Source of the DNA: Campylobacterales bacterium
GTDB taxonomy: Bacteria > Campylobacterota > Campylobacteria > Campylobacterales > Nitratiruptoraceae
DNA: 41,569 nt
NCBI GenBank assembly: GCA_027002625.1
Contig: JALWZJ010000151.1
Location: 1-41,569, forward strand
Direction of reading: 5' to 3'
Positions 1 through 41,569 of this stretch are shown in pieces; positions within the stretch are counted from its first letter, which is position 1; every line of letters starts with the position of its first letter. Position numbers and translations under genes: made by a program. The notes beneath the pieces were generated by a model. It saw nothing but the letters and a program-made list of their open reading frames with translations. It was not told the DNA's origin and ran no database searches.

Positions 1-37
1 TATAATGACAAAAATTGTACCATAGGAGCGGTTAGGT

Positions 38-1339
38 ATGAAAATTTCGCTACTGACGGATCTGTACGAATTTACCATGGCTCAGATCTATGTAGAGGAG
101 GGGATGGAAGAAGAAGCCGTTTTCGAGTTTTTCGTACGGCCCGATGGCAGACGAGCCTACTACGTGATGGCGGGTACGCAAGAGCTTTTGAAGATGCTGC
201 GAGAGTTTCGCTTCGAGGACGAGGAGATCGAGTATTTAGAGCGAAGCGGTAAGTTTGGCCAAAAGTTTTTGGATTATCTTAAAGATTTTCGGTTCAGTGG
301 CGATGTATGGGCTTTGATGGAGGGAGAGATATTTTTGGGAGGTGAGCCGGTGGTGAGCGTGCGTGCGCCTCTGCCCCAGGCCCAGCTCGTCGAGACCATC
401 CTCATCAATACCTTGCAACATCCCATCCTCGTGGCCACCAAGGCGGCCAGATGCGTGAGCGTGGCCCAGGGTACCACCCTCGTCGATTTTGGTCTGCGCA
501 GAGCCCAGGGCAAGGATGCTGGGATACAAGCGGCCAGGAGTTCTTACATCGCGGGATTTGCAGGCACCTCCAATGTGCTGGCGGGTAAGGAGTACAGTAT
601 CCCGGTCTTTGGGACGATGGCCCACTCTTTTGTGATGGCTCATGAAAGCGAGGAGGAGGCCTTCGAGCGCTTCATGCGACGCTATCCAGACAACTCCATC
701 TTGCTTGTGGATACCTACGATACGATCGAAGGGACCAAAAAAGCCATAGCGGTGGCCAAGCGGCTGGGTATACCTCTGCGGGGCGTGCGCCTCGATAGCG
801 GAGATATCGAGACCCTTGCGACGAAGGTGCGCCAAATGCTCGATAGTGCGGGATTTGGGGAGGCTTTGGTACTGGTGAGTGGAGGAGTGGATGAGTTTGT
901 GATCGCCGATCTTTTGGCCAAAAACGTACCTATCGACGCTTGGGGTGTGGGGACCAAGCTGGTGGTGAGTGAGGATATGCCAAGCCTCGATTGTGCCTAT
1001 AAGCTGGTGGAGTACGCCGGCAAACCTCGCTTCAAAAAGAGTAGAGGCAAAGTCACACTGCCCGCTCAAAAGCAGATAAAAAGAGTGTGGGACGAGCAGG
1101 GATTGTTCAAAGAGGATCTGGTGGAGGTGATGGAGGCGATGCCCGAAGGGTTGCTACACAAGGTGATGGAGAGAGGCCAGATACGCTACCAAGAGAGTTT
1201 GGACTCTATTCGCCAACGAGTGGCCATGGGGCTGCACCAGCTGCCACCTGCGATGCTGCAGCTGCGACCGAAGACTCTGTATCTACCTCGGCTTGGACCA
1301 AAGCTTTCGGCCTTGTATCGAAAGCTCATGACTCCATGA
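38..1339 (+). CDS. pncB: nicotinate phosphoribosyltransferase
   Basis: Full ORF; N-terminal SLLTDLYEFTMAQ...FEFFVR and central HSFVMAHESEEEAF / LDSGDI typical of NAPRTase. Confidence 0.9.
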   Translation: MKISLLTDLYEFTMAQIYVEEGMEEEAVFEFFVRPDGRRAYYVMAGTQELLKMLREFRFEDEEIEYLERSGKFGQKFLDYLKDFRFSGDVWALMEGEIFLGGEPVVSVRAPLPQAQLVETILINTLQHPILVATKAARCVSVAQGTTLVDFGLRRAQGKDAGIQAARSSYIAGFAGTSNVLAGKEYSIPVFGTMAHSFVMAHESEEEAFERFMRRYPDNSILLVDTYDTIEGTKKAIAVAKRLGIPLRGVRLDSGDIETLATKVRQMLDSAGFGEALVLVSGGVDEFVIADLLAKNVPIDAWGVGTKLVVSEDMPSLDCAYKLVEYAGKPRFKKSRGKVTLPAQKQIKRVWDEQGLFKEDLVEVMEAMPEGLLHKVMERGQIRYQESLDSIRQRVAMGLHQLPPAMLQLRPKTLYLPRLGPKLSALYRKLMTP

Positions 1340-3653
1340 TCCTTTTGAGCTCCTCGGCGTCGATCATCTCCTTTTGGATGAGGGCTTGGGCCACCTTTTC
1401 GATCTTGTCCCAGTGGGCTATCACCATCTCCTCGCTCTTTTGGCGAGCTTTTTGGATCCAGTGGGCGATGCGCTCCTCGATCAAGGATTTGTAGAGATCT
1501 CTATCCACGTTTTGCACCAGCGTGTCGATGTGGATATATCCGATCTCCTCATCCATCCCGAAGGTGGCGATGAGGTTGTATGCTTCCCAGGTGGCTTGCT
1601 CCAGATCTTGAGCGGCTCCGGTGTCTTCACCCTCTTCGGGAAATTTCTTGAGCTTGGCGATACGTCCGGCCAGGGCTACGCAGATATCGTTGAAGAGCTC
1701 CTCTTTGGAGATGCTGGCTATAAATTCGTCGCTATAGGAGACAAATCCCAATGCCTCGGCGCGGGGAGTGATGGTGACTTGCTCTATTTTTATGTCTGGT
1801 AGCAGTAGATAGCTCAGTACCGCATGGCCTGCCTCGTGGTAGGCCGTTTTGCGCAGATCCTTTTCTGGATTTCGGATACGTTTTTTATCGATCTTTTGGC
1901 CATATTTGATGTTGTTGATCTGTTCGATGAGGATCTCTTCGGTGATGTAGGAGAGATTCTTTCTGATCACGTACAAGGCCGCCTCTTTCGCCACCCTTTG
2001 CATCTCGTAGCCGCTAAGACCACTCATATACCGTGCCACCCGGTCTATATCGATCTTGCCGTCGTTGGGTTTTTTGAGGATCTTTTTTACGAAGTATTTG
2101 CGCGCCTCCATGTCCAGCTCCGGCACTTCGATGAGGATATCTATGCGCTCGCTGGCCAGTAGGTTTTTGTCTATGGAGTCGAGGTGTATGGCCGTAGCGA
2201 TGGTGAAGACATACTCCTCGTCACTCACCGCGTCTATCTGAGCGGCTATGGTGTCGTAGGGGATGGGGATATCCTCCTTGCCGTCGAGCTCGTCCAAAAA
2301 GACGATGGCGGGGGATAGCTCCTTGGCTTTTTGGTAGGCGCTTTGAATGAGATTGACATCGTACAGATCCGATCCTGCCAGCATCACAAAAGGCATCTGC
2401 GCCTCTTTAGCGAATGCGTAGGCGAGAAGTGTCTTGCCCACCCCCTTGGGTCCATGTAGCAGCAGCCCCTTTGGCATGGAGATATCGAAGCGCTTGACGA
2501 TCCGGGGCTCTTTGATGATGCGTACGATCTCTTTGAGACTCTCCTTGACCTGTTTTTGGCCGGCGATATCGCCAAAGCAGATGGAGGAGTAGCCGATGTA
2601 GGGCTTCTCGGTAGGCTCGGTGAAGTAGGGCAGCTTGGTGATGGTAGCGTGGGTGCATAGCAGATGGATCACCTCCTCCTCTTCGATTTTCCATTTGAGC
2701 TGCAGTGTCTCGTTTTTGCGCACCATGCTTTGCAAAAACTCATCATCGATCCTCTCCAGCAGCTTCTGCAAAGCAGGATCGCTTTGTATGAGGATCTTTT
2801 TCCCCTTGCCAAGAGCTGGTTGGATCAGATCGATGAGTAGATCGGGCAGTTTTTTGTGGAGGCGTCTGGCGTTGAGATAGGGTGCAAACGAGAGTGTCAG
2901 CAGCTCCACCACTCTCTTGTCGGCTATCTTGATACGTAGATCCAGTCTGGTCTGGAGGGTATGGATCGTCTCTTTGAGTATCTTGTCGGCTATTTTGATC
3001 AAAGATCTCAAACGCAGTGGATGGAACAAGATGATGTAGTTTTGGACCATGAGAGAAAGTAGCTCTGGATCGATGGCGCTCTCCATCACATCGTAGATGA
3101 TCTTTTTCTCTTTGGCGATGAACTCCACCAGTTTTGCCTGGGCTTTGAGGGGATCTTTTTTGTAAAATTTCAAAAAATCCTCTTTTTTGATCAAAGAGGA
3201 GCCCAGTGTAGTGGTGAAGATGATCAAGGTTTGGCCAAAATCGATTTCCGTTTGCGTAGTGGAGTGCAGCTGTGCCAGGAGTGAGAGCTGGATGGAGTTG
3301 TCGCACTTTTCTATATCTTTGAAGACCACGATAGATTTGGGGTGGCTTTGGACGAAAAGTGTGAGCTCCCCTTTTGGACCTATGAGCTTCTTTTCGTCCG
3401 AGGGTTCGGTATATTGGGCCATATCGAAGATTTTGATCGCCTCGTACTCCTTTAGATACTTTTGCAGTAGGGTGGCCGTGTAGAGTTTGCCGCTGTTGTG
3501 AGGGCCGATGAAGGTAAAGAGCGCTTTGAACTTCTGCGGCACCGGGGAGAGCTCCGCATGTATCAAAGCCTTCACCAGCTGTTCGATCGCATCGTTTTGG
3601 CCAAAGATGTGGGATTTGAGACTTTTCTTTAATCGTTCATATTTTTCCAACAT
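1326..3653 (-). CDS. FtsH-like AAA+ / M41 zinc metalloprotease with an additional N-terminal Clp-like AAA module
   Basis: Walker A GPKGVGKT, Walker B AIVFLDELDG, M41 HEAGH; N-terminal HIFGQNDAIEQL..GPHNSGK. Start set at ATG 3653 (MLEKYERL) preceded by GAAGAAG rather than the longer ORF start. Confidence 0.85.
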   Translation of the reverse strand: MLEKYERLKKSLKSHIFGQNDAIEQLVKALIHAELSPVPQKFKALFTFIGPHNSGKLYTATLLQKYLKEYEAIKIFDMAQYTEPSDEKKLIGPKGELTLFVQSHPKSIVVFKDIEKCDNSIQLSLLAQLHSTTQTEIDFGQTLIIFTTTLGSSLIKKEDFLKFYKKDPLKAQAKLVEFIAKEKKIIYDVMESAIDPELLSLMVQNYIILFHPLRLRSLIKIADKILKETIHTLQTRLDLRIKIADKRVVELLTLSFAPYLNARRLHKKLPDLLIDLIQPALGKGKKILIQSDPALQKLLERIDDEFLQSMVRKNETLQLKWKIEEEEVIHLLCTHATITKLPYFTEPTEKPYIGYSSICFGDIAGQKQVKESLKEIVRIIKEPRIVKRFDISMPKGLLLHGPKGVGKTLLAYAFAKEAQMPFVMLAGSDLYDVNLIQSAYQKAKELSPAIVFLDELDGKEDIPIPYDTIAAQIDAVSDEEYVFTIATAIHLDSIDKNLLASERIDILIEVPELDMEARKYFVKKILKKPNDGKIDIDRVARYMSGLSGYEMQRVAKEAALYVIRKNLSYITEEILIEQINNIKYGQKIDKKRIRNPEKDLRKTAYHEAGHAVLSYLLLPDIKIEQVTITPRAEALGFVSYSDEFIASISKEELFNDICVALAGRIAKLKKFPEEGEDTGAAQDLEQATWEAYNLIATFGMDEEIGYIHIDTLVQNVDRDLYKSLIEERIAHWIQKARQKSEEMVIAHWDKIEKVAQALIQKEMIDAEELKRIMES

Positions 3654-3728
3654 AACTTCTTCTTTTCCATTCAATTGATGGGCATAATTATAGTACAATA
3701 CACCACTAACGGTTTCGAGGAACGTGTG

Positions 3729-4514
3729 ATGAGGTATCTGACTCTTTTGTGTATCGCGACTCTACTAATGGCCAAGGTCCACACCGTACGCCTGGAGCCT
3801 GTGGAGCTCTACCATATCAAAGCGGCTGTGGCGGCTTCGGTGGTGGAAGCCAACGAGCGACTCGAGGGTAAAAATGTACAGAAGCGGCTGGTGGTAAGGC
3901 TCGACGACAGGATCGATCGGGCCAACCTCCAAGCGCTCCAGACCAAGCTCGCACTCTTGCGTGATATCATCCAGATCACCCGACAAAGCGTAGCCAACCT
4001 CCAAGAGACGATGAAGCTTCGCCAAAGAGATTACGAGCGGATCAAAAACCTCTCCACCAAGTCACGCTACGAAAAGGATCAGCGAAAAGCGGCCTATCTT
4101 TTGGCCAAAAACAGCTACTTGGGGGCTAAGGAGAAGCTCAAAAATCTTTTGATGAGCCAAAGTGACATCGAGCTCTCCATCGCCCGCACCAAAGATCTGA
4201 TCGCTAAGAAAAACATCAAAGTGAGCGGCTATGTCTACAAAGTCTATCCAAGACGTGGTGATATGGCCGCTTTGGGCGCTCCTTTGGTGGATGTGGCCGA
4301 TATCTCCAAGGCCAGAGCCGTACTCTATCTCACACCGCAAGAGATACGAGATCTTGACCATAAAGCTATCTATATTAACGGCAAGCATACCGACCTCAAA
4401 TTTGCCAAACTACTCAAAATCACCGACCAAAACTACATCACCCAATATAGAGCCGAGCTGATACTACCAGCTCCCAAACTTTTTAATCAATTTATCAAAG
4501 TGGAGATACGATGA
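3729..4514 (+). CDS. HlyD/RND-type periplasmic efflux adaptor (membrane fusion protein)
   Basis: Signal-like N-terminus MRYLTLLCIATLLMAK, long coiled-coil, C-terminal beta-barrel-like segment; ATGA overlap with next gene. Confidence 0.65.
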   Translation: MRYLTLLCIATLLMAKVHTVRLEPVELYHIKAAVAASVVEANERLEGKNVQKRLVVRLDDRIDRANLQALQTKLALLRDIIQITRQSVANLQETMKLRQRDYERIKNLSTKSRYEKDQRKAAYLLAKNSYLGAKEKLKNLLMSQSDIELSIARTKDLIAKKNIKVSGYVYKVYPRRGDMAALGAPLVDVADISKARAVLYLTPQEIRDLDHKAIYINGKHTDLKFAKLLKITDQNYITQYRAELILPAPKLFNQFIKVEIR

Positions 4515-6235
4515 AAAAAACTGCCTGTCCTTTAGATTGCTACGATGCGTGCAGTGTGCTATATGAGCCAAACAGACTCAAAGGAGATCCCGAGCACCCC
4601 TTTACCAGAGGGCATCTGTGCTACAAGCTCAACCACTACTTCGACTACCCGCAATTAGACTCCGCCAGATACCAGGGCCAAGAGATCTCATTGGATGAGG
4701 CGCTGGGTATCTTGGAAGAGAAGATCAAATCAAGCGAGGAGATCCTCCACTACCGAGGCAGCGGCAATGTGGGTAAGATGCAAGCGGTGAGCGATCTATT
4801 CTTCGCTTCCATCGGAGCGACCCTCACCACAGGCAGCCTCTGCGACGCAGCGGGGCAGTTGGGGATCGAGAAGGGGAGGGGCAAAAATCTCATCTTGCCT
4901 CTTGAGCAGATCCAAAGAAGCGAACTGGTGATCGTGTGGGGTAGAAACATTGGCTATACCAACCACCATCTGCTGCCATTTTTGGAAGGAAAAACATTGG
5001 TGGTGATCGATCCAGTGAGGACCAATCTGGCCAAAAACGCCGCCATGCATATCCAGCTCTCCCCAAGGACCGATCTGGAGCTTGCCTGTATGTTGGCGCG
5101 GTTTGTCTATATGCAAAACAAAGAGGATGAGAGCTTTATCGAGGAGCGTACGGAGGATTTCGATTTTTACGCCGATTTCATCCAAAGCTATAGGATGGTG
5201 CCTACCACCGACAAGATCGGGGTGGATCTGCTCGATATCGCTACGCTGGCCGAGCTGATGATCGATATGAAGACAGTGATATTGGTGGGTAATGGGGTGC
5301 AAAAGTACGCCCACGGCACGGAGGTGGTGCGAGCGATCGACAGTCTTGCTGCCATGCTGGGTCTTTTTGGCAAGGAGGGGTGTGGTGTGAGCTTTTTGGG
5401 CGATACCTCACTGATGCTCGACGATCCCTTTAGAGTCCAGGCCAAGCGGGTGGCCAAGCCGGAGGTCGATTTTGGGGCGTATGATCTATGCTTCATCCAA
5501 GCAGCCAATCCAGCTGTCACTCACCCTTGCACCCAAAAGGTGGTGGAGGGGCTCAAAAAGAGCTTTACCGTGGTTTTCGGGCTCTATGATGACGAGACAG
5601 CCCAGCTGGCCGATCTGGTGATTCCGGCCAAAAATTTCTTGCAAAAAGAGGATATCAGATTTAGCTATGGGCACGAGTTTGTAGAGCTGATGCCAAAGCT
5701 TGAGGATAATGCAAAAGCCTTGAGCGAGTATGAGCTGACAAGAGAGCTGATGGGGCGATTTGGCCTGGATGGGCTCAAAGAAGAAAAGGAGTATATCGAG
5801 CACTTCACCAAGCAGCTGAGAAAAAAAGGAGAGTACTACGTACTGCCAAGCTTCGAGGAGATTCCATACAAGGAGGGCTTCGAGGAGCCCTTTTGTTTTA
5901 TCGACGAGGTGGAGGATGAGTTTGACAGGCTGGGTGGGGAGTATTTTCTACTTACGCCAAAGGCCAAAAACGCCATCAACTCTCAGTTCAAGCGAGACCC
6001 CTATCTCTATGTGCCGTTGCGAAGTGGGCTTAGTGATGGAGATAAAGTAGTGGTGAGTTCCAAATGGGGAGCGGTAACGATGGAGGTGCGGCTCCTGGCC
6101 GAATTGAGAGATGACAGCGTCCTGGCCTACAGCGGCAGCGCCATCAACCATGTCACCCCACCACATGCAGACAACCACGGCAACAACGCCATCTTCCAAG
6201 AGGTCAAAGTCAATCTCAAAAAGGAAAGCCAATGA
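4511..6235 (+). CDS. molybdopterin-dependent oxidoreductase with N-terminal [4Fe-4S] motif
   Basis: CPLDCYDAC...GHLCYK cluster motif, RGSGNVGKMQ, GRNIGYTNHH and C-terminal HVTPPHADNHGNNA typical of the Mo-bisPGD superfamily. Confidence 0.8.
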   Translation: MKKTACPLDCYDACSVLYEPNRLKGDPEHPFTRGHLCYKLNHYFDYPQLDSARYQGQEISLDEALGILEEKIKSSEEILHYRGSGNVGKMQAVSDLFFASIGATLTTGSLCDAAGQLGIEKGRGKNLILPLEQIQRSELVIVWGRNIGYTNHHLLPFLEGKTLVVIDPVRTNLAKNAAMHIQLSPRTDLELACMLARFVYMQNKEDESFIEERTEDFDFYADFIQSYRMVPTTDKIGVDLLDIATLAELMIDMKTVILVGNGVQKYAHGTEVVRAIDSLAAMLGLFGKEGCGVSFLGDTSLMLDDPFRVQAKRVAKPEVDFGAYDLCFIQAANPAVTHPCTQKVVEGLKKSFTVVFGLYDDETAQLADLVIPAKNFLQKEDIRFSYGHEFVELMPKLEDNAKALSEYELTRELMGRFGLDGLKEEKEYIEHFTKQLRKKGEYYVLPSFEEIPYKEGFEEPFCFIDEVEDEFDRLGGEYFLLTPKAKNAINSQFKRDPYLYVPLRSGLSDGDKVVVSSKWGAVTMEVRLLAELRDDSVLAYSGSAINHVTPPHADNHGNNAIFQEVKVNLKKESQ

Positions 6236-7413
6236 ACATAGAAGCGATCGATAAAGAGTATGTGCTCCATACCTACGCCAGAAACTATGTCAACTTCACC
6301 CACGGCCACAACGCCACCCTCTATGACGATACAGGCCAAGACTATATCGATCTAACGAGTGGCATCGGAGTGGTGAGCGTGGGCCACTCCAATCCGAGGC
6401 TCTCCAAAGCGATCTGCGATCAGGCCAAAAAGATCATCCATATCTCCAATCTTTTTGCCATCGAGCCTCAAGCCCTTTTGGCTAAAAGACTTGTGGAGCT
6501 AAGCGGCTACGATATGCGGCTCTTCTTTGCCAATAGTGGGGCCGAAGCCAACGAAGGAGCGATCAAGATCGCCAGAAAGTATGGAGAGGTGGACGGCCAG
6601 ATCAAGCGCTACAAGATCGTCACCCTCAAGCACTCCTTCCATGGGCGCACCATCACCGCCCTCAAAGCTACGGGCCAAGAGGCGATGCATACCTATTTTG
6701 GTCCCTTTCCGGATGGCTTTGTATATGCCGAGGATATAGAGCAAGTACCCCAGCTGCTCGACGATCATACGGTGGCTGTGATGATCGAGCTCATACAAGG
6801 CGAAGGGGGCGTGGAGCCCCAGGACAAAGAAGCGGTACAGCGGCTGGCCAAGACTCTCAAAGAGCGTGATATCCTCCTCATCGTGGACGAGGTCCAGACA
6901 GGGATCTACCGCACGGGTGAGTTGCTGGCCAGTAACCTCTACGAGATCGAGCCAGATATCGTCACTTTGGCCAAGGGGCTTGGTGGCGGCGTGCCTATAG
7001 GGGCTGTGATGACCAGGCTCAAAGATATCTTTGCTCCAGGAGATCACGGCAGCACCTTTGGGGGCAACTACCTTAGCACCAGAGCCGCTTTGGAGGTGTT
7101 GGATATTTTGGAAGAGGAAAAAGAGCGAGGAAGCCTGGACCATCGGATGATCTACTTCGAAGAGCGGCTCAAAGCCATCGCCGATAAATTTTCCAATCTT
7201 TTTGAAAAAGAGGTGGGGCTGGGACTGATGCGAGGTCTTCGGGCCAAAGAGGCCGATATCCAAAGTCAGATCATCCAAAAGGCCTTTGAGGAGCGGGTGC
7301 TGGTGCTTAAAGCTGGGCGCAATACCGTGCGCTTCTTGCCACCACTTACCATCACCAAAGAGGAGATCGACGAGGGCTTGGGACGCTTCGAGCGAGCGCT
7401 GGAGTGTCTATGA
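6232..7413 (+). CDS. argD: acetylornithine / aspartate-type class III aminotransferase
   Basis: LTSGIGVVSVGHSNP, ANSGAEANEGAIKIARK, DEVQTGIYRTG, TLAKGLGGGVPIGA. Confidence 0.85.
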   Translation: MNIEAIDKEYVLHTYARNYVNFTHGHNATLYDDTGQDYIDLTSGIGVVSVGHSNPRLSKAICDQAKKIIHISNLFAIEPQALLAKRLVELSGYDMRLFFANSGAEANEGAIKIARKYGEVDGQIKRYKIVTLKHSFHGRTITALKATGQEAMHTYFGPFPDGFVYAEDIEQVPQLLDDHTVAVMIELIQGEGGVEPQDKEAVQRLAKTLKERDILLIVDEVQTGIYRTGELLASNLYEIEPDIVTLAKGLGGGVPIGAVMTRLKDIFAPGDHGSTFGGNYLSTRAALEVLDILEEEKERGSLDHRMIYFEERLKAIADKFSNLFEKEVGLGLMRGLRAKEADIQSQIIQKAFEERVLVLKAGRNTVRFLPPLTITKEEIDEGLGRFERALECL

Positions 7414-8579
7414 GGCGACTGGCCCTTTTGGCGCTGCCTCTTGCGATGATGGGAGGGTGGCTCAGTCAGCTTAAAGAGCAGGAGCTGCAGCTACAAAAAG
7501 AGTCGGCTATCACGGAAGCCAAAGAGCTGCACGATAGTTGGCTAAGTCCCATCAAAATGAGCTATCTGTACCAAAAAGGGGATCAGTTTCCAAATCAAGA
7601 GCTCAAGAGCTTTCGTATAAGCCTCGATCAGTCCATATTCAAAAGTGGCGGGATCTGGGCGGCTATCAAGTATGCCAACGCCAAGAAAATAGCCAGCCTC
7701 TATGGAGTGGAGCTGAGCCGCAAAAATCTCATAGCTCTCGTGATCGAGCTGGCCTACAAGCTGCGCCAAATGGATCTTCGCATCCAAAAGCAGAAGCTCT
7801 TGATCCAAAACGCTCATATCGATGTGAAGGTCAAAGAGGATGCCTACCTCGCCGGCACGCTCGATAGCACCTTTTTGGATCAAGCACTTTTGCAAAAAAA
7901 CGCCAAGGAGCTTGCCCTTTTGGATCTATTGGAGCAAAAGGCGCAGCTAAAGAAAAGTCTGCATGACTTGAGTGATGGCGTGCCAGCGAAACTGCCGAGA
8001 TTTGCGCTCGTGCCGCAAAAGAGCTATCTGGCCAAAAATCTCACCCTAAAAGAGCATCGAGCCAAGATAAAAGCCGCCAAATATTATCGCTGGATGAGTA
8101 TCGCCAGATATTTGCCGACTCTTTCAGTGATGGCGGAGTATGACTATCAGAGGATGCGAGGTAGTCTCTACTTTCCGGCCTACAGCTACCAAGATCACTA
8201 CCATACTTATGGATTTAGAGTCTCTATGCCTTTGTGGGATTTCAATGCTCCCAAGCAGATCCAAAAGGCCAAGATCACCTACTTGCAAGCTACCAACAAG
8301 CTGGCTCAGGCCAAAAGAGAGCGGCAAAACCTCTATATGAAGGCACTAAGAACTCTTCATCTACTGGATAAAAAAATCGCTTTGGCTAAAGAGGATGAAA
8401 AGATCTACACCAATCTTTTGCGCCAGACCAAAGATCTTTTCAAAGCTGGAGAGAAGACCAGCTACGATGTACAAACCTTGCAAAACTCTTTGCAAGTGAG
8501 GCGGCTGGACCAAAAGATCTACGATATCGATCGCCAGATCGAGCTATTGCGGCTGTATAAGGAGATAGATGCGTTTTAG
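7410..8579 (+). CDS. TolC-family outer membrane efflux protein
   Basis: Signal-like N-terminus, long helical repeats; ATGA coupling to argD (start ATG 7410). Confidence 0.7.
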   Translation: MRRLALLALPLAMMGGWLSQLKEQELQLQKESAITEAKELHDSWLSPIKMSYLYQKGDQFPNQELKSFRISLDQSIFKSGGIWAAIKYANAKKIASLYGVELSRKNLIALVIELAYKLRQMDLRIQKQKLLIQNAHIDVKVKEDAYLAGTLDSTFLDQALLQKNAKELALLDLLEQKAQLKKSLHDLSDGVPAKLPRFALVPQKSYLAKNLTLKEHRAKIKAAKYYRWMSIARYLPTLSVMAEYDYQRMRGSLYFPAYSYQDHYHTYGFRVSMPLWDFNAPKQIQKAKITYLQATNKLAQAKRERQNLYMKALRTLHLLDKKIALAKEDEKIYTNLLRQTKDLFKAGEKTSYDVQTLQNSLQVRRLDQKIYDIDRQIELLRLYKEIDAF

Positions 8580-9555
8580 CCAGTTTTTTACCGAGTGGCT
8601 CTATGGGAAAGAGGGCTACTACAGTACTTTCAAAGAGATTGGAAAGAAGGGGGATTTTTTTACGGCAGTGAGTGCTACGCCCCTTTTTGGCGGAGCGATC
8701 GCCAAACATATCTATCGGCAGATCCAAGCAGGTAAGCTTGGCAGGGATACTTTGATCCTCGAGATCGGTGCGCACAAGGGGTATTTGCTGGCCGACATCG
8801 TGCAGTTTCTCTATACTTTCGATCCAAGCCTCATAAAGACTCTTCGATTTGGGATCATGGAGCCTTTTGCAAATCTTCGAGCCATCCAGCAAGAGTATTT
8901 CAAACAAAGCTTCGGTGATGCGGTGCGGCTGGAGCACTTTGGCTCATTGGAGGAGATAGAAGAAAAAGAGGGCTTTGTGGTGGCCAACGAGATCTTCGAT
9001 GCCTTTGCTTGTGAGCTTATCCATAAAGGGCAGATGGCTTATGTGGAGAATTTTGGGATAAAGTGGGGGCAGATGGACGAAAAGGTGGCGAAAATTGCCC
9101 AAAAGTATGACCAAACCAAGGGGGAGGTGGCGATAGGATATGAGCGCTTTGCCAAGGAGTTGGCAAGAGCTTTCGAAAAAGCCCAGTTCGTCACCTTCGA
9201 CTATGGTGATTTGTCGGTGCGCAACGACTTTAGCATCCGAGTCTATACCAAGCACAGAGTCTATCCTTTTTTCGACGAAGAGCTGGATATCAAGAGCGCT
9301 TTTGGCCAAAGCGACATCACCTACGATGTCAATTTCTCCCATCTCATCGATGCTTTTAAAGAGGCCGGCTGGCAAAAGGAGCGCTACCAGACCCAGCTGG
9401 CGGCACTGGTCGATTTTGGGATTATGGAGCTGTTGCAAGAGATTTTGGACAAAAGAGGATATGAGCTCTACAAGCAAGAGCTCGAAAAGGTGAAGGTGCT
9501 CATCAATCCCTCCATGATGGGGGAGCGCTTCAAGATGGTAAAATTTACTAAATGA
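8569..9555 (+). CDS. SAM-dependent methyltransferase, MidA/NDUFAF7 (DUF185) family
   Basis: RFSQFFTEWLYGKEGYY...GDFFTAVS..PLFGGAIA..LEIGAHKG; FDYGD. Confidence 0.8.
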   Translation: MRFSQFFTEWLYGKEGYYSTFKEIGKKGDFFTAVSATPLFGGAIAKHIYRQIQAGKLGRDTLILEIGAHKGYLLADIVQFLYTFDPSLIKTLRFGIMEPFANLRAIQQEYFKQSFGDAVRLEHFGSLEEIEEKEGFVVANEIFDAFACELIHKGQMAYVENFGIKWGQMDEKVAKIAQKYDQTKGEVAIGYERFAKELARAFEKAQFVTFDYGDLSVRNDFSIRVYTKHRVYPFFDEELDIKSAFGQSDITYDVNFSHLIDAFKEAGWQKERYQTQLAALVDFGIMELLQEILDKRGYELYKQELEKVKVLINPSMMGERFKMVKFTK

Positions 9556-9591
9556 TAATTTTTTGCTACAATACTCCAAAAGGAGTGAAAT

Positions 9592-10155
9592 ATGAAAAGA
9601 GTATGGAAAGCGCTGTTGCTCTCTTTGGCGGTATGGGCCGATAGTGTCAACGGCTGGACCAAGCTGCATGAGGCGATTTATAAAGGTGATTTGAAAAGAG
9701 TCAAGGAGCTGGTGCGAAAAGGTGCCGATATCGAAGCGGCCAGCAAAGCGGGCATCACCCCCCTCATTATGGCTGTGAAGATGCGAAATCTCGAGATCGT
9801 GCGCTATCTCGTCTCCCAAGGGGCCGATGTGGAGGATGAGGACAACAACGCTATGACACCTCTGCACTACGCCGTGGGGCAGCGACGCATCAAGATAGTC
9901 AAGTTTTTGCTCTCTCATGATGCCGACATCAACGCCAAAAATCGATACGGCATCACACCACTACATCAAGCGGCCTATATGGGGGATGTGAAGCTGATCG
10001 ATCTGCTGCTGGGGCTCGGTGCCGATCCAAACATTAAAAATAGATTAGGAATGACCCCTTGTCAGCTCGCCTACGCCAAACATAGATTTTTGGTGGCACA
10101 ATATATGCAACCATTTACAAAAGGAGCCTGTGTTGTTGGTGACGATCAACGCTAA
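9592..10155 (+). CDS. secreted/periplasmic ankyrin-repeat protein
   Basis: Several ankyrin repeats (GITPLIMAVKMRNLEIVRYLVSQGADVE; NAMTPLHYAVGQRRIKIVKFLLSHDADIN) after a signal-like N-terminus. Confidence 0.85.
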   Translation: MKRVWKALLLSLAVWADSVNGWTKLHEAIYKGDLKRVKELVRKGADIEAASKAGITPLIMAVKMRNLEIVRYLVSQGADVEDEDNNAMTPLHYAVGQRRIKIVKFLLSHDADINAKNRYGITPLHQAAYMGDVKLIDLLLGLGADPNIKNRLGMTPCQLAYAKHRFLVAQYMQPFTKGACVVGDDQR

Positions 10156-10333
10156 AGAGTACGATATCCCAAAAGACGCCACGATCAGTGAGATCTTGAA
10201 GATGCTGGGGGTGGAGGAGAAGACGATGGCGGTGGCTGTGAATATGCAGATCGTCAAAAAAGAGAAGTGGCAAGAATTTCGTCCCAAAGAGGGGGACAAG
10301 ATCGAGATTTTAGGCTTTACTGGAGGAGGGTGA
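10130..10333 (+). CDS. thiS: sulfur carrier protein ThiS
   Basis: 67 aa beta-grasp-like sequence ending in GFTGGG; GTG start. Confidence 0.8.
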   Translation: MLLVTINAKEYDIPKDATISEILKMLGVEEKTMAVAVNMQIVKKEKWQEFRPKEGDKIEILGFTGGG

Positions 10334-10678
10334 TCGCACTACGATAGCCGCTGCTGCGGCAAATCCCCCATCGTGGGTGAGTGAGATCGCCACCTCTTCG
10401 ATCCCAAAAGCCTCTTGGACTTTGGGATCCAACCGCACTTTTGGAGCTCCCCGCTCATCTTTGATGATCTCGATGTCTTTAAATCCCACCTCTTTTCCGA
10501 TCCCCGTACCGAGTGCCTTGGCTATCGCCTCTTTTGCCGCCCACAGTGCTGCTGCGCTTTGAGCGCTATGGCAGCGCTCTATCTCTGATGGGAGCAGAAA
10601 TCTCTCCAGCCCCTTTTGGCCAAACCGCTGCAAAAGTCGCTCCATCCGCTCGATTTCGATCAGATCGATGCCTATCAT
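10310..10678 (-). CDS. acpS: holo-[acyl-carrier-protein] synthase
   Basis: MIGIDLIEIERMERLL... AALWAAKEAIAKALGTG. Confidence 0.92.
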   Translation of the reverse strand: MIGIDLIEIERMERLLQRFGQKGLERFLLPSEIERCHSAQSAAALWAAKEAIAKALGTGIGKEVGFKDIEIIKDERGAPKVRLDPKVQEAFGIEEVAISLTHDGGFAAAAAIVVRSPSSSKA

Positions 10679-10726
10679 TTAGCCCCTTTTTGATATTATT
10701 ATAGTAGATTTTCCAAAGAGGGTGGT

Positions 10727-11518
10727 ATGCAGACGATTTTTTACTATTTGGGTTTGCCTTTTGTGCAGTTGTATAGGTCACTGGAGGGATTTGGGGTCTT
10801 TTTGATTTTCGAGTTCAAGCTTTTGCCCCTCTTTTTCAAGCCGCCCTACCGCATCAAAGAGACATTGCAGCAGATGGAGATCGTGGGAGTGGGCTCGGTC
10901 TTCGTGATCTCGTTGACGGCGATCTTTACGGGGCTTGTGGAGGCGATCCAGCTCTACCACGGATTTCACAAGTTTGGAGCCGAGGAGTTTATGGGGTATA
11001 CCATCTTCGTCTCCATCTCCAAGGAGCTTGGGCCCGTTTTTGGGGCACTGATGCTTATCTCCAGGGCCATTAGCGCCATGACGGCGGAGCTGGGGACCAT
11101 GCGAGTGACGGAGCAGATCGATGCTATAGACACTTTGGCGGTAGATAGCAAGAAGTATCTCATCATTCCCCGAGTGGTGGCTACCACCATCTCCACGCCT
11201 CTTTTGGTGATCTTGTTCGTCTTTTTGGGAAATGTGGCTGCCTACCTTATCTCCACCTACGCTCTGGGCGTCAACCCCACATCGTATAAAAACACCATCA
11301 CCACCTATTTGGAGTTTAGCGATATTGGCACGGGGCTTATCAAGGCGGTGGTCTTTGGCTATTTGATGAGTATCATCGGCACCTATATCGGCTACTTTAC
11401 ACGCGGGGGTGCGAGGGGAGTGGGGCTGGCCACCACCAAATCGGTAGTCTATGCCGCTATGACGATATTCGCGGCCAACTATTTCCTCTCGAGTCTCTTT
11501 CTGTTCCTCGACTGGTGA
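10727..11518 (+). CDS. mlaE: MlaE/YrbE-type ABC transporter permease
   Basis: FTGLVEAIQ..., ELGPVFGALMLISRAISAMTAELGTMRVTEQIDA. Confidence 0.85.
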   Translation: MQTIFYYLGLPFVQLYRSLEGFGVFLIFEFKLLPLFFKPPYRIKETLQQMEIVGVGSVFVISLTAIFTGLVEAIQLYHGFHKFGAEEFMGYTIFVSISKELGPVFGALMLISRAISAMTAELGTMRVTEQIDAIDTLAVDSKKYLIIPRVVATTISTPLLVILFVFLGNVAAYLISTYALGVNPTSYKNTITTYLEFSDIGTGLIKAVVFGYLMSIIGTYIGYFTRGGARGVGLATTKSVVYAAMTIFAANYFLSSLFLFLDW

Positions 11519-11782
11519 TCAGTCGCAGGATACCCCCAGGCGCTCGATCAGCTCTTCGAAGAAGGGCCCAGCCTTCTTATCGTAGTCGTCGTGAAACTCG
11601 ATCACGTACTCCCCTTTGCCCACCTCTTTGGGTTCGATGGTGATCTGGGGAGAGATCTGGTATTTGGCCACAAGATCGTTGACGCTGTCGCAGATCAGCT
11701 TCTTCTCTTCCAGTGAGTCGTAGTCCAGCTCCAGCTTAGAGTATCTCTCTTCCATCGCGATATGGGCTTTGCATTTTTTCAT
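11519..11782 (-). CDS. small conserved-looking protein of unknown function
   Basis: 87 aa ORF with GGAGAAG RBS, in line with radA. Confidence 0.6.
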   Translation of the reverse strand: MKKCKAHIAMEERYSKLELDYDSLEEKKLICDSVNDLVAKYQISPQITIEPKEVGKGEYVIEFHDDYDKKAGPFFEELIERLGVSCD

Positions 11783-11802
11783 CTCTTCTCCTTTGATTAG
11801 GC

Positions 11803-13143
11803 TTACATCCAGTCGATAATCTTTTCTACACTATCGACCACGAAGGTCTTGATAGGGGTCTCTTGGAGTGGCTTGGCCGGCACCACCGCTTTGCTAAAGC
11901 CTTGACTCGCCGCCTCTTTGAGACGCAGATCTTGCATCATCACCTCTTTGATCTCCCCAGTCAGACCCACCTCGCCCAAAAATATCGTCTCCTCGCTCAG
12001 TGGGCGGTTGCGAAAAGAGCTCAAAATCGCCGCTACCACCGCCAGGTCGGCGGCAGTCTCGGTGATCTTGATCCCGCCGGCAATATTGACGAAGACGTCG
12101 TATTGATTGAAAGGCAGATCAAGCTTCTTTTCGAGTAGCGCCAGCAGCATGGTAAGGCGGCTGGCATCGTATCCCGTGGTGCTTCGCTTGGGACTGGGAT
12201 AGCCGCTCTCGGCTACGAGAGCCTGGACTTCGAGGATGAGCGGGCGGCTGCCCTCCATCACCACCGTAGCTGCCGAGCCAGTTTGGGAGCGTTTGCGATC
12301 GAAAAATTTCCTGGCGATATTTTTGGCGCTCATCAGTCCTTTGGAGGTCATCTCGAAGATTCCCACCTCGCTGATGGAGCCAAATCTATTTTTGAAGCCT
12401 CTTAGCAGTCTTAGCTCATTGGAGCTGTCCCCTTCGAAGTAGAGCACGGTGTCCACCATATGCTCCAAGACCCTGGGACCTGCAATGGAGCCCTCTTTGG
12501 TGATGTGGCCGATGATAAATATTGGCAACATCATCGATTTGGCCGTACGCATCAGCTCGAATGTCACCGCCTTGACCTGGCTGACTGTCCCGGGGGCCGA
12601 GGGGATCTCTTCGGAGTAGATGGTCTGTATGGAGTCGATCACCAGCAGGTCGTAGTGCTCTTTTTGGAGGTGGGCCAGGATGTTCTCCAGCACCAGCTCG
12701 TTGAGCAAGAAGAGGTTGGGGTGGTTGGCTTCGATGCGGTTGGCTCGGATCTTGATCTGTCCGGCAGACTCTTCGGCACTGACATAGAGTACCTTTTTGC
12801 CACTTTTGGCCAAATTGGCGCAGACTTTGAGTAGTAGAGTCGATTTGCCCACTCCCGGGCTCCCGCCTACCAGCACCAGCGAGCCGCTCACCAGTCCTCC
12901 ACCCAGGACCAGGTCCAGCTCCGCGCTGCCCGTGGGGATACGCTCCACTCGCTCCTCGCCTATTTCGGTGATGGGCAAAGCGGCACTTGTCGGGGCTTTG
13001 TCGATTTTATCCAAGACCTTTTTTTGCTCGTCACTGAGCTCCAAAAAGCTCTCCCACGCCCCACAATTTGGACATCTGCCCATCCATTTGCCGCTTTTGT
13101 GGCCACAGGCCTGGCACTCAAAAAGGCTTCTCTTCTTGGCCAT
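11803..13143 (-). CDS. radA: DNA repair protein RadA
   Basis: C4 zinc finger CQACGHKSGKWMGRCPNC, Walker A GGSPGVGKST, KNRFG motif; start at ATG 13143 (MAKKRS). Confidence 0.93.
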   Translation of the reverse strand: MAKKRSLFECQACGHKSGKWMGRCPNCGAWESFLELSDEQKKVLDKIDKAPTSAALPITEIGEERVERIPTGSAELDLVLGGGLVSGSLVLVGGSPGVGKSTLLLKVCANLAKSGKKVLYVSAEESAGQIKIRANRIEANHPNLFLLNELVLENILAHLQKEHYDLLVIDSIQTIYSEEIPSAPGTVSQVKAVTFELMRTAKSMMLPIFIIGHITKEGSIAGPRVLEHMVDTVLYFEGDSSNELRLLRGFKNRFGSISEVGIFEMTSKGLMSAKNIARKFFDRKRSQTGSAATVVMEGSRPLILEVQALVAESGYPSPKRSTTGYDASRLTMLLALLEKKLDLPFNQYDVFVNIAGGIKITETAADLAVVAAILSSFRNRPLSEETIFLGEVGLTGEIKEVMMQDLRLKEAASQGFSKAVVPAKPLQETPIKTFVVDSVEKIIDWM

Positions 13144-13379
13144 CACTCCACCTCGATTTTTGGGGAGACTATCTCCAGGACTTTTGGCCCCAGCACCATA
13201 TCGAAGATATATCGCCACAAAACGATAGTGAGTACCATCAGTGCGATATAGCTCAAAACGATCCATTTGTGCTGGTCCAGATCGATCCGCTCATCCTTGA
13301 AGCGTCCAATCACTACGCCCACATAGAACAATATGATAACTCCTACCCCTATATAAAAAAGTGAGTCGACATCACTCAA
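13143..13379 (-). CDS. small membrane protein between ftsY and radA
   Basis: Two hydrophobic segments ([33 protein letters not shown]); likely TTG start at 13379 overlapping ftsY stop; start uncertain. Confidence 0.55.
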
Positions 13380-14235
13380 AAATCGCGTCAAGGATGGTCT
13401 CCACATACTCGTTTGGATCGAAAGGCACCAAATCCTCCATCTTCTCTCCCGTTCCCACATACAATATGGGCAGACCCAGCTCGTGTGAGATACTCAGCAG
13501 TGCTCCACCTTTTGCCGTGCCATCGAGTTTAGTGACGACAATCCCGTCCACGCCCACCATATCGTTGAAGGCTTTGGCCTGGCTGATGGCGGAGTTGCCC
13601 TGGGTGCCGTCGAGTATCAATAGTTTGCGATGTGGAGCTCCTGGCATCGCCTTGTCGCTGACGCGCACGATCTTTTTGAGCTCTTCTGCCAGGTTGCTTT
13701 GGGTATGGAGCCGTCCGGCGGTATCGATGAGGACGTGGTCATACCCTTTGGATTTGGCCTTTTGGATCGTATCGTATGCTACGGCGCTTGGATCGTGTCC
13801 TTGTCTGGTGGCCACTATGGGCACATCCAGCTTTTTTGCCCAGAGGCTCAGCTGCTCTATGGCAGCGGCTCTAAAGGTATCGGCCGCTCCAAAGATCACG
13901 CTTTTGCCCTCTTGTTTGTATCGGTAGGCCAGCTTGGCTATGGTGGTGGTTTTGCCCGCACCATTGACTCCGAGGATCAGCTCCACAAAAGGCTTCACAT
14001 CCACTTGTGGAGGGGTGGCCGGTTTGAAAAGAAAAAGTAGCTCGTTTTTGAGAGCCACTTTGTTGATCTTGGATGGAAGAGAGGCCAGGATCTTTTCGAT
14101 CAGATCATACTCCACATCCGCTTCTATCAAAAGCTCCTCGATCTCTTCGGGTGTGGTCCACTTCTTCTTTTTGGGGATATTTTCTTCAATGTTTTCTACA
14201 GTTTTTTTGAGTGCTTTTTTAATAAATCCAAACAT
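13372..14235 (-). CDS. ftsY: signal recognition particle receptor FtsY
   Basis: [50 protein letters not shown]. Confidence 0.95.
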
Positions 14236-14236
14236 C

Positions 14237-14809
14237 TCACTCTCCCAGCGCTTTTTCGATATCTATTCGCAAAATCTCCAAAGGCGTCGCCCCGATATAG
14301 TGGATGAAATATTTGCCATCTTTTAAAACGATCATCAAAGGTATCGGCATATTGGCCGGAGCGTGGACACGCTCGTAGGCGAGTTTTGCGAATCGTTCGT
14401 TCTCTTTATAGCTGGTGGAGAGAAAAAAGTCAATACCCTCTTGGAATTTGAAAGTTTTAGGATCTTGAGGTCGATCGAGTAAAAAGGCGTAGATACGCAC
14501 CTTTTGGCCAAACTGCTTTTTTATCTCTTGGAGTTCCGGTATCTGTGCTTTGCACGATGGGCACCAGGAGGTGAGAAAAAGGAGTATAGCCACTTTTGGA
14601 TTGTCGGATATTTGGAGGGTCTTCTCATCGAGTCGCATCTGCACTTTTGTGCCATTGATATCTTGGAAGGTGAAAACGGGTGGCGATATGGGCTTGGAGA
14701 TAGAAGCTTGGGTGTGTGTTGCGGGATGTGTCTGTTTTGGCCGATCCTTAGCCTTTTCACAACCGCTGAAGAGGGATAGAATGATCATGAAAACAACTAT
14801 CTCTTTCAA
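14237..14809 (-). CDS. TlpA-like thioredoxin-fold lipoprotein
   Basis: Lipobox LFSGC, redox motif [17 protein letters not shown] start at 14809 preceded by GGGAG is likely (upstream ATG at 14842 also possible). Confidence 0.7.
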
Positions 14810-14863
14810 AATTCTCCCTTTTGTTGTAAAATGAATAGACATTATAGTAAAACGAGGCTTAAG

Positions 14864-15496
14864 ATGCGGTTGGATAAAGATCGGTTTCGCAAAGAGTGTA
14901 AACGGAGGCTTTTTAGAAAAGATAGTAAAAAGTCTGATAAGAATTTGATAGAAAATCTTAGCCAATTGCTAAGATATCTGCAAGCGAAGAATATTTTGGT
15001 CTTTATTCCGATGGAGCATGAGCCGCGACTACTAAAATTTTTTATGAAACTTCGCCATAGAAACAACATATTTGTCCCTTTTATGCAAGGTGAAAGTTTC
15101 AAAATGGTAAAATTGCGTTTACCTTTACAGACGAAAAGATTCAATATCAAAGAGCCTCCAAACTCTTTTTTCAAAGCTCGAATAGATCTGGCCATCGTTC
15201 CCGTCCTCGGGGTGGACGGGGAGTTTCGTCGCGTCGGTTTTGGTAAAGGGATGTATGATAGATTTTTTGCCCGTTTGCACTACAGACCCACAGTGGTCTT
15301 CGTGCAAAAACGGGAATGTACGACAAGCCAAAAGGTGACGGACGAGTATGATGTACAAGGAGATTTTTTGATAACCCCGAAAAAAATAATAGTACGAGGG
15401 GATAGCCATGTGGGTAGAGATTTTAGTAGGAAGTTCTGCCGCCATCATCAGTGGCGCTGCAGGATATTTACTATCCAAAAAGATCGAAAAGGATAG
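14864..15496 (+). CDS. 5-formyltetrahydrofolate cyclo-ligase
   Basis: KDRFRKECKRRL..; IPMEHEP; ARIDLAIVPVLGVDGEFRRVGFGKGMYDRF; start at ATG 14864 after GAGG. C-terminus overlaps rny by 89 nt. Confidence 0.7.
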   Translation: MRLDKDRFRKECKRRLFRKDSKKSDKNLIENLSQLLRYLQAKNILVFIPMEHEPRLLKFFMKLRHRNNIFVPFMQGESFKMVKLRLPLQTKRFNIKEPPNSFFKARIDLAIVPVLGVDGEFRRVGFGKGMYDRFFARLHYRPTVVFVQKRECTTSQKVTDEYDVQGDFLITPKKIIVRGDSHVGRDFSRKFCRHHQWRCRIFTIQKDRKG

Positions 15497-16976
15497 ACTT
15501 AAAATTTATGAAGAAAAAGCCAAGGCGAAAGCCAAAGCGATAGAACACGAAGCGGAAAAGGTACTGCAAAACGCACATCTGCAGCTGCAAAAGAGCGAAC
15601 TGGCTCTAAAAAGAGATTTCGAGCGCAAGCTCGAGGAGCTCAAGCGTGACTACGACCAGCGTTTCGATGAGCTGATGGAAAAAGAGATGTCCTTGAAGCA
15701 GATGTTCAAGGACGAACTCAAGCACATCACCTTGGAAAAGCAAGAACTCAAGGCTGAAAAAGAGAGGATCCAAAAGCTGGAAGAGGAGTATAAGCGCCTC
15801 AAAGAGGAGTATACCCAGAAGTACAATGAAGTGCTGGAAGCCTTGCAGCAGCAAGCGGGTCTGACGATGGAAGAAGCAAGGGAGCTGGTGCTGCAAAAGG
15901 TGGAGGAGGAGAGTAGAGCCGACATCGCCAATATCGTACGAAAGTACGAAGAGGAGGCTAAAAGAGAGGCCAAACGGCGAGCCAACTACATCATCGCTCA
16001 GGCCACTACCAGATATGCCGGGGAGTTTGCGGCTGAGCGCCTCATCAACACTGTCAGTATCCCAAGCGACGACATCAAAGGGCGAATCATCGGCAAAGAG
16101 GGGCGAAACATCAAGACGCTCGAGATGCTTTTGGGTGTGGATATCATCATCGACGATACGCCAAACGCCATCATTCTTAGCTCCTTCAATCTCTATCGCC
16201 GCGCGATCGCTACCAAAGTGATTGAGCTGCTCGTCGAAGATGGTCGTATCCAGCCGGCTCGTATCGAGGAGATCTACGAAAAGGTCAAGGAGGAGTTCGA
16301 TCAGCAGCTCTTGGAAGAGGGAGAAAATATCGTCATCGACTTGGGAATTGGTAGCGTCCATCCAGAGATTCTCAAGCTCATCGGTCGCCTCAAGTTTCGA
16401 GCAAGTTACGGCCAAAACGCCCTTGGCCACTCTTTGGAGGTGGCGCACCTGGCCGGTATCATGGCGGCCGAGATGGGAGGAGACGAGGTCTTGGCCAAAA
16501 GAGCCGGTCTGCTGCACGATATCGGCAAGGCGTTGACGCATGAGTATAGCGGTAGCCATGTGGATCTGGGAGCCGAGATCTGCAAGCGCTACAAAGAGCC
16601 TGATGCGGTGATTAACGCCATCTATGCCCACCACGGCCATGAGGAACCACGCAGTATCGAAGCAGCAGCCGTCTGCGCCGCCGATACCCTCAGCGCCGCG
16701 AGACCTGGAGCCAGGCGAGAGGTACTCGAAGCCTTTCTCAAGCGAGTCCAGGCGATAGAAGAGATCGCACTCTCCAAGCCCGGCGTCAAAAAGGCTTACG
16801 CCATCAATGCCGGTCGGGAGGTGCGTGTGATCGTCAACGCCGATCTGGTCACGGACAACGAAGCGGTCCTTTTGGCCAAAGAGATCGCCAAAGATATAGA
16901 AGCTGGCGTGCAGTACCCAGGAGAGATCAAGGTCAACGTGATCCGAGAGAAACGAGCCGTAGAGCTGGCTCGCTAA
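15408..16976 (+). CDS. rny: ribonuclease Y
   Basis: N-terminal TM, coiled coil, KH (GRIIGKEGRNIKTLE), HD domain (HDIGKALTHE). Confidence 0.95.
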   Translation: MWVEILVGSSAAIISGAAGYLLSKKIEKDRLKIYEEKAKAKAKAIEHEAEKVLQNAHLQLQKSELALKRDFERKLEELKRDYDQRFDELMEKEMSLKQMFKDELKHITLEKQELKAEKERIQKLEEEYKRLKEEYTQKYNEVLEALQQQAGLTMEEARELVLQKVEEESRADIANIVRKYEEEAKREAKRRANYIIAQATTRYAGEFAAERLINTVSIPSDDIKGRIIGKEGRNIKTLEMLLGVDIIIDDTPNAIILSSFNLYRRAIATKVIELLVEDGRIQPARIEEIYEKVKEEFDQQLLEEGENIVIDLGIGSVHPEILKLIGRLKFRASYGQNALGHSLEVAHLAGIMAAEMGGDEVLAKRAGLLHDIGKALTHEYSGSHVDLGAEICKRYKEPDAVINAIYAHHGHEEPRSIEAAAVCAADTLSAARPGARREVLEAFLKRVQAIEEIALSKPGVKKAYAINAGREVRVIVNADLVTDNEAVLLAKEIAKDIEAGVQYPGEIKVNVIREKRAVELAR

Positions 16977-17851
16977 TCTTTGTGTGGTGAGTCGTCGTAA
17001 GGGTCGAGATGGATGGTGAAGTGCCATTTGGAGTTGGGATCGAGCCGCTTGATCTGCTCCTCGATCCTATCCGATACGCTATGGGCGTCCATAAGCGAGA
17101 TCTCCGGCGTGAACACCACATGCACATCCACAAAGTTAGTATCACCGCTTCGCCTGGTACGTAGATAGTGGTAGGCCGTCACCTCTGGCTGGCTGGAGAT
17201 GATCTGCTTGATTTTTTCCACGATCTCCTCATCCAGTGCCACATCCAGCAGCATCAGTGTCCCCTCTTTGATCAGCTCGAAGGCTTCCTTGATGATGTAG
17301 AGGGCGATCGCTATACCGAACACTCCATCGATCCAGTGCCATCCGGTAAAGTAGATAATTGCAAGTGAGAGTAAAACGGCTGAATTTGAGTAGAGGTCCG
17401 TTTTGTAGTGCAGGGCGTCCGATTTGACCACCATGTTTTTGGTCTTTTTGTAGACATGGTTGAGAAAAAGCACGAGGCCTCCCGTGAGGATGATAGATAC
17501 GATCATCACGGCGATGGATGGACCTAAGTACTCGATACGCTGGTGGTGGAGGATATTCATAAGCCCCTTGTAGAAGATGAAAAGTCCAGAGATGGTGATG
17601 ATGGTCCCTTCGATCACCGCCGCAAGCGCCTCTATCTTGCCAAGTCCGTAGTTGAATTTCTCGCTGGGAGCCTTTTCGGCCTTGGAGATGGCGAAGTAGT
17701 TGAACATCGAGACGGCGATATCGAGTATCGAGTCGATGGCGCTGGCAAGTACCGCTGCCGAGCCGCTCATGATACCTACCAGCAGCTTGATGATCACCAA
17801 AATCCCTGCTACCACGCTTGCCACTACCGTAGCGCTCTTTTGCAAAGTCAT
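16973..17851 (-). CDS. cation diffusion facilitator (CDF) family transporter
   Basis: SGSAAVLASAIDSILDIAVS; ALHYKTDLYSNSAVL; CDF C-terminal domain. Confidence 0.88.
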   Translation of the reverse strand: MTLQKSATVVASVVAGILVIIKLLVGIMSGSAAVLASAIDSILDIAVSMFNYFAISKAEKAPSEKFNYGLGKIEALAAVIEGTIITISGLFIFYKGLMNILHHQRIEYLGPSIAVMIVSIILTGGLVLFLNHVYKKTKNMVVKSDALHYKTDLYSNSAVLLSLAIIYFTGWHWIDGVFGIAIALYIIKEAFELIKEGTLMLLDVALDEEIVEKIKQIISSQPEVTAYHYLRTRRSGDTNFVDVHVVFTPEISLMDAHSVSDRIEEQIKRLDPNSKWHFTIHLDPYDDSPHKD

Positions 17852-17884
17852 TGGCTTTCCTTGATATTTTTGGGCAAATTGTAG

Positions 17885-18397
17885 CTAAAGTAGGCTTAAA
17901 ATCTTGGGAAGGTTTTGGGCTATGAGGTGGCTGGAGCGCTCCACGCTTTTTGGATCGAAGCGGTCCGAGACCACTTTGAGTATGGTGATGGGCTGGCGGT
18001 AGGCTCTGGCGGTGCATAGTAGGGCCGAAGCCTCCATATCGGCAAGTCCTTTGTGGGGAATGGCAACTGGACGGGAGTGGGTGGTGCAGCTCTCGTTTGG
18101 CAGTGTTTTTGATGGTGGCAGATGGTAGACTTGGTGGGTATCGGCGTCGATGACCTTGCGGATGTGGTAGAGCTGGCCGATCTCCTCTCCTGCAGCCAGA
18201 CCTATATTGAGCACGGGCTTGGGAGAGAGGGTGAGGATATGCGAGAGCGAGGCTGCAGCCTTGCACTTGCCGATCCCTCCGATGATGAGGCTATGGACGC
18301 CTTCGTAGATGGCAAAGGGGACTTTTTGCTTTTTTTGCAGCCCCAAAGCCTCGATGATTGGTCTTGCTTCCGTCATCGTCGCGCAGTAGATGATCAT
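17885..18397 (-). CDS. phosphorylase-superfamily nucleosidase-like protein (short)
   Basis: GIGKCKAAASLSHIL, NIGLAAG, DMEASALLCTA motifs of the MTA/SAH nucleosidase-PNP fold. Confidence 0.6.
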   Translation of the reverse strand: MIIYCATMTEARPIIEALGLQKKQKVPFAIYEGVHSLIIGGIGKCKAAASLSHILTLSPKPVLNIGLAAGEEIGQLYHIRKVIDADTHQVYHLPPSKTLPNESCTTHSRPVAIPHKGLADMEASALLCTARAYRQPITILKVVSDRFDPKSVERSSHLIAQNLPKILSLL

Positions 18398-18682
18398 GTC
18401 ATCATTATATCACCACTCGGCTCCACCGCCAAGTCGTTTTGGAAATTTTGCGATGAGATTGGAAGATTTCGAGGCAAAGATCTTAACGACATTGCCATCC
18501 AATACCACAAAGATTTTAGTATTACGGATATCCAAAAAGAGTTTATTATACTTGAGACACTCAAAGAGCTTAGCTATACCAATAGAACCCATAAGTGCTT
18601 GAAGCTGCTCAAAATCATCAGTAACAACCTTGGTCGAGGATATGGATCATATCAGGCAAGAGATAGAGGATGGGTTGAAAGA

Positions 18683-18964
18683 CTAAGCAGCGTCTTGATG
18701 CGCCTCTACGTTTTGCTTGGCAAGAAGATAGACCTCTTTGAGAATATCTTTAAAATACCCTTTTGGCATTGCCTCATATCCTTGTATGAGCTTTTTGTCT
18801 GCTTCTATGATCTTATCAAGAGCTTTTGGGAAGTTTTGGAGATGAAGCCTGATTGGTATAGTCAAATCCTCGAAGACATAGCTCTCTTCTTCGCTAAAAT
18901 CAGCATACTCTAACTCAACATTGTAAAGATCGATTAGACTATCAATTCCTTTTTTATGTTTCAT
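18683..18964 (-). CDS. 93-aa acidic helical protein, possible antitoxin/immunity partner of the upstream ORF
   Basis: ORF starts by ATGA overlap with the upstream reading frame (TGA at 18961-18963). Confidence 0.5.
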   Translation of the reverse strand: MKHKKGIDSLIDLYNVELEYADFSEEESYVFEDLTIPIRLHLQNFPKALDKIIEADKKLIQGYEAMPKGYFKDILKEVYLLAKQNVEAHQDAA

Positions 18965-19362
18965 CTTTTTAGTTCCTCCTTTGGTATGTCGACCAACTCA
19001 AAGGTACTCATATCACCCTTGCATAGAATATCTCGCCACTCTGAATTTAAGACATATGCGGTAGAGAGCTTCCCGTTCTCAAAAAATACATCGACCCATA
19101 TTTCGCTACTTCTGTAATAAATTCTATCATATTTTCCATATTATCTCATCTGGGTACAAAATGCGATTTTTATCTTCTCAATGTAATCGCTTTCATCTTT
19201 TATAACGCCTTCCGAGAGTCTTTTTTTGATATGTTTTTTGCACTCCTTCTCATTAATCCACAATTCTTTGAAGTTATCTTCGTTAAGATTTTTGACGGCT
19301 TCAAGGATTATGCCATCAATCTCTCTAAACTTCTCAAGCTCCTCTTTCGTCGCCTCTCTCAT
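18961..19362 (-). pseudogene. toxin-like gene interrupted by one in-frame TAA (19141-19143)
   Basis: Frame reads MREATKEELEKFREIDGIILEAVKNLNEDNFKELWINEKECKKHIKKRLSEGVIKDESDYIEKIKIAFCTQMR*YGKYDRIYYRSSEIWVDVFFENGKLSTAYVLNSEWRDILCKGDMSTFELVDIPKEELKR*; no ATG/GTG/TTG restart near the stop. Confidence 0.5.
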
Positions 19363-19368
19363 TACTCC

Positions 19369-19397
19369 ATTATAGTACTATCTCTTCAAAATATCAA
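19369..19397 (-). promoter_or_regulatory. sigma70-like promoter TTGATA-17-TATAAT
   Basis: Minus-strand TTGATA (19392-19397), 17-nt spacer, TATAAT (19369-19374), 6 nt before the ATG at 19362. Confidence 0.6.
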
Positions 19398-19404
19398 CAT
19401 ACTC

Positions 19405-19506
19405 TCAAATTGGATACTTCGGCCTTAACCTATTGAAAATCTCCTCTATATCTTTATCGCTTTCAAACTCAGCAAGCTTCTCGAAACAGCCAGCGATCTC
19501 TTCTTG
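19405..19506 (-). pseudogene. C-terminal coding remnant
   Basis: Open stretch QEEIAGCFEKLAEFESDKDIEEIFNRLRPKYPI* bounded upstream by in-frame TAG at 19507-19509. Confidence 0.4.
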
Positions 19507-19551
19507 CTAAACTTTGTCATCTTCTCTTTTCTTTGTAATATAAATATTTAT

Positions 19552-19573
19552 CTATGCAAGCTTGCTTGCATAG
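19552..19573. repeat. perfect 10-bp inverted repeat, 2-nt loop
   Basis: CTATGCAAGC TT GCTTGCATAG. Confidence 0.8.
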
Positions 19574-19609
19574 CCTACGCCCGGTTACCGAAAATCTCTT
19601 TAGGGCATG

Positions 19610-19773
19610 ACCGCAAACTCACTTCGTTTTACTCAGCTTCGTTTGCTTCACGCTCCTCCTATGACCGAGCGAGAGCTATGAGTATATGTGAGCCTTAAAT
19701 TCGAGGAATTTAGTTTAGTGGCGAACATACTAATAGCTGGTTTACCTCGAAACAAACGAAATAAGTTTGCGGT
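19610..19773. repeat. inverted repeat pair, 20-bp arms with 18/20 identity
   Basis: ACCGCAAACTCACTTCGTTT (19610-19629) versus AAACGAAATAAGTTTGCGGT (19754-19773). Confidence 0.7.
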
Positions 19774-19868
19774 TATTCTATTTCCATAAAAGGTGCTTTT
19801 GGGAGTATTTGTCCATAAAGTGATATCAAATAAAAATTTTTTGATGCAGCTTTTGTTGGCCACTATGT

Positions 19869-19897
19869 TTGACAAATTTTCGAGTTTTACTTACAAT
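19869..19897 (+). promoter_or_regulatory. sigma70-like promoter of the mazEF module
   Basis: TTGACA (19869-19874), 17-nt spacer, TACAAT (19892-19897). Confidence 0.7.
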
Positions 19898-19923
19898 GGT
19901 ATTACTATGGTTAGGAGAATGCC

Positions 19924-20175
19924 ATGAAGACGATCACGCTAAAAGCGGATGAGGATTTTTTCGAAAAAGTTACATTATTGGCCAAGACTTTGAATATCTC
20001 CAAAAGCGAGCTTATCAGAGAAGCGATCAGGGAGTATGAAAGAAATCTTTATAAAAAAAATGTCAAAAAGAGGATCCAAAAGGCTTCTTTAAAAGTAAGA
20101 AAAAGTATAGAAAATGAGATAAGAGAGCTTGAAGCGACTAATCTCGATGGATTGAGTGATGATGAAAAGAGGTGA
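19924..20175 (+). CDS. ribbon-helix-helix antitoxin
   Basis: MKTITLKADEDFFEKVTLLAKTLNISKSELIREAIREYER; precedes and overlaps a MazF gene. Confidence 0.75.
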   Translation: MKTITLKADEDFFEKVTLLAKTLNISKSELIREAIREYERNLYKKNVKKRIQKASLKVRKSIENEIRELEATNLDGLSDDEKR

Positions 20176-20503
20176 GATCTATCTTGCCAATCTCAATCCC
20201 AGGAAAGGAAACGAAGTAGGAAAATTGAGGCCGGTTCTGGTAGTACAAACGGATATGCTCAACGAGGTATCTCATCCGACCGTGATAGTCCTGCCTCTTT
20301 CTACTCAGCTTGTAGACGATGCCTATCCTTTGCGACTGAGAATAAAAAAGCGAGATAAGCTGGAAAGAGAGTCCGATATTTTATGTGACCAGATCAGAGC
20401 CATCGATGTACAAAGGATTAGCTCCCAAGCTTTGACGGTATTGACTGAAGAAGAGATGCTCGATATTGAAAATAGATTGGAAATCATCTTAGGATGTATA
20501 TGA
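20162..20503 (+). CDS. mazF: MazF/PemK-family endoribonuclease toxin
   Basis: [31 protein letters not shown]...VIVLPLST...[19 protein letters not shown] at 20162 (also possible 20156/20159). Confidence 0.88.
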
Positions 20504-20504
20504 A

Positions 20505-21401
20505 ATGAATATAGAAAGCATAAAAAAAGAGCGCCAAAAGTGGCTGGAGTGGAAAAATATCGCACCACTGCGCCAGCTTTTGGCCAAAATCCCAAAAGTT
20601 GAATGTGAAGTGGAGCTGGGGGATGTGATACGAGTGGATGGCGAGATCGACGAAGAGACCAAGAGGCTGGTGGATGAGGCGGCTTGGACGATGCGTCCAT
20701 GGCGTAAGGGACCTTTCGAGCTTTTTGGCACTTTTATCGATAGCGAATGGAAAAGCTATATCAAATACAATCTCCTCGAGCCCCATTTCGATCTACAGGG
20801 CAAAGATGTGGCCGATATCGGCTGCAACAACGGCTACTACCTCTTTCGTATGCTCTCCCATTCTCCAGCCTCTCTCACGGGTTTTGACCCCTCGCCACTT
20901 TTCAAGACCCAGTTCGATCTGATCGACCACTTCGTCCAAAGCTCCATCACCTACGAGCTACTTGGAGTGGAGCATCTGCCTATCTATCCCAAGCGTTTCG
21001 ATACGATCTTTTGTCTGGGAGTGCTCTATCACCGAAGCGATCCCGTGGCGACTCTCAAATGGCTCAGACAAGGACTCAAAAAGGGAGGTGAGCTCTTTTT
21101 GGATACTTTCTATATTGAGGGCGAGGAGCCGATAGCCCTGTGCCCGGCCAAAACCTACTCCAAAATCCCAAACGTCCACTTCGTCCCCACCATCCCCGCT
21201 CTTCGCAACTGGTGCGAGAGTGCGGGGATGGAGGAGTTCGAGGTGTTGGCCACCAAGCCCACCACCTTCGAGGAGCAGCGAAAGACCGAGTGGATCGAGG
21301 GGCAAAGCCTCGAGGACTTTTTGGATCCCAAGGATCCTACCCGCACGATCGAGGGGTATCCCGCTCCCAGACGGATCTATGTCAAACTAAGGAGGCCGTG
21401 A
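20505..21401 (+). CDS. cmoB: tRNA U34 carboxymethyltransferase CmoB
   Basis: [61 protein letters not shown]. Confidence 0.92.
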
Positions 21402-22165
21402 TGATCAATGGAGTGCTGCTCGATATAGGAGGTGTGCTCTACGAGGGGAGTGAGCCAATACCTGGGGCCAAAGAGGCACTCGAAGAGCTCAAAAGTCACT
21501 ACGTGGTTCGCTTCTTGTCCAATACGAGCCGAATACCTCCATCCAAACTTCTCGAAAAACTTGCCAAGATGGGCTTCGAGGTGGAAGAGGAGGAGCTCTT
21601 TACCGCATTGAGTGCCGCCAAGCTCTTTTTGCAAAACGAAAAGGCCAAAGCCTATGTGATCGCCACCGACGAGGCCAAAGAGTACTTCGAGGATCTGGAG
21701 GGCGAGCTTCGCTACGTGCTGGTCTGCGACGCCTACACCAACTTCACTTACCAAGCTCTCAACCAGGGCTTTCGCCATTTGGAAGAGGGAGCTGGCTTTT
21801 TGGCTACCAATATCAACCGCTACTTCAAAGACACGGATGGCTTAAGCCTCGATGCGGGAGGATTTGTGAAGTGCTTGGAGTATGCCAGCTCCAAAAGCGC
21901 CAAGGTGCTTGGCAAGCCAAATTGTGAGTTTTTCAATCTGGCGATCCAGAGTATGGGGCTGCAAAAGAGTGAGGTGGTGATGGTGGGCGACGATATAGAG
22001 AGCGATATTTTGGGAGCCAAAAGCTGCTGGCTGAAAACCGTCATGGTCAAGACCGGTAAGTTCAAGCCCCAGGATCTGCAAAAGGGCAAGCCGGACTTCC
22101 TCATCGACTCCATCGCCCAGCTACCCAAGCTTTTGGATAGAATAAACGAAAAGGAGAGCCAATGA
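21401..22165 (+). CDS. HAD-IIA family hydrolase (NagD/LHPP-like)
   Basis: VLLDIGGVLYEG..., FLSNTSR, VMVGDDIESDILGA; start at ATG 21401 (RBS GGAGG). Confidence 0.85.
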   Translation: MINGVLLDIGGVLYEGSEPIPGAKEALEELKSHYVVRFLSNTSRIPPSKLLEKLAKMGFEVEEEELFTALSAAKLFLQNEKAKAYVIATDEAKEYFEDLEGELRYVLVCDAYTNFTYQALNQGFRHLEEGAGFLATNINRYFKDTDGLSLDAGGFVKCLEYASSKSAKVLGKPNCEFFNLAIQSMGLQKSEVVMVGDDIESDILGAKSCWLKTVMVKTGKFKPQDLQKGKPDFLIDSIAQLPKLLDRINEKESQ

Positions 22166-22518
22166 TAAAGGTATATGGGATCAAGACCTGCGGCAGTGTG
22201 AAAAAGGCGCTAAAGTGGTTGAACGACAGAGGTATCGAATATGAGTTTGTGGATTTCAAAAAGACGCCGGTAGGGTGCGACAAGATCGACGAGTGGATAG
22301 CCAAGGTAGGCATAGACAAGCTCTTCAACACCCGTGGGACCAAATATCGCCAGCTGGGCCTCAAAGAGCTTAATCTCGATGAAAACGGCAAAAGGGAGTG
22401 GTTGTGCAAAGAGAATCTGCTAATCAAACGACCCGTCATCGAGCTGGAGAATGGCGATGTGATCGTAGGGTATGACGAGGAGCTCTACAAAAAGGTATTT
22501 GGTGGCAAAAATCGATAA
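22162..22518 (+). CDS. ArsC/Spx-family thioredoxin-like protein
   Basis: KVYGIKTCGSVKKALKWLNDRGIEYEFVDFKKTP...LFNTRGTKYRQLGL...IKRPVIE. Confidence 0.88.
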   Translation: MIKVYGIKTCGSVKKALKWLNDRGIEYEFVDFKKTPVGCDKIDEWIAKVGIDKLFNTRGTKYRQLGLKELNLDENGKREWLCKENLLIKRPVIELENGDVIVGYDEELYKKVFGGKNR

Positions 22519-22728
22519 GATTAAAGAGCTTATCGGTTATCTCAAAGTTGTCTTGGGTATATTGGTGGCGATAGATGTTTCCATTATCGGATGGCTTTTT
22601 AAAAATGAGGAGCGCTTGTCCAATACAGAAATAGTTTTATCGCGATAGCCGTAGTTATTGCGACAATTGGTGTTATAATAGTCAATAAAAAAATACTAAA
22701 CGAGATAGACAAATTAGAGGAGCTGTAA
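22502..22728 (+). pseudogene. small two-TM membrane protein split by a probable 1-nt frameshift
   Basis: Frame from GTG 22502: VAKIDKIKELIGYLKVVLGILVAIDVSIIGWLFKNEERLSNT(EIVLSR*); the -1 frame then continues RNSFIAIAVVIATIGVIIVNKKILNEIDKLEEL* to 22728. Confidence 0.55.
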
Positions 22729-22829
22729 TGAATACGTTGATCATTATCGTTACGCTTATCGCTATTGCAGGTCTGAGCTATATGGTATATGATGCGGTCA
22801 CGCATGATACAAAAGCGAAGACTCATTGA
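22728..22829 (+). CDS. 33-aa single-TM microprotein
   Basis: MNTLIIIVTLIAIAGLSYMVYDAVTHDTKAKTH*; TAATG coupling with preceding frame. Confidence 0.5.
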   Translation: MNTLIIIVTLIAIAGLSYMVYDAVTHDTKAKTH

Positions 22830-22845
22830 ATTGAAAAGTTGAAGC

Positions 22846-23235
22846 ATGAAGCTTAAAACACACCTCAAACTGGATCCCACGCTCTGTGGTGAAGTGGTAA
22901 AGCTAAAGGAGGGATACGCCAAAGTGCGTCTCGTGACCACTGAGGTGATGGCGGCCGATGAGCGAGGGTTGGCGCATGGCGGATTTACCTTCGGTGCGGC
23001 GGACTTTGCCGCTATGGCTGCGGTGAACGATGAAAATGTGGTGCTGGTAGAGGCGACGAGCCGCTTTTTGGCTCCCGTAGTGGTAGGTGATGTAGTAGAA
23101 TTTGAAGCTCAAGTCACCAAAAAAGAGGGCAAAAGAGCCTGGGTGGATGTAAAGGGCTCGGTGGAGGGGAAGGTGGTCTTTGAAGGCAGCTTCACTACCT
23201 ACACTCCTTCAAGGCATATCTTAGATCGCTCGTAG
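22846..23235 (+). CDS. hotdog-fold thioesterase (PaaI-like)
   Basis: ERGLAHGGFTFGAADFAAMAAVN...VEATSRFLAPVVVGDVVEFEAQV. Confidence 0.8.
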   Translation: MKLKTHLKLDPTLCGEVVKLKEGYAKVRLVTTEVMAADERGLAHGGFTFGAADFAAMAAVNDENVVLVEATSRFLAPVVVGDVVEFEAQVTKKEGKRAWVDVKGSVEGKVVFEGSFTTYTPSRHILDRS

Positions 23236-23817
23236 CCAGTAGTCCACATGGCGCTGCTCCTGGGCTATGGTGGTGGGCTCGCCATGACCAGGATAGATCG
23301 GCTTGTTCTCTTGGATGGTCTTGAATCTTTCAAGACTTCGCTTCATCGCTTCTGGATCACTGAAAGGAAAGTCCACCCGCCCGATACTGCCATGAAAGAT
23401 AAAGTCCCCGCTACACCAAAAATCCCCAAAATCGATCACGCTGCATCCAGGAGTATGGCCTGGAAAGTGTAAAAACGTGATCTCTTCTCCAGCTATCTTT
23501 ATAGGCCCCTCCTGGACCAAGATATCTGGCTCGCTCTTTGGCATGGGGATGCCAAATTGATCTCGCTTCAGAAAAAAGGCGTCATCTTGATGGATGACAA
23601 TTGGGACGCCAAGTCTTTCTTTGAGCTCGGCATTGCTCCAGACATGGTCGAAGTGGCCGTGGGTGTTGAGGATGGCTACGGGATTTTGGACGTTTTGCAG
23701 TACCCACTCGGTAGCTCCCACACCCGGATCGACGATGAACTCTTTACCGTTTTTGGTTACGATATAGCAGTTGGTCTGATACTGACCCATGGGTCGACTG
23801 ATTATTTGCATACTCAC
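23221..23817 (-). CDS. metallo-beta-lactamase fold hydrolase (glyoxalase II-like)
   Basis: NTHGHFDHV, FPGHTPGC, YPGHGEPT. Confidence 0.9.
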   Translation of the reverse strand: MSMQIISRPMGQYQTNCYIVTKNGKEFIVDPGVGATEWVLQNVQNPVAILNTHGHFDHVWSNAELKERLGVPIVIHQDDAFFLKRDQFGIPMPKSEPDILVQEGPIKIAGEEITFLHFPGHTPGCSVIDFGDFWCSGDFIFHGSIGRVDFPFSDPEAMKRSLERFKTIQENKPIYPGHGEPTTIAQEQRHVDYWLRAI

Positions 23818-23831
23818 TCCAAAGGATTGGG

Positions 23832-24656
23832 ATGGAATTTTTCTCTACGCTCGAACAGATCTTGCAAATTGGCGATCCCGCCAAAAAGATAGCACATTGT
23901 ACCAATTTTTACGAGGCTTTTACAAAGGGTGAAGTAAAGATGGAGCCAGCTGACGAGCCAAAGGTATTTGAGAGTCCTTCATACGCCGCTATCTGTACTA
24001 TCGTCCCACCCACCCAGGTGCCCAGACGCTCTCGGTTTGGCACTACCGAGGGCAGAGCCGTGCTTTTGCACGCTATCGCCCATATCGAGTATAGTGCTAT
24101 CGATCTGGCGTTGGATGCGTGCTATCGCTACCGAGATCTTCCTTGGCAGTTTTATCACGATTGGTTAGAGGTGGCGATGGATGAGTGCAGGCATTTTTCG
24201 ATGATAGAGGAGCTTTTGGGGGAGCTTGGTTACAGATATGGAGACTTTCCTGTGCATCAAGGGCTTTTCGATGCGGCGATGGCTTCATTAGATCTCATCA
24301 GCCGCATGGCGGTGGTGCCCAGATACCTTGAAGCCAATGGCCTCGATGCCAATCCCAAGATGATAGCCAAGCTGGAGCGCTTCACAGACGATATGGCCAA
24401 AAGGATGAAAAAGGCTTTGGAAGTGATACTGGCCGAGGAGGTGGAGCATGTGGCCAAGGGGGATAGGTGGTTTCGCTGGGCTTGCAAGAGGTCTGGGATA
24501 GAGGATATGGAGAAGGAATATTTTAGGCGGGTAGAGCGGGTCTATCCCGGGACTCTTGGCAGCAAGGAAGGACTCAACATAGAAGATAGAAAACGGGCCG
24601 GTTTTAGTTGCAGCGAGATTCGGCTTTTGGCCAAAAAGGAGGTGGATTGTCAATAA
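23832..24656 (+). CDS. ferritin-like DUF455 family protein
   Basis: LLHAIAHIEYSAIDLALDA, MDECRHF, LAEEVEHV di-iron-type motifs. Confidence 0.85.
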   Translation: MEFFSTLEQILQIGDPAKKIAHCTNFYEAFTKGEVKMEPADEPKVFESPSYAAICTIVPPTQVPRRSRFGTTEGRAVLLHAIAHIEYSAIDLALDACYRYRDLPWQFYHDWLEVAMDECRHFSMIEELLGELGYRYGDFPVHQGLFDAAMASLDLISRMAVVPRYLEANGLDANPKMIAKLERFTDDMAKRMKKALEVILAEEVEHVAKGDRWFRWACKRSGIEDMEKEYFRRVERVYPGTLGSKEGLNIEDRKRAGFSCSEIRLLAKKEVDCQ

Positions 24657-24733
24657 AAATTATCCACTTTAAAAAGTTATCTCTATTAAGCGATCGCATT
24701 AAATATAGAAGGATGGATTAAGCCGACTTTTAG

Positions 24734-24739
24734 TATAAT
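24734..24739 (+). promoter_or_regulatory. -10 element TATAAT upstream of the DegT-family gene
   Basis: TTAGTATAATATAAGC about 30 nt before ATG 24771. Confidence 0.45.
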
Positions 24740-24770
24740 ATAAGCAATTTCTTTAAGTTAGGAGCAAGTA

Positions 24771-25898
24771 ATGAAAAAAGTGCCACTCTTTTCACTGCCG
24801 ATAGGAAAGGCAGAGGAGCAGGAGATCCAAGAGGCTTTGGCCAAAAAGCCCAAAGTAGAGAGACTCGAAGAGGAGTTCGCCAGATATATCGGCTCCGAAG
24901 CTGCCGTGGCTACTGTCAATGAGACGGCGGCTTTGCATCTGGCGATGACGGCGATCGATCTGAAGCGTGGAGACAAGATCCTTTGTAGTGTCAACTCCTA
25001 TCCAAACGTCCCCGAAGTGGTGCGCCATTTCGATGCGGAGCCGATCTTCGTGGATATCGATACGGAGGATTTCAATATCGATCTGGATGAGATGGAGAAG
25101 ATCTTGGCCAAAAACAAAAGCAAAAAGCTCAAAGGAGCCATCATCTCCCATATAGCGGGGCAGCCAACCGATCTGGATCGCCTCTACGATATCGCCCAGC
25201 GCTACAACATCCTCATCATAGAAGATGCCAACGAAGCGATGGGTGCTACCTATAAAGGTCAAAAGATCGGAAGTCTCAAAGCCGATATCACCACATTCAG
25301 CTTCAATCCCCACAGACGTTTTAGTACCTGTGCTGGTGGGATGATGACCATGAGCGACGAGGAGCTCGAAGAGCGCTCCAGGCTGCTGCGCTCCAACGCC
25401 ATCGTCAAAAGCGAGTGGGGTGAGGACGGGAGTCTGGGCTATGTCTACGAGGTAGTGGATATCGGTCTGGAGTACGAGATGGATGATCTGGATGCCGGGT
25501 TCAACCTCGCGCAGCTGGCCAAAAACGACGAGGCCATCAAAAGACGCCAAGAGATAGTCTCCATCTATCGCAAGGAGCTGGCCGACACACCCCATATCGA
25601 GCTGCCAAAGCAGGTACGCGAGCATATCTACTCCCTTTTTATCATCAAAGTAGACAAAAACCGAGACTCCTTCGCCAGAGAGCTCTACAAACGGGGTATC
25701 GAGGTGGGACTACACTATATTCCATTGCATCTATTGAGCTACTACAAACAAAAATACAGCTTGCGGGTCAACGACTATCCAAAGGCGTTGCGTAATTTTC
25801 AGCAAATCCTTTCGATCCCCGTACACGAAGGGCTCAGTGACGAAGATGTGGCCTATGTGATCGAGCAGATCAAAGAGGTGGCGCGATCTCGGGTCTGA
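24771..25898 (+). CDS. DegT/DnrJ/EryC1/StrS-family protein lacking the canonical PLP lysine
   Basis: Family motifs ATVNETAALHLAM, EDANEAMGA, but FSFNPHRRFSTCAGG in place of FSFHxxKxxTxxEGG. Confidence 0.85.
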   Translation: MKKVPLFSLPIGKAEEQEIQEALAKKPKVERLEEEFARYIGSEAAVATVNETAALHLAMTAIDLKRGDKILCSVNSYPNVPEVVRHFDAEPIFVDIDTEDFNIDLDEMEKILAKNKSKKLKGAIISHIAGQPTDLDRLYDIAQRYNILIIEDANEAMGATYKGQKIGSLKADITTFSFNPHRRFSTCAGGMMTMSDEELEERSRLLRSNAIVKSEWGEDGSLGYVYEVVDIGLEYEMDDLDAGFNLAQLAKNDEAIKRRQEIVSIYRKELADTPHIELPKQVREHIYSLFIIKVDKNRDSFARELYKRGIEVGLHYIPLHLLSYYKQKYSLRVNDYPKALRNFQQILSIPVHEGLSDEDVAYVIEQIKEVARSRV

Positions 25899-25948
25899 GC
25901 TCATGGATCGAGGCGGCCTGGTACCGGCCCAGGTGGTACCATAGGATA

Positions 25949-26824
25949 GTGAGTGCTCTTTTATTGCCTCTAAGCTGGATCTACTGTGCTATTGCCACCT
26001 CCCTGGCCCGCTGCACACAAAAAAGAGATTTTGGTGTACCTGTGATAAGCGTGGGCAATCTCGTCGCAGGAGGGAGTGGCAAAAGCCCTATGGTAGAGGC
26101 TTTGGCCAAAAGGTACGACAAAGCCGCCGTAATACTGCGTGGCTATGGGCGAAAAAGTAGAGGAGTGGAGGTGGTGAGCCGCTGGGGAGCGATAGAAGTG
26201 GATATAAAGCGAAGCGGAGACGAGGCGATGATGTTGGCCAAAGCTTTGCCAAAAGCTTGTGTCATCGTAAGCGAAAATAGAGACAAGGGAATCCAAAAGG
26301 CCAAGGAACTGGGCGCTGAAGTGGTCTTTTTGGACGATGGCTTTCGCCACTGCCTCGAAAAGCTCGATATCTTGATCCAACCCTCCACTCCAAATAGTTG
26401 GTGTCTCCCATCAGGTCCCTATCGCCTCTCACCTCGTTTGGCCAAAAGGGCCGATATTGTTCTAAAGCCAGAAGATATGGTAAAAGAGGTGAGAGTCCGT
26501 CATGCCACGCCTCGGATGGTGCTTGTGACGGCCATCGCCAATCCCGCTCGCCTCGATCCCTTTTTGCCGCCTCTTGTGGCTCGCTACGAGTTTGTGGATC
26601 ATCACGATTTTACAAAAGAGGAGTTGCAAAAAATTTGGCAAAAGGAGCGACCCGACTCCTTTTTGGTCACGGCCAAAGATGCGGTGAAGCTGGAGCGATT
26701 TGGCTATCCCCTCTCTTTGTTGGAACTGAGCCTCCAGCTACCCCACTGGCTCTATGAGAGGGTGGATAACTATGTGAAGGAGTACTATGCAAAAAAAGAT
26801 TCAGACCGTTCAGACGCTGCTTGA
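25949..26824 (+). CDS. lpxK: tetraacyldisaccharide 4'-kinase
   Basis: VPVISVGNLVAGGSGKSPMVEALA, LDDGFRH, DHHDF; homologous reading frame appears to extend upstream to about 25895. Confidence 0.9.
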   Translation: MSALLLPLSWIYCAIATSLARCTQKRDFGVPVISVGNLVAGGSGKSPMVEALAKRYDKAAVILRGYGRKSRGVEVVSRWGAIEVDIKRSGDEAMMLAKALPKACVIVSENRDKGIQKAKELGAEVVFLDDGFRHCLEKLDILIQPSTPNSWCLPSGPYRLSPRLAKRADIVLKPEDMVKEVRVRHATPRMVLVTAIANPARLDPFLPPLVARYEFVDHHDFTKEELQKIWQKERPDSFLVTAKDAVKLERFGYPLSLLELSLQLPHWLYERVDNYVKEYYAKKDSDRSDAA

Positions 26825-27641
26825 TGCGCTGCCGTTTATCAAAAAGTTTCGAGATCAAACCTTCGTGATCAAGTATGGTGGAAGCGCTCAGAGTGATCAG
26901 AAGCTTAAAGAACGCTTCGCCGAGGATATCTTGCTGCTTTATACCGTGGGGATCAAGCCCGTGGTGGTGCATGGCGGGGGCAAGCGGATCACGGAGATCC
27001 TCTCTCGCCTCAAGATCGATACCAAATTCATCGACGGGCAGCGGGTGACTACGGCCGAGGTGATGGAGATCGTGGAGATGGTGCTTAGTGGCGACATCAA
27101 CAAAGAGATCGTCAGTCTCCTTAACAACCATGGAGCCAAGGCGATCGGCATCAGTGGCAAAGATGCCCACTTCATCACCGCCAGACCCAAGGACTTCGAG
27201 AAGTTTGGCTACACCGGAGTGATCGACCATATCGATCCGACAGTTGTACACAATCTACTCGAAGAGCAGTTCGTCCCCGTCATCGCTCCCATAGCCGCCA
27301 GCAACCAGCTGGGACACCCAGGCTACAACATCAACGCCGATCTGTGTGCGAGCAAAGTAGCAGCGGCTCTGGGGGCCAAAAAGATCATCTTCCTCACCGA
27401 CACTCCGGGAGTCTTGGACAAAGAGGGTAAGCTCATCTCCACTCTTACAAGAGAAAAGATCGAGCTGCTCAAAAAAGATGGCACCATCAGCGGTGGGATG
27501 ATCCCTAAAGTAGATGCATGTCTTGAGGCGGTGGATGGAGGAGTCGAAAAGGCTCATATCATCGATGGACGGGTGGAGCATTCGCTGCTTCTTGAGATTT
27601 TCACCAGCGAGGGGATCGGTACGCAAGTTTTAGGAGGTTAG
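26787..27641 (+). CDS. argB: acetylglutamate kinase
   Basis: FVIKYGGSAQ, VVVHGGGKRI, NINAD, LTDTPGVLD, GGMIPKV. Confidence 0.95.
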   Translation: MQKKIQTVQTLLDALPFIKKFRDQTFVIKYGGSAQSDQKLKERFAEDILLLYTVGIKPVVVHGGGKRITEILSRLKIDTKFIDGQRVTTAEVMEIVEMVLSGDINKEIVSLLNNHGAKAIGISGKDAHFITARPKDFEKFGYTGVIDHIDPTVVHNLLEEQFVPVIAPIAASNQLGHPGYNINADLCASKVAAALGAKKIIFLTDTPGVLDKEGKLISTLTREKIELLKKDGTISGGMIPKVDACLEAVDGGVEKAHIIDGRVEHSLLLEIFTSEGIGTQVLGG

Positions 27642-27642
27642 G

Positions 27643-27960
27643 ATGCAGCTGGTACTTTCTACGTGCGCCACTATCGAGGAAGCTAAAAAGATCGCCAAAA
27701 CTTTGGTAGAGGAGCGGCTGGCCGCTTGCGTCAATATCGTACCACAGATCCTCTCTATCTACGAATGGGAAGGACTGCAAGAAGATAGCGAGGTGTTACT
27801 GCTCATCAAGACCCGCTCTATGGAGCTGGTGGAGGAGCGGATAAAGGAGCTACACTCTTATGAGGTGCCTGAGATCATCGCCATCGAGATTCAGGAAGGA
27901 AGCCAGGAGTATCTGGAGTGGATGGATCGCATTTTGGTACAATACGACAAAAAAAGGTGA
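27643..27960 (+). CDS. cutA: divalent cation tolerance protein CutA
   Basis: EERLAACVNIVPQILSIYEWEG, LLLIKTR, YEVPEIIAIEI. Confidence 0.92.
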   Translation: MQLVLSTCATIEEAKKIAKTLVEERLAACVNIVPQILSIYEWEGLQEDSEVLLLIKTRSMELVEERIKELHSYEVPEIIAIEIQEGSQEYLEWMDRILVQYDKKR

Positions 27961-27964
27961 GGTG

Positions 27965-29425
27965 ATGGAGTTTATCGAAACGAGAGGCAACGACGGCGAA
28001 CACCCAAAAGTCGTCAGCTTTAGCCAGGCGATTTTGAGTCCGAGTGCCAGCTTTGGGGGGCTCTATGTACCCAAGGGATTGCCAGAGCTTGGGGAGGAGT
28101 TTTTGCAAGAGCATCTACAGAGTTCGTATAAACAATTGGCTCTTGGGATGCTGGATCGCTTCGGTATCGATATAAAGCCCTCTTTGCTCAAGGAGGCCGT
28201 GGATCTATACGACCGATTCGACGATCCCGACAATCCCGTACCGGTGGTGAACGTAGAGCCAAATCTGTATGTGAGCGAGCTGTGGCACGGGCCTACGAGA
28301 GCCTTCAAGGATATGGCCTTGCAGCCTTTTGGCTATATCCTCTCAAGCTTGGCCAAAGAGCGGGAAGAGGAGTATCTGATCTTGGCGGCTACCAGCGGCG
28401 ATACGGGGCCGGCTACGCTGGAGAGCTTCAAAAACCGCCCAAACGTACGGGTGGCCTGCCTCTATCCAGAGGGTGGGACCAGCGACGTACAACGGCTGCA
28501 GATGGTGACCGAAGATGGGCGCAATCTCAAAGTGATCGGCATCATAGGAGACTTCGACGATGCCCAAAGCGCGCTCAAATCCTTGCTGGCTTCTTCGCGT
28601 TTCAATCAAAGGCTTAAAGAGCTTGGCATAAAGCTGAGCGCCGCCAACTCCGTCAATTTCGGGCGTATCATCTTTCAAATTATATATCATATCCACAGCT
28701 ACTTGGAGCTGGTGCGACGAGGGGTAGTGCAGATGGGAGAGGACATCGATATCATCGTCCCCAGCGGCAACTTTGGCAATGCTTTGGGAGGGTATTATGC
28801 CAAGAAGATGGGAGTACCTATCCGCCGCATTAAGATCGCTTCCAATGAGAACAACGTGCTAACGGAACTGATCCAAAAGGGGCGCTACGATCTACGGGAC
28901 AAAGAGCTCAAAAAGACCACATCGCCTGCTATGGATATCCTCAAATCCTCCAACGTGGAGCGAGTTCTTTTCGACAAGTTTGGAGCAAAGCGCACAAAAG
29001 AGCTGATGGAGAGCCTCGATCAAAAAGGCTACTACGAGCTAACACCTAAGGAGCTAAAGAGTCTGCAAGCGGATTTCGATGCCGATTTTTCTACCGATGA
29101 AGAGGTAGCCAATGTGATCAAAGAGTATGCCCTGCACAAAGGCTACTTGATGGATCCCCATACCGCCACCACGATCAAACTCTTCGACTCCACCACTCCC
29201 ACGGTCGCCTATTCCACAGCCGAGTGGACCAAGTTCGCTCCGACAGTGCTAAGAGCCCTTACAGGCAAGAGCAAAAGAGACAAAGAAGCGCTCGAAGAGG
29301 TGGCCAAGATCACAGGCGCTACGATCCCTCCATCTATCAAGGCTCTTTTCGACAAGCCTATCGTCCACGATACGGTGGTGCCAAAAGAGCGGATTGAAGA
29401 GGAGATCTTGAAATTCTTGGTATAA
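27965..29425 (+). CDS. thrC: threonine synthase
   Basis: WHGPTRAFKDMALQPFG, ATSGDTGPA, VPSGNFGNALGGYYAKKMG; start at ATG 27965. Confidence 0.93.
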   Translation: MEFIETRGNDGEHPKVVSFSQAILSPSASFGGLYVPKGLPELGEEFLQEHLQSSYKQLALGMLDRFGIDIKPSLLKEAVDLYDRFDDPDNPVPVVNVEPNLYVSELWHGPTRAFKDMALQPFGYILSSLAKEREEEYLILAATSGDTGPATLESFKNRPNVRVACLYPEGGTSDVQRLQMVTEDGRNLKVIGIIGDFDDAQSALKSLLASSRFNQRLKELGIKLSAANSVNFGRIIFQIIYHIHSYLELVRRGVVQMGEDIDIIVPSGNFGNALGGYYAKKMGVPIRRIKIASNENNVLTELIQKGRYDLRDKELKKTTSPAMDILKSSNVERVLFDKFGAKRTKELMESLDQKGYYELTPKELKSLQADFDADFSTDEEVANVIKEYALHKGYLMDPHTATTIKLFDSTTPTVAYSTAEWTKFAPTVLRALTGKSKRDKEALEEVAKITGATIPPSIKALFDKPIVHDTVVPKERIEEEILKFLV

Positions 29426-29432
29426 TGAGAGT

Positions 29433-30410
29433 ATGAAAAAAATAGTACTGACGTTTCTACTCGCCATCTCTTTGATGGCGGGATATGTGGATGAGCTCAA
29501 ATCCTATCTTCTTTCCAAAGAGTTCCATATCGACGGGGCTTTCTTTTTGGTGCAGATGGGAGAGAGCGGGAAATGGATCTATGCCGCCCTCGATGACGAT
29601 GGAGAGGTGAGCGGCTACTACGAGCTACTGGGTACGGAGCCCTCATCCTCCAATCCCTTTGGCTGGAAGCCTCTCTCTCATGCCGTACCGATCGTCGAGT
29701 CGAAAATGATGGGCTATTTTATCTATATTGGATTTGCTTTGGATCTTAAAGACCCTGAGCGCAAATACTACTCCTGGATCTTCGTGGATGCCAAATCGGG
29801 CGCTATCTACAAATTGATGGGCCAAAAAAATGGCTATTTTCAGTATCTACAACAAGATGGAGTCATCAAGCCTCTTGAAGGTATCTTTTTTCACAAAGAG
29901 GGGAGCAAAGCGGTCTTTTATAGTTGTAGCGATAGCTTCGAGAACAATCTTTCGATACGAAAATTTTCGAAACAAAGTGGTGCCATCGGCTATGAGTGTA
30001 GAGTAGGGACTCCCGATCCATATCGTCTTTTCGAGCCTTTGGAGCCAAAAGAGGTGGTGGTACTCGATCACATAGAGGGACAAATAGTGTATAAAAGAGT
30101 GGTGGCGAATGTGACAAAAAAGCCGCTGGAAGGGACGATCCATATCGAAGGCATAGTAGGGGATAGGAGTGTGGATTGTCTACGCAGATACAAACCTTTG
30201 GCTTCTCAAAAGATTTTCAGCGATTGGCAGCTTCGATATCTTGCCGACTGGAGAGGAGAGGGAGCGAAGATAGAGGAGCAGGGCAGCTGCGAGGGTGTGG
30301 AGAAACTTTTGGCCAAGCCGCTTTTTGTAGGATTTCGCCGAACTCTGACTATCCAGGAGAACAACGCCACCAGCTCTCTGGTATTTTGGAAAGATATCTA
30401 CCGCTTTTAG
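29433..30410 (+). CDS. secreted protein of unknown function
   Basis: Signal peptide MKKIVLTFLLAISLMAG; no recognised domain. Confidence 0.6.
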   Translation: MKKIVLTFLLAISLMAGYVDELKSYLLSKEFHIDGAFFLVQMGESGKWIYAALDDDGEVSGYYELLGTEPSSSNPFGWKPLSHAVPIVESKMMGYFIYIGFALDLKDPERKYYSWIFVDAKSGAIYKLMGQKNGYFQYLQQDGVIKPLEGIFFHKEGSKAVFYSCSDSFENNLSIRKFSKQSGAIGYECRVGTPDPYRLFEPLEPKEVVVLDHIEGQIVYKRVVANVTKKPLEGTIHIEGIVGDRSVDCLRRYKPLASQKIFSDWQLRYLADWRGEGAKIEEQGSCEGVEKLLAKPLFVGFRRTLTIQENNATSSLVFWKDIYRF

Positions 30411-31174
30411 TCCCTCATCATCTTCCAGATCCACCAAACGAAGGGTACTTCGAAAATCAGAGCCAAGATAGTGGCTTTGAGAGTGCCATGTGCTCCTTGT
30501 GTAAAGGGCAGATCGCTGGTATTCATCCCGAAAAATCCGGTAATGAGTGTGAGCGGCAAGAAGATGGCGGAGATGATGGTGAGTACGAAGATGATCCTGT
30601 TCATCTTCTCGTCCATTTTGGCTCGGTAGAAGTTGTAGAGATTGTCCAGTTTCTCCAGACCGCTTTTGGAGAAGCGAAAGGCTCTATCGATATGCTCTTC
30701 GAGATCTTTATAGGCCAGTTCGTCGAGATCTTCTTTGAAATATTTCACAAAGCGCTGGAAAGCCACCATGGAGTGGGCCATGAGCCGCTCGATGAGGGCC
30801 AGCTCCTTTTTGAGTAGAAGCCATTCATTAGGAAAGTTGGAGTCTATCTCATTTTCGTAGAGCCTATCCTCCATCTTCTCGATGGTGGTCTGGAGTCTGG
30901 AGATCTTGGCCAAAATTTTGTCTATCCGCACATCCAAAAAGTTGTATAAAGTATCGAAATCGCCCAAAAGTACGAACTCTTTGCTATCCCGGCAATATTC
31001 GTAGACTTTGCTATCCTTGATCAAAAAGGCGTAACTGATCACTTTGACTTTGCTCTCTTTGATATAGGGCAGGCGCAAGATCAAGACCGCATACTCCTTT
31101 GTGGTCTCGAAGTCGCTTGGGTGTTCGCTATTGACGATGTCGTCGATAATATATTTATTGAGTTTAAATTGCAT
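30407..31174 (-). CDS. CorA-family magnesium/divalent cation transporter
   Basis: C-terminal two TM with LITGFFGMNT motif. Confidence 0.88.
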   Translation of the reverse strand: MQFKLNKYIIDDIVNSEHPSDFETTKEYAVLILRLPYIKESKVKVISYAFLIKDSKVYEYCRDSKEFVLLGDFDTLYNFLDVRIDKILAKISRLQTTIEKMEDRLYENEIDSNFPNEWLLLKKELALIERLMAHSMVAFQRFVKYFKEDLDELAYKDLEEHIDRAFRFSKSGLEKLDNLYNFYRAKMDEKMNRIIFVLTIISAIFLPLTLITGFFGMNTSDLPFTQGAHGTLKATILALIFEVPFVWWIWKMMRD

Positions 31175-31207
31175 ACTTTTCCTTTTTAGAGGCGAAAGTA
31201 TAGCATA

Positions 31208-33139
31208 TCACCCTTCCAACTCCTCTTTTTTTTCTTCCAAAGTGATATACTCTTCCAAAAGCTTTTCATGCTCTTCCTCCAATTGGGCCAGCTCGGTGGA
31301 GATCGCTACTATTCCTCTCTCTTCGTAACATTTTGGATCGGCGAGGCAGTCGCTTAGCTGGGCGATTTTCGTTTCCAGCTCCTCGATGATGCCAGGCAGC
31401 TCTTCGAGTCGCTTGGTCTCTTTGTAGGAGAGTTTTTTTGTACGCTGACGGATACGCTGAGGCTTTGGCTCTTTGGTCTCTTTTGCTATCTTTTCGATCT
31501 CTTTTAGCTCCTTTTCGATCTCAAGGTATTCGCTATAGCTTTGGTAGGACTCCTCTACGATGCCGTCTCCTTTGAAGATGAGCAGTTTTTTGGCGATCTT
31601 GTCCACGAAGTAGCGGTCGTGGCTGACGAAGATCACAGAGCCCGGAAATTTTTGGAGGTTCTCCTCCAAGATGTTGATCGTAGGGATGTCCAGGTCGTTG
31701 GTAGGTTCGTCGAGGATGAGACAGTCCACCTTTTTGGTAAAAAGCAGCGCCAAGGCCACCCTGTTTTTCTCCCCACCGCTGAGACTGCCGATCTTCTTGT
31801 CCAAAAACTCCTTTGGAAACAAGAAGTTTTTGAGATAGCCATAGACATGCATGCTTTTTCCCCACACCTCCACTCTATCTCCCCCGTTGGGGCAGAATGT
31901 CTCGATGAGATTTTTGTCGTCGTCGAGCATGGAGCGGCTCTGGTCGAAATAGCCGATAGCGAAATCCCCCCGTTTGATCACGCCGCTATCCGGCTCTATC
32001 TCACCCAGCAAAAGCTTGAGCAGTGTCGATTTGCCAGCACCGTTTTTGCCAACTATGGCGATGGTATCCTTTTGTAAAATTCGGGTAGTCAGATCTTTGA
32101 TAAGGAGCTTGTCGCCAGCGTATTTGGTCACGTTTTTAAGTTCGAACATCACCTTTTTTTTGCTCACGCCATCTTCGCGGTTGAAGTGCTTCTTTTCTCG
32201 CTCCAGCTGTATCTGTATCTTCTTGATGATGGAGGGGTTCTTTTTGGCCTGTTCGCGCAGCTCCATCACTCTTTTTTTTCGCCCCTCGTTTCGTTTGACT
32301 CTTGCTTTGACGCCGCGGTTTAACCACTCCTCTTCTTGTTTGAGGAGCCGCAATAGATTTTCATGCTGCTTTTGCATATTCTTGAGCAGCTCCTCCTTTT
32401 GGCGCAGGTAGTCGTTGTAGCCGCCTTTGAAGCTACGAAGTTGGCAATCCTCCACCTCCACTACCCGTGTGGCGATGCGATCGATGAAGTAGCGGTCGTG
32501 GCTGACAAAGAGCATGGTGTAGCGCTCTTTTAAGATCATCTCCTCCAAAAAAGAGACCATATGCACATCCAGGTGGTTGGTGGGCTCATCCAAAAGCAAA
32601 AGATCTGGCTTTTGCAGCAAGAGTCCAGCCAATGCTACACGCCGCTGCTCTCCGCCGCTTAGAGTGGTGACCAGTCTATCTTCATACTCTTTGAGATTGA
32701 ACTCCACCAACACCCGCTCCAGCTTTTCGTCCATATTCCAGGCGTTGTGATAGTCGAGGTAGTTGCTCACTTTGTTGAGCTCTTGGAGCAAAGACTCATC
32801 CTCTGGATGGTCGGCTACTTGTAGGCTCAGCTCTTCATATCTTTTTTTGGCCTCGTTGATCTCTGTAAGCTGCTCTAAAATCGCCTCTTTGACCGTGATG
32901 TGCGGTTCGAAGCGGGGTACTTGGGGGAGCATCCGGATGGTCAGACCTTGCCGAACGATTCGCTCTCCCTCATCGAACTCCTCCAATCCTGCTACGATCT
33001 TCATCAGTGTCGATTTGCCTGCACCGTTTTTGCCCACGATCGCTACCCGCTCACCCTCATCGATGGTGAAATCTACCCCACACAAAATCTTTTGGGCTTC
33101 ATAATTTTTTTTGATATTTTTGAGATCTATAAGTGCCAT
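31208..33139 (-). CDS. ABC-F family ATPase (Uup-like)
   Basis: Two Walker A (GKNGAGKST), two LSGGE signatures, LLDEPTNHLD / ILDEPTNDLD, C-terminal coiled coil. Confidence 0.93.
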   Translation of the reverse strand: MALIDLKNIKKNYEAQKILCGVDFTIDEGERVAIVGKNGAGKSTLMKIVAGLEEFDEGERIVRQGLTIRMLPQVPRFEPHITVKEAILEQLTEINEAKKRYEELSLQVADHPEDESLLQELNKVSNYLDYHNAWNMDEKLERVLVEFNLKEYEDRLVTTLSGGEQRRVALAGLLLQKPDLLLLDEPTNHLDVHMVSFLEEMILKERYTMLFVSHDRYFIDRIATRVVEVEDCQLRSFKGGYNDYLRQKEELLKNMQKQHENLLRLLKQEEEWLNRGVKARVKRNEGRKKRVMELREQAKKNPSIIKKIQIQLEREKKHFNREDGVSKKKVMFELKNVTKYAGDKLLIKDLTTRILQKDTIAIVGKNGAGKSTLLKLLLGEIEPDSGVIKRGDFAIGYFDQSRSMLDDDKNLIETFCPNGGDRVEVWGKSMHVYGYLKNFLFPKEFLDKKIGSLSGGEKNRVALALLFTKKVDCLILDEPTNDLDIPTINILEENLQKFPGSVIFVSHDRYFVDKIAKKLLIFKGDGIVEESYQSYSEYLEIEKELKEIEKIAKETKEPKPQRIRQRTKKLSYKETKRLEELPGIIEELETKIAQLSDCLADPKCYEERGIVAISTELAQLEEEHEKLLEEYITLEEKKEELEG

Positions 33140-33213
33140 TTATCACCTTTTTAAAAAAAATTAATAATTTTCTCCCACTTTTTCCTCTGGGTCTTTACCT
33201 TAAACAATTTGTG

Positions 33214-33219
33214 TATAAT
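33214..33219 (+). promoter_or_regulatory. -10 element TATAAT upstream of the M48 peptidase gene
   Basis: GTGTATAATAGTT about 27 nt before ATG 33246. Confidence 0.45.
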
Positions 33220-33245
33220 AGTTAAAATTTTCAAAAAGGAAAAGG

Positions 33246-34502
33246 ATGTTAGGAGTCAGTATCCTCTATGGGATCTATATTGTACTCAAAATTTATGTAT
33301 CGGTGATGCAAGCGGGCTTCGTGGCTAAGGCAAAAGATGGCAAACCAGTACTTATGATGCCATCAAAATTTTTCAAAGCGGGCCGTTACAGCCTCAAAAA
33401 GGAGCGCTTGGTCATAGCCGAAGCCTTCGTGGAGTATATATTGTTCATTTTTTGGATGGGTTTTGGGTTGCGGTGGCTCGATAGCGTGATCGATATCAGC
33501 GATCCTCTTCTTAAAAGCGTAGTCTACGTGGATCTTTTTTTGGTGATCAACTATCTTGTCACTATGCCTTTCGATCTGTATCAAAAGTTTGTGATCGACG
33601 AGGAGTTTGGATTCAACACCTCCACTTTTGGGCTCTATATCAAAGATCAGCTCAAAAAAGGAGCACTTGTGCTGCTTTTTGGTTCAGTAGTAGTCTATGT
33701 GGTGAGCTGGATCATTTTGGATGTACCAAACTGGTGGATATGGGGATTTTTGTTCGTTTTTGGGGTGATCGTGCTTGTCAACTTCCTCTATCCCACACTT
33801 ATTGCCCCGATGTTCAACAAATTCACTCCCCTCCAAGACGAGGAGCTCAAGAAGGATATCGAAGCGCTCTTGCAAAAAAGCGGCTTCAAATCCAGCGGGG
33901 TCTACGTGGTGGATTCGAGCAAGCGAGATACGAGGCTCAATGCCTATTTCGGGGGGCTTGGCAAGACCAAGAGGGTGGTGCTTTTCGATACGCTGGTCCA
34001 AAAGCTCTCCAAAAGCGAGCTTTTGGCGGTCTTGGGGCACGAGCTGGGACACTTTCGCCACAAAGATATCTACAAAAACATCTTCATGCTTGGCGTGATG
34101 TTCTTTGCCATGTTTTATATATTCGCCAATCTGCCAGATTCGCTGTATGAAGCGGTGGGTATCCCGCCCCAGGCTCCTTACAGCATCATCACCATGTTTT
34201 TGCTGCTTAGCCCCGTCTTTTTCTTCTTCTTTTTGCCACTGGTCAATTTCGTCAGCCGCAGAAACGAGTATGCGGCGGATCGCTACGGCAGTGAGGTGGC
34301 CGGACGGGCCAATCTGCGCAACGCTCTTTTGAAGCTTGTAGAGGAAAACAGCCACTTTCCACTCTCTCATCCTCTTTATATCTTCTTTTACCACTCTCAT
34401 CCACCGATCCTGGAGCGGCTCAAGGCTTTGGGATTTGAGGAACAGAGCGAAGCCAAGGAGGCGATGAAGGGGGAGTGTGTTGGGATCGATCAGGATCGAT
34501 GA
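33246..34502 (+). CDS. M48 family (Ste24/HtpX-like) membrane metallopeptidase
   Basis: LLAVLGHELGHFRHKD, NEYAADRYG, multiple TM segments. Confidence 0.9.
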   Translation: MLGVSILYGIYIVLKIYVSVMQAGFVAKAKDGKPVLMMPSKFFKAGRYSLKKERLVIAEAFVEYILFIFWMGFGLRWLDSVIDISDPLLKSVVYVDLFLVINYLVTMPFDLYQKFVIDEEFGFNTSTFGLYIKDQLKKGALVLLFGSVVVYVVSWIILDVPNWWIWGFLFVFGVIVLVNFLYPTLIAPMFNKFTPLQDEELKKDIEALLQKSGFKSSGVYVVDSSKRDTRLNAYFGGLGKTKRVVLFDTLVQKLSKSELLAVLGHELGHFRHKDIYKNIFMLGVMFFAMFYIFANLPDSLYEAVGIPPQAPYSIITMFLLLSPVFFFFFLPLVNFVSRRNEYAADRYGSEVAGRANLRNALLKLVEENSHFPLSHPLYIFFYHSHPPILERLKALGFEEQSEAKEAMKGECVGIDQDR

Positions 34503-35286
34503 AGCGCTCAAAAGAGCCAAAGAGCGGCTTGCAAAAGTGAGCGAGCGGCCCTTGCTGGAGGCCGAGCTGCTTTTGGCTCATACTCTTGGCAAAGATCGGG
34601 TGTATTTGCATACCCATCCAGAGGCTGAGGTACCTGGGCGGTTTTGGGAGCTGGTCAAACGACGAGCGCTCCACGAGCCTTTGGAGTATATCACCGGCAA
34701 GGTGAGCTTCTTTGGCAAAGAATTTCTCATAGAGCCAGGTGTCCTCATCCCCCGACCCGAGACGGAGCGACTCATCGAGGAGCTGCTGCCTCATCTGCAT
34801 GGGAAGGAGCGGGTCGTGGAGATCGGAGTGGGCAGCGGTGTGATCAGTACGATCCTCAAGCTCCATTTGCCTGGTCTAAAAGTTGTCGCCACCGATATCG
34901 ATCCAAAAGCGCTCGATTTGGCCAAAAAGAATTTCGATAGATTTGGAGTGGATGTGGAGCTGCGGCTTTCCGATCTGGCCGAGGGGGTAGGGGGGTGCGA
35001 CGTGATCGTCTCCAATCCTCCCTACATAGCCAAAGATTTTCCATTGCCTAAAAACGTGGTGATGTACGAACCGCCGCAGGCGCTTTTTGGAGGGGAGAGG
35101 GGAGATGAGCTACTTGGACGCATCATCGAATATTTTTTGCAAAGCCCAGCCAAGATTTTGGCTTGTGAGATGGGGTACGATCAGAAAGAGGCGATCCAAA
35201 AGCGTTTTGAAAATTTCAGTGGAACGCTGGATTTTTACAAGGATCTGGCAGGACTCGATAGAGGATTTATAGCGAGGAAAAGATAA
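34477..35286 (+). CDS. prmC: peptide chain release factor N5-glutamine methyltransferase
   Basis: EPLEYITGKVSFFGKEFLIEPGVLIPRPETE, VEIGVGSG, VSNPPYI; GTG start. Confidence 0.92.
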   Translation: MLGSIRIDEALKRAKERLAKVSERPLLEAELLLAHTLGKDRVYLHTHPEAEVPGRFWELVKRRALHEPLEYITGKVSFFGKEFLIEPGVLIPRPETERLIEELLPHLHGKERVVEIGVGSGVISTILKLHLPGLKVVATDIDPKALDLAKKNFDRFGVDVELRLSDLAEGVGGCDVIVSNPPYIAKDFPLPKNVVMYEPPQALFGGERGDELLGRIIEYFLQSPAKILACEMGYDQKEAIQKRFENFSGTLDFYKDLAGLDRGFIARKR

Positions 35287-35759
35287 TGAAAAGATGGATA
35301 GATATCGGTTATTTGATACTTCTGGGTATTGGCTTGGGATTGGTTTTGACGCTTGGAGCGTTCGTAGCGCCTGTGGTGTTTCATATCAATGACTATATAG
35401 GTACGCAACTGCTAAGCCATTATCAGATGGGATTGGTGATGACGGCCATCTTTCTCAAGGCCAACTACTATCTCAATTTTTTAGCATTGGTGATCATTTT
35501 GAAAGAAGGGTATGCCTATAAAAGTTTCGATCGAGACTGGTTGGTGATCCCATCGGCGGGTACGGCGCTTTTGATGATATTTTTATTTACCTTGTACTAT
35601 ACTAAGCAGATCGTTTCGATGCAGGCGCTGGGTGAGAGTATCGTGGACAATCCGGCATTTCAAAATCTTCACAAAGCGAGTGAGATAGATTTTGGATTGT
35701 TGGCTCTTTCACTGCTGCTGCTCCTTGGACGTAGACTCTATCTTTGCTGTAAAGGATAA
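35286..35759 (+). CDS. DUF4149-like membrane protein
   Basis: Four hydrophobic segments; GAFVAPVVFHI. Confidence 0.65.
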   Translation: MKRWIDIGYLILLGIGLGLVLTLGAFVAPVVFHINDYIGTQLLSHYQMGLVMTAIFLKANYYLNFLALVIILKEGYAYKSFDRDWLVIPSAGTALLMIFLFTLYYTKQIVSMQALGESIVDNPAFQNLHKASEIDFGLLALSLLLLLGRRLYLCCKG

Positions 35760-35761
35760 GG

Positions 35762-36526
35762 GTGGAATACATCATCCGTATCGTAAATCTCAAAAAAAGT
35801 TTTGGCCAAAAAGAGGTACTCAAAGGAGTCGATCTCAATATCGTCAAAGGCAAAACCACCGTGATATTGGGACTCTCCGGGGGTGGGAAGTCCACGATCC
35901 TCAAGCATATCGTGCGCCTTTTGGTCCCCGATAGCGGGGAAGTGTGGGTAGAGGATGTCAATATGGCCAAGGCCGACGAGGAGACGGTCTTTCGCATGCG
36001 AAAGAAGATCGGCTACCTCTTTCAAAGTGGAGCCTTGTTCGATAGTATGAACGTCTATGAAAACGTAGCCTTTCCTCTAAGAGAGCATACGAAGCTCAAA
36101 GAGCCCGAGATACGAGCCAAAGTAGAGCAGAAGCTGCGTCTTGTGGGGCTCAATCCAGAAGAGGTACTCACCCTCTATCCCGACGAGCTCAGTGGTGGTA
36201 TGCGAAAGCGGGTGGGACTGGCCAGAAGCACCGTACTCGATCCTGGCATCGTCCTCTATGACGAGCCTACCAGTGGTCTGGATCCCATCACCAGCGATCT
36301 TATCACCAGGCTTATCAAAAAGACCCAGCAAAGCCTTGGAGCCACTTCCGTACTTATCAGTCACGATATCAAAGAGAGTTTCAAAGCGGGAGACTATTTC
36401 GCCTTTTTATACGACGGAAAGATCATAGAATATGGGGACAAGGAGCATTTCCAAAAGAGTCAAAATCCCTATGTAAGGCAGTTTTTGGAAGGAAGGAGCG
36501 AAGGACCCATCAAGGTCGTTCGCTGA
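35762..36526 (+). CDS. mlaF: MlaF-type ABC transporter ATP-binding protein
   Basis: GLSGGGKSTILKHIVRLL, LSGGMRKRVGLARS, LYDEPTSGLDPITS. Confidence 0.88.
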   Translation: MEYIIRIVNLKKSFGQKEVLKGVDLNIVKGKTTVILGLSGGGKSTILKHIVRLLVPDSGEVWVEDVNMAKADEETVFRMRKKIGYLFQSGALFDSMNVYENVAFPLREHTKLKEPEIRAKVEQKLRLVGLNPEEVLTLYPDELSGGMRKRVGLARSTVLDPGIVLYDEPTSGLDPITSDLITRLIKKTQQSLGATSVLISHDIKESFKAGDYFAFLYDGKIIEYGDKEHFQKSQNPYVRQFLEGRSEGPIKVVR

Positions 36527-37642
36527 TCAATCTCTTTGATTGCGAATGAAGGTAGGAATATCGAGAATGTCTTCATTCTCTTCGTATCCGCCACTGACTC
36601 GGCGTTTGATTTGCTGGATATTTTCTTGGATAGGCTTTACGATTTTGAGTGCTTCGTCTTGTTGATTTTGATGCTCGAAGCCCGTTGCGATGAGAGTGAT
36701 CTTGACCTGATCTGGGGCCATATTTTCGTTGGTAGTGGTACCGAAGATCACGTGAGCGTCTTCGTCCGCACTTTCGTAGACCACCTCCATCGCATCGCCG
36801 ATATCCACCAGTGGATAGTCCGGATGGATAGTGAAATGGACCAGCACGCCCATAGCGCCGTTGATGGACATATTGTCCAGTAGTGGAGACTCGACTGCGC
36901 TTTTGATCGCTTCGTATGCGCTGTTTTCGCCTTGTGCTTCGCCTACACCCATCAAAGCCAATCCTCTATGGCTCATGACCGTCTGTACGTCGGCGAAGTC
37001 GAGGTTGATGTCGTTGTGGCCATAAGAGAGGATCACGCCGCTGATGCCTCCCACCGCACGAGCCAGTACATCGTCTACGATCTTGAAGCTATCTCGTATG
37101 CCGAGCTTTCTATCCACGATGGAGAGGAGCTTTTCGTTGGGGATCACCACGATAGAATCGCTCTCTTTTTTGAGCTCGTTGATCCCCTCTTCAGCCAGTC
37201 TCGCTCTTCGTCGCCCTTCGAATTTGAAAGGTTTGGTGACCACGGAGATGGTGAGGGCTCCTACCTCTTTGGCAGCTTGGGCGATGATAGGAGCGGCTCC
37301 TGTGCCGGTACCACCTCCCATCCCGGCGGAGATGAAGACGATATCGGCACCTTCGAGATGTGCTTTGATCTCTTCGTAGCTCTCCAGTGCCGCCTCTTTG
37401 CCGATTTCTGGCTTCATCCCAGCACCCAATCCTCTCGTGGTCTTTTCACCCAGCTGGATCTTGGCATGGGCTTGGGAGGTGCTCAGCGCTTGGGAGTCGG
37501 TATTGGCTACGATCAGCTCGATCCCGTCGATCCCTTGTTCGATCATATGGCCTATCATATTCCCACCGCCACCACCTACACCTACGGCTTTGATATTGGC
37601 TCCCGTCACATGCTGTCTTTCTTCGATATTGAATGCGTCCAT
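36527..37642 (-). CDS. ftsZ: cell division protein FtsZ
   Basis: [32 protein letters not shown]. Confidence 0.97.
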
Positions 37643-37666
37643 CTCGCTTCCTTCCTTGAGTGATGA

Positions 37667-39013
37667 TTAAAAAAGTTGCGTTATCCATCGAGTGAATTTC
37701 GATACCTTATCCTTCAAAGAGCTTTTCTCCTCTTCGAAGTTGAGCGTCAGCTCCTCCAGTACATCCGCCTCCTCCTTCTCCATAGGAGCGGGACTTTGAG
37801 GTTCGCTACTCATAGCAGTATCGGCAAAACGCTCCTCATTTTTAAATCGTACCCGTTTGTTGGAGTCGATCTCGTAGGGGGTGAACTCTCCAGCCCCATA
37901 GAGTATCAGTCCCACGACGGTACTAAAAGCCGGGTCGTCGAGCTCTTGATGGAGGCCTTCGAGGTGTTTGGGTTTGGCGATGCGTACGGGCATGTTGTCG
38001 AATATCGCCGAGGCCAGATCTCGAAGTCCATGGAGTTTGGTCATACCTCCTGTGAGGATTATGCCAGCTCCGATCTGATCTTTGAGGCCGCTCTTTTCCA
38101 CCGATTTGGCCAAGATCATCAATGTCTCTTCGACTCTGGCGTGGATGACGTTGTAGACGATCTCCAATGAAACTTGGTGGGTGGTCTGCTCGTCGCCGAT
38201 GACAGGGATCTCGATATAGTCGTTTTTTGGCTCTCGTAGATCGCCGTAGAAGATCTTGATCTCCTCGGCGGTGGTGAGGGGGGTATGCAACGCCATGGAG
38301 AGGTCGTTTGTGATATGCATGGAGCCCACACCCAAAAAGTCGTTGTAGACGATGGAGTTGCCGATATGGATCACCAGGTTGCATGTGCTGCCACCCATGT
38401 CGATGACGCAAGCTCCCAGCTCCTTTTCATCCTCGTTGAGGGTAGCGATCGCCGAGGCGTATCCGCTGAGTACCACATTTTCTATCTCGATACCTGCTTG
38501 GCGCACCGCCTTTTTGAGATTGTAGACACTCGATTTTTGGGCAGTGACGATATGGACATGGGCCTCCAGGCGGTTGGCGTTCATCCCCAGAGGATCTTCG
38601 ATGAAGTCCTGGTCGTCCACCTTGAAACGATAGGGCAGTACGTGGATCACTTCGTATTCGTTGGGGATGTTGGCGTTGTACAGAGCCGTTTGCATCACTC
38701 TGTTGATCTCTTCGATGGAGATCTCCTTGTTGGGGATATTGACGATGCCACTGCTATTGGTGCTTTTGATATAGGCGCCGGATATGGAGACGATCGCCTT
38801 TTTAGGGGAGGTGCCATCCACTCTGTTGGCATCCTCGTAAGCCTCTTTGATCGATTTGGCGGCGAGATCGATGTTGGTGATGATCCCCTTTTTCAGTCCC
38901 GAGGCTTTGGAGACGCCAGTTCCTGTGACGACGATCTCTTCGCCGTTTTTTTGGGCGATGACGCTGCTGACTTTGGTGGATCCTATATCGATGGCCAAGA
39001 TGGTCTGGGACAC
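37667..39013 (-). CDS. ftsA: cell division protein FtsA
   Basis: LAIDIGSTKVSSVIA, CVIDMGGSTCNLVIH, GIILTGGMTKLHGL. Confidence 0.95.
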   Translation of the reverse strand: MSQTILAIDIGSTKVSSVIAQKNGEEIVVTGTGVSKASGLKKGIITNIDLAAKSIKEAYEDANRVDGTSPKKAIVSISGAYIKSTNSSGIVNIPNKEISIEEINRVMQTALYNANIPNEYEVIHVLPYRFKVDDQDFIEDPLGMNANRLEAHVHIVTAQKSSVYNLKKAVRQAGIEIENVVLSGYASAIATLNEDEKELGACVIDMGGSTCNLVIHIGNSIVYNDFLGVGSMHITNDLSMALHTPLTTAEEIKIFYGDLREPKNDYIEIPVIGDEQTTHQVSLEIVYNVIHARVEETLMILAKSVEKSGLKDQIGAGIILTGGMTKLHGLRDLASAIFDNMPVRIAKPKHLEGLHQELDDPAFSTVVGLILYGAGEFTPYEIDSNKRVRFKNEERFADTAMSSEPQSPAPMEKEEADVLEELTLNFEEEKSSLKDKVSKFTRWITQLF

Positions 39014-40483
39014 TTATATTCCTTTATAGATCTTGATCTTGTACATGGACTGTAGCTTTCTTAGTAGATTGCTATCTTGTACGTTTGTCTTGAGCTTGAG
39101 CCCATTATCGGTGACAAGGGCTCTGTTTTTATCCACTTTGGGTCTGTTTTGCAAAACTTGGTCCAAAATGCGATAGAGCACCACTCTCTCTTCGGAGAGT
39201 TGGATGTAGCCCTCGGGCGACTCCTGGATAAAGAGCTGCTGAAGAAATTTGGCCGCTTCGGCTGGTTCGAGTCCTTCGATCTTGTCCACATCGTCTCTAC
39301 TGACAAATCCTGGCGTGATGGTGCCGTGGAACGTTTTGGCCAATTTTTGTGCTTGGAGTCGAAGCAGCTCTATGCGCTTCTCTTTTTCGTACTCTTTGCG
39401 CGCCATCTCTTTTGCCTTCTCGAAAGGTAGCGGCTTTGGAGGCTCTTTGTGGAGTAATTTGGCTACCAGATAGCCCCCGGCTGTTTGGACCGGTTTGAAG
39501 GTTTTGCCCTCAGGGGCGTTGCGGAGTTGCTCCATGAGCTTTTGAGGCAGATTACTCTCTTTTTCCGTAATCCTTTTTTCTATTTGAGCCTTGATTTTGC
39601 CTTTTTTGAGCTGAATATACTTTTTGAGCGCCTCTTTTTTGGCCAATTTCATCCGATAGTCGGCCAAGACCTTTTCTTTTGCTTGCTCAAAGGGGAGAAT
39701 CTTCCCTTCGCTGTCGATATAGTCGTGGCGGTGGCTTCGGTAGTACTCCTCCAGACTCTTTTGGTCCACTGGAAGATTTTGGGGTGTCACTTCGATGAGG
39801 GCTATGTCGTAGTAGATAGGGGTTTGATAGCGATCTTTGTGCTCTTCGTAGAACTTCTTGAGCTCTTTTTCGTCCACTTCGAGAGAAATTTGTGCGGCAT
39901 CGAGGGGTTTGTACTCGATCTTGTCTCCCATGAACAGAGCGGAGGCCACAGTGTTAAACTCCAGATCGAATAGAGCCGGAGAGAGGGCTTGGCGGAGTTT
40001 TTGGAGTAGCAACTCCTTCGCGATCTGCGCTTCGAAATTTTTGGGTCTCAAACGGTTTTGTTCCAAGACTTTGACATAGAGCTCTTTGTCGAATTTGCCA
40101 TTAGTTTGAAACTCGGGCATAGAAGCGATCTTTTGGGCTATCTCTTCATCAGTGACGATGAGGCCCATCTGGTGGGCGAAGTTGATCAAAAGCGCCTCTT
40201 TGATCAGTTCGTTGAAAGTGGCTTTGTCCAGTCCCATTTCTTTGGCTTTGGCTTGGTCGAAGTTACCTTGAAAAAGCTGAGAATAGTAGTTGTAGATTCT
40301 GGCATATCGGTTCTGGAACTCTTGGATAGTGATCTTGGTATCGCCCACTTCCGCCATGGCGTCACCGGCCGAGCCGTACTTGTAGGCTCCCCAGCCCACG
40401 AACCCGGCTCCCACGAAAGCGATGGTACTGATCCAGATCGTAATCACAAGATATTTTTTATGTTTTTGCATCCAGCTAATCAT
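39014..40483 (-). CDS. SurA_N/PpiD-like periplasmic peptidyl-prolyl isomerase/chaperone
   Basis: N-terminal TM anchor followed by SurA_N-like domain (TKITIQEFQNRYARIYNYY..) and a PPIase-like segment. Confidence 0.8.
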   Translation of the reverse strand: MISWMQKHKKYLVITIWISTIAFVGAGFVGWGAYKYGSAGDAMAEVGDTKITIQEFQNRYARIYNYYSQLFQGNFDQAKAKEMGLDKATFNELIKEALLINFAHQMGLIVTDEEIAQKIASMPEFQTNGKFDKELYVKVLEQNRLRPKNFEAQIAKELLLQKLRQALSPALFDLEFNTVASALFMGDKIEYKPLDAAQISLEVDEKELKKFYEEHKDRYQTPIYYDIALIEVTPQNLPVDQKSLEEYYRSHRHDYIDSEGKILPFEQAKEKVLADYRMKLAKKEALKKYIQLKKGKIKAQIEKRITEKESNLPQKLMEQLRNAPEGKTFKPVQTAGGYLVAKLLHKEPPKPLPFEKAKEMARKEYEKEKRIELLRLQAQKLAKTFHGTITPGFVSRDDVDKIEGLEPAEAAKFLQQLFIQESPEGYIQLSEERVVLYRILDQVLQNRPKVDKNRALVTDNGLKLKTNVQDSNLLRKLQSMYKIKIYKGI

Positions 40484-40553
40484 AAGCCAACCTTTGTATA
40501 ATTTGGAGAAACATTTTAGTCAAAAAGTGATTAATCCACAATAAAGGCCAAAG

Positions 40554-41569
40554 ATGACCAACGCCCAGATCATGGAGCGCGACCTGGCTCACATCTGGCA
40601 TCCATGCACCCAGATGAAAGATCATGAGTCGATCCCTATCATACCTATCAAAAAAGCCAAAGGGGTCTATCTCTACGATTTTGACGGCAACCGCTACATC
40701 GACGGGATCAGCAGCTGGTGGGTCAATCTCTTTGGACACAGCAACGACTACATTAACGAGCGAATCAACGAGCAGCTCCAGACTTTGGAACATGTGATTT
40801 TTGCTGGGTTTACCCACGAGCAGATAGTACGTCTGAGCGAGCGGCTGGTGGAGCTCACTCCCAAAGAATTGGAGTACTGCTTCTACGCCGACAACGGTAG
40901 TAGCGCCATCGAAGTGGCACTGAAGATGAGCTTTCACTACCACAAAAACAGAGGCGAGACCAGACCACTATTCGTATCTCTTACCAACAGCTATCATGGC
41001 GAGACGATAGGGGCGCTCTCGGTAGGGGATGTGGAGCTGTACAAAAAGACCTACGAAGAGATCCTTATTCGCTCCATCCAAACTCCCGTACCAAAAGATA
41101 GAAGCGAAGAGGCGGCCAAAGAGGCGGCCAAGACTTTGGAGGAGCTTTTGGCCAAAAGAGGCCACGAGATCTCTGCTTTTATCGTAGAGCCTTTGGTACA
41201 GTGTGCCGGGTACATGCATATGTATCATCCTTTGTATTTGCGTTTGGCCAAAGAGCTTTGCGAGGAGTACGGTATCCACTTCATAGCCGACGAGATCGCC
41301 GTAGGCTTTGGACGCACAGGGGCGATGTGGGCCTGTGAGCAAGCCAATATCAGTCCAGACTTTATGTGTCTCTCCAAAGGGCTTACGGGGGGCTATCTGC
41401 CTCTTTCGGTTGTGCTCACTACCCGTGATGTCTATGAGGCTTTTTACTGCGACTACAACGAGTACAAAGCCTTCTTGCACTCCCACAGCTATACCGGCAA
41501 CGCACTGGCTTGTGCCGCAGCCAACGCCACTTTGGATATCTTCGAGAGCGAAGGAGTGCTGGAGAAAAA
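40554..41569 (+). CDS. bioA: adenosylmethionine-8-amino-7-oxononanoate aminotransferase (3' end outside window)
   Basis: [25 protein letters not shown]...[50 protein letters not shown]; open to the window edge, so absent from the ORF track. Confidence 0.92.

Follow-up and report, generated by a model that had tools for sequence, protein, structure and literature searches.

A soluble Clp–FtsH fusion metalloprotease with reduced AAA+ motor motifs from the Campylobacterales

The fusion gene, its product and its surroundings

The window, i.e., the whole 41,569-nucleotide stretch of Campylobacterales DNA analyzed here, contains on its minus strand a gene for a 775-aa Clp–FtsH fusion protease (1326..3653; stop codon at 1326-1328, ATG at 3653), with a purine-rich GGAAAAGAAGAAG preceding the ATG. 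It is a lone gene between two unrelated neighbors. On the left, the site is bordered by a convergent plus-strand gene for nicotinate phosphoribosyltransferase (38..1339), the 3' ends of the two genes overlapping by 14 nt, and on the right by a divergent plus-strand gene (3675..4514) specifying a 279-aa periplasmic-adaptor-like protein with no Pfam match. An empty version of the site is seen in L195, and in the congeneric genomes G004 and G005, which lack the fusion, the two flanking genes lie directly next to each other. A genome of another genus, G017, has the fusion at the same site as in the window; hence, loss in some lineages would be the simpler reading of this distribution.

The product is a soluble protein that combines a Clp-type module, an FtsH AAA domain and an M41 domain in one chain, with Pfam matches to AAA_2 (residues 45-176, 2e-12), AAA (397-511, 1e-20) and Peptidase_M41 (597-772, 1e-33). 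Residues 1-285 (2799..3653, minus strand, as are all features below) form a degenerate AAA+ module of the Clp/Hsp100 NBD2 type. Its kinship with the Clp D2 domains, proposed in a preliminary description of this DNA, is borne out by the Pfam hit, by an NCBIfam alignment of residues 4-273 to ClpA 447-711, i.e., D2 (1e-20), and by its best solved relatives by sequence in the PDB, the D2 domains of ClpC1, ClpC and ClpB (4e-18). An AlphaFold2 model of the module alone has a mean pLDDT of 92.3, and Foldseek's list of its 50 best fold matches in the PDB consists entirely of entries of the Clp/Hsp100 family (ClpB, ClpC, ClpA and Skd3), among which the single-domain ones are the ClpB NBD2/C-terminal domain and the Skd3 AAA+ domain. 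A structure prediction lacking the AAA+ fold, which the same description had named as evidence against its proposal, was thus looked for and did not appear. The module is followed by residues 286-355 (2589..2798), comprising a small α/β element (residues 286-340 in the AlphaFold2 model) and a linker to the next module; this is the least conserved part of the protein, with 33% identity to its Nitratiruptor ortholog L005 versus 59-79% in the other parts.

The C-terminal half consists of an FtsH-type AAA domain (residues 356-590; 1884..2588), identified by Pfam and by matches to FtsH structures in both sequence and fold, and the M41 zinc metalloprotease domain (residues 591-775; 1329..1883). Its best solved relatives by sequence are FtsH proteins (3.5e-53, PDB). 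An AlphaFold2 model of the full-length protein, built from a family alignment of 48 sequences, has a mean pLDDT of 87.5, and its best Foldseek matches are again to FtsH; the fold matches to FtsH/M41 AAA proteases include 3kds, 7tdo and 6nyy. The protein is devoid of a TM helix, its maximal 19-residue Kyte-Doolittle mean being 1.2, versus 2.56 in the canonical FtsH of the same genome, and the view of it as a soluble FtsH-type protease without N-terminal TM helices is thus upheld. These models are of monomers; by analogy with FtsH and Clp, we infer that the native form would be a hexamer of stacked double rings.

The source genome, which is that of a deep-sea bacterium, also codes for a canonical FtsH (C88), ClpB (C1) and ClpA (C20), along with further AAA_2 genes whose products resemble ClpX, HslU and Lon by sequence. 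The fusion is therefore an addition to these machines and not a replacement for them. The genome additionally has an FtsH-like paralog (C86) with an intact YVG loop and a lost HExxH. The fusion family spans Campylobacterota, Desulfobacterota and a single Janthinobacterium. Of the 16 same-genus genomes searched, 5, counting the window's own, have a full-length homolog, as do others elsewhere in the order, and a count by N-module match together with open-frame length puts the fusion in about 30 of the 397 genomes of the class. Named collections have it in Nitratiruptor, Hydrogenimonas, Sulfurimonas and Sulfuricurvum, and many Desulfobacterota/'Deltaproteobacteria' MAGs have it too, matching at 42-53%, with the Janthinobacterium version at 30%. 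As both the fusion architecture and its degeneracy recur in full-length homologs, neither is a chance occurrence. Sulfurovum has a protein of 448-460 aa corresponding to the FtsH half only, near which a search for a separate N-module gene found none. On a few contigs (L057, L069 and L077), the fusion gene lies in broken frames. A plasmid origin was considered and yielded no match; viral contigs gave eight distant M41/FtsH-like matches and one Clp-like match, with no full fusion among them.

Clustering of neighbors across the family recovered no conserved partner gene, only lineage-specific neighbors. In Hydrogenimonas a truD-like gene, identified by eye, lies upstream of the fusion, and the neighbors in Desulfobacterota are mixed. 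Neither MoxR nor vWA was found among the neighbors of the window gene scanned with Pfam. The motif-intact loci discussed below have neighborhoods of their own: L168 and L169 adjoin genes for a TIR protein, a TrkA-N protein and a DUF4062-ATPase protein, and L170 adjoins YbjN and two DUF4062-like proteins (one of which was run against Pfam). L171 adjoins YbjN and ankyrin repeats, and L060 and L063 adjoin YbjN, L063 being otherwise in a housekeeping neighborhood. YbjN is found beside the fusion in four of four Sulfurimonas-type members. The link to conflict-type clusters comes from few motor-intact loci, two of which (L168 and L169) are near copies.

Motif loss in both AAA+ tiers

The motifs singled out in the preliminary description are all present in this minus-strand frame, and its account of the N-module as catalytically degraded can be extended. 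The Walker A of that module (GPHNSGKL, 3483..3506) has kept its Lys and lost its Thr, and its Walker B (VVFKDIEK, 3306..3329) has lost both acids, with Asp changed to Lys and Glu to Asp. The pore loop is deleted as well: an alignment gap at LIGPK-GEL (3363..3386) marks the place of GAPPGYVGYEEGG in ClpC1, and the aromatic pore loop is likewise missing from the N-module in the Nitratiruptor and Hydrogenimonas types. In a motif census of 64 distinct family sequences, the N-module has both of its Walker motifs complete in only 6 of 62.

The C-terminal half had been taken as intact, which holds for its Walker A (GPKGVGKT, 2430..2453), its Walker B (FLDELD, 2283..2300) and the zinc-binding and catalytic HEAGH (residues 606-610; 1824..1838), but it lacks the canonical pore loop-1 and a second Arg finger, and the Asn usual at sensor 1 of FtsH is gone too. 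Pore loop-1 is truncated to SDLYDVN (2352..2372), without six residues of canonical FtsH that include FVG, the Phe of which binds substrate in FtsH (review PMC9020784). These six residues are missing in 64/64 family sequences; as controls, FVG or YVG is present in 20/20 canonical FtsH proteins and YVG in 4/4 protease-dead FtsH-like paralogs. A conserved hydrophobic/aromatic position (LFD; Tyr431 in the window protein) persists in the shortened loop and might still be able to grip substrate. R503 (2145..2147) is the single retained Arg finger, the second being replaced by Ile506, so that the window protein has ASERIDI where canonical FtsH has RPGRFDR; no second Arg finger is seen in any of the 64 sequences. 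The Walker A Lys of the FtsH half is kept in all 64, and both of its Walker motifs are complete in 19, the commonest change among the lost ones being Glu to Gly. Given its intact Walker A and B, the FtsH tier of the window protein is likely capable of ATP hydrolysis.

The protease site, in contrast to the motors, is nearly always preserved. HExxH is kept in 64/64 sequences, and the third zinc ligand position, D683 in TGAAQDLEQAT (1605..1607), in all 63 that cover it. One exception, L189, was found after the census and stands outside the 64: it belongs to the same Sulfurimonas genome as L060, as a second paralog, and has YESGR in place of HExxH and intact ATPase motifs in its FtsH tier. To judge from this sequence, the protease site is not inviolable in the family.

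Phylogeny and the order of losses

Trees of the family were built on the FtsH half alone, in a quick and a careful version. The family forms a single clade, with a support of 99 in the quick tree and of 100/100 in the careful one, and stands apart from canonical FtsH rather than grouping with it. Within it, a motor-reduced crown of 28 sequences is monophyletic (100/100). The six sequences with all Walker motifs, four of the Sulfurimonas type and two from family f11, fall outside this crown, toward the FtsH outgroup. The N-modules of the family likewise form a clade (91) separate from the D2 clades of ClpA and ClpB. L014 and L075 have long branches, and their placement is unsure. The tree requires one loss of the N motor, one of the C Walker A and four of the C Walker B. 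As read from these motifs, the decay is polarized: basal members keep the Walker motifs, and there followed a single death of the N-module and about four separate losses of the C Walker B.

Comparison of close pairs gives dN/dS values of 0.04-0.19 for the degenerate N-module, 0.02-0.10 for the C-terminal AAA domain and 0.02-0.17 for M41. The dead N-module is thus under purifying selection, and since dN/dS is low in all three modules, the fusion protein is not a relic. A decaying protein without function would account for the loss of many motor motifs, the lack of the gene in most congeners and the C-half-only version in Sulfurovum, and yet the open frames in most full-length loci, the near-universal HExxH and these dN/dS values (0.02-0.19 over the AAA and protease parts) make such an explanation very improbable.

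A proposed gated protease and its relation to known systems

The accepted picture of an AAA+ protease is that of a motor by which substrates are threaded into a chamber. The preliminary description saw one ring as a pseudo-ATPase; this stands for the N tier, and understates the case, as the FtsH ring lacks the FVG loop and an Arg finger across the family. With Walker B lost from this ring in most relatives too, the sequences do not point to a passive platform on top of an actively threading motor. Instead, with a probability of roughly one half, we favor a soluble two-tier zinc metalloprotease whose AAA tiers would act as a non-threading scaffold and gate. The protein would be hexameric with its AAA tiers stacked, and the M41 disk would need these tiers for its assembly and for guarding its entrance. 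The N tier would serve as a scaffold and as a dock for substrates or adaptors, working independently of nucleotide or, at most, binding it. In the window branch, the FtsH tier would bind ATP, and possibly hydrolyze it slowly, to open and close the gate without pulling on a polypeptide. The substrate range would probably be limited to unstructured or partly unfolded proteins, or to a few specific partners recognized by the N tier.

The evolutionary counterpart of this proposal is more tentative. We suggest, with less assurance, that in this widespread bacterial family the threading apparatus was dismantled stepwise and the M41 site was kept, giving a gated motor-less protease from an active Clp–FtsH double motor of conflict clusters. 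In the ancestor, the Walker motifs of both tiers would have been intact and the Clp ring would have done the pulling, and its gene would at least sometimes have resided in conflict-type (TIR/STAND/ankyrin) clusters. The FtsH pore loop would have gone first, followed by a single loss of the Clp motor and later by about four losses of the FtsH ATPase, and the window lineage would be a stand-alone, motor-reduced derivative.

The nearest competitor of the scaffold-and-gate reading is that the FtsH ring remains a normal ATP-driven unfoldase and translocase, with the Clp-like ring alone being a pseudo-ATPase and adaptor platform. Consistent with this, the FtsH half has intact Walker A and B motifs in the window protein and in close relatives and keeps one Arg finger, and the conserved LFD of the shortened loop could stand in for FVG; we nonetheless regard this model as rather unlikely in light of the universal FVG deletion, the loss of a second Arg finger and of the Asn usual at sensor 1, and the roughly four independent losses of Walker B in relatives with M41 intact. 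Pulling could also be delegated to a partner in a mixed complex, with FtsH or the protease-dead paralog C86 acting as the motor and the fusion protein as the cutter. Heteromeric FtsH complexes do exist (PMC9020784), the defects of the two proteins are complementary within one genome and their genes lie 5-13 kb apart in several Nitratiruptor genomes. This proximity, however, is explained by local synteny, with no linkage in the Hydrogenimonas-type G059 or in G017 and G018, and many genomes have the paralog without the fusion; further, the paralog is membrane-anchored and the fusion protein has an extra N tier, all of which renders such a complex improbable.

Little weight can likewise be given to a role of the window protein in conflict or defense, whereby a signal from an invader would activate it to cleave a cellular or phage protein, as might the motor-intact relatives in the TIR, DUF4062 and ankyrin clusters. 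The neighbors of L168-L171, the recurrent YbjN of the Sulfurimonas-type members and the patchy presence or absence of a single gene within the genus speak for this. However, the window gene and its crown relatives have housekeeping or unrelated neighbors, the weak PADLOC matches are to generic AAA domains and the cluster-linked forms do not share the dead motors.

A family in which pore loops and ATPase motifs go in a traceable order while the active site of the chamber stays under selection would reveal roles of AAA rings besides pulling, namely in assembly, gating and recognition. It also offers a natural series for experiments, in which one and the same protease bears active, half-active or dead motors. 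Two machines that are normally separate, Clp and FtsH, are here joined in one polypeptide, and their combined signature, a Clp D2 plus an FtsH that lacks FVG, would go unnoticed in generic FtsH/AAA annotation. A literature search in open-access PMC found no paper describing a Clp–FtsH–M41 polypeptide.

Among known systems, the FtsH/M41 AAA proteases (FtsH, YME1 and AFG3L2) share with the fusion protein the order of AAA and M41, the HExxH...D site and ~30-35% identity over its residues 356-773. The fusion differs from FtsH in the missing TM anchor and FVG pore loop-1, the extra Clp module, the single Arg finger and its separate clade. The Clp/Hsp100 NBD2 domains (ClpC, ClpB, ClpA and Skd3) resemble residues 1-285 in fold and sequence, and the single-NBD2 arrangement of Skd3 is akin to that of the N-module; here, however, the module is joined to a metalloprotease and has lost the Walker A Thr, Walker B and the GYVG pore loop. 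With its protease fused on, a ClpP-docking IGF/IGL loop would be expected to have no relevance. The third component of the FtsH-ternary conflict system has two FtsH-type AAA domains, of which the first is inactive (Kaur et al. 2020, PMC7159879). The likeness is close and lies in two AAA domains per protein, the N-terminal one inactive and the second of the FtsH type, but that system has MoxR and vWA partners and its description mentions no peptidase domain (PMC7159879), whereas the fusion protein has a Clp-type N-domain, an M41 domain and no MoxR or vWA neighbor among those scanned with Pfam. Finally, the plastid FtsHi proteins, named as pseudo-proteases in PMC8197885, and the Ycf2-FtsHi motor (8xku, 8xqw), which are among the Foldseek matches, are also FtsH relatives with one activity lost. 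They have lost the protease and kept the motor, and the fusion family appears to present the reverse.

Empty sites and a shared ankyrin gene neighborhood

In two congeners (L195:5353-7514 and L194:5811-7990), the nicotinate phosphoribosyltransferase gene abuts the adaptor-like gene, and the fusion gene is missing from the position it occupies in other congeners. L194 also has in common with the window a gene order in which one gene for an outer-membrane efflux protein and one for a predicted methyltransferase are followed by the gene for an ankyrin-repeat protein (187 aa; window 9592-10155, + strand).

Neighbors of the motor-intact fusions

Every Sulfurimonas-type fusion retaining the Walker motifs of both AAA tiers is directly preceded by a gene for a YbjN-like protein (L060:9089-9607, L063:3220-3738, L170:7649-8191 and L171:6709-7341), a possible adaptor. 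Another motor-intact fusion occurs in an apparent operon (L169:379-14788), which codes for an 887-aa protein, a TIR protein, a TrkA-N protein, the fusion, with a stop/start overlap, and a 1636-aa DUF4062-ATPase protein; this cluster looks like an undescribed conflict system.

Partial and protease-dead relatives

The Sulfurovum proteins (L070, L071, L076 and L077) comprise the FtsH half only, with a GKG Walker A and no Arg finger; HEAAH is present in L070 and L071, and the L077 reading frame is broken. The M41/FtsH-like proteins L181 and L182 come from viral contigs whose listed sizes are 250 and 394 kb, and match only the C-half of the fusion. The genome of L060 codes for a second family member (L189:2309-4999), with intact ATPase motifs in the FtsH tier and YESGR in place of HExxH; it is a protease-dead partner or paralog.

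The window's own genome specifies an FtsH-like paralog of about 560 aa (L003; contig C86:13673-14725), a type carried by many Campylobacterota genomes; further examples are L162, L163 and L164. In L003 the hydrophobic N-terminus suggests two TM helices. The paralog is a predicted membrane pseudo-protease: with the YVG pore loop intact and HExxH missing, it is the mirror image of the fusion.
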